A DNA stretch of 64,000 nucleotides. Source: Saccharibacillus kuerlensis DSM 22868. GTDB taxonomy: Bacteria > Bacillota > Bacilli > Paenibacillales > Paenibacillaceae. Below are positions 1 to 64,000 of the stretch, piece by piece. Location of the stretch: NCBI RefSeq assembly GCF_000378145.1, contig NZ_KB899277.1, forward strand, positions 434,001-498,000, written 5' to 3'. A program made the position numbers and the translations under genes. The notes under the pieces were generated by a model. It had not been told where the DNA came from. It did no database searches and was given only the letters and a program-made list of their open reading frames with translations. Numbering within the stretch: the first letter of the stretch is position 1; the number at the start of each line of letters is the position of its first letter.

Positions 1-1258
1 CTTTGACCGGAATGACACCCCATGCGAGAGCCAGACGACGCAGCGTTTGCTCCTGTGTCGTTACCGCGATGATTGGAGCGATTGGACGGTACTTGGAGAT
101 CATACGCGCTGTTGTACCCGACTGCGTCGAAGTCACGATCGCCTTGACGTCCAGGTTCCATGCCGCGTGAGCAACCGATTGGCTGATCGACTCGGTAACG
201 GATTTTTGCTGCGCTTCGCTTTGTTTTTTCAGGATCTCGCGGTTAGCCATTGCAGACTCCGCTTTCTCCGCGATACGGGACATCGTTTGTACCGATTCCA
301 TTGGGTACTTGCCGGCAGCTGTTTCGCCGGACAGCATGATTGCGTCTGTTCCGTCAAGGATCGCATTAGCCACGTCGCTCGCTTCAGCGCGAGTCGGGCG
401 TGGATTGCGCTGCATGGAATCGAGCATTTGTGTTGCCGTGATAACCGGTTTGCCGGCACGGTTGCACTTCTCGATCATCTGCTTTTGAACCAGAGGAACT
501 TCTTCCGCCGGAATTTCAACGCCCAGGTCGCCGCGGGCAACCATCAGGCCGTCGGATACTTCCAGAATTTCATCCAGGTTGTCGACGCCTTCCTGGTTTT
601 CGATTTTGGAAATGATCTGAATGTGCTCTGCGTTGTGCTTTTTCAGCAGCTCGCGAATTTCCAGCACATCGCTCGCTTTGCGGACGAACGAAGCGGCGAT
701 AAAGTCAACGCCTTGTTCAATACCAAATACGATATCGTTTGTATCCTTTTCCGTAATACCTGGCAGCGAAATGCTTACGCCCGGTACGTTCACGCCTTTA
801 CGGCTTTTGATTTGTCCGCCGTTAACGATGCTGCACTTGATTTCCGTACCTTCCACTTCCGTAACCGTCAGGCCAATCAGGCCGTCATCGATCAGAATTG
901 TGGAACCAACCGATACGTCATTCGGCAGATCTTGGTAAGATACGGACAGACGATTTTTGTCGCCAGCGATTTCTTCCGTCGTCAGCGTAATGCTTTCGCC
1001 TTCTACCAGATCAAGCGGCTCGACCGCAATTTTGCCTGTGCGGATTTCCGGCCCTTTGGTGTCCAACAGCAGAGCAACGCTCTTGCCGAGTTCTTGGCAC
1101 GCCTGACGGATATTTTTAATGCGGTTGCCGTGCTCTTCGAAATCACCGTGGGAGAAGTTCATTCGAGCGACGTTCATGCCCGCCATAATCAATTTCTTTG
1201 TGTTTTCCAGCGATTCGCTTGCCGGTCCGATCGTACATACGATTTTCGTTTTGCGCAT
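1..1258 (-). CDS. pyk: Pyruvate kinase, N-terminal 419 codons (cut by window edge)
   Basis: Glycolytic enzyme that converts phosphoenolpyruvate and ADP to pyruvate and ATP in the cytosol. The minus-strand reading frame starts at an ATG (1258) preceded by a GGAGG-type site and begins [16 protein letters not shown], the classic pyruvate kinase N-terminus. Further motifs are [21 protein letters not shown], the catalytic-lysine strand [10 protein letters not shown], the signature [11 protein letters not shown], and [12 protein letters not shown]. The frame is open to the left edge, so the C-terminal allosteric domain is missing; Bacillus-type enzymes usually carry an extra phosphohistidine-like domain beyond that, which cannot be checked here. 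It lies 268 bases downstream of accA. In relatives pfkA normally sits between accA and pyk, but here it does not. Identity is certain from the motifs. Confidence 0.97.
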
Positions 1259-1526
1259 TTGGGTTCCTCCGTTTTATGATCTCTGACGATCTCTGTTTGG
1301 GTCTCTTAAGGAGACTCTCTGTCTGTTTTGCTGCTTCTTTCTACAAACGGAAAATTTATTGCCATCGATCTGCCCCGGACATGAAAAAAGAGACCGGTGC
1401 GCAGTGCCCCGACCTCTCTGTGATTCGCGTTCGGAAGTCGGTTTGCGGATGGTCATAAAATCCTCACCAACAATTAAATCTACACTAAAAACGCGATTTT
1501 GTATAGGTTTTAAAAGTAAAAATTGC
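1259..1526 (-). promoter_or_regulatory. accA-pyk intergenic leader with near-palindrome and short direct repeat
   Basis: This 268-base gap contains a T-rich hairpin-like sequence at about 1384-1420, probably a weak accA terminator. It also has a near-palindrome GTCTCTTAAGGAGAC at 1301-1315 and a tandem AGAGATC motif at about 1277-1294, all just before the pyk ribosome binding site. pyk may therefore have its own promoter and leader. No recognised riboswitch or clear sigma-A promoter was found. Confidence 0.35.
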
Positions 1527-2501
1527 TCAGGAATTCGGTAAAATCCGTCCGGAAGCATACTGTCCGATCTTACGGAATTTCTCGTAACGGTCATTAATCA
1601 GACCCTGCTCGTCCAGTAATGCCAATTCATCCAGATGGCGAGCCAACGATTCATGAATCGCCAATCCCGTCGCTTCGTAATCACGATGCGCTCCGCCCCG
1701 CGGTTCCGGCACAATGTCTTCGATTACTTTCATCTCCAGCAGGTCTGAAGCGGTAATTCTCATCGCTTCTGCCGCCTGATCCGCCTTGGAAGCATCCTTC
1801 CACAAAATAGAGGCCGCTCCGTTCGGCGAAATTGCCGCATAAATCGCATTTTCCAGCATCAGAACGCGATTGCCTACGCCGAGCGCAAGAGCGCCTCCGC
1901 TGCCTCCTTCGCCGATTACGACACAGATTACCGGTACTTTAAGCATCGCCATATCGCGCAGATTGCGTGCAATCGCTTCGGATTGACCCCGCTCCTCCGC
2001 CGTATTGCCGGGATAGGCGCCTTTAGTATCAATAAACGTAATAATCGGACGGCCGAATTTCTCCGCCTGCTGCATCAACCGCAGCGCTTTCCGGAATCCC
2101 TCAGGATGGGGACTACCGAAGAAACGGGCGATATTATCCTTCGTGTCCTTGCCTCTCTGATGACCGATAACCGTGACCGGCGTACCGCGGAAACGCGCTA
2201 GGCCGCCTACAACCGCCATATCGTCACCGAACAGCCGATCTCCGTGCAGTTCAATGAAATCCGTGAACACATAAGGAATCAGATCAAGCGTCGTCGGACG
2301 CTGATGGTGACGTGCCAAATGCATTTTCTGGGCCGGTGTTACATTCGTATAAATTTCATGCTGAAGCTGCGCATAGCGCTCCTCCAGCCGGGAGATTTCG
2401 TCACTGAAATCAATCCCTTTTTCCTGTCCGAACTGCTTAAGCTCGTCGATCTTCTTGCGCAGCTCTACAAGAGGCTGTTCAAACGTCAATTCCCCTGCCA
2501 T
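1527..2501 (-). CDS. accA: Acetyl-CoA carboxylase carboxyltransferase subunit alpha
   Basis: Alpha half of the carboxyltransferase that moves CO2 from biotinyl-BCCP to acetyl-CoA, giving malonyl-CoA for fatty acid synthesis. The 324-residue length is normal for the family. The N-terminal coiled helix ([19 protein letters not shown]), the crotonase-fold segments [15 protein letters not shown] and [17 protein letters not shown], and the oxyanion-type glycine stretch [16 protein letters not shown] are all present. The ATG at 2501 follows an AAAGGAGGGG site. It lies 4 bases behind accD, so the two subunits are co-transcribed and probably translationally coupled, as expected for an equimolar complex. 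Confidence 0.97.
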
Positions 2502-2505
2502 TCGT

Positions 2506-3402
2506 TTAGAGCCCCTCCTTTTTACTGTGCATGCCGATCAATTTGCCCAGCATTGCTTTCATTTCTTTGCGATGCACGACCAAATCCAGCTGTCCATGCT
2601 GCATATTGAATTCAGCTGTCTGGAAGTCGTCGGGCAGCTTCTGACGAATCGTCTGCTCGATGACAATGCGACCGGCGAAGCCGAATGCGGCTTTCGGTTC
2701 CGCGATGATGATATCTCCAAGCATAGCGAAACTGGCTGACACTCCGCCCATCGTAGGATCGGTGATAACCGACAGATACAGTCCGCCTTTTTCCGCAAAC
2801 TGCCCCAAAGCAGCACTCGTCTTAGCCATCTGCATCAAGCTGAGGATACTTTCCTGCATACGTGCTCCGCCCGAAGTTGAGAAAATGATGAGCGGCAAAC
2901 CATATTCTCCGGCGTGTTCGATAATCCGTGTGATTTTTTCGCCGACTGCCGATCCCATACTTCCGCTGAAAAAGTCGAAGCTCATGACCGCAACTGCGAC
3001 AGGCTGACCATTAATAGCACCTTCGCCGGTAACGACCGCTTCATTCAATCCCGATTTCAGCTTCTGCTCTTCGAGTTTACCGGCATAGCCCGGGAATTCG
3101 AGAGGATCGATCGAAACAACATCGTTGTCATGCTCAACGAAGCTGCCTTCATCCAGAGTCATTGCTATGCGCTCCATGGCGTTCAGCCGCATATGATGAC
3201 CGCAGGAAGGACATACTTTCAAATTTTTCTCCAGTTCCTTGCTGTACTGGATAGTGCCGCATTTGCTGCATTTATTCATAAGCCCTTCCGGTATCTCCCG
3301 CTTTGGACGCTGCTGCGTCTCCGCTTCGCCGCTACCGGCACTACGGTCGGGAGGAAGGGTTGCGTACTTTCTCTTTTTCTGAAATAAATCCTTGAACACC
3401 AC
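2506..3402 (-). CDS. accD: Acetyl-CoA carboxylase carboxyltransferase subunit beta
   Basis: Beta subunit of acetyl-CoA carboxylase carboxyltransferase, partner of AccA. The 298-residue protein has an N-terminal zinc ribbon with Cys45, Cys48, Cys64 and Cys67 (CSKCG and CPSCG), followed by the crotonase-type catalytic domain. Recognisable segments include [16 protein letters not shown], the GGARMQES motif and [16 protein letters not shown]. The start is a GTG at 3402, with a second GTG at 3399 directly after it; an AGAGGTG site fits either. Residues 15-38 form a polar, low-complexity leader before the zinc ribbon. Confidence 0.97.
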
Positions 3403-3500
3403 TACACCTCTTCAGCCGTTATTTGGCGGGCCTCGCCTTGAAGGTCGATCTTGACACCGTGCTCACTCTCGCGCTTGATCCCGGCCGGAACCGGCAGCTT

Positions 3501-3695
3501 TTAGGGATGCAAAATAAAATTCAGCACCTCTTGAATTTCTTCAAGCTCGCCGGAAGGGACCAAAATCTCGAACTGCTGTTTGGACATGTTGACGGGACGG
3601 ATTTTGACAAGAAATCCTTCGTCGGTCAGCCTGCTACTGAGCTTCTCCGCCTTTTTAGCGGTAGAGGCGATATAAATCACCGTCCACATGAACAA
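3501..3695 (-). CDS. Small conserved protein between dnaE and accD (64 aa)
   Basis: A short protein with an alpha-beta look: a beta strand WTVIYIAS, a helix TAKKAEKLSSRLTDEG, a strand FLVKIRPV, a strand QQFEILVP and a helix GELEEIQEVLNFIL. This resembles a ferredoxin-like or DUF2007-type signal-transducing fold, but I do not recognise a characterised family member. A strong AAGGGGG site lies 6 bases before a TTG (3695) and 12 before an in-frame ATG (3689); spacing favours TTG. It sits between dnaE and accD in the same orientation. Function unknown. Confidence 0.7.
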   Translation of the reverse strand: MFMWTVIYIASTAKKAEKLSSRLTDEGFLVKIRPVNMSKQQFEILVPSGELEEIQEVLNFILHP

Positions 3696-3877
3696 ATATG
3701 TCCCCCTTGTCGACTGCCCGAATGAACCCGTATCCCCGCATAATGGCTTAATGATACCATAAGGCTGTTTTTTTTAGCAACAGAATCGGTCTGGGCACCG
3801 TAGAACGGACGAAAGAGCAAAGCCGGCATGCCTGTACAAGACGCGCCGGCTCTACAAATATCAACAGCGAACAAATC

Positions 3878-6800
3878 TTATTTCACGCGGACCGTTCCGC
3901 TGCCGAGCAGCCCTTCCATTTGTGCAAACAATTCCGGAGAAGGCTGAATTCGGTAAGCGTCGCTCAGAGCAATCAGCTTCTGGGTGTCTTCATAGAAAAG
4001 AAGCGTCGGCATGGGTCCAGGATGATTCTGCAGCATAGCTTTAAGCGCTTCGAGCAGCTCTGGATTCCGGCGGCCTTCCGCAATCTTGATGAAGACGCGC
4101 TGCGTCGGCACATCCGGCCTTACCGCAGCAGAGGCTGCACTGCCGGAAGCTCCAGGCGGAGCCTCCGAGACGGATGAATGAGTCCGTCCGCCTTTCTCTG
4201 AAGGCTTGACTGCGTCTGCCGAAGCGGCGTTTGCTGTACTGCGGGAAGTTCGGGCAGGACGGCCCTGACTTTGAGCGGCACCGCGTGCTTCGCTGCGGGC
4301 GAGAAGACCGCGCACGGCTTCTTCGCCAAGCGGCAGTACCGTGTCGGCAAGGAGCTTGAACCCTTCGTCCTGCTGCTGCACCTTCGCTCGCAGTGCAATC
4401 AGAGCGCCCGGCAGCATCGCTTCCTGGCTCCGCTTCCACACTTCGGGGAACAGCACGAGTTCGCAGCGCTCGATCTGATCTTCGATCTCGGCGAAGGCCA
4501 TTGCCTTACCCTGCTTGGTCGTAATCGTTTTGAGGCTGACGACCATCCCCGCCGTTACAGTGTGACTTTCATCGGGAGCCTCGCCCAGCTCCATCAGCTT
4601 CTGGGCCCCGGTCTCATCCAGCGTCCGCTCGTAATCGTCCAACGGATGCCCGGACAAATACAAACCCAGCAGTTCGCGTTCCAGATCAAGCTGCTCCGTT
4701 CCTGTATACTCACGTACATCAGGATATTCGATCTCCCAGTTCGGCGTCTCGATAAAGTCGAACATCTGGATCTGAAAATCTTCGCGTTCCTTGCGCCACT
4801 TGGCGGCGGCATCAAGCGCTTCGTCCAGCATGGCAAGCTGCTGCGCACGGTGTCCCGGCAGCGAATCGAATGCGCCGGCTTGAATCAGCGCCTCGATCAC
4901 ACGGCGGTTGCATGTCTTCGGATCGACCCGTCTGCAGAAGTCGAGCAAACTTTCGAAAGGCTGCTTCGCACGTTCTTCCATCAAATTGCGAATCGCATTG
5001 GTCCCGACATTTTTGATTGCAGCCAGTCCAAATCTCAGGCTCGGTATTCCGTTTTCTTCCGAAGGTGTAAACAGCATGCCGCTCTTGTTCACGTCCGGCG
5101 GCAGTACCGGAATATTCATCCGTCGGGTCTCCACGACATATTCGGCTACCTTGCGATGGTTGCCGGTAACCGCCGCAAGCATCGACGCCATAAATTCGAC
5201 CGGATAATGCGCCTTAAGATAGGCGGTCTGGAACGCCAACACACCGTAAGCCGCAGCGTGAGCACGAGGGAATCCATAATCGGCGAAACGAACAATCATG
5301 TCGTATACCTTGTTGGCATCTTCCTCGCTGTAATGCTGACCCAGACTGCCGCGGACAAAGTGCTCGCGTTCCTGATCCAGCGTCTCCCGCTTCTTCTTCG
5401 ATACGGCGCGCCGCAGCAAATCCGCTTCCCCGAGTGAAAATCCGGCCATCGTGGAGGCGATCTGCATAATCTGTTCCTGGTACACGATAATGCCGTGCGT
5501 GTCTTCCAGAATCGGCCGCAGATCTTCGTGCGGATATTCGGCCGTTACCGCTCCGTGTTTAACTTGAATATAATTCGGAATGAATTCCATCGGACCCGGA
5601 CGATACAGAGCGACAACGGAAATGATATCTTCAATGACCGAAGGTTTCATTTCTTTCATCACCCGGCGTATGCCTGGAGATTCCAGCTGAAAGACACCTG
5701 TCGTATCTCCGCGCCCGAGCAGTTCATACGTCCCCGGATCGTTGTCGGAAACTTTTTTGAAATCAACTGCCGCCCCGGTACGCTCTGCAATCCAGTTCTG
5801 GCAGCGCTCGATGATCGACAGTGTACGCAGGCCGAGGAAGTCCATCTTAAGCAGTCCAACGGATTCCAGACTTTCCATCGGGTACTGCGTCAGCGCGGTC
5901 TTCTCTCCGCCTTCCTGCAGCGGAACATAATCTGTCAGTGGGCCTCGTGCAATTACGACCCCGGCAGCATGTGTCGAGGCGTGACGCGGCATTCCTTCGA
6001 CTCTCCGGGCCATGTCGATCAGCTTTTTCGTATCGGGCGATGCATCAACCCGCTCGCGCAGCGCGGTATTCTGGGACAGCGCCCGATCAATCGTCATACC
6101 GACCTGTACAGGAATCAGCTTGGCCGTTCTGTCGACATCGCTGTAAGGCAGCGCAAGCACACGTCCTACGTCGCGTACAGCAGCACGGGCAGCCAATGTT
6201 CCGAATGTGATGATCTGTGCAACGCGATCAGAACCATATTTGTCCGTCACATAAGCAATTACCTCGTCACGACGTTCGTCACTAAAATCGATATCAATAT
6301 CGGGCATCGTAATTCGCGCAGGATTCAGGAAGCGTTCGAACAGCAAATTGTACTTGATCGGGTCGACATCGGTAATGCCGAGCGTGTAAGCGACAAGACT
6401 GCCTGCCGACGAGCCCCGTCCGGGTCCCGTGACAATTTTTTGTTCATGCGCATAACGGATAAAGTCCCACACAATCAGAAAGTAATCGGAAAAGCCCATC
6501 GTGCCGATAACGCCCAGCTCATATTCCAATCGTTGATCCAGCTTGGCCCGGTACTCCGGCTCATCCCATTGGGGCATGCTGCCGTAACGGTGCCGAAGCC
6601 CTTCGCTGCAGAGATCGATTAGAAATTCCTGCGGCGATTTGCCTTCCGGCAGCGGCTGATACTCAGGCAAAATCGAGCGGCCAAGTTCAATTTCCAGCTG
6701 ACACTGCTCCGCAATTTTAGCCGTGTTTTCCAGTGCTTTAGGCAGATGAGGGAACAACTTCGCCATCTCTGCGCCGCTTTTCAGGTACAACTGACGAGTA

Positions 6801-7513
6801 GGGATGCGCAAACGTTCTTCATCCTCTACCGTCTTGCCGGTACCGATGCAGATCAGTACATCTTGAACTTCGGCGTCCGGTTCGGCCAAATAATGCGAAT
6901 CGTTGGTGACAATCAGCTCTACGCCGATTTCTTCCGCCAACGCGATCAGCATCGGGTTTACTTTCTTCTGCTCTGCAATTCCATGATCCTGCAGCTCGAT
7001 GTAGAAGTTTTCTCCAAAAATCTCTTTGTACCGCAGTGCGGCAGCTTTAGCTTCTTCCGGTCGTCCATTCAGAAAGTGCTGTGGGATCTCCCCCCCGATG
7101 CAAGCACTGGTACACACAATCCCTTCGCTGTACTGCTTCAGAACCTCACGATCGATTCGGGGCTTGTAATGAAATCCTTCCAAATGACCGGCCGAACACA
7201 TTTTCATTAGATTGCGGTATCCGGTCTCGTTTTTCGCCAGCAGCAGCAAATGATAGATCGGCTGATCTTTGCGATTGGCCCTGTCGTGCCGTGAGCCCGA
7301 CGTATAATAAGCCTCAAAGCCGAGAATCGGCTTGATGCCGGCGGCCCGGCATGCTTTGTAAAACGGAATGGCGCCATACATGACGCCATGGTCGGTCAGC
7401 GCGAGCGATTTCATACCGAGCTCGGCCGCACGCCCTACCAGTTCCTTGATCCTCGCCGCTCCGTCGAGCAGACTGTATTCGCTGTGTACATGCAGATGGA
7501 CAAAATCGTTCAT
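3878..7513 (-). CDS. dnaE: DNA polymerase III subunit alpha (DnaE)
   Basis: Replicative C-family DNA polymerase. In Bacillales, DnaE works with PolC and extends primers. Domains in order: PHP domain from residue 1 (HLHVHSEYSLLDG, metal-type histidines), palm/catalytic domain with the aspartate motif PDIDIDFSDERRDE near residue 400, thumb and fingers (YRPGPMEFIPNYI, GFPRAHAAAYG), a helix-hairpin-helix region (KTCNRRVIEALIQAGAFD), and an OB-fold near residue 1000. At 1211 residues it is longer than the usual 1110-1160. The excess is an Ala/Ser/Gly/Arg-rich linker at about 1072-1135 before a compact C-terminal domain. The ATG follows an AAGGGGG site. Identity is certain. Confidence 0.98.
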   Translation of the reverse strand: MNDFVHLHVHSEYSLLDGAARIKELVGRAAELGMKSLALTDHGVMYGAIPFYKACRAAGIKPILGFEAYYTSGSRHDRANRKDQPIYHLLLLAKNETGYRNLMKMCSAGHLEGFHYKPRIDREVLKQYSEGIVCTSACIGGEIPQHFLNGRPEEAKAAALRYKEIFGENFYIELQDHGIAEQKKVNPMLIALAEEIGVELIVTNDSHYLAEPDAEVQDVLICIGTGKTVEDEERLRIPTRQLYLKSGAEMAKLFPHLPKALENTAKIAEQCQLEIELGRSILPEYQPLPEGKSPQEFLIDLCSEGLRHRYGSMPQWDEPEYRAKLDQRLEYELGVIGTMGFSDYFLIVWDFIRYAHEQKIVTGPGRGSSAGSLVAYTLGITDVDPIKYNLLFERFLNPARITMPDIDIDFSDERRDEVIAYVTDKYGSDRVAQIITFGTLAARAAVRDVGRVLALPYSDVDRTAKLIPVQVGMTIDRALSQNTALRERVDASPDTKKLIDMARRVEGMPRHASTHAAGVVIARGPLTDYVPLQEGGEKTALTQYPMESLESVGLLKMDFLGLRTLSIIERCQNWIAERTGAAVDFKKVSDNDPGTYELLGRGDTTGVFQLESPGIRRVMKEMKPSVIEDIISVVALYRPGPMEFIPNYIQVKHGAVTAEYPHEDLRPILEDTHGIIVYQEQIMQIASTMAGFSLGEADLLRRAVSKKKRETLDQEREHFVRGSLGQHYSEEDANKVYDMIVRFADYGFPRAHAAAYGVLAFQTAYLKAHYPVEFMASMLAAVTGNHRKVAEYVVETRRMNIPVLPPDVNKSGMLFTPSEENGIPSLRFGLAAIKNVGTNAIRNLMEERAKQPFESLLDFCRRVDPKTCNRRVIEALIQAGAFDSLPGHRAQQLAMLDEALDAAAKWRKEREDFQIQMFDFIETPNWEIEYPDVREYTGTEQLDLERELLGLYLSGHPLDDYERTLDETGAQKLMELGEAPDESHTVTAGMVVSLKTITTKQGKAMAFAEIEDQIERCELVLFPEVWKRSQEAMLPGALIALRAKVQQQDEGFKLLADTVLPLGEEAVRGLLARSEARGAAQSQGRPARTSRSTANAASADAVKPSEKGGRTHSSVSEAPPGASGSAASAAVRPDVPTQRVFIKIAEGRRNPELLEALKAMLQNHPGPMPTLLFYEDTQKLIALSDAYRIQPSPELFAQMEGLLGSGTVRVK

Positions 7514-7541
7514 GCGGACGCTCCCCCTTTTCCGTTCAATG

Positions 7542-8876
7542 TTAGCCGTTTTCGATCGAATGCAGCGTCATGATCGCTTTGGATACCGTCTGGTCCTGGT
7601 GCGAAATCGCAATTTCCAACCGGCAGATCCGGCGTCCAAGTTCCAATACGAGCGGCATGACTGTCACCGCATCCTCGATCTGAACCGGACGAATAAAATA
7701 CGTACTCATATTGTCAACGACATAATCGTTGCCGCTGTAGTCCTTCGCCATGCGCAGTGCGGCCTGGATCATGACGGATGTCATCACGCCTTCCGATATC
7801 GTGCCAAGATCGGTCGCCATCTGGGGTGTAATAAATCCGTGAAAAAAGAGTCGACCTTCTTCATCTCTCTCTTCGGCAAAACCGTTCCATATCAGATGAT
7901 CGAATGTCTCGCCCAGGCTGCTCTGCTCGCGTGCGTCGCGCATAGCCTGCAGAACTTCGCGCCGTGTCAGCACGCCCGCCAGTTTGCGATTGCGATCGAC
8001 AACCGGAAGAAAATCGATTCCTTCCCAAGTCATAATCTGCGCCGCGGAGGCCAGCGAAGTCAGCATACCTGCCGTTACGGGACTGCGTACCATCGCCCGT
8101 TCGATCGTCTGGCCAGATTCGAGATTCTCAATATCCCTGCGGCTGACGATACCAAGCACCCGGTTCCATTCATCGGTTACAGGGAAACTTGTCGCTCCGG
8201 TACGCTCCGATATGCGCCGAAAATCTTCTTGAGTACTGGTAGTTTTCAAGGAGTACGGCTTCGGCTTCAGACCGATCAGATCTTCCACCAACATGATTTT
8301 TTTCTTGATCAGTCGATCGAAAATCGCCCGGTTAATCATTGATGCGACCGTAAATGTATCGTGACGCGAGGATATAATGGGCAGGCCAAGGCGGTCCGCA
8401 AGACTTTTGACTTCGCGGCTCGTTCCGAACCCGCCGGTAATCAGCACGCCCGCTCCATGTTCAATAGCAAGCGAATGCGCATTCTCACGGTTGCCTACAA
8501 TCAGCAGGCTGCCTGTGTCGATGTAACGTGCCATTGCATCGACTTTCATAGCCCCAATCACATATTTGTGCAGCGTGATGGACAGCCCTTCATTGCCTCC
8601 GAGTACATGTCCTTCTACAATATCGACAACGTCTGCAAAGGTCAGTTGATCCGTGATATTACGCGGCTTCTTTTCTACACGGACGGTTCCGATCCGCTCT
8701 TTCGTAATCACGATGCCGAGCGTTTCGGCTTCTTTGACAGCACGATAGGCCGTTCCTTCACTGACGCCCATTTCCTTGGCCAGTTTGCGGACGGAGATCT
8801 TGGTGCCGACCTTCAGCTGCTCGATATGCTGCAGCAGCTGCTCGTGCTTCGTCACGGTTTGCTCATGCCCTTCCAA
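7542..8876 (-). CDS. ytoI: YtoI-type regulator: HTH, DRTGG, CBS pair, hot-dog domain
   Basis: A multidomain cytosolic regulator of unknown ligand. It has an N-terminal winged helix (KISVRKLAKEMGVSEGTAYRAVKEAE, first ~60 residues), a DRTGG domain (LLIVGNRENAHSLAIEHGAGVLITGGF), a CBS pair at about 190-310 (SFPVTDEWNRVLGIVSRRDI; FLPVVDRNRKLAGVLTRREVLQ), and a C-terminal hot-dog thioesterase-like domain ending YVVDNMSTYFIRPVQIEDAV. The order matches B. subtilis YtoI. I place the start at a TTG (8876) with a GGAGAGGAG site 8 bases upstream. An upstream ATG (8918) lies at or before the inferred transcription start, since a TATAAT element is at 8920-8925. CBS domains suggest adenine-nucleotide sensing; that is inference. 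Confidence 0.9.
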   Translation of the reverse strand: MEGHEQTVTKHEQLLQHIEQLKVGTKISVRKLAKEMGVSEGTAYRAVKEAETLGIVITKERIGTVRVEKKPRNITDQLTFADVVDIVEGHVLGGNEGLSITLHKYVIGAMKVDAMARYIDTGSLLIVGNRENAHSLAIEHGAGVLITGGFGTSREVKSLADRLGLPIISSRHDTFTVASMINRAIFDRLIKKKIMLVEDLIGLKPKPYSLKTTSTQEDFRRISERTGATSFPVTDEWNRVLGIVSRRDIENLESGQTIERAMVRSPVTAGMLTSLASAAQIMTWEGIDFLPVVDRNRKLAGVLTRREVLQAMRDAREQSSLGETFDHLIWNGFAEERDEEGRLFFHGFITPQMATDLGTISEGVMTSVMIQAALRMAKDYSGNDYVVDNMSTYFIRPVQIEDAVTVMPLVLELGRRICRLEIAISHQDQTVSKAIMTLHSIENG

Positions 8877-8919
8877 CTGTTGTACTCCTCTCCAGAAATC
8901 TGTATTATGCTGTTTCACT

Positions 8920-8925
8920 ATTATA
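8920..8925 (-). promoter_or_regulatory. Candidate -10 element of ytoI
   Basis: A perfect TATAAT on the minus strand lies about 45 bases upstream of the TTG start of ytoI. The matching -35 is poor (ATTTTC at 17-base spacing). It helps decide the start, because the ATG at 8918 would fall at or upstream of the transcript's 5' end. Confidence 0.5.
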
Positions 8926-8969
8926 ACATAAATATCCGTATTGAAAATTGTTCACCACCCTGAGGAAAA

Positions 8970-9002
8970 AGCAAAAAGCCCCGGTATTCCCAAGGGAAAC
9001 CG
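8970..9002 (-). terminator. Intrinsic terminator after yheA
   Basis: The hairpin has arms CGGTTTCCC and GGGAATACCG (minus strand), followed by GGGCTTTTTGCTTTTTC. It lies downstream of yheA and upstream of ytoI. Confidence 0.7.
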
Positions 9003-9052
9003 AGACCTCGTTTCATGAATAGGTGTTCAGGGATTTCTTATTTATGCTGCAA

Positions 9053-9397
9053 TTAGCGCGGGTCGTACATATTCGCCAAGCTGTCGGAAATGATCTTGTT
9101 CACGTCCTGAATAATTACGCTCAAGCGCTGTTCAGCATCGAACAGACGACGGATATTCAAGTTCAGGCTGAGCACTTCAAACAATTTCTCCATCTGTTCC
9201 ATTTCTTCCTGTGGAGGCATGTCTCCGCTCATCATTCGCTGTTGAATGTTCATTTGGCGTGTACGGAAATCGTCCAGCATGCGTTTGCTCTCCGTGTCGA
9301 CTTCGATCAGTTTCAGTGCGGCCGTAATATCCTGCACTTCTTGGCTTTCCTGGAGCGACTTTGCGAGGTCGTGAGCCTTATCGTAAATGTTCGTCAT
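9053..9397 (-). CDS. yheA: YheA/YlbF-family protein (UPF0342)
   Basis: A 114-residue, almost entirely helical and charged protein (IYDKAHDLAKSLQESQEV...DFRTRQMNIQQRMMSGDMPPQEEMEQMEKLFEVLSLN...LFDAEQRLSVIIQDVNKII). It matches the YheA branch of the YlbF/YmcA fold. In B. subtilis the YlbF and YmcA members act with YaaT on RNase Y and developmental regulation; YheA itself is poorly characterised. The ATG follows a GGAGATC site. It is probably monocistronic, with a terminator just downstream. Confidence 0.85.
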   Translation of the reverse strand: MTNIYDKAHDLAKSLQESQEVQDITAALKLIEVDTESKRMLDDFRTRQMNIQQRMMSGDMPPQEEMEQMEKLFEVLSLNLNIRRLFDAEQRLSVIIQDVNKIISDSLANMYDPR

Positions 9398-9449
9398 AGG
9401 TAGTAGATCTCCTTTTGGGGCTTTCCCCCGCTTTTATTTGAATCTTTTT

Positions 9450-10142
9450 CTAATTGGAAGGCGCATTGTCATACAGTTCGAGCAGCTCAGCAAATTTCGT
9501 AATTTGTACGTCCGCATCTTCAAGTTCCTGATTGGCTCCAAATTCGGCGTAGGCGCAGCCGACTACACTTAAGTTGTTACCGCGGCCGGCCTGCACATCC
9601 GACGACCGATCCCCAACCATCCAGGCGCTTTTCACATTGTATTTTTTAAGCAGCATCTCTACCAGCAGCACTTTGGTTGCGGTCTGATACTCGCCCGCAC
9701 TGTACTGGGCTTCAAACAGCGGTGCGATACCGAGAGCTGCCGATACGCCTTTGACGTAATCTTCAAGACCGTTGCTGGCAACAAATAGACGGACGCCGCG
9801 CTCTTGAAGCTGCTCCAGTGTCTCTTTGACGTCGGGATAGAGAAGTCCTTCTCCACCCTTCAGCACTTCCAGCTGAAGCTCCAGCAGCAGCTCATTTGCT
9901 CTGCTGCGAACATGGTCATCAGTTTCCGGAATCACGATCTGCCAGATCTCTTCGAGCAGCATCCCAAGGCTGCCCAGAATCAAGCGTTCCGGCGGTGTAT
10001 CGCCTGTGTATAAGCCCTCCGCGCGCAGCACATCGAACATCTTGTGATAGGCCGGAAGCAGTGCAGTTTCCGTCTGGAACAATGTACCGTCCATATCGAA
10101 AATCATCGCTTCAGGCTTGTACATTCCTGTTGGATTTTGCAT
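9450..10142 (-). CDS. HAD-family phosphatase
   Basis: Haloacid-dehalogenase-fold hydrolase, probably a small-molecule phosphatase of the phosphoglycolate/beta-phosphoglucomutase type. Motif I is FDMDGTLFQTE, motif II LFVASNGLEDYV, and motif IV MVGDRSSDVQAGRGNN. A helical cap insertion lies between motifs I and II. I chose the ATG at 10142 because a GAGG sits 6 bases upstream; a TTG at 10184 is the other option and would overlap the preceding gene by 4 bases. It follows the CNNM/CBS gene closely, so the two are likely co-transcribed. Substrate cannot be read from sequence. Confidence 0.85.
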   Translation of the reverse strand: MQNPTGMYKPEAMIFDMDGTLFQTETALLPAYHKMFDVLRAEGLYTGDTPPERLILGSLGMLLEEIWQIVIPETDDHVRSRANELLLELQLEVLKGGEGLLYPDVKETLEQLQERGVRLFVASNGLEDYVKGVSAALGIAPLFEAQYSAGEYQTATKVLLVEMLLKKYNVKSAWMVGDRSSDVQAGRGNNLSVVGCAYAEFGANQELEDADVQITKFAELLELYDNAPSN

Positions 10143-10180
10143 GTTCAGCCTCATCCTCTCTCCCGTAAAACGAATCCGGA

Positions 10181-11548
10181 TCAATCCTCGCCCCGTTCGT
10201 CTTCATCCCCGATTTTTTGGTTACCTTCGTCCGATTCTTCATGCGACTTATGGATATTGACACGGGTAATACGCAGACGTTCAGCTTCGGCAACTTCAAA
10301 TATATTTCGGCCAAGTTCGACTCTCTGTCCTGGCTGCGGATTGCCTTCAAGCTCCTTAAACATCCAGCCTCCGATCGAATCGACCTCTTCGTCGTCAATA
10401 TCGGCTCCGACCAGATCGTTAACGTCTTCGATTAACAGGCGGCCGTCAACGGAGATCACATCTCCAAGCACTTCGATTTCCGGACGCTCATTCTCGAATT
10501 CATCGTAAAGATCCCCTACAATTTCTTCCAGAATCTCCTCGGCAGTCAATAGCCCGGCAGTTCCGCCGTACTCATCAACAACGAGCGTTAACTGCGCACG
10601 TTTCTGCTGCATGAGTCTCAACACATGGCTGATCTCCATTGACTCCGGCACATTAAGAATGGGGCGAACCAACTTCCTTAGATTAGGCTCGGATCCCGCC
10701 GGCCACAGCAGAATATCAGTGATGTGAACAAAGCCGATAATCTGATCTTTGTCCTCAATGGCTACCGGATAACGGGAATGCCGAGTTTCGGTAATAATTT
10801 TCAAATTTTCTTTGAGCGGGAGGTTGACGTACAGGCAGTCCATATCAGTTCGCGGCAGCATAACCTCGCGTGCCAGCATATCGGAGAAGTCGAAGATATT
10901 GTCCATCAGCTTGACTTCTTCCAGATCGATTGCTCCGCTTTTTGCACTTTGATTCATCAGAATACGAATTTCTTCCTCGGAATGGGCAGCTTCGTTTTCA
11001 CCTGCCGGTTGAAGACCGAACAATCGCAGAAACGCATTCGCTGCATGATTGAGCAGCCAAATCACCGGGAAAAATACGTAATAAAATACGAGCAGCGGTC
11101 CTGCCAGCGCAAGCGAGGTGCCTTCAGACTTCTGAATCGCAAGCGACTTGGGAGCCAGTTCGCCAAGTACGATATGCATGAACGTTATGATCGCAAATCC
11201 AACAGCTACAGACACCCCTCCGATCAGTGTCGGGTCGGTAAATCCGACCTGATACATCAGCGGCTCGACCAAAAGTTCCGAGACAACCGGTTCACCCAGC
11301 CAACCAAGTCCGAGCGAAGTCAGCGTAATGCCAAGCTGGGTTGCAGACAGATACGTGTCCAGTCTATTGGCGACTTTAAGCGCGTAGGGAGCCAGACGGT
11401 TTCCTTCGCCGTTGAGCTGAATGAGCCTGGAATGCCGAACTTTGACAAGCGCAAATTCTGCAGCGACAAATACGCCATTCAGGAAAACCAGCAGCAGTAC
11501 GATAAACAAATTAATCGCTAATTCTCCCAGATGTATCTCATGGCCCAA
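10181..11548 (-). CDS. CNNM/CBS-domain membrane protein (hemolysin-C/CorC family)
   Basis: Integral membrane protein of the CNNM family, implicated in Mg2+ or other cation efflux (names such as MpfA, YhdP or YrkA are used in Bacillales). It starts with a TTG (11548) placed 6 bases after AGAGGAG. The N-terminus carries four hydrophobic helices (LAINLFIVLLLVFLNGVFVAAEFALVKV; ...IITFMHIVLGELAPKSLAI; PLLVFYYVFFPVIWLLNHAANAFLRLF). A CBS pair follows at about 210-335 (VMLPRTDMDCLYV, SRYPVAIEDKDQIIGFVHITDIL, TLVVDEYGGTAGLLTAEEILEEIVGDL), then the CorC_HlyC domain (SVDGRLLIEDVNDLVG...). The tail is acidic. Length is normal for the family. Confidence 0.92.
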   Translation of the reverse strand: MGHEIHLGELAINLFIVLLLVFLNGVFVAAEFALVKVRHSRLIQLNGEGNRLAPYALKVANRLDTYLSATQLGITLTSLGLGWLGEPVVSELLVEPLMYQVGFTDPTLIGGVSVAVGFAIITFMHIVLGELAPKSLAIQKSEGTSLALAGPLLVFYYVFFPVIWLLNHAANAFLRLFGLQPAGENEAAHSEEEIRILMNQSAKSGAIDLEEVKLMDNIFDFSDMLAREVMLPRTDMDCLYVNLPLKENLKIITETRHSRYPVAIEDKDQIIGFVHITDILLWPAGSEPNLRKLVRPILNVPESMEISHVLRLMQQKRAQLTLVVDEYGGTAGLLTAEEILEEIVGDLYDEFENERPEIEVLGDVISVDGRLLIEDVNDLVGADIDDEEVDSIGGWMFKELEGNPQPGQRVELGRNIFEVAEAERLRITRVNIHKSHEESDEGNQKIGDEDERGED

Positions 11549-11650
11549 TAAAATCTCCTCTTTTCTTCAACGCTTGCATGCCGTTGTTGGGGGAATGCCC
11601 CGGAATGCATGAGTCTGTAGAAACTTGTCGAAAATTTAGTCCAGAAGGCT

Positions 11651-12787
11651 TTAATCCAGAAGGGCGCGGCGCGATTTGAAATCGACATCTTTGTAATACA
11701 TATCCGCTACCAGCAGGTTGGGGCCGCAGCAGCTTGCCGCATCGCAGTGGCAGTTGACAGTCCGGTTCAGCGGATGATTCGTCGTCCATTCCTCAAAGAT
11801 TGTATCGAGATTGCTCTCATACACGCTGCCAAAAGACGGAATAGCGGCAAAATCTGTGACAAACACTTCGCCAGTAAACATATTGACATTGACCCGATTG
11901 CGTCCGTCCGGGTCGTTGCGTACTGTGACGTTCTTGGCACTGTACAATTTGCGTAGTAATGCGCGTTCTTCATCAGTGTTTCCGCAGGCGAAAAATGGCA
12001 GAGTACCAAACAGCATCCATACATTTTCATCCCGATGATCAAGCAGATCGTGAATAGCCAGCCGCATTTCGTCTAAAGACAGCACCGGCAGATTGGCCGC
12101 GAAAGCCGACGGATACATCGGATGAACCTCGTGACGCCGGCAGCCCATTTCAAGAATCGCTTCGTGCATCTGCGGTAGATGCTTATGTGTACGGAAATTG
12201 ATCATCGTCTCTGCAGAAATGAACATGCCTGACTTGCTGAGGCTTTTTGCATTGTCGATCATTCGATTATACATTTTTTCGGCCGCCGCGAATGGAACGG
12301 GATGTCCGCTGTTCGCGAATCCCGTCCGGTGAAAGTCTTCCGCCCCTCTATAGTTGAACGAAATGTGCATCACGTCCAGATAAGGCAGAAGTTTCTCGTA
12401 GCGATCCAGGTCCAGCGTCAAGTTCGAATTGATCTGCGAACGAATGCCGCGTTCACGGGCGTAGCGAAGCAGAGGTACAATCACGTTGTCGACGGTCTGT
12501 CGACGGAAAGAAGGTTCTCCTCCCGTAATGCTGATTGTCTCCAAATGTTCGACCTCGTCCAACCTGCGCAGCATAAGATCGAGCGGGATCATATCCGGCT
12601 CGTTCATGACAAGCGTATCGCCGACCGCACAGTGTTCGCATCGCATATTGCACAGATTCGTAACCGTCATTTCCACGCTGGTCAGGCGGTGCCTGCCATG
12701 TTTGCGCAGCGAGCGGATCGGATCCCAAGGATCGTAGCTCGGAGACAAATCACGCAGTTGAAGCCCGCCGTTATTAATTACAGTCAT
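11651..12787 (-). CDS. yfkAB: Radical SAM protein YfkAB
   Basis: Radical SAM enzyme of the YfkAB family, of unknown substrate. The cluster-binding motif CNMRCEHC (CX3CX2C) follows the strand VEMTVTNL, and the SAM-binding GGE is in SITGGEPSF. The C-terminus carries a second cysteine cluster, CHCDAASCCGPN, typical of this family and possibly holding an auxiliary Fe-S centre. In B. subtilis the gene was first read as two, yfkA and yfkB; here it is one intact frame. The ATG at 12787 follows AAAGGTGG by 5 bases. It stands alone between a CNNM gene and an HD-GYP gene. Confidence 0.9.
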   Translation of the reverse strand: MTVINNGGLQLRDLSPSYDPWDPIRSLRKHGRHRLTSVEMTVTNLCNMRCEHCAVGDTLVMNEPDMIPLDLMLRRLDEVEHLETISITGGEPSFRRQTVDNVIVPLLRYARERGIRSQINSNLTLDLDRYEKLLPYLDVMHISFNYRGAEDFHRTGFANSGHPVPFAAAEKMYNRMIDNAKSLSKSGMFISAETMINFRTHKHLPQMHEAILEMGCRRHEVHPMYPSAFAANLPVLSLDEMRLAIHDLLDHRDENVWMLFGTLPFFACGNTDEERALLRKLYSAKNVTVRNDPDGRNRVNVNMFTGEVFVTDFAAIPSFGSVYESNLDTIFEEWTTNHPLNRTVNCHCDAASCCGPNLLVADMYYKDVDFKSRRALLD

Positions 12788-12929
12788 TTGGACCACCTTT
12801 ATTATCGAGAACTCCCTTGGACCGCTGCAATTTCTGCATCGGCCTCAAAGGATGAAGCCCGCTTTTCTTTTATATAACCGTTTATCTACAGCATACACCT
12901 AAATCGCATGGAATCCGAATATCGAGATA

Positions 12930-14009
12930 CTAGCGATTTGCGATCCGATCGACCATAACCGACAAATGCTGGGACAGATCCACTTCATACGGTTGAATGC
13001 TGGCCCCTTCCGCATCTTCGATCACACGCACAATTGGACGGTTTGGCGTTTTGGATGGCACCCTTGTCACAACGCCGGTTTCTCCGGTGCTGAGTCTGAC
13101 CGTCAACCCTACTGGATAGAGTGCCACTTTATCACGAAATACCTCCAACTTGCGCTGGTCATATTGTGTGCAGGAACCGCCATATAGAATATCTACGGCT
13201 TGATGCGGCAGCATGCCGGACCGGTATACCCGATTTGTAGTCATTGCATCATAAGAATCCGTAATGGCAATCCACTTGGCAAAATCGTGAATTTCGCTGC
13301 CGGCAATCCCACGCGGATATCCGCTGCCATCCAACCGTTCATGATGCTGAAAAGCGCAGTGAGCAGCAAGCAGCGGTACGAAAGGTTCGTCTTTCAATAT
13401 GGCAAACCCATATTCCGTATGGCGCTTCATTTCCGCAAATTCTTCGTCGGTGAGCTTGCCGGACTTTAGCAGCACCTTGGGAGAAATTCTCGTTTTTCCT
13501 ATATCATGCAGCATCGAACCCATACCTATTGTAAACAGATCATCCCGCGAATACCCTGCCGCCATTCCAAGCGTCAGCGTGTATAGACATACGTTAAACG
13601 AATGCGTGTACAAATAATGATCCGTTGTATGAATATCACCGAGCATAATTAAAACATCTTCTCTCGATCCTAAATCGTTTAAGATTTCTTCAGTCATCTT
13701 GCGAAAATTATAGCCCAGATGCGGGTATGAGATCCGCCCCATCGTATCGTTGATCATACTGCGGTAGACGGTTCGGATTTGTTTAATCGCCTGCCGTCTC
13801 GTCTCATCGGTAACCATCTCGGGTACTACAACATCGTCTGTGACTTTATCTTGGACGTAAAGCATATCTACACCGAGCTTCTCCAGCCTGCGAAGAATCG
13901 AAGCTGTCAGCTCGGCCCCTTCGGCCAGCAGCGTCAAACCCTCTTCACTATAAATGCGTTTGCCCAGCTTCATGCCGGGCTGTATTTGTCCGATTGACAG
14001 CAGCCGCAC
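12930..14009 (-). CDS. HD-GYP domain protein (putative c-di-GMP phosphodiesterase)
   Basis: A soluble signalling phosphodiesterase expected to hydrolyse cyclic di-GMP. An N-terminal cap (SIGQIQPGMKLGKRIYSEEGLTLLAEG...) precedes the HD-GYP domain. Metal-ligand motif GSMLHDIGKTRIS, the KSGKLTDEEFAEMKRHTEYGF segment and the GYP motif HHERLDGSGYPRG are all intact, so it should be active. I favour a GTG start at 14009, because the upstream ATG (14024) has no site while its own codons form a GGAG 8-10 bases before the GTG. No transmembrane helix or sensor domain is visible. A second copy of this architecture is encoded at 16239-17288. Confidence 0.88.
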   Translation of the reverse strand: MRLLSIGQIQPGMKLGKRIYSEEGLTLLAEGAELTASILRRLEKLGVDMLYVQDKVTDDVVVPEMVTDETRRQAIKQIRTVYRSMINDTMGRISYPHLGYNFRKMTEEILNDLGSREDVLIMLGDIHTTDHYLYTHSFNVCLYTLTLGMAAGYSRDDLFTIGMGSMLHDIGKTRISPKVLLKSGKLTDEEFAEMKRHTEYGFAILKDEPFVPLLAAHCAFQHHERLDGSGYPRGIAGSEIHDFAKWIAITDSYDAMTTNRVYRSGMLPHQAVDILYGGSCTQYDQRKLEVFRDKVALYPVGLTVRLSTGETGVVTRVPSKTPNRPIVRVIEDAEGASIQPYEVDLSQHLSVMVDRIANR

Positions 14010-14123
14010 AAACTTCCACTCCATTTAAGCCGTCTCGTAGTCCGGATCCTGCGACTGGCACTTCCGGTGGCGAGGGCCGTTTATATTTTGAACTCAATCT
14101 CCAAAATGGTACCGTCCGGCACC

Positions 14124-15560
14124 TCAGGCGCGAATCCATCGGCAAGAAGAAGCTTCTTGCGCCGCACCCGGACGCCCCAGTTCCATACGCAGCAAATCCC
14201 GCAAGAATTCAGGCAAAATAAACGTTTTATCTGTCCCCCGACTTAACGATTCATAACCGGCACCGAATGTAAACATATCCAGCGTACCGACTCGGTATTC
14301 TTCATTTGGCTCAATCTTTCGCCCGGAAGTCCGAGCTTCGAGAATTCGAGAATATGCAGGAGCCTCTGGATCAAACAAAATTGTCAATCCGTCTGCACAC
14401 AACCCGCCCAACCTTTCTCCGCGAAATCCAAATCCGGTCAGTTTCTTACCTGTGTATTCCGGCAGCAGCGATTGTTCAAGACTTCGCAGAATATCGCTGC
14501 CTCTCAGCGTAACGACACAGGGATTGATAGGCGACGGACATAGAGCATGCAGCATTCCTTCGGTAATTTCTCCAGGTGGGAGCGGTCCCAGTACCTGGCC
14601 GGAATTAACAAGAGAAAATTCACCGCCAGCAAAACGCCGAACCGACTGGGCAAGCAAATTGCCGAGTTCGGATTCATGTTCGTAATCGACTGCCAGTTCG
14701 CATTCCGATACCGCAGCTGTACGCTGCAGTCGATAAGCCGCATCTTCATGATGCCGCTTGATTGCGCGGTCAACCTCAGAATCTGACACTGCTGATTCGT
14801 CGAGTTCGATCAATCCAGCCTCCCGTATCCTGCAAGTTCCTGAAACGGGATTACGCTCAATAACAATTCGCCCGATATGACGTCCAAACTTACCTGCCGC
14901 ACACACAAGAGTCTGTCCGATTGCAATCGGTTCCGCAAGCAGATGATGCGTATGGCCTCCCAATATAAGATCGATGCCTTCAATCATACCCGCAATTCGT
15001 TCATCCGAAGCCAAGCCCAGATGAGAAAGCAAAATGACAATATCCGCATGCATACGCAGTTCATTCACCCGGTCCTGTAAGGCAAAAAATGGATCGGACA
15101 CTTCAACCCCCAATAAACGATAAAAATCGGAGAAAGGTGCAGTGAGTCCCAATATGCCGATTCGAAAACCTCCGGTATTGACAATCGCAGTTTCTTGAAG
15201 CCAATCCGGCAGGGTGCCATCTGCCATCCGCACATTTCCGCATACAACGGGGCATTTTAAGGAGGCGTAAATTTCTCCGAGACGCTCCGGTGTGAAGGTT
15301 AAGCCCTCATTATTACCGATCGTTATAGCATCATAACCGGAACGGTTCAAAATATCGACATTCGCCGATCCCAGACTGCCTTCCGTTTCGATGGCCATCC
15401 GATCCATATGGTCGCCTACATCGAGCGTGCACACTGGTCTTCCCAGCGATTTTTCTGCAGCGATAAAAGCGGCGATTCGGCCCATCTGCTCAAAGTGACT
15501 ATGAATGTCGTTAGTATGCAGAATCGTCAGCGTATTTTGCTCTTCTGTCTTTGAGCCCAT
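14124..15560 (-). CDS. yunD: YunD-like metallophosphatase/5'-nucleotidase
   Basis: Two-domain UshA-type phosphohydrolase. The N-terminal calcineurin-like domain shows the metal motifs LHTNDIHSHF, DVGDHMDRM, IGNNE and LGGHTHH. The C-terminal nucleotidase domain, about residues 290-450, includes NSGQVLGPLPPGEITEG and YRVGTLDMFTFG. There is no signal peptide, so like YunD it appears cytosolic, unlike the secreted 5'-nucleotidases. Substrates (nucleotides or UDP-sugars) are not established. The ATG follows AAAGGAGGACG. It is encoded on the same strand and upstream of the HD-GYP gene at 12930. Confidence 0.88.
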   Translation of the reverse strand: MGSKTEEQNTLTILHTNDIHSHFEQMGRIAAFIAAEKSLGRPVCTLDVGDHMDRMAIETEGSLGSANVDILNRSGYDAITIGNNEGLTFTPERLGEIYASLKCPVVCGNVRMADGTLPDWLQETAIVNTGGFRIGILGLTAPFSDFYRLLGVEVSDPFFALQDRVNELRMHADIVILLSHLGLASDERIAGMIEGIDLILGGHTHHLLAEPIAIGQTLVCAAGKFGRHIGRIVIERNPVSGTCRIREAGLIELDESAVSDSEVDRAIKRHHEDAAYRLQRTAAVSECELAVDYEHESELGNLLAQSVRRFAGGEFSLVNSGQVLGPLPPGEITEGMLHALCPSPINPCVVTLRGSDILRSLEQSLLPEYTGKKLTGFGFRGERLGGLCADGLTILFDPEAPAYSRILEARTSGRKIEPNEEYRVGTLDMFTFGAGYESLSRGTDKTFILPEFLRDLLRMELGRPGAAQEASSCRWIRA

Positions 15561-16238
15561 AGAGACCGTCCTCCTTTGGACATAGGCATCCTGCGCAGAG
15601 CGGAATCACAGGTCCAGGCTCTCGCTCACTAAAATCGCATTCGCCTTAAATTCCAATCATAAAGCCATAACCGGAAACACACAAGTCGAATTACGGTCCT
15701 TATGCCAGTATTTTAACATGCCTCAGGTCCCTCCGAAAGAACAAGCCATTCTCTTTGAATAAAATATTGACATCAGAATCAAGAGCCCAAAGAAAAATAA
15801 GGATAATTTACCCTTGTATGATAGATATGTCTGGTTCATATGCGCCATTTTAATGATAGATAATGATAGATATGATATATTTAGAAAGTCAGCATCATAT
15901 TTATGTCAGATAGCAACCAGCAAACAAATTGGACCAATCCTGCCGATATACCAAGTAATGGGCTTTGGGTTGTTCGGGTCTGTGGACCTATGCAATCTTC
16001 TAAAATGTATCCAGTCGATCTCCTGCCCACTTAAATTCCGGTTCGAACTTGTGCTTTGTCCGTAAACTGATATGGAATCTGCGAGCGGAAACGGAAAGTG
16101 GCAGTATGACAAAGAGATCAGAAGATGCCGATTTGCAAATACAGAAAATGGAGAATGACGAAGCCAATGGGTGGGGGTCCTTGGTCACCTCGTTTGTTCT
16201 TCCGCAGCAATTGTTTGTTATGAAAGGGGACATCGTTT
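15561..16238. other. Long divergent intergenic region without a confident gene
   Basis: This 678-base region separates yunD (minus) from an HD-GYP gene (plus). It contains an AT-rich core (about 15760-15900) with three copies of ATGATAGATA at 15818-15827, 15853-15862 and 15863-15872; the last two are a tandem 10-base repeat. A short frame at 16106-16264, with a GGAAAG before its ATG, overlaps the next gene and is not convincing. I looked for a c-di-GMP riboswitch upstream of the HD-GYP gene and did not find one. No clear promoter was seen. Confidence 0.5.
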
Positions 16239-17288
16239 TTGAAAGTTCACGTTACAGATCTTAAGCCTGGCGATCGCCTGATTGCCGATACCTTCAACCG
16301 GCACGGTGTGCATATTCTCGCGAAGGGAACAGCATTGCACGATGCGGAAATCGCCCGCTTGGTCCAGCATAGTATAGACTATGTCGAAGTTCATACTTCT
16401 ATGCAAGAGGTTTACTCCAATGCTAGTTCCGCCGCCTATTTCTTCCCTGAAATCAAATCGACATTTGACGACGCCATTCTAATGTTCGAATCGCTGTTTC
16501 ATGAATCGATGACGACAGGAAGTTTTAACAGCGAACTTGTTGAAGACATCATGCAGCCTTTATTTAACGTACTGGCTTCTCAAAAAGATGCTGTTGCGCT
16601 TCTCCTGCTTCTTAACCGGGACGCCAACTACACGTATGTACATTCCATGCAAGTCGGTATGCTGTCTTACTATCTTGCACTTTGGCTTGGATATCCGCAT
16701 GATGAGGCTTCGCAAATTTGCCAAGCCGGCTATTTGCATGATATCGGCAAATCGACGATTCCAGGAGAAATTCTAAATAAACCGGGTAAACTTACTCGTG
16801 AAGAATACGAAATTGTCAAAATGCATACGGTTAACGGTTATCAAATCATTCGCAACTCTCTTGGTGATACGGTTGCGGCAACTGCAGCTTTACAGCATCA
16901 TGAGCGCGGCGACGGCAGCGGTTATCCTTATGGGATCAAGGAAGAAGAAATGCATCCGTGGTCACGCATTATCGCCGTAGCGGACGTTTACAGTGCCATG
17001 ACCAGCAACCGTGTCTATCAGGATAAGCAGGAACTGATCAATGTGCTGAAGGAATTGTATTCGCTTAGCTTTGGTCAATTGGCTGCAGAACCAACTCATA
17101 CATTTATTCGCAATATGCTTCCTTACTTTATTAACAAGAAAGTTCGCCTGACAAATGGGGAGCACGGTTATATTGTAATGAACCATCCGACCGACTTCTT
17201 CCGACCGTTGGTTCGCGTCAGTGACCGATTTGTCGACCTGTCGATTGAAACTGACCTTAATATTGCGGAAATTTTTTCTGATAATTAA
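16239..17288 (+). CDS. HD-GYP domain protein (second copy)
   Basis: Putative c-di-GMP phosphodiesterase, paralogous to the gene at 12930-14009. It starts at a TTG (16239) preceded by GAAAGGGGA. The N-terminal cap is KVHVTDLKPGDRLIADTFNR. Catalytic motifs are intact: AGYLHDIGKSTIPGEIL, NKPGKLTREEYEIVKMHTVNGY and QHHERGDGSGYPYGI. A short C-terminal beta domain (KVRLTNGEHGYIVMNHPTDFFRPLVRV) matches the equivalent region of the paralogue. There are no membrane segments. It is convergent with the Ntn-hydrolase-like gene, and the two share a terminator. Confidence 0.9.
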   Translation: MKVHVTDLKPGDRLIADTFNRHGVHILAKGTALHDAEIARLVQHSIDYVEVHTSMQEVYSNASSAAYFFPEIKSTFDDAILMFESLFHESMTTGSFNSELVEDIMQPLFNVLASQKDAVALLLLLNRDANYTYVHSMQVGMLSYYLALWLGYPHDEASQICQAGYLHDIGKSTIPGEILNKPGKLTREEYEIVKMHTVNGYQIIRNSLGDTVAATAALQHHERGDGSGYPYGIKEEEMHPWSRIIAVADVYSAMTSNRVYQDKQELINVLKELYSLSFGQLAAEPTHTFIRNMLPYFINKKVRLTNGEHGYIVMNHPTDFFRPLVRVSDRFVDLSIETDLNIAEIFSDN

Positions 17289-17298
17289 TTCAAGACAG

Positions 17299-17336
17299 AA
17301 AAACACGTATCCTTTATCAGCGGATACGTGTTTTTT
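17299..17336. terminator. Bidirectional terminator between convergent genes
   Basis: The perfect hairpin AACACGTATCC / GGATACGTGTT is flanked by A and T runs on both sides. It serves the HD-GYP gene (plus) and the Ntn-hydrolase-like gene (minus). Confidence 0.9.
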
Positions 17337-17338
17337 GA

Positions 17339-17908
17339 TTACCTTTTCAATACAAGCTTAACTGTCGAAGTACTTACATCTTCGTCTTTTGAAGCAACGT
17401 ATCGGTTCAGCAGTTTCTGAGACTGAATCATTGCGCTTGGCGTTTCTGTTCCGGTCTCTTTCCAATAATTCTGAAGCAATTCGTACAGGTTGCCGTACTT
17501 ACCCGCTCCTTCCGCCAGGAAGAAATAAGCAATATCACTGCCTCTCGGTTTCAAATGGCGCTCTGCTCGGCTGTTCGGATCATACGTGCATACTTCGATT
17601 TCACCGCTGGCATTAATTCCACCGAACGCAGTCATTACCGACTTGCCTTTTTCGGAAAAAGCAGCCAGTGTCATCTCCAGAATAACTAAAATCCGGTCAT
17701 AAGGCGTTCCTTCAATCAACAAATCCGAGATGTGCTTGGCAATGACTTCGCGCGCTTCACGGTCTCCACCGGCTGTCGCTACGAATTCTTTCTCTCCCAC
17801 CTTAACGACATGCTGCTCCGGATTTGGTGTAGACTCCGAACCGACAGCCTCGCTATCGCTCATTACGGTTATAAAATTCTCTTTTGCAATTACGGAAATG
17901 AAGCTCAT
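17339..17908 (-). CDS. Proteasome/HslV-like Ntn-hydrolase-fold protein, uncharacterised
   Basis: The 189-residue protein begins MSFISVIAKENFITVMSDSE and reads like a proteasome beta-type subunit whose N-terminal nucleophile is exposed by removal of Met1. Counting Ser2 as position 1, an Asp falls at position 17 (MSDSE), a Lys at 35 (HVVKVG) and an Ala-Gly-Gly at 45-47 (ATAGGD). Proteasome subunits have Asp17, Lys33 and Gly47. Length is close to HslV. The start is firm: AAGGAGG lies 9 bases before the ATG, so Ser2 is reliable. No ATPase partner gene is nearby. The leader (17934-18058) folds into a strong three-way junction. Enzyme activity is inference; I do not recognise a named family. Confidence 0.75.
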   Translation of the reverse strand: MSFISVIAKENFITVMSDSEAVGSESTPNPEQHVVKVGEKEFVATAGGDREAREVIAKHISDLLIEGTPYDRILVILEMTLAAFSEKGKSVMTAFGGINASGEIEVCTYDPNSRAERHLKPRGSDIAYFFLAEGAGKYGNLYELLQNYWKETGTETPSAMIQSQKLLNRYVASKDEDVSTSTVKLVLKR

Positions 17909-17933
17909 TTCTTTATTCCTCCTTCTCTATGGC

Positions 17934-18058
17934 GTGTACGCAAATCCATCATGACGACTGCGAACGGAAGCACAGTCAGTCGTTCGATCTTTAAGCGCAC
18001 CTCCGAAATCCGCTGCTCTGCTCAGCGAGGAAAGCCATGATGCGCCATTTGCGTACAC
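17934..18058 (-). ncRNA. Candidate structured leader RNA (three-way junction)
   Basis: On the minus strand, just upstream of the gene starting at 17908, two arms pair perfectly over 12 bases (GTGTACGCAAAT at 18058-18047 with its complement at 17945-17934). After a small internal loop there are 7 more pairs (CATCATG with CATGATG). Inside lie a hairpin with 7-base arms ACGACTG/CAGTCGT (17983-17954) and a hairpin CCTC-GCTG/CAGC-GGAG (18030-18000). The 3' arm ends about 17 bases before the AAGGAGG site. I see no known riboswitch consensus and no terminator. Either a regulatory RNA or a DNA-level inverted repeat. Confidence 0.5.
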
Positions 18059-18426
18059 GTCGTAAGCTAACTAATTCGCGGACTGCGGTCTTTTTTCCTG
18101 CCTGCTCCTCAGAATTAAAAGAAAACGTCAGCTTTCTCAGTATACCAGACGAACTGTCTCTCGGGCGAGTTGAAAAAAGAAGAGCGAATTCGTTCTCAAA
18201 AGAAGAGAATAGAGTGATCGCTACTTTCTTTTACTTCTACTTATGGAATCCTCGACTAATATAGGACTAAGCAGCCAGAAAACGATATAGACTGCCGGTT
18301 TTAGACATTCTATACGCTTCAAATAAAAAGAAGAGAGCCAAAACGAGCTTTTGTAAAACGGTTGCCTGTAATTATTCGTCTATTACACAGGGTTATCCTG
18401 TAGTTGAAAAAGGGGTTGAAGCTCCT

Positions 18427-18726
18427 ATGTTGGGTGAGACGCTGCTTGAAGAAGTTAAAGCTGCCGTTGATCGGTGTGTACAAAAGTCAATATCAGCAAG
18501 AGCAGAGTATTTTGGAGAAATCCGGCAGGCAGATGGCATATTTGAACCCCATGTATTACCTATTTATTCTCCCGTCCAAATTTATGCACAGCTTGAAACA
18601 GCTCTGGGCATTCTCGGCTTCGTATTCAACAATCGAACAAAGCAGCAGCAAGGTGAAATCAAAATCTATTTGAACCAATTACAGATTGCTGTACATAAAG
18701 AAACAAGGAGCAAAAATTCGGAATAA
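18427..18726 (+). CDS. Hypothetical protein (99 aa)
   Basis: A short, largely helical soluble protein (LGETLLEEVKAAVDRCVQKSISARAEYFGEI..., then YSPVQIYAQLETALGILGFVF). I do not recognise it. AAAGGGG lies 11 bases before the ATG, a long but workable spacing. A bidirectional terminator follows within 20 bases, which supports a transcribed gene on this strand. It lies between the Ntn-hydrolase-like gene's leader and sufB, in the opposite orientation to both. An overlapping frame starting at 18404 has poorer composition. Confidence 0.55.
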   Translation: MLGETLLEEVKAAVDRCVQKSISARAEYFGEIRQADGIFEPHVLPIYSPVQIYAQLETALGILGFVFNNRTKQQQGEIKIYLNQLQIAVHKETRSKNSE

Positions 18727-18744
18727 AGTGATTTTTGCAATGAC

Positions 18745-18779
18745 AAAAAAGAGGCGAACCTGTAGGTTCGCCTCTTTTT
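18745..18779. terminator. Bidirectional terminator (99-aa gene / suf operon)
   Basis: The perfect hairpin AGAGGCGAACC / GGTTCGCCTCT with a 4-base loop has A and T runs on both flanks. It ends the plus-strand 99-aa gene and the minus-strand suf operon. Confidence 0.93.
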
Positions 18780-18807
18780 ATACTAACAATTTGCTCGAAA
18801 ATGGTGA

Positions 18808-20205
18808 TTAACCGATCGAACCTTCCATCTCAAACTTGATCAGACGGTTCATTTCGACCGCGTATTCCATCGGCAGTTCCTTCGTGAACGGCTCGATGAA
18901 GCCCATAACGATCATCTGCGTTGCTTCATTCTCGCTGAGACCACGGCTCATCAGGTAGAAGAGTTGATCTTCAGATACCTTCGATACCGTTGCTTCGTGC
19001 TCCAGCATCACATCATCGGTCAGAACTTCGTTGTACGGAATCGTATCCGATGTGGACTGGTTGTCGAGAATCAGCGTATCACACTTGATATTCGACTTGG
19101 CACCCTGCGCCTTACGGCCGAACGAAGCCAGACCTTGATACGTTACTTTGCCGCCGTGTTTACTGATCGACTTGGAAATAATTGTCGACGTCGTATCTGG
19201 AGCCAAGTGGATCATTTTCGCACCCGCATGCTGATGCTGGTCTTTACCGGCAACCGCGATCGACAGAACGGATCCTTTTGCACCGCGTCCCTTAAGCACG
19301 ACAGCTGGATATTTCATCGTCAGCTTGGAGCCGATGTTGCCGTCAACCCATTCCATGTTCGCATTTTCTTCTGCAACCGCACGTTTTGTCACGAGGTTGT
19401 AGATGTTGGACGACCAGTTCTGGATTGTCGTGTAGCGAACGCGTGCGTCCTTCTTCACGATGATCTCAACAACTGCACTGTGCAGGGAGTTCGTACCGTA
19501 TACCGGCGCCGTGCAGCCTTCAACGTAGTGTACGAAGCTGCCTTCGTCGGCGATGATCAGTGTACGTTCGAATTGACCCATGTTTTCCGAGTTGATGCGG
19601 AAGTAAGCCTGCAGCGGAACTTCGCACTTCACGCCTTTTGGCACGTAGATAAAGCTGCCGCCTGACCATACTGCGCTGTTCAATGCTGCAAATTTGTTAT
19701 CAGAAGGTGGAATAACTTTAGCGAAATGCTCTCTCAGGATTTCCGGGTGCTCTTTCAGAGCAGTGTCGGTATCCATGAAGATAACGCCTTGGTCTTCCAA
19801 TTCTTTCTGCATGTTGTGGTAAACGACTTCGGATTCGTATTGGGCAGAAACGCCGGCAAGGAACTTCTGTTCCGCTTCCGGAATACCCAATTTGTTGAAC
19901 GTTTCCTTAATTTCGCTTGGTACTTCTTCCCACGTTTTGCTCTGTCCTTCGGAAGCCTTAACGTAGTATTGGATCTCTTCGAAGTTCAGTTCGCTAAGAT
20001 CGCCGCCCCATGTAGGCATCGGCATCTTCAGGAACTGCTCAAAAGCTTTAAGACGGAAGTCCAACATCCATTCTGGTTCGTTTTTCATTTTCGAAATGGA
20101 AATGACGATTTCTTTTGTCAGACCCAGACCACTTTTGTAAATGGATTCATGCTCGTCGCGGAAGCCATATTGATACTCATCGCTGATCGGTGCTTGTTTA
20201 GCCAT
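18808..20205 (-). CDS. sufB: Fe-S cluster assembly protein SufB
   Basis: Scaffold component of the SufBCD complex, on which nascent Fe-S clusters form. The 465-residue length is normal. Recognisable stretches are [16 protein letters not shown] near the N-terminus, SVWSGG-type [28 protein letters not shown], the beta-helix core, and the C-terminal [22 protein letters not shown] shared with SufD. The ATG follows AAAGGGAGGAATCACC. It is the last gene of sufC-sufD-sufS-sufU-sufB, the usual Firmicute order. Confidence 0.97.
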
Positions 20206-20223
20206 GGTGATTCCTCCCTTTCG

Positions 20224-23160
<2,937 letters not shown>

Positions 23161-23192
23161 AATCGGTGTTCCTCCTTCCGTTCCTATTTATA

Positions 23193-23981
23193 TTAAGCTT
23201 CTTGTTCTTGTCCAACTGTCTCGTCGGTAATACCCAGCTCTTCTTTGATCCAGTCATAGCCGTCCTGCTCCAGACGAGCAGCAAGTTCAGGTCCACCGGA
23301 CTTCACGATTCGGCCCTGCATCATGACGTGGACGAAGTCCGGCGTGATGTAGTTCAGCAGGCGCTGGTAGTGGGTAATGATCAAGAAACCACGATCTTCG
23401 TTCTTCATTTCGTTCACGCTGTTCGCTACAATACGCAGAGCGTCAATATCCAGACCGGAGTCAATCTCGTCGAGAATCGCGATTTTCGGATCGAGCATCG
23501 ACATTTGAAGAATTTCATTACGCTTCTTCTCGCCGCCGGAGAAACCTTCGTTCAAGTAACGGTGAGCGAACTCAGGATTCATCTCGAGCCCCTTCATGCT
23601 GCTCTCCATTTGACGGATAAACTTGATCAGCGAGATCTCGTTACCTTCGCCGCGGCGTGCATTGATCGCACTGCGCAGGAAGTCGGAGTTTGTTACGCCG
23701 GCAATTTCGCTCGGATACTGCATCGCGAGGAACAGACCTGCAAGTGCACGCTCATCGACGCCCATTTCAAGTACGTCTTCTCCGTTCAGCGTAGCAGAGC
23801 CTGCTGTTACTTCATATTTCGGATGTCCCATCAGCGCGGAAGCCAGTGTACTCTTACCGGTGCCGTTTGGTCCCATGATCGCATGGATCTCTCCACCGTT
23901 CATTTCCAGGTTGATGCCTTTCAGAATTTCTTTGCCTTCAATCTCCGCCTTGAGTCCTTCGATGACGAATTTAGTTGCCAT
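23193..23981 (-). CDS. sufC: Fe-S cluster assembly ATPase SufC
   Basis: ABC-type ATPase, not a transporter, that drives conformational change in SufBCD. Walker A is GPNGTGKSTLA, the signature is GFSGGEKKRNEILQM and Walker B is AILDEIDSGLDIDAL, followed by the switch histidine in LIITHYQRLL. The 262-residue length is normal. The ATG follows TTGGAGGG. It is the first gene of the operon and lies directly behind the sigma-A promoter and PerR-type box at 24060-24096. Confidence 0.97.
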   Translation of the reverse strand: MATKFVIEGLKAEIEGKEILKGINLEMNGGEIHAIMGPNGTGKSTLASALMGHPKYEVTAGSATLNGEDVLEMGVDERALAGLFLAMQYPSEIAGVTNSDFLRSAINARRGEGNEISLIKFIRQMESSMKGLEMNPEFAHRYLNEGFSGGEKKRNEILQMSMLDPKIAILDEIDSGLDIDALRIVANSVNEMKNEDRGFLIITHYQRLLNYITPDFVHVMMQGRIVKSGGPELAARLEQDGYDWIKEELGITDETVGQEQEA

Positions 23982-24059
23982 AGTGAGCGTCCCTCCAAAA
24001 ATATAATAGTAAATCCGTAATATCCTCGATCAAAACTCTAATCAAAAATAATTATAATC

Positions 24060-24074
24060 TTATAATGATTATAA
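24060..24074. promoter_or_regulatory. Perfect PerR-type box over the suf -10 element
   Basis: TTATAATGATTATAA is an exact 7-1-7 match to the PerR box consensus TTATAATNATTATAA. It contains the suf operon -10 hexamer (24068-24073). The related Fur box shares much of this sequence, so Fur or PerR binding cannot be separated by eye. Confidence 0.75.
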
Positions 24075-24096
24075 ACTGATTATAGCTGATTCTCAA
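24068..24096 (-). promoter_or_regulatory. Sigma-A promoter of sufCDSUB
   Basis: On the minus strand, TTGAGA (24096-24091) and TATAAT (24073-24068) are separated by 17 bases. The start of transcription would be near 24061, about 80 bases before the sufC ATG. The -10 lies within the PerR-type box. Confidence 0.8.
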
Positions 24097-24227
24097 TCCA
24101 TTTTACCTGAATTTATTTTTCAGTTCAACGAATAGTCCTATATTTTAAAATTCAAACGTGCGACTAATGAATTTTGCGCAATTATTTGACAGGCTACCAA
24201 AGCTGTTGAGGTCCGCTTTAAAATATA

Positions 24228-24256
24228 AAAGCCCGGTCCTGTTCAGACCGGGCTTT
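24228..24256 (-). terminator. Terminator after dps
   Basis: The 11-base perfect stem AAAGCCCGGTC / GACCGGGCTTT is followed on the minus strand by a TA-rich tail. It separates dps from the suf promoter. Confidence 0.8.
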
Positions 24257-24298
24257 CCATATAAATCCGGCAAAGCCGGTATTAAAAAACATCTTGTT

Positions 24299-24763
24299 TT
24301 AGTGACCGAGGAACGAACGCAGCATCCACATATGCTTCTCAAGATCCTGCTTCATACCGACCAGCATATCGCTTGTTGCCTGATCTTGTGCTTCTTCGGC
24401 CAATTCAAGGCCTTCCTGCATCTCTTCAGCTACCGTTGCAAAGTCTTCGATGATGGTTTGCACCATTGTGCGATAATCTTCGCCACCAGCCGCTTCCTGA
24501 ATGCTGGAAAGTTCGAGATATTCTTTCATTGTCGCTGCCGGCTTGCCTTTAATTGTCAGCATACGCTCTGCAATCTCGTCCATTTTTTCCGTTACTTCAT
24601 TGTAAAGTTCTTCGAATTTAATGTGCAGCGTATAGAAGTTTTCACCTTTAACGTACCAATGGAAGTTGTGGATCTTTACATAAAGAACGTTCAGATTTGC
24701 AACCTGGCGGTTCAAAATCTCTTCGAGCGTCTTTGTTTGGACTTCACTTTTTGTATTCGTCAT
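24299..24763 (-). CDS. dps: Dps/MrgA-type DNA-protecting mini-ferritin
   Basis: Dodecameric ferritin-like protein that oxidises and stores iron with peroxide and protects DNA. The 154-residue chain carries the inter-subunit ferroxidase ligands in HNFHWYVKGENFYTLHIKFEELYNE (the histidines and the FEELY helix) and MDEIAERML. The N-terminal tail is short and not lysine-rich, so DNA binding by the tail is uncertain. The ATG follows AAAGAGGGA. It lies upstream of the suf operon on the same strand but has its own terminator. A sigma-B-like promoter is present at 24870-24895. Confidence 0.93.
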   Translation of the reverse strand: MTNTKSEVQTKTLEEILNRQVANLNVLYVKIHNFHWYVKGENFYTLHIKFEELYNEVTEKMDEIAERMLTIKGKPAATMKEYLELSSIQEAAGGEDYRTMVQTIIEDFATVAEEMQEGLELAEEAQDQATSDMLVGMKQDLEKHMWMLRSFLGH

Positions 24764-24869
24764 GGTTAATCCCTCTTTCCTTGTATTTGGATTGCCGCTT
24801 TTCCAGATTCGGCAGCTCCCCGTAAATGGGTACGACGTCGGCTTGCTCTTCGTCGTTTCTAGTTAGAGT

Positions 24870-24895
24870 TTACCCGTTCGAAAATCAGGCGAAAC
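24870..24895 (-). promoter_or_regulatory. Candidate sigma-B-type promoter of dps
   Basis: On the minus strand, GTTTCG (24895-24890) and GGGTAA (24875-24870) are separated by 14 bases, close to the general-stress consensus GTTTAA-N12-15-GGGTAT. B. subtilis dps is sigma-B dependent. Whether this organism has sigma-B is not known from the window. Confidence 0.45.
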
Positions 24896-25060
24896 AAAAC
24901 AAGAGCACTGGACCCCTTGTACTTGACGTCGCATCCCCTTTTATCCGCTAGTACCGGGACTAGGATTATGCCAAAAGTCATGCTATTATGGAAAGACGCC
25001 GGATTCCGAATCTGTCAGGATCAGGAATCCAAATTTTATCTGGTGCAGACCGGGGGAATT

Positions 25061-25591
25061 ATGACTAACAAGACATCGCGAGAACGTTCTGGGTATTTAT
25101 TCAATGTAGACATTCTGATCGATGATTCAACTAACGCTCAGGCTCTGCAATCTCTCCTCGCTTTACTGAACGATTCGGATAAGGTTGTTGACCTTCGCGT
25201 CAATTCAGGCATTGAGCTTGGGAAAATAATTGACGCTGCTTTGGCTTCCTTAAAGACAAATTACGTCGAAAAATCCAAAGTCCACCTTTCTTCCGCAAAA
25301 AACTTCCAGTCTAAAGTTGCCGCTTCCGAGGCTGCCGCAAAGGCTGTTTTAAAGCAGGCCGTCCAAGCAAAGTCGGCTTCTTATTTTACACCTGATGATA
25401 TTCGGGATTCGATCAGCAAAAACAGATTGGTACGTCTGACTGTTAATAAATCGGGCGGCAGCCGGCTTAGTATCCCGTGCCGAATTCTTAACTTTGACGA
25501 ATCGTCCCAGCTGCTAAATGTATACCATGTCGATGAGAAACAAGTGTACAGCTTTTCGCTTAACGAAATCGACGAATTAACAGGTCAGTAA
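25061..25591 (+). CDS. Conserved hypothetical protein (176 aa)
   Basis: I do not recognise this protein. It appears to have an N-terminal alpha-beta segment (GYLFNVDILIDDSTNAQALQSLLALLN), a central Ala/Lys/Ser-rich helix (residues ~75-115) and a C-terminal small beta-barrel-like stretch (LVRLTVNKSGGSRLSIPCRILNFDESSQLLNVYHVDEKQVYSFSLNEIDEL) reminiscent of SH3-like or WYL-type ligand domains. I chose the ATG at 25061 because GGGGGAA lies immediately upstream. An in-frame extension back to 24917 has atypical composition and no site. A terminator follows at once. Confidence 0.65.
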   Translation: MTNKTSRERSGYLFNVDILIDDSTNAQALQSLLALLNDSDKVVDLRVNSGIELGKIIDAALASLKTNYVEKSKVHLSSAKNFQSKVAASEAAAKAVLKQAVQAKSASYFTPDDIRDSISKNRLVRLTVNKSGGSRLSIPCRILNFDESSQLLNVYHVDEKQVYSFSLNEIDELTGQ

Positions 25592-25628
25592 CTTCTCTAA
25601 ATTATAGAGCCGCAACCATTCGAAAATA

Positions 25629-25667
25629 AAAAACAGCCGAAACGTAAACCGTTTCGGCTGTTTTTTT
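25629..25667. terminator. Bidirectional terminator
   Basis: Hairpin ACAGCCGAAAC / GTTTCGGCTGT has an A run before and a T run after it. It is shared by the convergent genes at 25061-25591 and 25712-26095. Confidence 0.92.
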
Positions 25668-25711
25668 GCTTGAGCATACTTATCTTGTTTGCCTGGCAAA
25701 GCTTATCCGGA

Positions 25712-26095
25712 TCAAAGCGATGCGGAGCGGCGGCCGGCTCCCAATGCAAATAAGATCCATCCTGCGATAAAAGCAGCTCCGCCCAGTGGGGTAATCGGTC
25801 CAAAGATTCGAAGCCCGGTTGTGCTGAGCAGATACAGGCTGCCCGAGAACATTAGAATTCCCGCTAAGAACAACCATGCTGCCCAGATGAGCTGTCGGGA
25901 TTCCCCCCACACTCCTATCCCAATCGCAGCAATCAGCATAGCCAAAGCATGTACAAAGTGATATTGAATTCCGGTTTGAAAGGTTTTCATAGACTCTTCG
26001 CCGATTTTTGCACCGAGAATATGACTCCCGAATGCGCCGAGACCTACAGCAATCATCGCCATGATGCAGGCAGTGACCGCAATTTTTCTTTGCAT
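25712..26095 (-). CDS. DUF423 membrane protein (YwdK-like)
   Basis: A 127-residue protein with four hydrophobic helices: IAVTACIMAMIAVGLGAFGSHIL, HFVHALAMLIAAIGIGVW, LIWAAWLFLAGILMFSGSLYLL and ITPLGGAAFIAGWILFALGA. The pattern and the motifs GAFGSH, YHFVHALA, GSLYLLSTTG and PLGG match the DUF423 family. Function is unknown in the family. The ATG follows AGAGGGAAAGCC. It is a single gene with a terminator downstream. Confidence 0.88.
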   Translation of the reverse strand: MQRKIAVTACIMAMIAVGLGAFGSHILGAKIGEESMKTFQTGIQYHFVHALAMLIAAIGIGVWGESRQLIWAAWLFLAGILMFSGSLYLLSTTGLRIFGPITPLGGAAFIAGWILFALGAGRRSASL

Positions 26096-26336
26096 GGCTT
26101 TCCCTCTTCTCCATGATGTTTAAATTTTGAAAAATCTGATTTTCATTTTTGCAAATCGACATTCATTATAGGGGGTTGTGCTGTGAAAAACCAGAACCAA
26201 GCCAAAACTTTCACGTTTTCTTCTTACTTCCGTTTTGCGAAAAGCAGGGAAAAGACGGTAATTCAGGGTTGCTTTTTGCTTCTGGATATGAAAAAGTAAT
26301 CTCATGCAAGCTTCTACAATAAAGGAGAGTTGAAGT

Positions 26337-26903
26337 ATGGACAATCGTTTTCCACCGTCGGATGACCGTCCGACCGGACCGGATCTGCGTAAAGATTCGG
26401 CTCATAACGAGCAAGATCAAAATCATGCTGGAGATCCGTATCGCAGCGACCCGGAAGGCAGCAGTTATGAAGAAAGGGTCAATCCTCCGTTCAGCCCTTA
26501 TGACGAATTTCCTCGCGATGATCGTCAAATGGGCAGGCTGAAGCATTCGGGGCTGGGCATTGCTTCATTCGTTCTTTCGCTGATCAGTATCGCCCTGTAT
26601 ATCGTCTGCTTCGTAGCAATCATTGGTATTTTTGCCTCGATTGCCAATTCTCCCGAGCAGATATTGAACAACTTCGATTCGATGGAACCTGGCGGCGAGG
26701 TTCTTGCAATCGGACTTGCGGGCCTCGGTCTGCTTGGCAGCGCTTTGCTGAATTTTATCGGACTGATTCTGGGAATCGTTGGTCTTGTCATGAAAGATCG
26801 CAAGAAAGTCTTTGCCATAATTGGTACGGTGTTGAACGGCCTCTGTCTGCTGATTGGAGGCGGAATCATCGTAATCAGCACAATTACCGGTGCAGGCATG
26901 TAA
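26337..26903 (+). CDS. DUF4190 domain membrane protein
   Basis: The first ~70 residues are polar and rich in Asp, Pro, Arg and Ser and look disordered. They precede two membrane segments, GLGIASFVLSLISIALYIVCFVAIIGIFA and LGLLGSALLNFIGLILGIVGLVM, with a third helix near the C-terminus (IIGTVLNGLCLLIGGGIIVIS). The arrangement fits DUF4190. Function unknown. AAAGGAGAGTTGAAGT precedes the ATG. A strong terminator follows. Confidence 0.85.
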   Translation: MDNRFPPSDDRPTGPDLRKDSAHNEQDQNHAGDPYRSDPEGSSYEERVNPPFSPYDEFPRDDRQMGRLKHSGLGIASFVLSLISIALYIVCFVAIIGIFASIANSPEQILNNFDSMEPGGEVLAIGLAGLGLLGSALLNFIGLILGIVGLVMKDRKKVFAIIGTVLNGLCLLIGGGIIVISTITGAGM

Positions 26904-26939
26904 GTTTGCCGGAATGACCGGTATCATCCAAGGTTTGAT

Positions 26940-26973
26940 TAAGGGCCGGCGCTCAGACAGCGCCGGCCCTTAG
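26940..26973 (+). terminator. Terminator-like GC-rich hairpin
   Basis: Perfect 12-base stem AGGGCCGGCGCT / AGCGCCGGCCCT with a 5-base loop, directly after the DUF4190 gene. There is only a weak T stretch after it (TTAGTCTGCCTCTTTTC). Confidence 0.75.
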
Positions 26974-27090
26974 TCTGCCTCTTTTCTTCGGATCATGATA
27001 TACTGGAACCGGAGCCGTTCGATAAGAATGCTAAGCTTCGCTTATTTCGCCCGCTCTCTCGTGCTTGTGAGCGGTTATGAGGAGATGAAC

Positions 27091-27939
27091 ATGTCCAACA
27101 TCCGAATTTTTTCCGACAGTACCTGCGACCTGCCTGCAGAACTGCTGCAGCAGTACGGAATTGGTATCGTGCCGCTGTATGTCGTGTTTGAAGACGAAAC
27201 CTATCGTGACGGCTTCGATCTTACGCCGGCCCAGCTGTTCGATAAAGTAGCCCGGCAGGGTAAGCTCCCTAAATCGGCGGCGCCTTCGCCTGCAGATTTC
27301 AGCCGTGCTTTTGCCCCGCATATCGAACAAGGAGAACGTATCCTGTACGTAAGCTTATCTTCCGAACTGTCTTCTACTTATCAAAATGCGTGCATTGCGG
27401 CTGATGATTTTGAGCCAGGCAGCGTGACCGTGTATGATTCGCTGAATCTCTCGACGGCAATCGGCATTCAAGTCCTGCGGGCAGTAAATTTGAGCCAATC
27501 CGGCATGGACGTTAAAGAGATCGTTCAGAAATTAGAATCTTCGCGCTCTCGGGTCGAAACAGAGTTCGCTATTGATACTCTGGAATACTTATACAAAGGC
27601 GGCCGCTGCTCCGGCATGCAGAACTTGATTGGCAGCCTGCTCAGTATCCGTCCGATTATTAAAGTGATGGATGGCAAGATGGCTCCTGCTTACAAAGTTC
27701 GCGGCAAACGTGAAAAAGCGATCGATAAAATGCTGCAAAACTTTCTTGCCAACAAGGATCGTCTGGAAGGTCCTGTCGTCGTCGTACATGCGGCAGCCGA
27801 AGAAGATGCTCGTCGTCTACGGGAGACTATCATCCGTGAAACAGGCATTAATGATGTAATGATGACTACAGCCGGATGTGTAATTTCGACACACTGCGGA
27901 CCAGGCACAATCGGTCTGATGTACGCCAAGTCGAATTGA
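27091..27939 (+). CDS. DegV family protein (fatty-acid-binding)
   Basis: DegV/FakB-fold protein that binds a fatty acid and in other Firmicutes presents it to the kinase FakA. The N-terminus NIRIFSDSTCDLPAELL, the conserved SAAPSPADFSRAF, the SxxLSSTYQNA segment and the CxxMGPGT-like TTAGCVISTHCGPGTIGLMY are present. The ATG at 27091 lies 6 bases after GAGGAG; a longer reading from 26995 has no site. Length 282 is normal. No fakA is nearby, as is common for multiple DegV paralogues. Ligand specificity cannot be read. Confidence 0.9.
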   Translation: MSNIRIFSDSTCDLPAELLQQYGIGIVPLYVVFEDETYRDGFDLTPAQLFDKVARQGKLPKSAAPSPADFSRAFAPHIEQGERILYVSLSSELSSTYQNACIAADDFEPGSVTVYDSLNLSTAIGIQVLRAVNLSQSGMDVKEIVQKLESSRSRVETEFAIDTLEYLYKGGRCSGMQNLIGSLLSIRPIIKVMDGKMAPAYKVRGKREKAIDKMLQNFLANKDRLEGPVVVVHAAAEEDARRLRETIIRETGINDVMMTTAGCVISTHCGPGTIGLMYAKSN

Positions 27940-27986
27940 TTTCGGATGCTGTCTCTTTCAAAATCGGCCGGCAGCACCGGAAAACG

Positions 27987-28038
27987 ACAGACCGCCAATT
28001 CTCCCCCTACATGGAGGTGAATCGGCGGTCTGTTGTTA
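27987..28038. terminator. Bidirectional terminator between degV and the PAS kinase
   Basis: Stem ACAGACCGCC / GGCGGTCTGT plus an inner AATTC/GAAT-like extension encloses a 20-base loop, followed by TGTTGTTATA on the plus strand. The genes are convergent. Confidence 0.7.
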
Positions 28039-28045
28039 TATACCT

Positions 28046-29950
28046 CTAGTTGCACAGCATAGGAAGCGTAAATGAGAAAGTCGACCCCTGATTTTCCCGA
28101 CTTTCTGCCCATATTGCTCCTCCCATACGCTCAATCCAGCGCTTGCAGATAGCAAGACCCAGGCCTGTACCTTCATAGCTGCGGTCCAATTTTGAATGAA
28201 TCTGCGAGAACGGCTCAAATAGCTGCTCCATTTTGTCTGCCGGGATTCCGATTCCGCTGTCTTTCACTTCCACACTTAATACGCAGCGCATTTTTTCGCC
28301 TATTCCTGTCCTCGGGCGAACCATGCATCCGGCTTTGACTTGAATCGCACCTTTCGATGTGAACTTGACTGCATTTCCGACAAGTCCGATCACAATCTGA
28401 CGCAGCTTTCCGGCATCGCCCAACAGCTCGTCCGGAAAATCCTCCGCGATATCAAGCGTCAGATCAACACCTGAACGCGCAGCTTGAAAGGAAAAGAAAT
28501 CGACCGATTCTTCAAGCAGAGTACGCGCATCGAATGCTTCGCTTTCGAAGTGAATCGTTCCGTTTTCTGCTGCATTAAAGTCCAGAATACGGTTAACGAC
28601 CGTTTGCAGTCCCCGGCCGCTGAGGAGCAGTACGTCCATATAAGTCTCCTGTTCCTCCGTCAGTTCCGTTCCCAACATCAGTTCAGCCATCCCCAATACG
28701 CCATTGAGCGGTGTTCGGATCTCATGACTCATCAGGCTCAAAAATTCCGTTTTCGCAGCTAATCCGCGCTGCGCCTCATTCTTCTGCCGAACAATCTCAT
28801 CGCGGCTGGTCACATCTTTAAATACAACGACGGCCCCGGCCGGCTCGCCGTTCTCAAACAGCGGATCAACCCGATATTCGACCAGAAGGCTGCTTCCGTC
28901 TTTGCGCCAGAACACTTCCCCTTCGACCGTCGAAGAAATCCCTTCCTTCACTGATCGGCGAATCGGACATTGTTCGACCGGATAAGGACTGCCGTCGGAA
29001 CGGCTGTGATGGATCAGATCGTGATTATAAACATTTTGAAACTCATGATTTTCATATCCCAGCATCCGCGCTCCCGCCCGATTGATAAACACCGAACGTC
29101 CTTCACGGTTAACCTCGAAAATGCCTTCGGACACCGTGTTCAAAATTGATGTATACTGGTCGGTCAGTTCCCGACTTCGCTGCATCTGCCGTTTCCACTC
29201 CGTAATGTCGAGCGCAATGATGTACACACCCACTGCCTGTTCGTCGATCAAGATTGGCAGACTGGTCATGTTAACGTCGATATACTGCCCATCCCTGGCC
29301 AGCAGTTGGGACTCGAAATTGTGCGATTTTCCCTGCAGCGCTTGTTCAAAATGTTTGTTCAGCGATTCGATCAATCCGGGAGCAAAAAAGAACCGATAAT
29401 TCTGTCCCAGCAGCTCATGTTCCGAACAGCCTATCATGGACTCCATGTTAGGGTTGGCGGACAGGCATCGGCCTTCCAAATCGAATGAAAGAATGCCTGC
29501 CGGGTTGTATTCGAACAACGAACGGTACAGTCTCTCCTGCTCCCTCAGCCTGCGATTTTTCTGTTCTTCTTCTGTAATATCCTTAGCTATGCCATAGATG
29601 CCTACCATACGACCGCCCTGCTCGATCGCCACATAAGTTACTGATAGCATCCGGATTACACCGTCTTTGCGAATAAGTCGCAGCTTGAAATCAAGTCTTT
29701 TGGCTTCGCTTAATGCTTGCCGGGCTGCTAAACTTCTACTGTGCTCTCCTTGGGGATACAGTTTGCCGATGTCCATCGTCGTAAGCTCTTCGAGCGTATA
29801 TCCACTCATCTGTTCCGTCGCAGGGTTTGCATATATAAGTTTCCCTGCCATGTTCAAGACATAAATTGGGTCGGGATGATAAACAAATAACGGACGGTAA
29901 ATTTCGCCTTCCGCAAACATCGCTTCTGACAAATCGAATGAGTTTTTCAA
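28046..29950 (-). CDS. Cytosolic multi-PAS hybrid-free sensor histidine kinase
   Basis: Sensor kinase with three PAS domains in series (about residues 18-130, 140-255 and 265-385, each with a PAC-like tail such as DGVIRMLSVTYVAIEQGGRMVGIYGIAKDIT). A HisKA dimerisation domain (LSLMSHEIRTPLNGVLGMAELM) and an ATPase domain follow, with N box VGNAVKFTSKG, G1 VKDSGIGIP and G2 GTGLGLAICKRW. There is no transmembrane segment, so the signal is probably cytosolic (redox, ligand or oxygen). The start is a TTG 6 bases after AAGGGAG. No response regulator is adjacent, so it is an orphan kinase; sporulation-type phosphorelay input is one possibility. Confidence 0.9.
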   Translation of the reverse strand: MKNSFDLSEAMFAEGEIYRPLFVYHPDPIYVLNMAGKLIYANPATEQMSGYTLEELTTMDIGKLYPQGEHSRSLAARQALSEAKRLDFKLRLIRKDGVIRMLSVTYVAIEQGGRMVGIYGIAKDITEEEQKNRRLREQERLYRSLFEYNPAGILSFDLEGRCLSANPNMESMIGCSEHELLGQNYRFFFAPGLIESLNKHFEQALQGKSHNFESQLLARDGQYIDVNMTSLPILIDEQAVGVYIIALDITEWKRQMQRSRELTDQYTSILNTVSEGIFEVNREGRSVFINRAGARMLGYENHEFQNVYNHDLIHHSRSDGSPYPVEQCPIRRSVKEGISSTVEGEVFWRKDGSSLLVEYRVDPLFENGEPAGAVVVFKDVTSRDEIVRQKNEAQRGLAAKTEFLSLMSHEIRTPLNGVLGMAELMLGTELTEEQETYMDVLLLSGRGLQTVVNRILDFNAAENGTIHFESEAFDARTLLEESVDFFSFQAARSGVDLTLDIAEDFPDELLGDAGKLRQIVIGLVGNAVKFTSKGAIQVKAGCMVRPRTGIGEKMRCVLSVEVKDSGIGIPADKMEQLFEPFSQIHSKLDRSYEGTGLGLAICKRWIERMGGAIWAESRENQGSTFSFTLPMLCN

Positions 29951-30151
29951 GGCGGACTCCCTTTCGTTTCCTGCGTACTCAGTCTACTCTTCATACAGCG
30001 TATTTTATATGAAGTTTTCATGAAAAAACAGAGTGTATTGAACCTTTTCTGTTTACCGGAACACATCGTCTGTTCACTGCGTCAATATCGCTTGCTTGTT
30101 GTTATATAAAGGTAGTGAGCTTGCAGCCCGAAACGGGAAGGATGAACGGCA

Positions 30152-31708
30152 ATGTGGGACGATCAATTATGGAAGACGCACCGCAGCGGAACAATTATGC
30201 GGTCGCACGAAAAAGGAGGCAGAACCCGGCGGAGCGGCAGTGGACCCAAGGCCCCTGTATCGGTATCACGAGGACGAATGGTCCGAATTGCGCTTCTGCT
30301 GTTGGTTCTATGGCTGCTCGGTGTCATACTGTTTCAAATGAACAAGCCGCTTCCGGAAGGTGTTTCTTATGAAAGCCCCGTCTATCGCACGGATCAGGTC
30401 GATTTTTTGTATGACCTGACGTATCCTGCGCAGACAAGCGAGTTTACCCAAGAGAGGCAAATTTTCGACCGGACGATTGAGCTGATCGGCGAAGCGGAGC
30501 AGTTTATCGTCTTCGATGTTTTCTTGTTCAACAATTATATTCATGAAGGACAGCAGTATCCGAAAGTCAGCGCAAAGCTGGCGAAGACGCTTATCGAGCG
30601 CAAACAAGCTGTGCCGGAACTTGATATCGTGTTCATCACCGACGAAGTGAACACCAATTACGGTTCGGCTCCCAATCTGCTGCTGGAAAGTATGAAAAAG
30701 GCCGGTATCCGGGTTATCATCACCAATACCGATCCTTTGCGCGATTCTACTCCGATCTATTCAGCATTCTGGCGAACGTTTATCCAGTGGTTCGGTCAAT
30801 CGGGGAATGGTTGGATTCCAAATCTGATGGCAACAGACGGGCCGGACATTACACTGCGCTCTTATATGAAAGTGTTGAATGTCAAAGCCAATCACCGTAA
30901 GGCTTTTATTACGGAAAAGGCGGCTATCGTTTCAAGCGGAAATATCCATGATGCCAGCGCTTATCACTCCAATACCGCGCTTGAAGTCAGCGGTCCCATT
31001 ATCGGCGATATGCTGAAAGCCGAACAAGCTGTGCTGAACTTCTCCGGCGGAGGTACCCTTCCCATCTACTCCGGCGCAGCCGAGACAGGCACAGACGGAC
31101 AATACGGCATCCAGTATTTGACGGAAGGCAAAACCTACGATCGTGCGCTCAAGGAGATCGGCAGCGCATCTTCCGGCGATACAATCTGGATGGGCATGTT
31201 CTATCTTGCGGATAAAAAGATCTTAGAGGCTTTGAATGAAGCGGTCGATCGCGGCGTTACGGTTAGACTGGTGCTCGATCCCAATGAGAATGCGTTTGGT
31301 CGGGACAAGATCGGTATCCCCAACCGCCCCGTTGCCGCTCAGCTGCACGACAAAGCTCAAGACGAAGCGCAGGGTAGGCTTGAGATTCGCTGGTACAATA
31401 CGGTCAAAGAACAGTATCATACCAAAATGATGTTTGTTGACCGTACAGATGGCGAAAGCAGCGTATTGGCCGGCTCTACCAACTTCACACCGCGTAATCT
31501 TAAAGATTACAACCTGGAAAACGAACTGTTTGTACAGGGAGCCAAAGACAGCGAATTGATCGGCGATGTTCGAAACTATTTCGAACGAATTTGGAACAAT
31601 GAAGATGCCGAATACACGAACGAACTGGAAAAACATCTTGAAAAAACGACTTGGCTTAAAGACCTCGTGTACCGGATTCAAATGCGTCTCGGCTTTACAA
31701 CGTTCTAA
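30152..31708 (+). CDS. Phospholipase D family protein, membrane anchored
   Basis: PLD/cardiolipin-synthase-superfamily enzyme with two catalytic HKD regions. The first is HRKAFITEKAAIVSSGNIHD, lacking the usual Asp six residues on; the second is HTKMMFVDRTDGESSVLAGSTNFTPRN. The N-terminus is Arg/Gly/Ser-rich (residues 1-45), followed by a single membrane helix (MVRIALLLLVLWLLGVILFQM), so the catalytic part is probably extracytoplasmic. It lacks the double membrane anchor typical of Cls. The start at 30152 follows GGGAAGG; a later Met before the helix is possible. Substrate (phospholipid or cell-wall phosphodiester) is unresolved. Confidence 0.82.
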   Translation: MWDDQLWKTHRSGTIMRSHEKGGRTRRSGSGPKAPVSVSRGRMVRIALLLLVLWLLGVILFQMNKPLPEGVSYESPVYRTDQVDFLYDLTYPAQTSEFTQERQIFDRTIELIGEAEQFIVFDVFLFNNYIHEGQQYPKVSAKLAKTLIERKQAVPELDIVFITDEVNTNYGSAPNLLLESMKKAGIRVIITNTDPLRDSTPIYSAFWRTFIQWFGQSGNGWIPNLMATDGPDITLRSYMKVLNVKANHRKAFITEKAAIVSSGNIHDASAYHSNTALEVSGPIIGDMLKAEQAVLNFSGGGTLPIYSGAAETGTDGQYGIQYLTEGKTYDRALKEIGSASSGDTIWMGMFYLADKKILEALNEAVDRGVTVRLVLDPNENAFGRDKIGIPNRPVAAQLHDKAQDEAQGRLEIRWYNTVKEQYHTKMMFVDRTDGESSVLAGSTNFTPRNLKDYNLENELFVQGAKDSELIGDVRNYFERIWNNEDAEYTNELEKHLEKTTWLKDLVYRIQMRLGFTTF

Positions 31709-31744
31709 AAAAAGGCACGGCGAACATGTCGCCGTGCCTTTTTA
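31707..31744. terminator. Bidirectional terminator
   Basis: Hairpin AAGGCACGGC / GCCGTGCCTT has a preceding A run and following TTTTTATT. It is shared by the convergent PLD and esterase genes. Confidence 0.92.
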
Positions 31745-32593
31745 TTATGCTTTGGAGAAATTCAGATGTCTGTCGAAGAAGTCTTCGACTTTATCGAGAA
31801 TATCGTTTCGTGTCAGCATTTCCGAAGTGGAATGCCCTGTCCCTTCAAGTACGCAAAATTCGGAATGCACGCCAGCTTCGGTCAGTGCATCATACAGAAG
31901 CTGACTTTGTCGAAGAGGTACAGTCGTATCTGCATCTCCGTGCATAATCAGGAAAGGCGGCACTTCGCGGCCGTCCAAATAATGCACGGGATTTGTACGA
32001 CGGGCCAAGTCCGGCTTCATCCCGATCGTACCGCCCAAGATCAGCGCCATGACTGGCATATGATACTCGCTCTGAAAATCCAGCGCAATATCGGTAGGTC
32101 CGCTGAAATCTACGACCGCCTGCACGCGCGTCGATTGCTCCAGATGTTCATCGGCCTCAAATTCGGATGAACCGCCTGTTACACCAAGCAGCGCTGCCAG
32201 CTGCCCGCCGGCGGAATGTCCCCATACGCCTACACGTTGACTGTCGATTCCATACTTGTCCGCATTGGCGCGTAGGAACCGCAGTGCACTCTTCACATCC
32301 TCAATCTGTGCCGGGAAACGCGCTTCGTGCGCGAGTCGATATTCGATCGAGGCAACCGCATAGCCTCGTTCTGCAAGTCGGACCAACTGCGGAAGATTCC
32401 GTGCCGAATTGCAGCTGACCCACGCACCGCCGACAATCCACAGAATTAGCGGTGCAGGACCGTCTCCGGACGGCAGCAGCAGGTTCAGACTTAGTGTCTT
32501 ACCGCCTGCGAAACGGGCGAACTGTACATCCGGTACGAGCCGGACGAAAGGTCGGTCGTTCGAACGCGCCGGCCATGTTTCTTGTTTATTCAT
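31745..32593 (-). CDS. Alpha/beta hydrolase (HSL/BD-FAE type esterase)
   Basis: A cytosolic esterase/lipase of the alpha/beta hydrolase fold. The nucleophile elbow is GHSAGG (VGVWGHSAGGQLAALLG), the acid is in FLIMHGDADTTVPLRQ and the histidine in EGTGHSTSEM. The oxyanion-hole motif reads IVGGAWVS, a variant of HGGGW. The ATG at 32593 is supported by GGAGAG 7 bases upstream; earlier in-frame starts have no site. No signal peptide. Natural substrate unknown; acetyl-sugar esters or short-chain esters are common for this group. Confidence 0.85.
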   Translation of the reverse strand: MNKQETWPARSNDRPFVRLVPDVQFARFAGGKTLSLNLLLPSGDGPAPLILWIVGGAWVSCNSARNLPQLVRLAERGYAVASIEYRLAHEARFPAQIEDVKSALRFLRANADKYGIDSQRVGVWGHSAGGQLAALLGVTGGSSEFEADEHLEQSTRVQAVVDFSGPTDIALDFQSEYHMPVMALILGGTIGMKPDLARRTNPVHYLDGREVPPFLIMHGDADTTVPLRQSQLLYDALTEAGVHSEFCVLEGTGHSTSEMLTRNDILDKVEDFFDRHLNFSKA

Positions 32594-32700
32594 ACAAAAT
32601 CTCTCCGTTTCTGCGCACATAATAAGAAAATGAATCCAAAACGCAAGTATGTCCATCATAACATAATCATTCTGCTTCGATAAACTTCCATTTGGTCAAA

Positions 32701-32733
32701 AGAAAAAAGCTCTTCCTTTTAAATGGGAAGAGC
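32701..32733 (-). terminator. Terminator of the DMT transporter gene
   Basis: On the minus strand the stem GCTCTTCC / GGAAGAGC is followed by TTTTTTCTTTT, just after the transporter stop codon. Confidence 0.88.
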
Positions 32734-32755
32734 GTCTGACAAACTATGAAAAACA

Positions 32756-33763
32756 TTAAGCAGCCTGTTTCGACAATTGACGCGGACCGATTTCTTGGGT
32801 CTGCTGGCGGGAGAAAACAAACAGCACCGACCAAATTAACACAAATCCAATGACCTGCGCTGCCGTAAGCACTTCTCCGCCATACAGCCAATTGACCAGC
32901 ACGCCGACCATCGGGAAACTCAGCTCGGCCAGTGTGGCAACTGAAGCTTTTGTCGTTTTAAGGCCTTTATAATAAGCCAATAAGCTGAGCAGACCCGGCA
33001 GCAGCGCCTGTGCCAGCAGGTTAATGCCGACTAACGTAAGTGCTGCTCCACCTGCGGGCAGAATCCAGGCATGCCCCTCTCCTGCAGTAATAGCCAGCAG
33101 CAGCGGCAGCGCCAAAATGAATCGCAGCGAAGTGACCGTCTCATATTTCAGCTTGCCGACCATATAACGTCCCATTACGGTCGATCCTCCCCACAGCGCG
33201 GCGGCTCCAAGTGCAAGCAGACTGCCTAACTGCAGAAATTCTCCAGCATGACCGACAGGAAAAGTGAAGCCGAACGTAAGCAGATACGTACCGATCAGAG
33301 CCACAAGCAGCAGCGGTCCGAATCGGCGAGGAAGCGATTCTTTCAACATAAAATGCGCCAGGATAATAGCGAACAAGGGCTGAAGCTTTTGCAGCAGAAG
33401 CACCGTATTATAGGCTCCGCCCGCATATTGCAGCGCTAGGGTGAACATGAGCGTTGCCAGTGCCGAACCTCCCCAGGAAATGAAGAGCAGGGCGAGAACT
33501 TGACGCAGACCAAGTCCTTTCAGTTCACCGCGGTTCTTCCAGAGAATCGGAGCTACAAATAGAGCGATGATTACATGCTCCAGCAGTACAATTTGCGAAG
33601 AAGTCATTGACTCCAACAGCAGAATCCGGAACAGCGGATCAACCCCCCAAAGTGCCGCTCCCAGTACAATTAACCAAAATCCGTTTCCGGTTTTAGAAAA
33701 AAGTGAAGGCCCTGTGCCTCCTGTAGTGGTATTAACAAAGCTATTACGATTGGCCATTTTCAT
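32756..33763 (-). CDS. EamA/DMT-superfamily transporter under FMN riboswitch control; candidate riboflavin transporter
   Basis: A ten-helix transporter with two EamA repeats (e.g. GFWLIVLGAALWGVDPLF in repeat 1; LLALGAAALWGGSTVMGRYMVG in repeat 2). By similarity alone its substrate is unknown. Its leader carries a complete FMN riboswitch (33954-34104) and an intrinsic terminator (33803-33850), so expression should fall when FMN is abundant. That makes flavin or riboflavin uptake the most likely job. RibN, an EamA-family riboflavin importer of proteobacteria, is a precedent. The start must lie after the terminator: ATG 33763 (10 bases after GAGGAG) or 33757. An upstream in-frame extension to 33901 runs through the terminator and is rejected. 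The last 15 residues are polar. Confidence 0.88.
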   Translation of the reverse strand: MKMANRNSFVNTTTGGTGPSLFSKTGNGFWLIVLGAALWGVDPLFRILLLESMTSSQIVLLEHVIIALFVAPILWKNRGELKGLGLRQVLALLFISWGGSALATLMFTLALQYAGGAYNTVLLLQKLQPLFAIILAHFMLKESLPRRFGPLLLVALIGTYLLTFGFTFPVGHAGEFLQLGSLLALGAAALWGGSTVMGRYMVGKLKYETVTSLRFILALPLLLAITAGEGHAWILPAGGAALTLVGINLLAQALLPGLLSLLAYYKGLKTTKASVATLAELSFPMVGVLVNWLYGGEVLTAAQVIGFVLIWSVLFVFSRQQTQEIGPRQLSKQAA

Positions 33764-33802
33764 CTTCCCAAGTCTCCTCATCCGAATAAGGGGGATCTCG
33801 TG

Positions 33803-33850
33803 CGCAAAAAAGCCCTGAAGCCAAAAGTTTGGCAGTTCAGGGCTTTTTAT
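33803..33850 (-). terminator. FMN-riboswitch expression-platform terminator
   Basis: The minus-strand stem of 9 bases (AGCCCTGAA with TTCAGGGCT) is extended by an inner 6-base stem (GCCAAA with TTTGGC) and followed by TTTTTT. It lies between the aptamer and the transporter start, as expected for transcription attenuation. Confidence 0.92.
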
Positions 33851-33953
33851 TGCGTCCATCGAAGGCTCGAGCGGTCTGACAAATACAGCGCATTTCTCCA
33901 CAGCAGGATCGATTAAGAAACCTGCAGTCGGATTGCACCGGCATGTCTGCGCT

Positions 33954-34104
33954 GATCTTCTCCCATCCGGACTGTACCGTCGGCTCTGGAATCACACCAG
34001 ATCAGTCCAACAGTTTCTTTTTGAAGAAACCATCGGAGTCGCGGGCTAGGTTCGTCACACGAACCATTACCGCCGGTCGGGAATTTCACCCTACCCCGAA
34101 GATC
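33954..34104 (-). promoter_or_regulatory. FMN riboswitch (RFN element)
   Basis: The minus strand shows the conserved RFN blocks in order: TTCGGGGTAGGGTGAAATTC, CCGACCGGCGGTAAT, AGCCCGCGA, GATTCCAGAGCCGACGGT and ACAGTCCGGATGGGAGAAG. The P1 helix pairs GATCTTC (34104-34098) with GAAGATC (33960-33954). The aptamer precedes a terminator and the DMT transporter gene. Flavin mononucleotide is the known ligand of this class. Confidence 0.97.
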
Positions 34105-34250
34105 CTTTATTCATTTGTTTTCATTACATTTTTTCATTATTTGATATACCATTTTTTGGCAAAAGAATTCTCATTTCTCATTCCATCATAAATGATGATG
34201 ATCTTTTTTACAAGTAGCTTAATAAAATAAAGTTAGAATCTTTTTACAAC

Positions 34251-34775
34251 CTAATCTCGCTCCGGCTCCCATGGATAACTTGTCGTTAAAAATCCGGCCA
34301 ATGTACGGCTTGCTTCCCTACGCTGCTTGCGCATTTCAGCCCTTATCGGCGCACTTTCGTGCAGCTGGCGTTCCTCTTCCGTCTCCGGATAAACTGCCGG
34401 AATCTCGATTTTCCGTCCATGGTCATCCATCGCCACGAAGGTCAAGAATGCCGTCGCGGCGATCTGCCGATCGCCGCTTTTCAGATCTTCACGGATGACT
34501 TTCACGAATGTCTCCATCGAACTGCGTCCTGTCCAAGTCACGAATGATTCCAGCGTCACCGAGTCGGTCATATAAATAGGATACAGAAAATCGACGGAAT
34601 CCGTCGAAGCCGTAATGGTGTTGGCACGCGACAGCTTGGCCGCGGCGATTGAAGCGATGTCGTCGATATAAGCCATCAATCTGCCCCCGAATAGGGTCTG
34701 ATAACTGTTGACGTCGGTAGGAAATACGCGAGCCATCTTGTAACTGCGCGTAGTTCGGATCGGTGTTGGCTCCAT
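34251..34775 (-). CDS. Acyl-CoA thioesterase, hot-dog fold (YkhA-like)
   Basis: Hexameric hot-dog thioesterase that hydrolyses acyl-CoAs in the cytosol. Family motifs are VFPTDVNSYQTLFGGRLMAYIDDIASIAA, the region containing the catalytic Asn/Asp turn, and ESFVTWTGRSSMETFVKV. The 174-residue length matches YkhA. The tail is basic and ends PWEPERD. GAGGGACG precedes the ATG. It stands alone between the riboswitch-controlled transporter and the mannosidase terminator. Confidence 0.9.
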   Translation of the reverse strand: MEPTPIRTTRSYKMARVFPTDVNSYQTLFGGRLMAYIDDIASIAAAKLSRANTITASTDSVDFLYPIYMTDSVTLESFVTWTGRSSMETFVKVIREDLKSGDRQIAATAFLTFVAMDDHGRKIEIPAVYPETEEERQLHESAPIRAEMRKQRREASRTLAGFLTTSYPWEPERD

Positions 34776-34867
34776 TTTGCACGTCCCTCGTCTCGTTTTA
34801 AACTCTCATCTGTTTATTATACGCCTCTCTTACTTAGCGGAACAAGCATAAGCCTTCGCAGTCAAAC

Positions 34868-34903
34868 GCAAAACCGCCATCTCTCGAAAGAGACGGCGGT
34901 TTA
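34868..34903 (-). terminator. Terminator of the beta-mannosidase gene
   Basis: Hairpin AAACCGCC-TCTCT / AGAGA-GGCGGTTT with a short CGAA-type loop, followed on the minus strand by TTTTGCG. It lies 70 bases past the mannosidase stop codon. Confidence 0.75.
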
Positions 34904-34973
34904 TTCGGTTTGATCGGCTTTTATTAGAAAAGAGTACTTCTATTACGGTATTCGTTATACTGCTGTAGGAAGT

Positions 34974-37520
34974 CTAATCTCGCTTGATGAAATCGGCCAT
35001 CGATCTGACTTTAACAGCGCCTGCGTCGCCATGCGCCAGCGTGCCATCCGGTTGACGACCCCAGAACTCGATAAAGATTTTTTCGCCCGGGACAAGGTCG
35101 AAGTAGTTGTCAGTGAACACACCTTCCTCTTCCGCCGACAACCAGATTTGTTTGGCCAGGACATCTGTTTCCAGAGCGATCGTCGTCCGGCCATCCCCGT
35201 CGTCCGACCGGGTTGCACGGATATTCGGCTGCGGCAGTTCAATTTCGCGTGCCGATACAAAATAATGCGTGCGCTGATCAAGGATTTGGCCTTCCTGTTC
35301 CAGCTCCGCCAGCAGCACGGTACGCTCTGGAATCTCCTGCCCAAGCAGATCTTCCTCTTTGACCGAGTAGACTTGAAGCGCGGTATTGGCTCCCACTTCT
35401 ACCGGCAGCACCAGTTCATGCAGCATCTCACCGCCGAAGCTCAGCAATTGAAGACGAAGCGAAGCCTCTGCCGGCTGCAAACGATCGTTTAGAATATGGA
35501 AGTTCAGATCTTTCCCGTTCGTTCCGTCAATAGAGACGGACAAATCCCGGAAGCTGCGGCGAGCATAATAATGCAGCGCCTTCCAGCGTCCGTAGTAGTC
35601 AATGCCCGACCATGAGGCGACCGGCCAGCTGTCGTTCATCTGCCAATACAGCGTTCCCATACAGTAAGGCTTACGGCGTCTATGCGCTTCGATCGCCGAT
35701 TTCATCGCTTCGGCCTGCAGCACTTGGCTCATGTACAGGAACGAGACGAAATCTTTCGGCTCCGGGAGGTACTTGTCCATGTATTCCTTGATCAGGAAAT
35801 TGCCGCGTCCATTTTTCTGATGTGCCAGCATGATCTTGGAATCGAGCTGCAGCGCATCTTCCGGTGCATACTGCAGTACTGATTTGTGCTCGGGGAAAGA
35901 CTGGAATCCGTACTCGCTCATGAAGCGGCCGATATATTTATTGTAGTTTTCGAAAGGTTCCGAATTGTGCCAAACTCCCCAGTAATGAATATCACCCTCG
36001 GACGTTTCCGGATGTGCATGCTGATTGGCATCACTACTCAGCGACACGAGCGGAGAAGAGGGCCAATACTCCGCACCCGGCGCATATTTAGACAGAGCCG
36101 TCGGCAGCAGCCGGTGGAATATTGCTTCGTAATCCGCCCAAATGTTGTTTTGCTGTTCCGGCGTATAATCTTTCTTCCAGCCCCATCCGCCATCAGGAAT
36201 ATAATGAGCCCATGCCGAATCGATTTCATTGTTGCCGCACCATAGTACGATACTTGGGTGGCTGCGCAATCGGCGAATATTGTCTTCGGCTTCGTGACGT
36301 ACGCTTTCCAAGAAATCCTCGTCGCCCGGGTACATGCTGCATGCAAACATGAAATCCTGCCAGACCATAATCCCATATTCGTCGCACAGTTCATAAAAAA
36401 CGTCTTCTTCGTATATGCCGCCGCCCCATACGCGAAGCATATTCATATTCGCTTCAACCGCCGACACAATCTCATAATGATATCTTTCCTTGGTCACGTC
36501 TGTCTCGAAATTGTCGTTTGGAATATGGTTGGCGCCTTTGGCGAATACCGGTACGCCGTTCAGTTCAATGTAGAACGAAGCTCCGGCTTTGTCCCGCTCA
36601 CGCTTCAGCTTAACGCTGCGCAGGCCGGTCTTCACACTTTTTTCTGCGCTGACCGAATCTCCTTCCAAAATCGCCGCTGCAAATGTATACAGATAAGCCT
36701 CGCCAAGTCCTCTCGACCACCACAGCTTTGGATCGTCCAGCTCAAATTCGAAACGCAATGTATTTTCACCTAGACGAATGTTTTCGGTCCGTTCGAATAT
36801 CAGTCCCTCTGTCGCAATACGCAATCTTCCTTCGAAGTCACGATCGGATTCGATGGTCACCTGTGCGGTCAGCTTGGCTTTGGACGAAGTGACTTCATTC
36901 TGTCGGATAAACAGATCTGTTATTCGCAGTCCTGTCCATCCTTCCAAGCGAACCGCCCGCCAAATACCGCTTGTCACAAAACGAGGGCCCCAATCCCAAC
37001 CATAGTGATAAGGCGCTTTGCGCGCAAATACGCTCACCCGCTTATCGCCAAGACCTCCCAACTCGGATTGGTCATTGGCTGCCGGCAGCCCGTACCCCAA
37101 CTTCTCCAGCTTCGGAAGATCTTCGTTGATGGGGGAACGGAAGGTAAGGCTCAGACGATTCTCTCCGCTCTGCAGATAAGTCTTAGCCGGCAGGCTCCAA
37201 GTGCGAAACATATTATCGGCAGACAATATGCGTTGACCGTTCAGTTCAACGTCGGCGTAGGTGTCCAATCCATCAAACACAAGACTGAGGTTGTCCTGAT
37301 GAAGCAGTTCATCCGGCACGGTGAAGACGCTCTCGTATTCCCAATCACGCTTGTCGATCCACTGAAGATCATGCTCGTTTGTTCCATAATAAGGGTCGGA
37401 AATCTTTCCGTTCCGGTACAGATCACTATGCACACAGCCTGGGACGACCGCTGGAAGCCACTCTTTTTCTCCTGCAGCCCTAAAAGTCCATTCATTCAAT
37501 TCCCATTTGATTTCGTTCAA
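34974..37520 (-). CDS. Beta-mannosidase, GH2 family
   Basis: Retaining glycoside hydrolase that releases terminal beta-D-mannose, for example from mannan- or glucomannan-derived oligosaccharides. The 848-residue protein has an N-terminal jelly-roll domain (VVPGCVHSDLYRNGKISDPYYG), immunoglobulin-like domains and the TIM barrel. Acid/base Glu is in LWCGNNEIDSAW and nucleophile Glu in RFMSEYGFQSFPE. The substrate-specificity segment GTLYWQMNDSWPVASW is typical of mannosidases. No signal peptide, so it acts on imported sugars. The start is a TTG at 37520, 8 bases after GGAGG; an ATG at 37571 lies at the inferred transcription start. The neighbouring LacI-family gene is the likely regulator. Confidence 0.93.
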   Translation of the reverse strand: MNEIKWELNEWTFRAAGEKEWLPAVVPGCVHSDLYRNGKISDPYYGTNEHDLQWIDKRDWEYESVFTVPDELLHQDNLSLVFDGLDTYADVELNGQRILSADNMFRTWSLPAKTYLQSGENRLSLTFRSPINEDLPKLEKLGYGLPAANDQSELGGLGDKRVSVFARKAPYHYGWDWGPRFVTSGIWRAVRLEGWTGLRITDLFIRQNEVTSSKAKLTAQVTIESDRDFEGRLRIATEGLIFERTENIRLGENTLRFEFELDDPKLWWSRGLGEAYLYTFAAAILEGDSVSAEKSVKTGLRSVKLKRERDKAGASFYIELNGVPVFAKGANHIPNDNFETDVTKERYHYEIVSAVEANMNMLRVWGGGIYEEDVFYELCDEYGIMVWQDFMFACSMYPGDEDFLESVRHEAEDNIRRLRSHPSIVLWCGNNEIDSAWAHYIPDGGWGWKKDYTPEQQNNIWADYEAIFHRLLPTALSKYAPGAEYWPSSPLVSLSSDANQHAHPETSEGDIHYWGVWHNSEPFENYNKYIGRFMSEYGFQSFPEHKSVLQYAPEDALQLDSKIMLAHQKNGRGNFLIKEYMDKYLPEPKDFVSFLYMSQVLQAEAMKSAIEAHRRRKPYCMGTLYWQMNDSWPVASWSGIDYYGRWKALHYYARRSFRDLSVSIDGTNGKDLNFHILNDRLQPAEASLRLQLLSFGGEMLHELVLPVEVGANTALQVYSVKEEDLLGQEIPERTVLLAELEQEGQILDQRTHYFVSAREIELPQPNIRATRSDDGDGRTTIALETDVLAKQIWLSAEEEGVFTDNYFDLVPGEKIFIEFWGRQPDGTLAHGDAGAVKVRSMADFIKRD

Positions 37521-37544
37521 GGCGTCTTCCTCCAATACCGAATT

Positions 37545-37558
37545 TGTAACCGCTTTTA
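37545..37558 (-). promoter_or_regulatory. Candidate cre or LacI-type operator in the mannosidase leader
   Basis: TAAAAGCGGTTACA (minus strand) differs from the cre consensus WTGNAANCGNWNNCA in one core position. It lies just downstream of the inferred start of transcription and upstream of the TTG. It may bind CcpA or the adjacent LacI-family protein. Confidence 0.45.
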
Positions 37559-37577
37559 ATCCTATCAACAACGTACC

Positions 37578-37607
37578 ATTCTACGCTCTAAATTTCAACA
37601 CAATCAA
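37578..37607 (-). promoter_or_regulatory. Candidate sigma-A promoter of the beta-mannosidase gene
   Basis: TTGATT (37607-37602) and TAGAAT (37583-37578) are separated by 18 bases on the minus strand. Predicted transcription starts near 37571. Confidence 0.55.
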
Positions 37608-37686
37608 TATTTATTATCTTGATTTTATTTTTTTAGGAAAACAATAATTGAAATTATGATTTTGTTAGCATTGATAAAACACATAT

Positions 37687-37717
37687 TAAAAAACCCTGCC
37701 GTTATACGGTCAGGGTT
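37687..37717 (-). terminator. Terminator of the LacI-family gene
   Basis: Stem AACCCTG-ACCGT / ACGG-CAGGGTT is followed by TTTTTAATATG on the minus strand, about 60 bases after the lacI-type stop. Confidence 0.85.
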
Positions 37718-37776
37718 AGAATCATACAGAATTAAACAAGGTATGAGGCAGTTTCGGAATTCAAAGCGTAATCGCG

Positions 37777-38793
37777 TTACAGTGCAGATTTATCGCGAAG
37801 CTGGGCAGTCGTGCAGCGAACGACAAGGTTGGACGGCTCCGTTACGACGGATGGTGTAAAGTCCGCATTCTCAATCATTGCGATAAGAGTTTCGATGGCA
37901 TGCGAACCGATCGAGCGAATATTTTGATTCACTGTCGTCAATGCCGGGCTGAAAATTTCCGAATAATACGTATTGTCAAATCCGATCACCGAAATATCTT
38001 CCGGTACCGACAGTCCGCTGCGATGAATGACATTGATAGCACCGATTGCCATCATATCCGATGTACAAACGACGGCGGTTGGACGCTCTTCAAGCTCCAA
38101 CAGTTCGGTCATTGCCTGCGCTCCGCCTTCCATCGAATAGTCACTGATCTTAACGTACGCCGGATTTACAGAAAGTTTATGCGACTTCATCCCTTCAACG
38201 TAACCTTCGTGACGCAGTTGGCCGACTGCGTTATCCAGCTCGCCGGAAACAAAGGAAATGCGCGAATGTCCCAATTCTGCAAGATGGGCAACAGCCTGCA
38301 TAATGCCCGTCTTATTTTCCGTAGTGATATAAGCCGCTCTGCGGCCTTGAATGTCCGAGTCCACTAACATGGTCGGAATATCGGAGTCCAGCAGCTCTTC
38401 CAAATGCGGATCATTTCGATCTATACCGAAACCGACAACTCCGTCCACATTCCGACTCAGACAATGTTCGACAAAAGAATAAGTCGGATCGTCAAACCGT
38501 GTCGACAAATGCAGCAGGTCATAACCGCTGTTTTGCAGCGCCGTCTTGATTCCTTCCAGAAGCTCTGTGACAAAAGGATTGGTAAAAGATGTTGTAACGA
38601 ACACACCTACTGTCCATGAGCGTCCTTTAACCAATCCTCTGGCCGCTACATTCGGATGATATTTCAGTTTCTTGATTGTTTGACTAACTTTTTTGCGCGT
38701 TTTATCACTTACATCAGGATAGTTATTAATCACCTTAGAAACGGTTGCGACCGATACTCCCGCTTCCTTGGCTACGTCGTGAATCGAAGCCAT
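37777..38793 (-). CDS. LacI-family transcriptional regulator
   Basis: Sugar-responsive regulator. The N-terminal helix-turn-helix and hinge (IHDVAKEAGVSVATVSKVINNYPDVSDKTRKKV) precede a periplasmic-binding-like effector domain (TVGVFVTTSFTNPFVTELLEGIKTAL ... VVCTSDMMAIGAINVIHRSGLSVPEDISVIGFDN). The 338-residue length is typical. The start is an ATG at 38793 with AAGGAGG 8 bases upstream; in-frame upstream codons belong to the leader. It is encoded upstream of the beta-mannosidase on the same strand but has its own terminator. Control of the mannosidase is inferred from position. Confidence 0.92.
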   Translation of the reverse strand: MASIHDVAKEAGVSVATVSKVINNYPDVSDKTRKKVSQTIKKLKYHPNVAARGLVKGRSWTVGVFVTTSFTNPFVTELLEGIKTALQNSGYDLLHLSTRFDDPTYSFVEHCLSRNVDGVVGFGIDRNDPHLEELLDSDIPTMLVDSDIQGRRAAYITTENKTGIMQAVAHLAELGHSRISFVSGELDNAVGQLRHEGYVEGMKSHKLSVNPAYVKISDYSMEGGAQAMTELLELEERPTAVVCTSDMMAIGAINVIHRSGLSVPEDISVIGFDNTYYSEIFSPALTTVNQNIRSIGSHAIETLIAMIENADFTPSVVTEPSNLVVRCTTAQLRDKSAL

Positions 38794-38964
38794 CGTTCTA
38801 CCTCCTTCCCGGCCGGATTCTGCATACTGCCCTCTTCCGCCCGGAAACCCATGTTTTTTCCTTCTATTATATATAGGTGTCGTTTGCGCCACAAGCTTTT
38901 TTGCCAGGAGCCTTCTTTAGAGGTATGATAAGATATTGAATTTTAGATCGGAGGTATATGGATC

Positions 38965-39684
38965 ATGGCCGTCAAATATGAGACCGAACTGTATCCACCG
39001 CTCAAATCATTTTTCGAACAGCGCGGCTATTCGGTCAAGAGCGAGGTGCGTCACTGCGATCTTCTGGGTTACCGCGAAGACGAAGAACGCCCTCTTATTG
39101 TGGAGATCAAAAAGACGTTTACCCTTGAGCTGCTGCTGCAGGGTTCTGACCGTCAGCGCACCGGGGGAATCGTCTACTTGGCGGTTGAACGCAACCGTTC
39201 CAAGAAAGGGGCTCACAATCAGCGGTTCAGTGAGATTACGCTGCTCTGCGAGCGGCTTGGACTGGGGCTGATTACAGTTACCTTTTACCAGACAAAACCG
39301 CCGTTCGTCGAAGTACTGTGCGAGGCGGGAGCACCTCAAGGCCGATCTTCCGGCATTCGTGCCAAGCGGCTTCGTACAGAATTTGATGCACGCAGCGGAG
39401 ATCATAATACCGGAGGCTCCAACAAACGAAAAATTGTGACTGCTTATCGCGAAAATGCTCTTAAGGTCGCCCGCCAGCTGTGGATGTTCGGTGAAGCTTC
39501 CCCTCTCATGCTCAAAGAAGCGAGCGGAGTCGGCAAAGCCGCTTCCCTGCTGCAGGCGAACTATTACGGCTGGTTTGAGCGGGTAGCACGAGGGCGTTAC
39601 AAACTGACAGAAGCCGGAGCCGCCGCGCTAAACGATTATGCATCTGTCGTATCCGCATGGGAAGATAATAGGAAAAATGGGTGA
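38965..39684 (+). CDS. DUF2161 PD-(D/E)XK-type protein
   Basis: A 239-residue protein of the DUF2161 family, annotated elsewhere as a putative phosphodiesterase with a PD-(D/E)XK nuclease fold. The N-terminus KYETELYPPLKSFFEQRGYSVKSEV gives the helix and catalytic Glu. CDLLGYRED followed by PLIVEIKKTF fits the D...ExK active-site pattern. The C-terminal half has a winged-helix look (QLWMFGEASPLMLKEASGVGKAASLLQANYYGWFERV). GATCGGAGG precedes the ATG. It is a lone gene with no restriction partner nearby. Biological role unknown. Confidence 0.85.
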   Translation: MAVKYETELYPPLKSFFEQRGYSVKSEVRHCDLLGYREDEERPLIVEIKKTFTLELLLQGSDRQRTGGIVYLAVERNRSKKGAHNQRFSEITLLCERLGLGLITVTFYQTKPPFVEVLCEAGAPQGRSSGIRAKRLRTEFDARSGDHNTGGSNKRKIVTAYRENALKVARQLWMFGEASPLMLKEASGVGKAASLLQANYYGWFERVARGRYKLTEAGAAALNDYASVVSAWEDNRKNG

Positions 39685-39780
39685 CCATTTTAAGCGGAAA
39701 TTTGAAAACTTTGTTTGAAAAAGCATACAAACCGCCTTTTGCGAAAAAAAACCCCACATGATAGAATGAAGACTGAAATT

Positions 39781-39800
39781 CGGGCTCGGCGCCCTTTTTT
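39781..39800 (+). terminator. Short terminator after the DUF2161 gene
   Basis: GGGC / GCCC stem followed by TTTTTTT on the plus strand. The stem is short, so efficiency is uncertain. Confidence 0.5.
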
Positions 39801-39823
39801 TAAAATTTCAATGAGGTGATGTA

Positions 39824-40228
39824 ATGAAAGCTTCAACGGGACCTACCTCCGCTCCGTCCCGCACCATGAAAAAGGACAGGCTTCCCGTCAGATGGTTTCT
39901 GTTGTTTTGGATCCTACTTATCGCCTTATTCGTCTACGCCGCTTACGAGTACAGCCAGAGGCTGCAGGAGCAGACACTCTCGGCTCTACAGACTCAAACA
40001 GAAACGCAGATGGCCGAGCTTCGCGCCGATTACGAAAATCAGTTCTCGGAGCTGAATGGACAAGTAGCCGCGCTTCAGAACAAGGTCGATTCGTTTAACG
40101 AGCTGCTGACATTCACTAAAGATAATGCGAACAATAAGACGGACAACAGCAACAAGCTTTACACACAGCTGAACGAGGTCAAGGCCCAGCTCAGCCAGCT
40201 TCAGAAGAAAATGGACCTGCTGAAATGA
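39824..40228 (+). CDS. Membrane-anchored coiled-coil protein (134 aa)
   Basis: One N-terminal membrane helix (WFLLFWILLIALFVYAAYEY, about residues 24-43) follows a basic tail and is followed by a long coiled coil rich in Gln, Leu and Lys to the C-terminus (LQEQTLSALQTQTETQMAELRADYENQFSELNGQVAALQNKVD...). The topology suggests an extracytoplasmic stalk. It overlaps the next gene by 4 bases (ATGA), so the two proteins are probably made together. GAGGTGATGTA precedes the ATG. I do not recognise a family; it may be an assembly partner or spacer for the glycosidase encoded next. Confidence 0.8.
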   Translation: MKASTGPTSAPSRTMKKDRLPVRWFLLFWILLIALFVYAAYEYSQRLQEQTLSALQTQTETQMAELRADYENQFSELNGQVAALQNKVDSFNELLTFTKDNANNKTDNSNKLYTQLNEVKAQLSQLQKKMDLLK

Positions 40229-41289
40229 CGAGCGTCCAGCGGATGAACCGCTTCTTCCTGATGTTGGCGGCACCGGTAATCGGCTTGCTGCTCTGTCTGC
40301 TGTTGTTTCCGCCCAATACCGAATTTCAATTGAATACGGATGCTCACAAAACGGATAAAAACTTGAATGCTGCATCCGCCAAACTGCTTGAAGATTTGAA
40401 TGTCGCCGAACAGAATGCCAAAGCAACCTCCGAGTCGCTGCAGAAAACGCTGAATCTGTACAATCAAACGACACAGGCTATGTCATCCATTGTACAAAGA
40501 GCGTCAATTCAGGCTAAACGGCCGGAAGGTATTTATGATAAGAGAATCGGTTCCAAGCTGGGACGCCCCGTTGAGACGGTCGATAGCGATAAGATCCGCA
40601 TCGAACTGTTCCGTGTCAACGCGGTTACGTATACAGGCTATGCGATGAAGGTCAAGTTGAAAGACCCATCCGCCATGCGGATGAGTCTGGCAGGCGAGAC
40701 GCTCGGCAGCTCGGAGACGACGCTCAAAGCGGTAAAACGTAACGGCGCAATCGCCGGAATCAATGCCGGAGGCTTTGCGGATCAGGACGGCAAGCGTTAT
40801 CCGCTCAGTACGACCGTTATGAACGGCAAGTATCTCACCGGATTTGAGTCCAGCTTCAAAGATCTGTATTTTGTCGGTCTGAACAATTCCGGCAAGCTGA
40901 TCGGAGGCAAATTCAATCGTCAAAATGAACTGGACCGACTGCGGCCGCAGTTCGGCGCTTCGTTTGTTCCGATCCTGCTTGAGAATGGGAAAAAGACGGC
41001 CATTCCTTCCAAATGGAAGGCTTCGCCGAAAAGAGCTCCGCGTACGATCATCGGCAGCTACAAAGATGATCAGCTGATTATCTTTGTTATCGACGGGTAC
41101 AATGAAGGCGGCCGTTCCGGCGCGACACTGGAAGAGATTCAGAACCAACTGTACAAGATCGGCGTCGTGAATGCCTACAATCTTGACGGCGGAGGATCTT
41201 CCTCGCTTGTGATGAACGGCAGAGTCGTTAACCGTCCATCGGACGGCAATCTTCGTCCTGTACCGACAAATTTCCTGTTTTTCAAATGA
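40225..41289 (+). CDS. Phosphodiester glycosidase family protein (NAGPA domain)
   Basis: Secreted or membrane-anchored protein of the NAGPA family, which cleaves GlcNAc phosphodiester bonds. In Bacillus (YoqM/SpoIID-associated relatives) such proteins are linked to cell-wall or spore polymers. An N-terminal membrane helix (FFLMLAAPVIGLLLCLLLF) is followed by a helical stretch (residues 45-95) and the catalytic domain with GAIAGINAGGFADQDGKRYPLSTTVMNGKY, PRTIIGSYKDDQLIIFVIDGYN and AYNLDGGGSSSLVMNGRVVNRPSDG. The last is the family hallmark. Both this protein and the one upstream have coiled segments next to the membrane, so they may pair. Confidence 0.9.
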   Translation: MTSVQRMNRFFLMLAAPVIGLLLCLLLFPPNTEFQLNTDAHKTDKNLNAASAKLLEDLNVAEQNAKATSESLQKTLNLYNQTTQAMSSIVQRASIQAKRPEGIYDKRIGSKLGRPVETVDSDKIRIELFRVNAVTYTGYAMKVKLKDPSAMRMSLAGETLGSSETTLKAVKRNGAIAGINAGGFADQDGKRYPLSTTVMNGKYLTGFESSFKDLYFVGLNNSGKLIGGKFNRQNELDRLRPQFGASFVPILLENGKKTAIPSKWKASPKRAPRTIIGSYKDDQLIIFVIDGYNEGGRSGATLEEIQNQLYKIGVVNAYNLDGGGSSSLVMNGRVVNRPSDGNLRPVPTNFLFFK

Positions 41290-41345
41290 CCCAATATGAA
41301 CCGACCTATACTTGTGCAGGCGAAGGATCCAATTTCCGCCTTAAC

Positions 41346-41377
41346 GCAAAAAAAGAGCCTTTAGGCTCTTTTTTTGC
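41346..41377. terminator. Bidirectional terminator
   Basis: Perfect hairpin AAAAAGAGCC TTTA GGCTCTTTTT flanked by complementary A and T runs, between the convergent glycosidase and AbrB-like genes. Confidence 0.94.
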
Positions 41378-41402
41378 GTGATACGGATGTTTTCAATGCC
41401 GT

Positions 41403-41657
41403 TCAGCCATGTTTAGGAAGCTGCATCATATCAGAGACGCATGCTCCGCAAATGTAACGATCCTTAAACTCGCTGACTTCATCGATTGAACCGCAGAACA
41501 CACACTTCGGACGGTAACGCTCCAAAATAATATGATCTCCCTGGACCAAAATTTCGACCGGGTCGCCTTCGTTCATCTGATATCTTTTTCTTAGCGATTT
41601 CGGAAGGACAATGCGTCCCAATTGGTCGACTTTCCGGACTACTCCAGCTGGTTTCAT
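41403..41657 (-). CDS. AbrB/SpoVT-type transition regulator with Cys4 C-terminus
   Basis: The N-terminal 50 residues (MKPAGVVRKVDQLGRIVLPKSLRKRYQMNEGDPVEILVQGDHIILERY) are a swapped-hairpin AbrB DNA-binding domain. The remainder is a CxxC...CxxC knuckle (CVFCGS at 52-57, CGAC at 73-76) that probably binds zinc and replaces the multimerisation domain of classic AbrB. The ATG at 41657 is 9 bases after AGAGGTG; an in-frame earlier start at 41702 has no site. Targets are unknown. Transition-state or sporulation control is typical of the superfamily. Confidence 0.9.
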   Translation of the reverse strand: MKPAGVVRKVDQLGRIVLPKSLRKRYQMNEGDPVEILVQGDHIILERYRPKCVFCGSIDEVSEFKDRYICGACVSDMMQLPKHG

Positions 41658-41846
41658 GATTGAAAACACCTCTTCTGTTTTAGTTTGCTGTTTCTGCCCC
41701 ACCTGCAGAAGTAATTCTGCAAACCCAACATTAAGTATTCGATCTTCAATCGAGAATTCCTTCTTCCCGGATAAAAAAATAAACGTTGGTTAATAATCGT
41801 TTTTTTGTCTAATCAGGTACTTCATAAATTCATAAAATAATTTCTG

Positions 41847-42314
41847 TTACTCCATTCCTGGAAAATCCAGTTGGCGGAGTGCTTCGTAGAGCATGATTGC
41901 TACCGAATTGGACAAGTTCAAGGAACGAACATGCTCCGTTCTCATAGGCATTCGGATACAGCTTTCACGATTAGCTTCAAGAAGTTCGGGCGGCAGCCCT
42001 TTGGTTTCCTTCCCGAATACAAGAAAATCGCCATCGTGGAATTCAATATCGCTGTAGCGTTTTGTAGCCTTCGTTGTCGCATAAAAAAATCGGCCTTCGG
42101 GGTACTTGGCTTGAAGTTCAGCAAACGAATCGTGGTATTCCAGCTTGACGGACGGCCAATAATCGAGTCCAGCACGTTTCAGTGAAGCATCGTCGGTGCG
42201 GAATCCCAACGGACGCACCAGATGCAAATGGGTGTCTGTAGCGGCGCAAGTTCTTGAGATATTGCCGGTATTTGCCGGTATTTCCGGTTCGACCAGCACG
42301 ATATGCAGTGCCAT
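41847..42314 (-). CDS. trmL: tRNA (cytidine/uridine-34 2'-O)-methyltransferase TrmL
   Basis: SPOUT-class methyltransferase that modifies the wobble ribose of certain leucine tRNAs. The 155-residue protein begins ALHIVLVEPEIPANTGNISRTCAATDTHLHLVRPLGF and ends with the knotted SAM-binding region (DFLVFGKETKGLPPELL ... CIRMPMRTEHVRSLNLSNSVAIMLYEALRQL), a full match to the family. It is a single gene with a terminator downstream of the following region. Older annotations call it CspR. Confidence 0.94.
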   Translation of the reverse strand: MALHIVLVEPEIPANTGNISRTCAATDTHLHLVRPLGFRTDDASLKRAGLDYWPSVKLEYHDSFAELQAKYPEGRFFYATTKATKRYSDIEFHDGDFLVFGKETKGLPPELLEANRESCIRMPMRTEHVRSLNLSNSVAIMLYEALRQLDFPGME

Positions 42315-42382
42315 AATTGATATTCACTCCGTTTCTTAAACCGAGACGGCCCGATTCTGCTGAAGCAGGCGCAAACGCGAAG

Positions 42383-42410
42383 AAAAGCCGCCCGAAGTTG
42401 GGCGGCTTTT
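42383..42410. terminator. Terminator hairpin between serC and trmL
   Basis: Perfect stem AAAAGCCGCCC / GGGCGGCTTTT. The T run follows on either strand; it probably ends serC-side or trmL-side transcription, given both genes are on the minus strand. Confidence 0.82.
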
Positions 42411-42465
42411 CCGTCTCTTCTACTTCCTATTTTACCCGAATCGCCGGCTTAAGGGAAGATTATGA

Positions 42466-43554
42466 TCAGCCGTTGCGTTTCATGAAGTCGTTCATAAAGT
42501 CAACCAGCGCCTCAATGCTTTCCCGAGGAACGGCATTGTAGATGGAAGCGCGCAGTCCGCCGACACTGCGATGACCTTTTAGTCCCACAAATCCCTGCTG
42601 TTCGCTTTCTTTGGCAAATGCTTTCTCCAACTCTTCGGAGCCGAGACGGAACGTTACGTTCATCAGAGAACGGCTGTCTGCCTGAGCAACGCCGCTGTAG
42701 AAACCACCGCTGCCGTCAATTGCTTCATACAGCAGATTTGCTTTGGCGCGGTTCTTCTCCTCGATGCCTTCAAGCCCACCCTGTTCTTCAATCCAGCGCA
42801 GTGTCTGGTTGACCATATAGATCGAGAAGGAAGGCGGTGTGTTATACAGCGAGTTGTTCGACAAATGGGTGCTGTAACGGAATACGGTCGGAATATTTTT
42901 GACTTCTGCAGTCAACAGTTCTTCTCGGGCGACCACAACCGTTACACCTGACGGACCCAGGTTTTTCTGGGCGCCTGCATAGATCATTCCGAACTTCTCG
43001 ATATCGAGAGGACGGCAGAAAATATCGCTGGACAGATCGGCGATCAACGGTACGCTGCCGGTATCCGGATAATCAGCGAATTGGGTACCTTCGATCGTCT
43101 CGTTCGAAGTGACGTGCAGATAAGCTGTGTCATCCTGCACGTTGATCTCTTCCTGGGAAGGCATGCGCGTGAATTTTTCACTTTCCGTCGAAGCTGCGAT
43201 GTAAGTTTCACCGATCAATTTCGCTTCCTTGACCGCTTTGGAAGCCCAGCTTCCCGTCATCACGTAACCGGCCTTCTTCCCTGGGGTCAGCAGATTCATT
43301 GGAAGCATTGCAAACTGTGTGCTGGCTCCGCCTTGAAGGAAAAGCGTCTTGTAGCCGGTCGGGTTGCCAAGCAGCTTCAGCAGCCGCTCCTGCGCTTCAT
43401 TATGTACACTCTCATACACGGCACCCCGATGGGACATTTCCATGATCGACATGCCCGTGCCTTGAAATTCCACAAATTCCGCCTGTGCGCGCTCCAGTAC
43501 TTCCAGCGGCAGCGCCGCTGGTCCCGCATTAAAGTTGTAAGCCCGTTTGCCCAT
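42466..43554 (-). CDS. serC: Phosphoserine aminotransferase
   Basis: PLP-dependent class V aminotransferase making 3-phosphoserine from 3-phosphohydroxypyruvate and glutamate (serine pathway; the enzyme also acts in pyridoxine synthesis in some bacteria). Starts KRAYNFNAGPAALPLEVLERAQ; PLP lysine lies in YAGAQKNLGPSG; the substrate arginine region ends VGGLRASIYNAVP. Length 362 is standard. GAGGGGG lies 10 bases before the ATG. It is a lone gene flanked by terminators. Confidence 0.96.
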   Translation of the reverse strand: MGKRAYNFNAGPAALPLEVLERAQAEFVEFQGTGMSIMEMSHRGAVYESVHNEAQERLLKLLGNPTGYKTLFLQGGASTQFAMLPMNLLTPGKKAGYVMTGSWASKAVKEAKLIGETYIAASTESEKFTRMPSQEEINVQDDTAYLHVTSNETIEGTQFADYPDTGSVPLIADLSSDIFCRPLDIEKFGMIYAGAQKNLGPSGVTVVVAREELLTAEVKNIPTVFRYSTHLSNNSLYNTPPSFSIYMVNQTLRWIEEQGGLEGIEEKNRAKANLLYEAIDGSGGFYSGVAQADSRSLMNVTFRLGSEELEKAFAKESEQQGFVGLKGHRSVGGLRASIYNAVPRESIEALVDFMNDFMKRNG

Positions 43555-43730
43555 GAATCTAATGCCCCCTCAAGCCCATAATTTAGGGTTAATCATAACA
43601 GCAATCTAACATTACTTCAAGTAAAACCAAGACGCGATAAAGCGATAACGAGTCGTTTTCCCTGTGCTGTACGTTTTTTGTCATTTTTTCGAGATTGTTC
43701 GGATTTAGCCCGTACGAGAAAATTGCTTCT

Positions 43731-43774
43731 AAAAAAACAGCCTCTGCTCTGAAACAGAGCGGAGGCTGTTTTTG
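43731..43774 (-). terminator. Terminator of glnA
   Basis: Stem AACAGCCTC-GCTCTG / CAGAGC-GAGGCTGTT with small bulge, flanked by a run of seven A (T on the minus strand). It lies 40 bases after glnA. Confidence 0.88.
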
Positions 43775-43813
43775 TTGGAATCAGGTCCTTTTGGCCATCG
43801 CTTATAAAGGCGA

Positions 43814-45238
43814 TTAGCAGTCGTAGTACAGGCTGAATTCGTGCGGATGAACACGAATCGCTACGGCTTTGGCTTCGGCGCGTTTGAACGCGATATAGTT
43901 GGCGATGAAATCTTCGGAGAACACGCCGCCCTCAGTCAGGAAGGAGCTGTCCGCTTCGAGCGAATCGAGCGCTTCTTCGAGCGAAGCTGGAACGCTGCGG
44001 ATTTTCGCTTTCTCTTCTTCCGGCAGTTCATACAGGTTTTTGTCGGCAGGACCGTAGCCCAGCTCGATCGGATTGATCTTTTTCTTGATACCGTCCAGGC
44101 CTGCCATCAGCATGGCCGAGAATGCCAGGTAAGGGTTGGCCGTGGAGTCCGGCGTACGGAACTCGATGCGGCAGCCTTTAGGCGTTACGGCAGCAACCGG
44201 AATACGTACGGCTGCAGAACGGTTGCCTTTGGAGAAGACCAGGTTAACCGGCGCTTCATAGCCCGGAACGAGACGTTTGAACGAGTTCGTGCTCGGATTG
44301 GTCAGCGCAATCAGAGACGGAGCATGATACAGCAGACCGCCGATATAGTGCAGTGCCGTCTCGCTCAAGTTTGCATAACCGCCTTTTTCGTAGAACAGCG
44401 GCTCTCCATCTTTGAAGATCGATTGGTGAACGTGCATGCCGCTGCCGTTGTCGCCGAAGAGCGGTTTAGGCATAAACGTTGCCGTTTTGCCGTACTGGCG
44501 AGCAGTGTTGTGTACAATGTATTTGTATTTAAGCAGATTGTCTGCCGTTTTCTTAAGCGTGTCGAAACGGAAATTAATTTCCGCTTGTCCGGCTGTCGCC
44601 ACTTCATGGTGGTGACGTTCGATCACAAGGCCCGCTTCTTCGAGCAGACGGCACATTTCGCTGCGGATATCTTGTTGGCTGTCCACCGGAGCGACCGGTA
44701 CATATCCGCCTTTGACGCCTACTTTGAAGCCCAGGTTGCCGCCTTCTTCCTTGCGGTTGGTATTCCAGGCTGCTTCCTCGGAATCGACGGAGTACGAGGA
44801 ACTGTTCATGCCGCTTTGGTAACGGACATCGTCGAAGATGAAGAACTCGGACTCCGGCGCGAAGAACGCATCGGAACCTACGCCGCTTGCCTGCATGAAC
44901 GCTTCGGCTTTCTTGGCAATACCGCGCGGATCGCGGTCATAGTGCTCGCCGTCCGGCGTATAGATATCGCACATGATGTTCAATGTTGGATGCGCAGTGA
45001 AAGCGTCAATGTATACCGATTCAGCATCCGGTATCATGACCATATCCGATTCTTCGATACCGCGGAAGCCCGGAATCGACGATCCGTCGAAAGCTACCCC
45101 GTTCTCAAACGTTTCTTCTTCAACAGCGCTGGCAGGAACCGAAATGTGATGAACTTTTCCAGACAGATCCACGAAACGGAAATCAACCCACTCGATGCTA
45201 TTCTCTTGAATAAGCTTCAATACTTTTTCTACCGACAT
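43814..45238 (-). CDS. glnA: Glutamine synthetase type I, GSI-beta subtype
   Basis: ATP-dependent synthesis of glutamine from glutamate and ammonium; dodecamer in the cytosol. Sequence shows the N-terminal latch and FDGSSIPGFRGIEESDM, metal ligands in FFAPESEFFIFD, ATP-contact NHNCH-like GSGMHVHQSIFKDG, and RIEFRTPDSTANPYLAFSAMLMAG. At 474 residues, and with the NLYELPEEEKAKI loop that holds the adenylylation tyrosine in GSI-beta enzymes, it belongs to the enterobacterial/actinobacterial subtype rather than the 444-residue GSI-alpha form of B. subtilis. Upstream are a perfect sigma-A promoter (45316-45344) and a consensus GlnR/TnrA site. No glnR gene adjoins it. Adenylylation is not implied without a GlnE. 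Confidence 0.95.
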   Translation of the reverse strand: MSVEKVLKLIQENSIEWVDFRFVDLSGKVHHISVPASAVEEETFENGVAFDGSSIPGFRGIEESDMVMIPDAESVYIDAFTAHPTLNIMCDIYTPDGEHYDRDPRGIAKKAEAFMQASGVGSDAFFAPESEFFIFDDVRYQSGMNSSSYSVDSEEAAWNTNRKEEGGNLGFKVGVKGGYVPVAPVDSQQDIRSEMCRLLEEAGLVIERHHHEVATAGQAEINFRFDTLKKTADNLLKYKYIVHNTARQYGKTATFMPKPLFGDNGSGMHVHQSIFKDGEPLFYEKGGYANLSETALHYIGGLLYHAPSLIALTNPSTNSFKRLVPGYEAPVNLVFSKGNRSAAVRIPVAAVTPKGCRIEFRTPDSTANPYLAFSAMLMAGLDGIKKKINPIELGYGPADKNLYELPEEEKAKIRSVPASLEEALDSLEADSSFLTEGGVFSEDFIANYIAFKRAEAKAVAIRVHPHEFSLYYDC

Positions 45239-45315
45239 GTCACTTTCCTCCCAAATTTCCGAACATTGAACGGATATACATTATGAAACGTTCATGCTCT
45301 TTTTTCGCTGTCGTC

Positions 45316-45344
45316 ATTATAAAACGACGCTATTTAGCAGTCAA
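45316..45344 (-). promoter_or_regulatory. Sigma-A promoter of glnA
   Basis: TTGACT (45344-45339) and TATAAT (45321-45316) are 17 bases apart on the minus strand, near-ideal. Transcription should start near 45309, leaving a leader of about 70 bases. Confidence 0.88.
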
Positions 45345-45372
45345 TACTCATGTCAGGTATTTTTTATGGCAA

Positions 45373-45389
45373 TGTGAGTTATGCTCACA
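45373..45389. promoter_or_regulatory. GlnR/TnrA operator upstream of glnA
   Basis: TGTGAGTTATGCTCACA matches the consensus TGTNAN7TNACA at every defined base. Its centre is about 70 bases upstream of the inferred transcription start, so it could serve activation or cooperative repression. In Bacillales this signature is bound by GlnR or TnrA. Confidence 0.8.
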
Positions 45390-45417
45390 CTTTGATGCAA
45401 TTTAGGGAGCTTTGTCA

Positions 45418-45470
45418 AGAAAGCCCGACGTCGACCACAAACAGCGGTACGACGCGGGCTTTCCGTTTTT
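45418..45470 (-). terminator. Terminator after aroF
   Basis: Inverted repeat AAAGCCCG-CGTCG / CGACG-CGGGCTTT with a loop of about 18 bases and T-rich flanks on both sides. Confidence 0.65.
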
Positions 45471-45519
45471 TTCAAGCAGGCGAAGCGGGCATTCTTTTTT
45501 GAACGACCGCCTTAAAAAT

Positions 45520-46584
45520 TTAAACGATTGCCCAATTTTTAAAAGCATCCGCTTCCGCTTTCGATGTAGCGAAACTCTTGCCTACAATTGGGGACAGCTG
45601 TTCCAGATCGCGGAGCAGTCCGGCAAACTGGTCAGGGAACAAGGATTGAACACCGTCACCCGTCATAGAGTTGTCGGGATCGGTATGCATTTCGATAATC
45701 AGACCGTCCGCACCTGCGGCAACAGAAGCTTTGGCCATCGGTTCGACCAGCTCACGACGCCCTGTCCCGTGACTCGGGTCGGAAATGACCGGAAGGTGAC
45801 TCAAGCTCTGCAAAGCAGGGATCGCCGCCAGATCAAGCGTGTTGCGCGTATAGGACTCAAACGTGCGGATACCACGCTCGCACAGCATAACGTCGGGATT
45901 GCCGCCTGCCAAAATATACTCGGCTGCGTTCAGCAGCTCATCGTATGTTGCACTGAAGCCGCGCTTGAGCAGAACCGGACGACCACATGTGCCCAGTTTG
46001 CGCAGCAGATCAAAGTTCTGCATATTGCGCGTACCAATTTGTAGAATGTCCGCATACTCCGCACAGATATCAACGTATTCCGGCGTCATGACTTCAGTGA
46101 TCGTCAGCAGACCGTGTTTTTTACCTGCTTCGGCCATCATGATCAATCCTTCGACTCCAACGCCCTGGAAGCTGTAAGGACCAGTACGAGGTTTGAAAGC
46201 GCCGCCTCGCAGCACTTGGCCTCCGGCTGCCTTTACAAGGCGGGCAATCTCGTCGATCTGCTCTGCCGACTCGACTGCACACGGTCCGCCCATAACAACG
46301 AGTTCTCCGCCGCCGATCTTAACGTCACCAATCTGAATAACGGTATTTTCCGGATGGAAGTCCCGGCTTGCGAGCTTGTACGATTTGGAGATCTTCACGA
46401 CGTCTTCGACGCCTTTCATTTGGCGCAGATGCTCGGCCAATCTTGGCTCGGCTTTGCCGATCAGACCCACGACCGTACGGTCCGCTCCTCTCGACAGATG
46501 AACGGTCAATCCTTCTTTTTCAATAACGCGGATAACTTCCTGCAGCTGCTCCTCCGGAGCTTGGTTCGACAAAATAGCGATCAT
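45520..46584 (-). CDS. aroF: 3-deoxy-7-phosphoheptulonate synthase (DAHP synthase, type I-beta)
   Basis: First enzyme of the shikimate pathway, condensing PEP with erythrose 4-phosphate. The 354-residue protein has an N-terminal ferredoxin-like regulatory domain (MIAILSNQAPEEQLQEVIRVIEKEGLTVHLS...) of the Thermotoga type, not the chorismate-mutase domain found in B. subtilis AroA. The catalytic barrel contains GGPCAVESAEQI, LRGGAFKPRTGPYSFQG, DILQIGTRNMQNF, PVLLKRGFSATYDE, ERGIRTFE and SDPSHGTGRR. The ATG at 46584 follows AAGGAAGAG. Upstream is a hairpin with a T run overlapping promoter-like hexamers (46699-46739). Confidence 0.94.
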   Translation of the reverse strand: MIAILSNQAPEEQLQEVIRVIEKEGLTVHLSRGADRTVVGLIGKAEPRLAEHLRQMKGVEDVVKISKSYKLASRDFHPENTVIQIGDVKIGGGELVVMGGPCAVESAEQIDEIARLVKAAGGQVLRGGAFKPRTGPYSFQGVGVEGLIMMAEAGKKHGLLTITEVMTPEYVDICAEYADILQIGTRNMQNFDLLRKLGTCGRPVLLKRGFSATYDELLNAAEYILAGGNPDVMLCERGIRTFESYTRNTLDLAAIPALQSLSHLPVISDPSHGTGRRELVEPMAKASVAAGADGLIIEMHTDPDNSMTGDGVQSLFPDQFAGLLRDLEQLSPIVGKSFATSKAEADAFKNWAIV

Positions 46585-46698
46585 ATTATCTCTTCCTTCC
46601 ATTATGGGAATGGGAACAAGGTTCCCGATTGTCTTCGACTGACGCACTCTTTCTCACTTAAACGCTTCTATGCTTTTATGCTTTTACCCAGTAAAGAA

Positions 46699-46727
46699 AT
46701 GTTAACAAAAAAAATGCTCTTCGTCAA
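46699..46727 (-). promoter_or_regulatory. Candidate aroF promoter overlapping a hairpin
   Basis: TTGACG (46727-46722) and TAACAT (46704-46699) are separated by 17 bases on the minus strand. The -35 lies in the loop of the hairpin 46706-46739. Confidence 0.5.
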
Positions 46728-46739
46728 CCCTAAGAGCAT
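46706..46739 (-). terminator. Intrinsic-terminator-like hairpin upstream of aroF
   Basis: Minus-strand stem ATGCTCTT / AAGAGCAT with a 10-base loop is followed by eight T. The aldA terminator lies further upstream, so this is either a second terminator or an attenuator for aroF. Confidence 0.65.
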
Positions 46740-46890
46740 GAAATTACGTTTAAAATCACAACATCCGCTTGCGATCAAACACAGCTTTTCTGCTTAAGTC
46801 TTATCCTTCGCTTTCTCGGCGCATTTCTGCAAACCGTATTGCCACAAGCCATAAGCCACAGGCGACAAGCCATAACTTGTATCGTTTGAT

Positions 46891-46935
46891 GAAAAAGAAA
46901 ATGTGAAGAACGCGCCTGTCGGCGGTTCTCCACAT
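46891..46935 (-). terminator. Terminator of aldA
   Basis: Imperfect hairpin ATGTG-AGAAC-GC / GC-GTTCT-CACAT with a minus-strand tail TTTTCTTTTTC. Confidence 0.7.
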
Positions 46936-47038
46936 TCTACGACTTCAGATTTCTTACCTGGCTTTCACTTAATTTTACTGAACTTCACGGAATCATTACT
47001 GATTTTCCACTGGATTTTCATTAAGTTTTACTCGACTT

Positions 47039-48484
47039 TTATTGAACACCCTTGTCATATTGCAGGTAGACCACATGAGTTTGCAAATATTCGTTCAGTC
47101 CGTGCTTGCCATCGGCGCCGCCGATTCCGGATTTTCTCCAACCCGCATGGAAGCCCTGCATCGCTTCGAAGTTTTCGCGGTTAATGTACGTCTCTCCGTA
47201 CTTCAGACGCTTGATTACCTTCATAGCCACATTCAAGTTCTGCGTATACAACGATGAAGTCAGACCAAACTCGCTGTCGTTCGCCAGAGTGATCGCTTCA
47301 TCCAGCGTCTTGAACGATACGATCGGAATAACCGGTCCAAAGATTTCTTCCTGAATGATTGCCATATCGTTGCTTGCATCGCCAATAACAGTCGGCTCAT
47401 AGAAGCTGCCTACGCCTTCAACCTTGCTGCCGCCCAGCAGTACCTTCGCCCCCTGCTCTACAGCACGATCGACTTTCGCCTGAACCGAGTCTTGAGCATC
47501 CTTGTTGATCAGCGGTCCCATCTGAATATCGTTTTCTTTTAGCGGGTCTCCGTACTTGACGGCTTTCATAGCTTCGACCAATCGATTGGTGAACTCCTCT
47601 TTGATCTCTTCATGCACATACACGCGCTCCGCGCAGTTGCAGACCTGGCCTGTATTGATAACACGAGAGTCGACGATCGATTTGACCGCCAGATCAAGGT
47701 CGGCATCTTTATGCACAATAGCCGGCGCTTTGCCGCCAAGCTCCAGACTGACTTTGGTAATATTTTGGGCAGCGGCTTCCATAACTTTTTGTCCTGCAGG
47801 CACACTTCCTGTCAGACTGACCATGCCCACCTTCGGATTGCTCGCCAGTTCATTGCCTACTTCGCCGCCGCGTCCGGTCACCAGGTTGAACACACCTTTC
47901 GGCAGACCCACCTTATCTACGATTTTCGCAAAAGCGATCGCGTTATTCGGCGACTCGACGCTCGGCTTGACGACGATCGTATTGCCTGTAATCAGAGCAG
48001 GAGCCATCTTGCGGGCGATCAAGAAGAACGGGAAGTTCCAAGGAAGAATACCCGTTGTCACACCGATTGCTCTTTTGAAAACAAAAATATTCTCATTGTC
48101 GCGGTCGCTCTGAACAATCTCGCCCTCATAACGCCGCGCCCATTCCGCCATATAATCCATATAATCCGCTGTAAAGTTAACCTCCACTGTCGACAATTCC
48201 ATCGTTTTACCGACTTCTTCCGAAATGAGGCGTGCAATCTCTCCGGCCTGTTCACGGATCCCGTCCGCAATCCGGTGCAGATATACGCCGCGCTCCACAG
48301 CCGGAGTCTCTTCCCATGCGTCCTGTGCAGCCTCTGCCGCATCAATCGCCCGTACAACATCCTGCCGGGTTGCTTTCGGCACCTGTGAAACCACCTCGTC
48401 TGTCGACGGATTGGTTACATCCATCCATTCTCCATTTTCCGCATCGGTAAATTGTCCGTCAATGTACATTTGATGTTTTTGCAC
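47039..48484 (-). CDS. aldA: Lactaldehyde/glycolaldehyde dehydrogenase AldA
   Basis: NAD-dependent aldehyde dehydrogenase that oxidises L-lactaldehyde to L-lactate and glycolaldehyde to glycolate. The sequence matches AldA almost segment for segment, including FTADYMDYMAEWARRYEGEI, GVTTGILPWNFPFFLIARKM, the catalytic region ELGGKAPAIV...VINTGQVCNCAERVYV (Cys in QVCNC) and NRENFEAMQGFHAGWRKSGI. I chose a GTG at 48484 with GAGGAGG 8 bases upstream, giving 481 residues (E. coli AldA has 479). The upstream in-frame ATG at 48517 has a weaker site. It is divergent from lutABC; its promoter carries a consensus cre site. With LutABC it forms a lactaldehyde to pyruvate route. Confidence 0.93.
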   Translation of the reverse strand: MQKHQMYIDGQFTDAENGEWMDVTNPSTDEVVSQVPKATRQDVVRAIDAAEAAQDAWEETPAVERGVYLHRIADGIREQAGEIARLISEEVGKTMELSTVEVNFTADYMDYMAEWARRYEGEIVQSDRDNENIFVFKRAIGVTTGILPWNFPFFLIARKMAPALITGNTIVVKPSVESPNNAIAFAKIVDKVGLPKGVFNLVTGRGGEVGNELASNPKVGMVSLTGSVPAGQKVMEAAAQNITKVSLELGGKAPAIVHKDADLDLAVKSIVDSRVINTGQVCNCAERVYVHEEIKEEFTNRLVEAMKAVKYGDPLKENDIQMGPLINKDAQDSVQAKVDRAVEQGAKVLLGGSKVEGVGSFYEPTVIGDASNDMAIIQEEIFGPVIPIVSFKTLDEAITLANDSEFGLTSSLYTQNLNVAMKVIKRLKYGETYINRENFEAMQGFHAGWRKSGIGGADGKHGLNEYLQTHVVYLQYDKGVQ

Positions 48485-48532
48485 CGGCCCTGCCTCCTCG
48501 AAAATGAGTTTAAACATAGTTTCTTCTCTTGC

Positions 48533-48562
48533 ATTGTAAACGTTATCAATTTTTATTGTCAA
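48533..48562 (-). promoter_or_regulatory. Sigma-A promoter of aldA
   Basis: TTGACA (48562-48557) and TACAAT (48538-48533), 18 bases apart on the minus strand. The cre site covers the -10 and part of the spacer. Confidence 0.82.
48535..48548. promoter_or_regulatory. Consensus cre site (CcpA operator) at aldA promoter
   Basis: TGTAAACGTTATCA agrees with TGWAARCGYTWNCW at all positions. Overlap with the -10 predicts strong carbon catabolite repression of aldA by CcpA-HPr(Ser-P). The site is also within 150 bases of lutA. Confidence 0.85.
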
Positions 48563-48595
48563 CATTTTAATGTGTTATTTATGTTGTTTTATAAT
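48562..48595 (+). promoter_or_regulatory. Candidate lutABC promoter and palindrome
   Basis: TATAAT at 48590-48595 has a weak -35 (TTAATG, 17-base spacing). A palindrome ACATTTTAATGT at 48562-48573 covers that -35 and could be an operator, for example of a GntR-type LutR. No lutR gene is in the window. Confidence 0.4.
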
Positions 48596-48678
48596 GATTT
48601 TTAATTTGTTTTTCTGCTTTTATGGTTTTCAAGTTGAATAGAGGGGAGTACAATGGAGAAGAAACGGAGGGATGATGA

Positions 48679-49443
48679 ATGAAAGTCAGCATCTTCTCGA
48701 CCTGCCTGGTCGACCTCATGTTCCCTGATGTCGGCAAAGCAATGGTCGAAGTACTCGAACGGCTCGGCTGCGAAACAGATTTTCCCGCTTCTCAAGTATG
48801 CTGCGGGCAGCCGACTTACAATAGCGGTTATTTGGAAGAATCAAAACAAGCCATGATCAATATGATGCGTGCTTTTGAACACTCTGATTATGTTGTGGGA
48901 CCTTCGGGTTCCTGCATCGCGATGTTCCACGAGTATCCTCACATCTTCAAGGGCGATCCGCAGTGGGAAATGAAAGCGATTGCTCTAAAAGAGAAATCGT
49001 ATGAATTTACTCAGTTTATTGTCCGCGTGCTTGGAGTTAGCGATGTGGGCGCCCGGCTTGAAGGCAGTGCGACTTACCATCGCTCCTGTCATATGAGCAG
49101 GCTGCTCGGAGAAACCGAAACGCCTTTTTTGCTGCTCGAAAATGTCGACGGATTGCAGCTGGAGCCCCTTAAAAATTCCGATAACTGCTGCGGATTTGGC
49201 GGAACCTTCTCGGTTAAAATGCCGGAGATCTCCGAGCAGATGGTTGACGAGAAAAGCGCCTGCATTGCCGAAACGGGAGCCGAGTATCTCATCAGCGCGG
49301 ACATGGGCTGTCTGATGAACATTGGCGGACGTATGTCGCGCACAGGAAAACCGATCAAAATCATGCATATTGCAGAAGTTCTTAATCATGCTTCGCCTGC
49401 GAATATCCGGCCTTCTGCCGCCAAAGGAGGAGCTTTCCTATGA
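48679..49443 (+). CDS. lutA: Lactate utilization protein A (Fe-S oxidoreductase)
   Basis: Component of the LutABC complex that oxidises L-lactate to pyruvate in Bacillales. Two CCG-type cysteine motifs are clear: [12 protein letters not shown] near residue 41 and [19 protein letters not shown] near 175, with [10 protein letters not shown] between. CCG domains bind Fe-S centres or the electron acceptor. The 254-residue length is close to the family norm. GGAGGGATGATGA precedes the ATG. Its stop overlaps lutB by 4 bases. Confidence 0.95.
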
Positions 49444-50876
49444 GTATGCAAACCGACAAACGGGATTTCGATACACGTACGGCTGACGGAATCGGCGACG
49501 CCTTCATGCGTGGTGCCGTCGGTTCTGCGCAGGACAGTCTAAAGACACGTCGTTTGACCGCTGCCACATCACTGGGCGATTGGGAACGCTGGCGTGAGCT
49601 GGGACAGCAGATCCGGCAGCATACGCTGGAGAACTTGGACTATTATTTGGAACAGATGGCGGATAACGTCGAGCGCCGCGGCGGCCACGTTTATTTTGCC
49701 CGAACTAAAGAAGAAGCGAGCGGCTATATCCGGGATGTCGTCCAAAGCAAACAGGCAACGAAAGTTGTGAAGTCGAAGTCGATGGTTACGGAAGAAATCG
49801 AGATGAACCAGGTATTGATGAAAGCCGGGTGCGAGGTCATTGAAAGCGATCTGGGTGAGTATATTTTACAGGAAGACGATTGGGATCCGCCTTCGCATAT
49901 CGTCGCCCCCGCCCTGCACAAAAACCGGGAGCAGATTCGCGATGTGTTCGCTTCCAAACTCAGTTATAAAGGAGACGAAACGCCGGAACACTTGGCCGGC
50001 TTTGCACGTAAAGTGCTGCGCGAGAAGTTTCTTGAAGCCGAAATTGGCATTACCGGATGCAACTTTGCTGTCGCGAATATGGGGGCAATCAACCTCGTTA
50101 CTAACGAAGGCAACGGCGACTTGACTGCTGCTCTTCCAAAGACTCACATTGCCGTAATGGGCATGGAACGGATCGTGCCGACGCTTGAAGAAATGGAAGT
50201 TCTGGATAACCTGCTCTGCCGAAGCGCAGTCGGACAGAAGCTGACCAGCTACATTACCGTTATGGGTCCACGGGAAGAGGGAGAATCCGACGGGCCCGAA
50301 GAATTCCATCTGGTTATCGTAGATAATGGCCGTTCGGAAATTCTGGCAGGCGAATTCTGGGAAGCGCTTCAATGTATTCGATGCGGTGCCTGCTTGAATG
50401 TCTGTCCGGTGTATCGCCACATTGGTGGACATGCTTACGGCTCAATCTATCCGGGACCTATTGGAGCCGTTATCACTCCTCTTCTCGGCGGATATGACGA
50501 ATACAAAGAGCTTCCGTATGCTTCCAGTCTTTGCGGTGCCTGCACCGATGTCTGTCCGGTTAAAATTCCGCTGCATGAACAGCTGATTCTTCATCGGCAG
50601 AATATTGTCTCTCAGGGACGGACCGGTGCGATCGACCGGGCGCAGATGAAAGCGGCCGGCAAGCTGCTGTCGTCGCCGCGCATGTTCCGCAGTACGCTGC
50701 GGCTGGCAAACCCGATGACCAAGTTCATGAGCAAACATGGACGGGTTGTACGCGGTCCCGCTCCTCTATCGGGCTGGATCGGTGTGCGGGACATGCCTCA
50801 GCCCGTTAAAGAACGGGACGGCTTCCGCACATGGTATGAGAATCGGACCAAAAAAGAAGGAGGTCGGCTTCCATGA
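49440..50876 (+). CDS. lutB: Lactate utilization protein B
   Basis: Fe-S subunit of LutABC. The N-terminal LUD domain (residues ~60-290) contains [17 protein letters not shown] and the [22 protein letters not shown] segment. Two cysteine clusters, [19 protein letters not shown] and [17 protein letters not shown], bind [4Fe-4S] centres. The 478-residue length is normal. It overlaps lutA and lutC by 4 bases each, so the three are translationally coupled. Confidence 0.95.
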
Positions 50877-51583
50877 ATCCCCGTACTTTCCATGAAGGAA
50901 GTTCTACCGACACTGAAAAACGCGAGTCGTTCTTAAACCGGGTGGCGGAAAGCCTTAAGCGTCCTCGCAGAACCGAACCTGTTCGCCGTCCCGATTGGAA
51001 GCATACGGTACACCTGGATACACTGGCCGACCGGACACCGGAGCAGTTGGTCGAAATCCTTAAAGAACAATGCTTTTTTATTCATACGCAGGTGATTGAA
51101 TCGACACCTGCGCTGCTTCAGTCCACGCTGGACGACCTGATCGACGGATACGGCGGCGGTCCGCTTATCCGTTCCGGCGACCCCCGGTTCACTGAATACG
51201 GACTCTCCTTCTCCGGCGACTTCGTATGGTCGGAACAGGCCGGACGCCAGGAAAATATTCGGCGTGCCGAGGCCGCAAATATTGCGCTCGTTTTCGCCGA
51301 TTATACATTGGCCGAATCCGGTACGGTTGTACTGCTGAGCCGTCCTGATCAAGGGCGGGCGCTGCATTTTCTGCCGGCGCATTATATTGCCGTAATTGAG
51401 CGCAAAAGCATCGTACCGCGTTCGACGCAGGCTATGACCGATCTCAATCGCCGTATTGAATCCGGTGAAGACATCGGCTCCTGCATCAATATGATCTCCG
51501 GACCGTCGAACTCGGCCGATATTGAAATGCAGCTTGTTGTCGGCGTACATGGCCCGCTGCGTGCCACGTATGTGCTAATCTAG
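50873..51583 (+). CDS. lutC: Lactate utilization protein C
   Basis: LUD-domain third component of LutABC. The 236-residue protein has the conserved stretch [41 protein letters not shown] and the C-terminal [20 protein letters not shown] typical of LutC/YvbY. AAGGAGG is within the end of lutB. It closes the operon, followed by a terminator. Confidence 0.95.
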
Positions 51584-51623
51584 TCTTTCGTCACTCTGTC
51601 CGTTCCTGTAAACGATTGCGCAC

Positions 51624-51662
51624 AAAAAGCCGGAATGCGTGTTCCTCGCATTCCGGCTTTTT
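51624..51662. terminator. Bidirectional terminator (lutC / ispH)
   Basis: Perfect hairpin AAAAAGCCGGAATGCG / CGCATTCCGGCTTTTT with a 7-base loop, between convergent lutC and ispH. Confidence 0.95.
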
Positions 51663-51737
51663 ATGCTGTCTGCTAAAGCGTTCAAAAACTTCAGATTTTG
51701 CTTTTGCTCTGCGTTCACTCTGCCTTTACTCTACTTT

Positions 51738-52697
51738 TTACTCCGCTTTGGCTTTCGTCTTCTGCCGTACAGGCGGCAGCAGCTTCTTCATATCAATAGT
51801 ACGTTTGATCTCCCATGTGGAAGGATCGCTTTCTTCGAACTGTTCCAGATATTGAATAACTTCTTTCGTAATCGGAGTCGGTGTCGAAGCTCCGGCGGTA
51901 ACCGCTACCTTCTGAATGCCCATTAACCATTCCTGTTTGATCTCACTGACATCCGATACCCGGTAAGCGGTCGTTCCCGCGATCTCTTCCGACACCTGTG
52001 CCAGACGATTGGAATTGTTGCTGCGAGGGTCACCGACCACGATAACCAGATCGGCTTGGCCGGCCTGCTCGGCAACGGCCTCCTGGCGCACTTGGGTTGC
52101 AAGGCAAATTTCATTATGCACTTCGGCACCCGGATAGCGTTCCAGCAATTTTTTCATGATTACTTTGATATCCCACTGGCTCATCGTTGTCTGGTTCGTA
52201 ATAATGATTTTGCCTGACGGTATATTAAGCTGCTCGATCTCTTCTTCTTTTTCAATCAAATGAACATGATCCGGAGCGACTCCGATGGCGCCTTCCGGTT
52301 CGGGATGATTTTTCTTACCGATATAAATAACCGTGTAACCGTCCTCGGTCTTCTCACGAATCAGATCATGTGTCTTCGTTACATCCGGACATGTCGCATC
52401 GACGGTCGTCAGTCCCCGTTCACGCGCACGTTTACGCACTTCCGGCGATACGCCGTGTGCGGTGAAAATAACCGTACCCTTGTCCACCTGCTCCAAAATT
52501 TCGAGACGGTTCGGTCCGTCGAGCGTTACGATCCCTTCATCCTCGAACGATTGGGTAACGTGTGCATTATGCACAATCATCCCCAGTATATAAATAGGCC
52601 GGGGCAGATCGAGGTTTTTGGCCGCTTGTCTTGCGAGCACCATCGCATCGACTACGCCGTAACAGTAGCCGCGCGGGGCGATACGTAGAACTTCCAT
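51738..52697 (-). CDS. ispH: 4-hydroxy-3-methylbut-2-enyl diphosphate reductase
   Basis: Last enzyme of the MEP isoprenoid pathway, a [4Fe-4S] reductase making IPP and DMAPP. The three cluster cysteines lie in [11 protein letters not shown] (Cys12), [12 protein letters not shown] and [14 protein letters not shown]. The catalytic Glu/Thr region and [17 protein letters not shown] are also present. The C-terminus has a short Lys/Ala-rich extension ([12 protein letters not shown]). The 319-residue length is typical of Bacillales. It is monocistronic here. Confidence 0.96.
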
Positions 52698-52809
52698 CTA
52701 TCAGCACCTGCTTTCGGATTTCTTGTCTTAAGCGCAGTTCGCGCATACCCCGATTATACCGTATTGGACGCCTTGAAGAAAGGAGGCCAATGGAGCGGTA
52801 TGTTCAGCG

Positions 52810-54345
52810 CTATTTCTGCTCTCCCAATTTTCCTTCTTCGTTCTCGTCCTGCGATTGGATATCGATAATTTCTTCCGCAGCTGCAGCCGAATTGATTTCG
52901 GGAAACAGCGCCGGCAACCAGATAATAAAGGTCGTCCCTTCTCCCTTGACTGTGACAACCTCGACCGAACCTTGATGTTCGTCAATAATCCACTTCGCAA
53001 TCGACAGACCCAACCCGGTTCCCGGCGTTTTGCCCCGTGATTCGTCAGCCCGGTAGAAGCGCTCGAAAATATGCGGCACTTCGTCTTTGTCCATACCGAT
53101 TCCCGTATCTTTTACCCGAATGCCAACCTGCTGGCGATACAGAATAATATCAAGTGATACCCGGCCCTCCATTGTGTATTTAAAAGCATTTTCAATAAAG
53201 ATAAACAGCATCTGCTGCAAATAATCTTTGCTTCCTACAACGGCAATACCGTCGAGTGCAGTCAGATCGCCCGGAACCCATTCCGCCCGATGCGGCAGAA
53301 ACTGTGCGCGGCGGACCACTTCTTCCACCAGCGGGCCCAGCTGCAGCAGCTCTTTCTGAATGGTCTGGCCGGCATCTGCGCGAGCAAGCGACAGCATATC
53401 ACTGATTAGTCGGCTCATTCGTTCCGACTCGCCGGCAATATCGCCGATCGCCTCGACCGACATCTCCCGCAGATCTTCTTCACTGAGCCCCGAAGGCATG
53501 GTCTCCATTGTCCATATCTTTTTGAGCAGATCGGTGTTGCCCCGTATTGTCGTCAATGGCGTACGAAGCTCGTGCGAGGCATCCGACACGAAGCGCCGCT
53601 GTGCACGATACGATTCTTCCAAATCTTTATAGAACATTTCCGTTCGCGCCATCATTCGGTTAACCGTACTGATCAATTGACCGACCTCATCCTGCGGACC
53701 TGTATAATCGATACGCACACTGAGATCGCTGCTCGTCTGCACCGCATTGGCCGCCTCGATGACTTTTCCGATCGGCGCCATCGATTTACGGGCAAGAAAC
53801 ATTCCCAGCGTCGAGGCGAAGATCAGTGTCGAAATCGAGCCGAGCACCAGAATAAAGCGCAGATCGGAGAGCATGTTTTCCGCTTCTTCGGTACTGGCTG
53901 CAATTTGAAGGAGTACGGGCGATCCCGTAGCTTTGGTTCGGAGCATCTGTTGATACATCAAATACGGTCGACCGTCGGAACGGATACGGCTGAACTCCTG
54001 TTTGACGTTATTGAACGGAGGAATGTCGAACTTCAAAGTGCTGCTGCCGTATGTCATATTATTCGACTGCTGCAGAACCCCTTTATCATAATAATAAATT
54101 TGTACATACAGCCGGCTGTCGATCGTTTTCAAAATGTTATCAATGCTGATATCGGAAGTGACCATCCCAATATTGTCTTCGACAATACTCTGCCGAATCT
54201 GCTCCCGAATCCGGCTCTGCCAAGTGTCATAAGTGTTTTCATACGTGTTGTAATAGACAAAAGTATAGATAACCGCGCTGAACATTAACAAAGTTAGCGC
54301 GAGGATGCCCGAATACCAGGCAGTAAGACGTAAACGTATGGACAT
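52810..54345 (-). CDS. Membrane sensor histidine kinase (HAMP, HisKA)
   Basis: Two-component sensor with two transmembrane helices (LTAWYSGILALTLLMFSAVIYTFVYY near residues 8-33; FILVLGSISTLIFASTLGMFLA near 170) and an extracytoplasmic domain of about 130 residues between them. A HAMP linker, the HisKA box FVSDASHELRTPLTTIRGNTDLL, and an ATPase with N box IENAFKYTMEGR, G1 KDTGIGMDK and G2 GTGLGLSIAKWIIDEH follow. It is encoded 19 bases after its response regulator. The ligand is unknown; the adjacent htrA suggests envelope or secretion stress. Confidence 0.93.
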   Translation of the reverse strand: MSIRLRLTAWYSGILALTLLMFSAVIYTFVYYNTYENTYDTWQSRIREQIRQSIVEDNIGMVTSDISIDNILKTIDSRLYVQIYYYDKGVLQQSNNMTYGSSTLKFDIPPFNNVKQEFSRIRSDGRPYLMYQQMLRTKATGSPVLLQIAASTEEAENMLSDLRFILVLGSISTLIFASTLGMFLARKSMAPIGKVIEAANAVQTSSDLSVRIDYTGPQDEVGQLISTVNRMMARTEMFYKDLEESYRAQRRFVSDASHELRTPLTTIRGNTDLLKKIWTMETMPSGLSEEDLREMSVEAIGDIAGESERMSRLISDMLSLARADAGQTIQKELLQLGPLVEEVVRRAQFLPHRAEWVPGDLTALDGIAVVGSKDYLQQMLFIFIENAFKYTMEGRVSLDIILYRQQVGIRVKDTGIGMDKDEVPHIFERFYRADESRGKTPGTGLGLSIAKWIIDEHQGSVEVVTVKGEGTTFIIWLPALFPEINSAAAAEEIIDIQSQDENEEGKLGEQK

Positions 54346-54364
54346 GTGAGAGGGCTGCCCCCTT

Positions 54365-55057
54365 TTAGGAATCGCTTCTTAAGATGTAGCCGGCGCCGCG
54401 TATCGTCTGAATCAAACGTTTCCCGCCGTATTCCTCGGTCTTCTGCCGCAGCATCGCGACGTAGACTTCCAATACGTTCGATTCGCCGCTGTAGTCATAA
54501 CCCCAAATTTTATCCATAATCAGATCGCGGGACAACACCCGTCTCGGATTGAGCATAAAGAGATGCAGCAGCTCGAACTCCTTGGCCGTCAGTTCGATGC
54601 GCTGTCCCTCCCTCGTGACCTCGCGTGAATCTACATTCATAACCAGATCATCGAAGCTAAGCCGCTCTCCGTCGTCATCACGTACGGTGTCCGTCTTGCG
54701 ACGCAGCAGTGCACGCACTCGGGCCAGCAATTCTTCTAATGCAAAAGGCTTGACCAAGTAATCGTCTGCGCCCAAATCCAGTCCTTTGACCCGATTTTCC
54801 AGTTCGTCCTTGGCGGTAAGCATCAGCACCGGAACTCCGCTGCCTGCTTCACGCAGTCTGCGTACCACTTCGAAACCATCCACTTCAGGCATCATAACGT
54901 CCAGGACAAGCAGATCGGGATCGGTGGTCCGCATCAATCTCAGTCCTTCCGCTCCGTTGGGCGCCGTATGTACCTCGTAGCCTTCGAAAGCCAAGCCCCT
55001 GCGCAGCATAGAAATGATTTTTTCGTCATCGTCCACTACCAAAATATTGGATCGCAT
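54365..55057 (-). CDS. OmpR/PhoB-family response regulator
   Basis: Receiver domain (NILVVDDDEKIISMLRRGLAFEGYEV; phospho-acceptor Asp in LLVLDVMMPEVDG; conserved Lys in DDYLVKPFALEELLARVRALLRR) followed by a winged-helix DNA-binding domain (ELTAKEFELLHLFMLNPRRVLSRDLIMDKIWGYDY...VLEVYVAMLRQKTEEYGGKRLIQTIRGAGYIL). The ATG at 55057 has GAGGAAG upstream; in-frame extension to 55306 has no site. Pairs with the kinase downstream. Similar to YkoG/MprA types by eye. Confidence 0.94.
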   Translation of the reverse strand: MRSNILVVDDDEKIISMLRRGLAFEGYEVHTAPNGAEGLRLMRTTDPDLLVLDVMMPEVDGFEVVRRLREAGSGVPVLMLTAKDELENRVKGLDLGADDYLVKPFALEELLARVRALLRRKTDTVRDDDGERLSFDDLVMNVDSREVTREGQRIELTAKEFELLHLFMLNPRRVLSRDLIMDKIWGYDYSGESNVLEVYVAMLRQKTEEYGGKRLIQTIRGAGYILRSDS

Positions 55058-55147
55058 ATCTTCCTCGTTCCCCTCTACGTTCTTTTTTCTTATTGTAACA
55101 ACGTTTGTTCGCCTTCGCATCCCGTTTCGTTCAAAAGACAGAAAAGA

Positions 55148-55182
55148 GCAAAAAGCAAAGACGGGAAGGAATGACCCTCCCG
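55148..55182 (-). terminator. Terminator of htrA
   Basis: Stem CGGGAGGG / CCTTCCCG (one G-T pair) with TCATT loop, followed on the minus strand by TCTTTGCTTTTTGC. Confidence 0.72.
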
Positions 55183-55220
55183 CCTGTGGCATGTTTTTCG
55201 CCTTTCCCCGGCAGCGGGAA

Positions 55221-56876
55221 TTATTGACCGCCGAACGGGTTGATGAATCCGTTATTGTTCTGGCTGTTATTGTTCTGCTTGGCCGCATCCGAATTCTCAT
55301 ACTCATTCCGATCGCCGATCGTCACTTTAAGGTCTACTTTTTGATTGTTGCGCACAACGTTCAGCGTAATGGTATCGCCGACTTTGAATGCCTGAATCGC
55401 TTCAATCAACTCTTGACTTGATGCATAAGGTGTACCGTTAATTCCTGTAATGATATCGTAGCTGCGCAGATCGGCTTTATAAGCAGGAGATCCGTACAGC
55501 ACATTGCTGACAAGAGAGCCTTCCTTCGTGTCGACTCCCATCTGCTGTGCAATGCTGTCCGACATTGTCGTCAAGCTGGCTCCGATAAACGGAACGGCTT
55601 CCTTCGGAATTTCTTCGTTATTTTTCAGCTGTTCCACTACATTCTTGATCGTATTCGAGGAGATCGCGAAACCGATTCCCTGTGCTTCCGTGCTGACAGC
55701 CGTATTCATACCGATGACTTCGCCGTTCAGATTCAGCAGCGGGCCACCGGAGTTGCCGGGATTGATGGAAGCGTCGGTCTGAAGCAGATGCTTATATTCG
55801 GTCGCTTGACCCGTTGTTTGATCGGCGATCGAAATTTCGCGTTCCTTGGCACTGAGGACACCAGTCGTTACCGTATGCTCAAAGCCTTCCGGATTCCCAA
55901 TAGCAACGACCCAGTTTCCGATCGCCATATTATCAGAGTCTCCAAGCGAAATATAAGGGAAGTCGCTGCCGTCGGTGCTTTTGATTTTCAGAACCGCCAG
56001 GTCAAGGTCGGCGCTATGACCGAGCAGTTCCGCTTCATAAGGCTTGGTCGTACCGTCCATCGTAACCTGGATGACGTCTCCGCCTTCGACAACGTGATTG
56101 TTGGTCAGAATATAACCTTCTTTGTCAAAAATAAATCCTGTTCCCAGTCCAAGCGGCGTCAACTGATCCGAAGAAGAGCCCGAGCCGCTATTCCCTTCAT
56201 TCTCGCTATCTCCTTGCGAACCGCCATAGAAGTACTGGAAGAACGGATCATTATAAGTCGAATTGCCTCGGCTGCTGGATGAGCTGCCTTTGGAGAGTGT
56301 TTCGATCTTCACAACTGACGGGCTGGCTTGGTTTACCACTTCCGCGATATCTTTGGACGAGTCTATCGTATAGGCTGCCGTGGAGACTCCGCCCGTGTTC
56401 CCTGAATTGTTGGATGGGGCGGCCGGCTGCACAGCAGATGCCTCGTCGCTCGATAACCACCCGGCATGTCCGGCTGTGAATACCGAACCTGTAATCACAA
56501 TTGCACCAAGTGCACCGGCTGCAAATGAAGTCAGCGCATGTTTGAACGAAGATTTCGGCTTCTGGTTATAATTCCAATTGCCGCCGCTTTGGCTGTTCGA
56601 AGCAGATCCTCCGAGGCCGCTCGACGAAGTGGACGAATCATAACCGCGTACAGCGATTGGAGACGTAACTTCAACATCTTGTACTTTTTCGGCTTCCGGA
56701 TCGGATGCACCAACCGACTGGAAAGGCCCGTATGAGTAATAATAGGATGAGCTGTCTGGGCGATTGCCCGTCTGCTCGGAGGAAGCTCCGTCTCGGTGCT
56801 CGCTGCGATCATGGGTACCCTTGTTATCTGCTGCATTGTTTTCGTCGAAACCATTTCCGTATTTCTTTTCATCCAT
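55221..56876 (-). CDS. htrA: HtrA/DegP-type membrane-anchored serine protease
   Basis: Quality-control protease for misfolded extracytoplasmic proteins. A long polar, Ser/Asn/Gly-rich cytosolic N-terminus (about 110 residues) precedes a single membrane helix (FAAGALGAIVITGSVFTAGHAGW), a Ser/Gly linker, and a trypsin-like domain with His in LTNNHVVEGG, Asp in SADLDLAVLKI and Ser in INPGNSGGPLLNL. One PDZ domain (YGSPAYKADLRSYDIITGINGTPYASSQELIEAIQAF) and an Asn-rich tail follow. The ATG at 56876 has GAGGAGG 9 bases upstream, giving 551 residues. It is next to a two-component pair and to liaFSR; regulation by either is plausible. Confidence 0.95.
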   Translation of the reverse strand: MDEKKYGNGFDENNAADNKGTHDRSEHRDGASSEQTGNRPDSSSYYYSYGPFQSVGASDPEAEKVQDVEVTSPIAVRGYDSSTSSSGLGGSASNSQSGGNWNYNQKPKSSFKHALTSFAAGALGAIVITGSVFTAGHAGWLSSDEASAVQPAAPSNNSGNTGGVSTAAYTIDSSKDIAEVVNQASPSVVKIETLSKGSSSSSRGNSTYNDPFFQYFYGGSQGDSENEGNSGSGSSSDQLTPLGLGTGFIFDKEGYILTNNHVVEGGDVIQVTMDGTTKPYEAELLGHSADLDLAVLKIKSTDGSDFPYISLGDSDNMAIGNWVVAIGNPEGFEHTVTTGVLSAKEREISIADQTTGQATEYKHLLQTDASINPGNSGGPLLNLNGEVIGMNTAVSTEAQGIGFAISSNTIKNVVEQLKNNEEIPKEAVPFIGASLTTMSDSIAQQMGVDTKEGSLVSNVLYGSPAYKADLRSYDIITGINGTPYASSQELIEAIQAFKVGDTITLNVVRNNQKVDLKVTIGDRNEYENSDAAKQNNNSQNNNGFINPFGGQ

Positions 56877-57111
56877 CTCTATTTTCCTCCTCGCTTTCGG
56901 GCTGCGCCCAATAACGTAAATTTGATTTGTACATCCGATTAAGCTGCACTTCCGAACGTTAATCTTTCCGGAATTTATTGGGAAGTGTCGTTTGCTTCTG
57001 TAGTTATTTTCGCGCAGCAACCTTAATTACACATTAAAAGAGGCATAAAGATAGATAAGAAAAAGAAATTTATAGGTTAAAAGATTACCCATGATCTGCT
57101 GCAGACATGCC

Positions 57112-57139
57112 AAAAAGCCTTTTCGCATGGAAAAGGCTT
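57112..57139 (-). terminator. Terminator of liaFSR
   Basis: Perfect stem AAGCCTTTTC / GAAAAGGCTT with CATGC loop, followed by TTTGG on the minus strand; located 40 bases after liaR. Confidence 0.85.
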
Positions 57140-57175
57140 CAAACGCCAATCTTACTTATGAACTTATGTAAGAGA

Positions 57176-57835
57176 CTACGAACGGGCCATACCCTGTCGA
57201 TGCGCATAGATTGCCAGCTGTGTCCGATCCTCCAACTCGCACTTCATGAGCAGGTTACTGACATGCGTCTTGACCGTTTTAATGCTGATATGCAGCTCTT
57301 CGCCGATTTCTTTGTTGCCCATCCCTTCGGCGATCAGCAGCAGCACTTCTTTCTCACGTTCGGTCAGCGGCGACGAGTCGGCTTCGACGGTCCGCTGGCG
57401 GATACCCCGCGTCAGCGCTTGCGAGACATCACCAGTCATGACCGGCATACCGCGATAAGCACCTTTCAGCGCATAGATCAATTCTTCTGCCGTTACTGTC
57501 TTCAATACATAGCTGACTGCTCCCGCTTCGATCGCTTCCATCACCAGCTTGTCTTCGAGGAAACTGGTAAGCATGACAACCCGAATACCCGGAAACTCCG
57601 ATACGACAAGACGAGTCGACTCGGTACCGTTCATTTCGGGCATCATCAGATCCATCAGAATCAGATCCGGTAGGTCTCCGCCTTCCGCAGATGTAATGCG
57701 AAGCCGCTCGATCACTTCGCGTCCATTGGCCGCTTCTCCAATCACTTCAAACCCGGGCTCCAGCATCAGATAGGTTTTCAACCCCATCCTCACCATGTCG
57801 TGATCGTCCGCCAGCAGAATTTTGATTTTGTCCAT
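57176..57835 (-). CDS. liaR: NarL/LuxR-family response regulator LiaR
   Basis: Response regulator of the cell-envelope stress system LiaFSR. Receiver: IKILLADDHDMVRMGLKTYLMLE, phospho-acceptor Asp in DLILMDLMMPEMNGTES, Lys in SYVLKTVTAEELIYAL. DNA-binding LuxR domain: LTEREKEVLLLIAEGMGNKEIGEELHISIKTVKTHVSNLLMKC. The ATG at 57835 lies after GGAAGAGA inside the preceding gene; liaS runs 89 bases into liaR, which is unusually deep. Length and domains match LiaR/VraR. Confidence 0.94.
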   Translation of the reverse strand: MDKIKILLADDHDMVRMGLKTYLMLEPGFEVIGEAANGREVIERLRITSAEGGDLPDLILMDLMMPEMNGTESTRLVVSEFPGIRVVMLTSFLEDKLVMEAIEAGAVSYVLKTVTAEELIYALKGAYRGMPVMTGDVSQALTRGIRQRTVEADSSPLTEREKEVLLLIAEGMGNKEIGEELHISIKTVKTHVSNLLMKCELEDRTQLAIYAHRQGMARS

Positions 57836-58871
57836 TCTCTTCCACTGCCTTTCCTTCTGTGAATTTTGGAATATGTATCCGGACTGTCGTCCCCGCGCCC
57901 GGCTTGGAGAGAATCTCTGCTCTGCCGCCAAGCTTCTCTGCCCGCTCGCGCATCGTCATCAAGCCGTACGAACCCTGCTTCTGGGGTGCGCCGCCGGAAA
58001 AGCCTCTGCCGTCGTCGCTGATCGACAGAAGCACCTGCCGTTCATTTTCCCGGAGTGATAGACTGACCATGCTTGCTTGAGCATGTTTGACGATATTGGC
58101 CATTGCTTCCTGAACGATGAGGAACAGCTGCTGCTCGATCGCTTCGGACAACTCGTCACACAGTTCGACATCCTGTACTCCCTTCAATCCGTTCTGTATG
58201 CAGTAATCAGGAAACCAACGATCCAATGCTTCGGGAAGCTCTGTTCCTTCCAATTCGACCGGACGAAGCTGGGTAATCAGCGCCCGCATCTGCCGCTGGG
58301 CCAAATTGGACATTTGAATCAACTGCTGCATAACCGGTTCTGCGGCAGCCGGATTGCGTTCCAACACTTTGGGAAGCGAAGCGGCAGACATATGAATGGC
58401 GAACATCTGCTGGCTGACCGAATCATGCAGGTCGCGTGCCATTCGGCGGCGTTCTTCGCGCACAGCGCTTTCGATAAGCTGTTCTTTGCCGACCGCCTCA
58501 TTTTCGCCCAATTTTTGCAGCAGTTTGGTTTTATTCTCGATCGAATCCATCATTACGTTAAACTCCCGGTAGACCCGGGCGAACGACTGATCTTCCGTAT
58601 CGCCCAAACGAAGCGACAAGTTGCCCTGCGATACCTGCAGCATACTGTAATGCAGCACATCGATCCGCCGCTGAATGCGCTGACCGGCTATATAACCGGT
58701 TATAACCGCCACCAGTACCGAGGCCAGAAGATAGAACAGCCAGATTTGCCGAGGAAATACCTGTACAAATCCGTATAGGCTGGACCAATACAACAAAGCG
58801 GCGAGAATCCCGCCGCTCAGCAGGAAGTAAAACAACAGTTCCCACTTTGTGTTTTTCAATAAGTTTCCCAT
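57747..58871 (-). CDS. liaS: Sensor histidine kinase LiaS
   Basis: Membrane kinase with two N-terminal helices separated by a very short loop (LLFYFLLSGGILAALLYWSSLYGF and IWLFYLLASVLVAVITGYIAG), the intramembrane-sensing layout of LiaS/VraS. A HAMP-like linker, HisKA_3 box EERRRMARDLHDSVSQQMFAIHMSA and HATPase (ISDDGRGFSGGAPQKQGSYGLMTMRERAEKLGG) follow. The last ~28 residues (GQNQNSAGGRSRHGEDGVENLSDAGARV) are read from DNA that also encodes the start of LiaR and look like a frame-extended tail. Encoded 12 bases after liaF. Confidence 0.93.
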   Translation of the reverse strand: MGNLLKNTKWELLFYFLLSGGILAALLYWSSLYGFVQVFPRQIWLFYLLASVLVAVITGYIAGQRIQRRIDVLHYSMLQVSQGNLSLRLGDTEDQSFARVYREFNVMMDSIENKTKLLQKLGENEAVGKEQLIESAVREERRRMARDLHDSVSQQMFAIHMSAASLPKVLERNPAAAEPVMQQLIQMSNLAQRQMRALITQLRPVELEGTELPEALDRWFPDYCIQNGLKGVQDVELCDELSEAIEQQLFLIVQEAMANIVKHAQASMVSLSLRENERQVLLSISDDGRGFSGGAPQKQGSYGLMTMRERAEKLGGRAEILSKPGAGTTVRIHIPKFTEGKAVEENGQNQNSAGGRSRHGEDGVENLSDAGARV

Positions 58872-58883
58872 AAGCGCCCGCCT

Positions 58884-60191
58884 TTATCCTACAATATTGA
58901 CGTTGATGTCGGCGATGAAGGAGCTGACCGAAATCTTGATTCGCTTTGCACAATCTTCATAGTTGTAAGTTTCGTTTACGCCACTGCCCATTCCGCCGCG
59001 TGTGTGTCCCAGCACATTGTGGTCTCCAATAAATGAGCTGCTCTGTACTTTGACCCCTACTTCCGGATCGTTCGGCATATAGATGACAATATCGCCGATA
59101 AAACAGGATACGTCGATTTTCGTTGTTCCGTAAGGAATCTGAGCCTTGGTCAAATCGATAACCGTATCTCCGATAAAATGGGAAACATTAAGCGGTTTAA
59201 GCCGGAAGTAGTCTTTACCAATGTAATAATCTCCGATAAAACTCGACTCGTTGACCGTTTTTTCCTTTTTGCCTTTGTCCGCTTTTTCCCGGGCTTTTCT
59301 CATTTCTTCACGGTCATAACTGCCGAATCCGTATCTGCTATCTTCGTCACAGCTATCGTAAAACCTTCCTCTTTCTGAAAATTCTTCCTCAAAATAATCT
59401 TTTTCTAGAGAAATTCCGTTTTTGCGAGACTTATGACGTTTGCCGTCTTCCTGCTTCATCGATGATCTGAAATCGTTCATCGCGCTGCCTACTTCGTTCT
59501 TAACTTCGTCCGCGATTCGTGAAAAATCGATTTTTCTCACTTGATCCGCAGTTTGCTTACCGATCTCGCGGGCCATACTTCCGATTTTTTGAAATTCGGC
59601 TCCATTTTTCGAATCGCTGCCAAATGCGTGCCGGGCATCCGACTCCATCTTCTCACTGCCGCCCTCCTGCGCGGCTGCACGGGTGCGGTTTTTCTCTTTT
59701 TCTGCGTCTGTCTTATCCAGATCCACAAACATGCGGTCAAGCGGCGATTCCAGCGGTTCAATTGGAGACGGCGGCATCGGAGGCCCAGGCGGACGATTTC
59801 TGACCGATCCGTCTTTGCCATAGAACTCTTCGGGAAGTTCACGCTCTGCCGACGGATATCCAGGAGATTTTCTCGGCTTCACCAATACGTAAATGCCGGT
59901 GGCAATCAGTCCCGCAGGAATAAGAAATTTGAAAAATTCGCCTGGGCTCAGCATAATCATTCCCAGATTACGGGCTTGAAAGTATCCGCCGATTGCTACC
60001 AGAATCAAGTTCCCTACTGCACTCGAGCTGTGCTTTTTCATTCCCATCAGCTGCTGAAGACCGACAAGAATCAAGATCATCGGCCAGAATGTGCGAATTA
60101 AATCCCCAATGCTGTAGCTGATATACCCAAGCTGATAAGCCAAAAAGAACCCGCCAATCGCGATCAGCCATAACGCTCCGCTCTTCTTCAT
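58884..60191 (-). CDS. liaF: LiaF-type regulator with long polar insertion
   Basis: Membrane inhibitor of LiaS in the Lia envelope-stress system. Four N-terminal helices (ALWLIAIGGFFLAYQLGYI; FWPMILILVGLQQLMG; LILVAIGGYFQARNLGMIM; FFKFLIPAGLIATGIYVLV; residues ~7-105) are followed by about 200 charged, probably disordered residues and then a beta-rich C-terminal domain. That domain holds five SxFIGD-type repeats at about 316, 337, 362, 385 and 423. At 435 residues it is far longer than B. subtilis LiaF (about 240); the central insertion explains it. AGAAGGAGG precedes the ATG. First gene of liaF-liaS-liaR. Confidence 0.88.
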   Translation of the reverse strand: MKKSGALWLIAIGGFFLAYQLGYISYSIGDLIRTFWPMILILVGLQQLMGMKKHSSSAVGNLILVAIGGYFQARNLGMIMLSPGEFFKFLIPAGLIATGIYVLVKPRKSPGYPSAERELPEEFYGKDGSVRNRPPGPPMPPSPIEPLESPLDRMFVDLDKTDAEKEKNRTRAAAQEGGSEKMESDARHAFGSDSKNGAEFQKIGSMAREIGKQTADQVRKIDFSRIADEVKNEVGSAMNDFRSSMKQEDGKRHKSRKNGISLEKDYFEEEFSERGRFYDSCDEDSRYGFGSYDREEMRKAREKADKGKKEKTVNESSFIGDYYIGKDYFRLKPLNVSHFIGDTVIDLTKAQIPYGTTKIDVSCFIGDIVIYMPNDPEVGVKVQSSSFIGDHNVLGHTRGGMGSGVNETYNYEDCAKRIKISVSSFIADINVNIVG

Positions 60192-60354
60192 TGTGTGTTC
60201 CTCCTTCTATGTGGGCCGGATCCTGCCGATTCGGCAGTTCGGAATGTTCCTTCACTCTTGAATTCAGTGTAAAGGAAACGATATACGGACAGAAGCGGCG
60301 CGGGAATGAAACTCGTCTCGGTCTCCAGACCGAGACGTTTACTCCGATTCGGTG

Positions 60355-60543
60355 TTACACACGTGCCTTCATAAAACTCAGCGCCCATTCTTCATTTATT
60401 CCTCTCCAGAGTTCTTGAATGCTTTTCCGCTCATTCTCTTGGCTGAGATAAGCGGCCACGCTTTGCTCCTGCCTTCCTTTTCGACCGAATAATCGTCCAT
60501 AGGCTTCCTTAAGCAGTCTCTTCATTTTCCGATTGCGTTTCAT
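60355..60543 (-). CDS. Small basic protein (62 aa), unknown
   Basis: A short, strongly basic protein at its N-terminus (MKRNRKMKRLLKEAYGRLFGRKGRQ) and helical throughout (SVAAYLSQENERKSIQELWRGINEEWALSFMKARV). A GAGGAGGAG site 6 bases before the ATG is a strong argument that it is translated. Same strand as, and 160 bases upstream of, liaF. I recognise no family. It could bind nucleic acid or membrane; that is speculation. Confidence 0.65.
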   Translation of the reverse strand: MKRNRKMKRLLKEAYGRLFGRKGRQEQSVAAYLSQENERKSIQELWRGINEEWALSFMKARV

Positions 60544-60718
60544 AATCCGCTCCTCCTCTTCGTTTTTTTCAGTATGGGTGAAAAAGAAAAGGAGCTTAAG
60601 CGGCGCGGGATTGATTTACTTTTCCTGCTTCGGAGCGAACCTTCGGACAGCCTGCCGCCCGAGACGACTCAGGCCCGGGGCTGAGAAAGACTTGAAGTGT
60701 ATAAGAAAAACAAGCACA

Positions 60719-60747
60719 ACAAAGGCCGCTCCCTAAGGAACGGCCTT
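60719..60747 (-). terminator. Terminator of thrS
   Basis: Stem AAGGCCG-TCC / GGA-CGGCCTT with a short loop, and T-rich sequence after it on the minus strand (TTTGTTGTGCTTGTTTTTC). Confidence 0.75.
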
Positions 60748-60801
60748 CTATTGTGCATTCAAACAAATTGTACATGTAACAAAGTTTGAGTTAAACGGAT
60801 A

Positions 60802-62739
60802 TTAGATCTTGCGCGTGCGAATCTCTTCCTGAAGCAGCGCGATCACTTCGTCCAGCGGCTTGGCTCCGAGGTCGCCTTCGCCGCGCTTGCGGACAGATAC
60901 GGCACCGGCTTCTTTCTCGTTCTCGCCGACAACGAACATGTACGGCGATTTTTCAAGCTGTGCTTCACGAATCTTATAACCCAACTTTTCGTTGCGCACG
61001 TCGGTTTCGACGCGAATACCGGCTTCTCTCAGTTTATCCGCTACCTGCTCGGCATACTCACTGTAGTTGCCCGATACCGGAATGATTTTGGCCTGCATCG
61101 GCGCCAGCCATAGAGGCAGATTGCCCGCAAAGTTCTCGAGCAGGAATGCTGTGAAGCGCTCCATTGTGCTGATAATGCCCCGGTGAATAACGACCGGACG
61201 ATGCTTCTGACCGTCATCGCCGACGTATTCCAGTTCAAAGCGCTCTGGAAGCAGGAAGTCGAGCTGCGCAGTCGACAGCGTCTCTTCTTTGCCCAATGCG
61301 GTCTTGATCTGTACGTCGAGCTTCGGTCCATAGAATGCCGCTTCGCCTTCCGCTTCGTAGAACGGCAGATCGAGCTCTTCGACAACTTCGCGCAGCATGC
61401 GCTGGGACATTTCCCACATTTCATCGTTCTGGAAGTACTTTTCTGTATCCTGCGGATCGCGGTAAGACAGACGGAAGCGGTAGCTTTCGATGCCGAAGTC
61501 TTCGTAGACTTTGGCAATCAGCTTCACGACGCGGCCGAATTCTTCCTTGATCTGATCCGGACGGCAGAAAATATGCGCATCGTTCAGCGTCATTGCACGC
61601 ACCCGGTGGAAGCCGGTCAGCGCGCCGGACATTTCGTAACGGTGCATCAGACCCAGTTCCGCAATACGAATCGGCAGCTCGCGGTAGCTGTGCATATCGC
61701 TCTTGTACACCATCATATGGTGCGGACAGTTCATTGGACGCAGTACAAGCGATTCGTTGTCCAATTCCATCGGCGGAAACATGTCTTCCTGATAGTGTTC
61801 CCAGTGACCGGAAGTTTTGTACAGCTCCACGTTACCCATCACCGGTGTGTACACGTGCTGATAGCCGAGTTTTTCTTCCAGATCGACAATATAGCGCTCC
61901 AGCGTACGACGCAGCTTGGCACCGTTCGGCAGCCAGATCGGCAGACCCTGTCCGACCAGATTGCTGAAGGTGAACATTTTCAGATCTTTGCCGAGCTTGC
62001 GGTGATCGCGCTTTTTCGCTTCTTCCAGGAAGTGCAGATGCTCGTCCAGTTCGGCTTTCTTGAAGAACGCTGTACCGTAGATGCGCTGCAGCATCTTGTT
62101 TTTGCTGTCTCCGCGCCAGTAAGCACCGGCTACGCTCAACAGTTTGAATACTTTGAGCTTGCCGGTCGAAGGCACGTGAGGCCCGCGGCAGAGATCGAAG
62201 AATTCGCCCTGATCATAAATTGTGATATTCGAATCTTCCGGCAGATCGTTGATCAATTCGAGTTTATACGGATCGCCTAGTTCGCCAAAGATTTTAAGAG
62301 CTTCTTCACGGCTCACTTCACGGCGGGTAATCGGCAGATTCTCGTTTACGATGCGCTCCATTTCCTTCTCGATCTTCTGCAGATCTTCCGGGTTGAGACC
62401 GTGCTCAAGGTCCATATCGTAATAGAACCCTTCTTCAATGACCGGACCGATGCCCAGCTTGACTTCTTTCGTACCGAACAAACGGCGTACTGCCTGCGCA
62501 GTCAAGTGCGCCGTACTGTGGCGAACCACTTCAAGGCCTTCGGGCGAACCCGGCATGACGATTTCGATAACCGCGCCGTTTTCGAGTTTCGTGTCCAGGT
62601 CGACAACGATCCCGTTCTGTTTGCCCGCAAGTGCATTTTTTCTGAGACTGCTGCTGATCGATGCGGCAACATCCGCAATTGTGCTGCCGTCTGCGTATTC
62701 CCGAACGGAACCGTCCGGCAGACTGATAGAAATAGCCAT
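60802..62739 (-). CDS. thrS: Threonyl-tRNA synthetase
   Basis: Class II aminoacyl-tRNA synthetase charging tRNA-Thr. Domains: TGS ([26 protein letters not shown], residues 1-60), editing domain with [19 protein letters not shown] and [17 protein letters not shown], catalytic core with zinc ligands in [32 protein letters not shown] and [27 protein letters not shown], and anticodon-binding domain. The 645-residue length is standard. GAAGGAGG precedes the ATG. The leader is a T-box riboswitch. Confidence 0.98.
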
Positions 62740-62787
62740 GATGAAAATTCCTCCTTCAAATTTGAGAAAATAAGCTGCGAAACGAAC

Positions 62788-62821
62788 GCAAAAAACACCC
62801 GTCCCGCGAAGGGACGAGTGT
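62788..62821 (-). terminator. T-box attenuation terminator
   Basis: Minus-strand hairpin ACACTCGTCCC / GGGACGGGTGT (one mismatch region) with GAA-type loop and TTTTTT; it competes with the antiterminator that contains the T-box sequence. Confidence 0.92.
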
Positions 62822-63121
62822 TATACCCGTGGTTCCACCCTGATTCGGCTTCGGTCCGCTGAACAGCCGATTAAGCTGAGGCGGGACGATAAGCCCTCGT
62901 TGAGCACATCAATAACGGAAGTGCGGTTCCGGCGATCTCTACTGTCCGTACTGTGAAAAAGGATGCGATCGATTGATCGTCAACTTCCCGGTTCGGGGTT
63001 CGAGAGCGCAGCTCGGAAGGGGTAAATACAGGACGGTCCGGAGGAAATTGCAGCCATTGTTCCCTCTCTCTGGAGCGGTGCCGTGTGCCGTGTACTCATG
63101 TCTTCGTCGTCGCTTTTGCTG
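62788..63121 (-). promoter_or_regulatory. T-box riboswitch of thrS
   Basis: The conserved T-box AGGGTGGAACCACG is at 62841-62828 on the minus strand, just before the terminator. Upstream is a Stem I with ATGAGTA (loop-E like) and AGAGAG near its 5' end. A candidate specifier ACC (Thr) lies in TTTACCCCTTCC at about 63023-63021. Uncharged tRNA-Thr should stabilise the antiterminator and allow thrS transcription. The specifier call is tentative. Confidence 0.93.
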
Positions 63122-63127
63122 CTGTTT

Positions 63128-63156
63128 ATTATAAAGGCGCTTCGAGCACTCGTCAA
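63128..63156 (-). promoter_or_regulatory. Sigma-A promoter of thrS
   Basis: TTGACG (63156-63151) and TATAAT (63133-63128) are 17 bases apart on the minus strand. Transcription would start near 63121, at the 5' end of the T-box leader. Confidence 0.9.
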
Positions 63157-63182
63157 GATACTCGGACAGCGAGCTATTCCAC

Positions 63183-63851
63183 TTACCGGTTCAGAAGCTT
63201 CGGCAGATCGGTAATCCGGTCGATTACCGCATCCGCCTCATCCAGCTCCCCGGGTTCGGCAAACTCCGAACGTACCCCGATAACGGGAATTCCCGCTTCC
63301 TTTGCAGCTTCGACGTCCGATTTTCGGTCACCGACCATCACAATTCTTTTGCCCTCGCCTTGTCGTTTGAGTTCGTTCAGCACCTCGCTTTTCCGCGAAG
63401 CTGTTATCGTACCTGCACACAGCTTGTATGTGATGCAGTCGCCCAAGCCATCTTGTGCCAGCACGCTGCCCAGATATTTTTCTCCACAGTTGCTGGCAGT
63501 AGCCAACTCATAGGTTTGGCACAATTCTTGAAGCATCTTCGGTATGCCGGGCAGTGCAAAAGATGCTTTGCCCATCTGTTCACTTAACAGATCGGAGTGT
63601 CGCTGTTTATAAAAATCATGCTTTTCTTCGGGCATATCAGGTGCAACCGTCTTCCATGCTTCATCGCCGATCATACCAAAGGTCGCATAAATATTTTCTT
63701 TGGAAGGCTGCTCCTCCGCATCTCCATTCTCAATCGCTTCTTCAAATACTCGGTGATACACATCCAGCATCGCCTCCGATGTATCGATCAGCGTACCGTC
63801 CAGGTCGAACGCGATGATATCTATAGGTGTCAGCTCCATTTTTTTAACCAT
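63183..63851 (-). CDS. HAD-family phosphatase (second copy)
   Basis: HAD hydrolase with motif I IIAFDLDGTLIDTSEAM, motif II ATASNCGEKYLGSV, a lysine in the CAGTITASRKSEVLNELKRQ region and motif IV MVGDRKSDVEAAKEAGIPVIGV. The cap domain suggests the phosphoglycolate-phosphatase/beta-phosphoglucomutase subgroup. The ATG at 63851 follows GGGAGG by 9 bases; an ATG at 63860 is too close to the site. It is directly upstream of the thrS promoter on the same strand. Only weakly similar to the HAD protein at 9450-10142. Substrate unknown. Confidence 0.88.
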   Translation of the reverse strand: MVKKMELTPIDIIAFDLDGTLIDTSEAMLDVYHRVFEEAIENGDAEEQPSKENIYATFGMIGDEAWKTVAPDMPEEKHDFYKQRHSDLLSEQMGKASFALPGIPKMLQELCQTYELATASNCGEKYLGSVLAQDGLGDCITYKLCAGTITASRKSEVLNELKRQGEGKRIVMVGDRKSDVEAAKEAGIPVIGVRSEFAEPGELDEADAVIDRITDLPKLLNR

Positions 63852-64000
63852 TTCTCTCATCCTCCCTGTCCATTAATTCATCTGTTTTAAATAGAATTTC
63901 TTCTTTCTTATACCCAAATTGGAAGGGTTTTGGATGTGGATGACGAATATTGTATGGTGCACGTCCTGTATAACCCAACAACCGGCAATAAGCCGACACA

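Follow-up and report, generated by a model that had tools for sequence, protein, structure and literature searches.

The window, a 64,000-nucleotide stretch of Saccharibacillus kuerlensis DSM 22868 (contig NZ_KB899277.1, positions 434,001 to 498,000), carries on its minus strand a coding sequence for a proteasome-like protein of 189 amino acids (17339..17908, ATG start), called on its orthologues, its dN/dS values, and its predicted fold. A Shine-Dalgarno motif, AAGGAGG (17918..17924, minus strand), lies 9 nt 5' of the ATG and occurs in 10/10 aligned Saccharibacillus leaders, bearing out the start that a preliminary description of this DNA had derived from it; alignment of M1-S2 with M1-S2 of phage relatives supports the same start. 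The conserved upstream neighbor is sufB (18808..20205, minus strand; PF01458 and synteny), and the conserved downstream neighbor in Saccharibacillus is a convergent HD-domain gene (16239..17288, plus strand; PF13487). The latter and another HD-domain gene (12930-14024) flank a 5'-nucleotidase-like gene (14124-15560), an order preserved across Saccharibacillus loci. The protein had been described as standing alone, with no ATPase adjoining, and indeed no AAA+ protein was detected among the five neighbors scanned (the two HD-domain proteins, the 5'-nucleotidase, SufB, and the NifU-type SufU); the ATPase SufC (23193-23981, named by eye) is of the ABC type rather than an AAA+ unfoldase. Identity as a known defense gene was rejected (no PADLOC match for 3/3 proteins tried).

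Directly upstream of the Shine-Dalgarno motif lies a 5' leader hairpin (17928..18064, minus strand; arms 17928-17945 and 18047-18064). Its 13-bp core pairs in 93.8% of cells across 10 Saccharibacillus leaders, and 8/13 core pairs show changes on both sides, compared with at most 3 such pairs in slid controls. Covariation was as high in 0/500 shuffles for four of five measures, and the level of further pair types was reached in 45/500. A conserved leader box that includes the 5' arm (18051..18078, minus strand) occurs once in the window, searched with a 28-base pattern, and once in the genome, searched with a 23-base pattern, up to 3 mismatches being allowed. Hairpin and box together (17928-18078) may form a regulatory RNA element; Rfam, searched with 16800-19000, gave two matches, both far below gathering scores. 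A perfect inverted repeat of 14 bp that includes runs of A and T (17299..17335), between the convergent HD-domain gene and the proteasome-like gene, is a probable two-way terminator, and another of 16 bp, also perfect, just 3' of sufB (18746..18779) is a probable suf operon terminator; a terminator scan listed neither. No minus-strand promoter match was found in 17200-18850. The gene is probably transcribed on its own, and the covarying leader hairpin supports its separate, possibly regulated expression. A stem 5' of the gene in locus L107 was not counted with the leader hairpin; it is more simply a suf terminator, because a T-run follows it.

In Saccharibacillus, the gene lies 3' of sufB on the same strand, convergent to the HD-domain gene, in the window and in 8/8 further loci, 6/8 of which show the sufB-gene-HD arrangement within 4 kb. 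The interval from sufB to the gene is 7.4 and 4.0 kb in two loci (L105 and L106); that of L105 holds a sugar ABC transporter-like cluster with regulators (L105:3183-10220, by eye), so this interval tolerates insertions. A second genus (g13) likewise has the gene after sufB on the same strand in 8/8 loci, and in further g13 genomes relatives occupy other positions (L118, L121, L122, and L043). Six of 16 Saccharibacillus genomes have sufB without the gene. Other genes follow sufB there, with the HD-domain gene still present in one (L101), and no remnant was found in the 4 kb from within sufB onward (best E value, 1.8). The SufB proteins of these six are 87 to 88% identical to that of the window, against 95 to 98% in two carriers compared, and the six look like a separate clade, as we infer.

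Among 10 Saccharibacillus genes, dN/dS was 0.03 to 0.20 in 43/45 pairs (the remaining 2 had saturated dS), and the gene is therefore a maintained protein; in the second genus the values were 0.03 to 0.14, two saturated pairs aside. A search of genome contigs returned 8 relatives at 80 to 88% identity, 8/8 from Saccharibacillus records, and the gene was present in 10/59 whole genomes searched, all Saccharibacillus (10/16 genomes of the genus). A family-wide profile search gave a match at an E value of ≤0.001 in 30/394 genomes. Its phylum-wide counterpart gave matches in 5/398 genomes at an E value of ≤0.01, three of which were rejected as chance (short stretches inside frames of 687 to 700 amino acids). 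With profiles, relatives come to light in viral contigs and in further genera of the same family. The preliminary description had spoken of a protein in Bacillales; relatives extend beyond Bacillales chromosomes to phages, viral contigs, and one plasmid record of Bacillota.

The fold was approached with profiles and structure prediction. As a single sequence, the protein had no convincing match in Pfam, in NCBIfam, or among PDB sequences; its weak matches (DUF4075, CadC, a nanobody, and bfr218) were judged to be chance. Profile A4 (12 rows, window protein included) matched proteasome subunits among PDB sequences (best E value, 1.9e-6), the best 60 of its 124 matches at an E value of ≤10 all being proteasome. 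Profile A5 (14 rows, no Saccharibacillus row) reached 6.1e-6 with 59 matches at an E value of ≤10, of which the top 26 were proteasome and the later ones mixed. The Saccharibacillus profile aligned with A5 end to end (hhalign; E value, 1.6e-30), and 4/12 single rows matched PF00227 at an E value of ≤1 (best, 8.4e-6). A first AlphaFold2 model from 10 close rows was set aside (pLDDT, 43). With 19 rows (pLDDT, 87.6; pTM, 0.85), the predicted order of elements was that of a beta subunit (strand pairs, H1-H2, strands, H3-H4, as in the proteasome beta-type sandwich), with pLDDT of <50 at residues 22 to 28, shortly before His33. Foldseek gave 911 PDB matches at an E value of ≤0.001 (best, 2.3e-9; TM up to 0.70 among the matches listed), the best 50 of which were all chains of proteasome entries. 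Against viral models it gave 24 matches at an E value of ≤0.001, most without an informative name; one, from an uncultured Caudovirales phage, was named HslV, and two were named linear amide C-N hydrolase and NRDE family protein. Profile matches, model, and Foldseek together support the beta-type Ntn-hydrolase fold that had been suggested from strand pattern, and membership in the proteasome-like family holds by predicted fold and profile.

Active-site residues were counted in a 43-row L-INS-i alignment, which also gave the tree. Left out were near copies (L071, L073, L074, L079, L081, and L046, the last of L045); L086-L088 and L090, from the same contigs as L078-L081; repeats (L010-L012 and L014-L018, of L001-L008; L021 and L043, identical to L039; and L108, L115, and L116, of L020, L022, and L025); L122, a match without an N-terminus; a more distant Thr2 group (L062, L063, L123, and L124); and other weak matches. 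The 16 phage-associated rows comprise 12 IMG/VR viral-contig rows, two phage records (L067 and L068), L118 (a genome contig with the gene beside a terminase small subunit gene), and L069 (a plasmid record in which the next gene reads, by eye, like a terminase small subunit).

The catalytic triad of the family is Thr1/Ser1, Asp17, and Lys33, with Gly47 at the oxyanion hole, in the account of PMC8665760. Ser2, Asp18, and Ala46-Gly47-Gly48 are present in the translated ORF, as had been noted. Ser2 (codon 17903..17905, minus strand), the putative N-terminal nucleophile, is S in 40, T in 2, and G in 1 of the 43 rows, in keeping with an N-terminal Ser and no propeptide; removal of Met1, which would expose it, is expected. 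Asp18 (proteasome Asp17; codon 17855..17857, minus strand) and Gly47 (proteasome Gly47, oxyanion hole; codon 17768..17770, minus strand) are each conserved in 43/43 rows, and all three residues are kept in 18/18 sufB-linked rows. Asp175 is found in 10/10 Saccharibacillus rows, matched by position only to Asp166 of the family near the C-terminal strand.

The column of proteasome Lys33 behaves otherwise. MAFFT, L-INS-i, and hhalign all place His33 (codon 17810..17812, minus strand) under the Lys of the relatives, a column that falls on a Lys of proteasome beta type 1 in the profile A4 match. It is K in 16/16 phage-associated rows and 5/5 rows without a context call; H in 9 and Q in 1 of 10 Saccharibacillus rows; and K in 2, R in 5, and N in 1 of 8 rows of the second genus, the 18 sufB-linked rows together giving K 2, R 5, N 1, H 9, and Q 1. 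Four other genome rows have K (2; L020 and L119), N (1), and R (1), the assignment of L044 and L045 being less sure because a Lys stands two residues away. On the tree, these states need 6 changes. The preliminary description had counted a complete Ser/Asp/Lys set, which the alignments do not support: the Lys33 column holds His, and Gln in one species. In yeast beta5, as reported in PMC4792962, K33R inactivated the site, K33A with the propeptide expressed separately in trans lost ~83% of activity and kept ~17%, and T1S lost 40 to 45%. PMC8665760 counts alpha subunits, although catalytically inactive, as members of the family on grounds of descent, so a missing Lys33 lowers the case for an active protease and not that for a proteasome-like protein.

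The group to which the protein is closest is found in Bacillota phages and prophages. Its members stand upstream of terminase genes in L076 and L077 (further off in L070). In Bacillus phage SDFMU_Pfc, the gene is flanked by ArpU and terminase; in L075 a tail gene follows it, in L042 an amidase gene lies downstream, and in L040 an integrase gene lies upstream. The neighbors shown for Lacticaseibacillus phage C4.1 are all hypothetical. Searched directly against phages, the window protein gave six matches, all at chance level (E value of 3 or more), and at an E value of ≤0.01 L025 had no plasmid relatives and L022 no phage relatives. The relatives L019, L020, and L021 matched phrog_36497 (E values, 9.8e-6 to 2.2e-6), and L019 and L021 matched phrog_13232 (1.2e-5 and 2.4e-5); the window protein reached no better than 0.082 against phrog_36497, and L022 and L025 no better than 0.11 to 0.16 against phrog_13232. 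By way of these relatives, both families of function-unknown phage proteins, PHROG 36497 and PHROG 13232, are probably proteasome-like. A second, Thr2-type proteasome-like group was seen in apparent prophage surroundings (L062:1477-2139, L063:1483-2085, L123, and L124); of these, L062 and L063 score above the Pfam Proteasome cut-off, and L062 adjoins a ParB-like gene (by eye). Divergent relatives also occur in a different family of the class, in two genomes (L045:1501-2046 and L046:1333-1878), and, with Gly2 for Ser2 and no clear Lys33, make a further candidate pseudo-enzyme.

From these sequence comparisons, the window protein is probably a pseudo-protease, that is, a phage-related proteasome homologue domesticated beside sufB that has lost its general base and is kept for binding; of the alternatives "Ntn-hydrolase or pseudo-enzyme" offered earlier, we judge the latter half the better. 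A homologue of the phage or prophage type would have entered a host chromosome and become fixed beside sufB, Met1 would be removed and Ser2 exposed, and the general base Lys33 would have been replaced in the sufB-linked branch, by His or Gln in Saccharibacillus and by Arg or Asn in most members of the second genus. Purifying selection has kept Ser2, Asp18, Gly47, and the fold. The proteasome-type cleft may then bind a peptide or protein terminus; alternatively, the subunit may assemble with a partner, peptide-bond cleavage being lost or very slow in either case. Catalysis need not be zero, because yeast K33A keeps ~17% of its activity by the report in PMC4792962. Because the tree is unrooted, its branches are long, and the two sufB-linked genera unite with weak support (85/52), the direction from phage to host and a single domestication can only be inferred. 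Against a pseudo-protease, a dead scaffold would not need to keep Ser2, Asp18, and Gly47 as the 18 sufB-linked rows all do, His could serve as the base, and Lys is kept in L020 and L119, outside the sufB-linked set. As a broader and more tentative proposal, Paenibacillaceae-type bacteria may have taken up a phage proteasome homologue, fixed it beside sufB, and dropped its base repeatedly (K to H, later Q; K to R; K to N), the nucleophile, Asp, and oxyanion Gly being retained by selection. This would yield a pseudo-proteasome lineage under selection or else, for Saccharibacillus, an Ntn scaffold bearing a Ser-His-Asp set, and the Lys-bearing phage members would be packaging or late-stage proteases.

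The strongest competing reading, which we regard as possible but rather unlikely, is that of an enzyme whose chemistry has changed: Ser2 would be activated by His33 and Asp18 (Ser-His-Asp on an Ntn scaffold), by water (the case in the K33A proteasome), or by the amino group of Ser2 itself. The presence of Ser2, Asp18, Gly47, and Asp175 in every Saccharibacillus row and of His in all but one is what such an enzyme would show, and the residual activity of yeast K33A (PMC4792962) points the same way; the Gln of one Saccharibacillus lineage and the Arg or Asn of 6/8 second-genus rows do not fit it, Arg being inactive in yeast beta5 in that report.

That linkage to sufB marks an accessory protein of the suf operon, one that takes part in Fe-S cluster assembly or controls it, is improbable. 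The position downstream of sufB on the same strand recurs in two genera, but a terminator-like repeat separates the two genes, the proteasome-like gene has its own leader hairpin, 4.0 and 7.4 kb intervene in two species, and six genomes of the same genus have sufB without it.

The preliminary description had instead proposed a canonical Ser/Asp/Lys enzyme in which Lys36 (codon 17801..17803, minus strand) is the catalytic lysine, "Lys33" of the proteasome; we consider this very improbable. Position 36 is Lys or Arg in 10/10 Saccharibacillus rows, but it is a different column: the alignment from His33 to Gly47 is gapless to L019, L041, L042, and others, whose Lys stands over His33. Conservation of Lys36 in homologues, when checked, failed as well (K 7 and R 3 in the 10 Saccharibacillus orthologues, many residues elsewhere). 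That the protein lacks an Ntn-hydrolase fold and resembles one by chance, as the unconvincing single-sequence searches and the first 10-row model might suggest, is scarcely credible given the A4 and A5 profile matches, the 19-row model, Foldseek, and the end-to-end profile alignment.

Many members of the proteasome-like family are without known function, and the phage packaging and tail regions, together with the side of host sufB, supply a context to test. The related proteins form a natural series at the general base (K, R, N, H, and Q), phage members with Lys included, which lets one ask what the N-terminal nucleophile fold does without a base, and the name proteasome-like could be extended to PHROG 36497 and PHROG 13232. 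In open-licence papers, a literature search found nothing on the window gene, on loss or repeated replacement of Lys33 in such homologues, or on a phage packaging/tail-region or terminase-side context of the relatives; the family is already known, and its phage context and repeated Lys33 replacement were not found in print in that literature.

Among known systems, the 20S proteasome beta subunit (PF00227) shares with the window protein the predicted fold, the order of elements, the N-terminal nucleophile, and the Asp17 and Gly47 columns; it differs in that the window protein has His33 for Lys33, Ser for Thr, no propeptide, and, as a single sequence, no PF00227 match. HslV/ClpQ of the same superfamily is encoded in the same genome by a separate gene (G000:C1:114372-114890; PF00227 E value, 4.7e-28), and the window protein is not HslV, having neither a PF00227 match nor an AAA+ protein among the five neighbors scanned. 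Matches to the HslV profile were weak (probabilities, 22% and 3%; E values, 0.001 and 0.014), the Lys of the relatives falling on the second Lys of the HslV KK pair in this weak alignment. Fuchs, Alva, and Lupas described 22 groups of proteasome homologues in 2021, including the Firmicute clusters FC1-FC5 (PMC8665760), and stated that none of the genomic contexts pointed to a function. As we read its Table 1, phages are marked for PPH, CPH, AAH, PMI-4, and DAH and not for FC1-FC5. One phage-borne group in that work, of ~140 residues, lacks helix H2, whereas our model has H1 and H2. FC1-FC5 are, like the group of the window protein, Firmicute, compact, and without a propeptide and, compared by description, are its likely published home.
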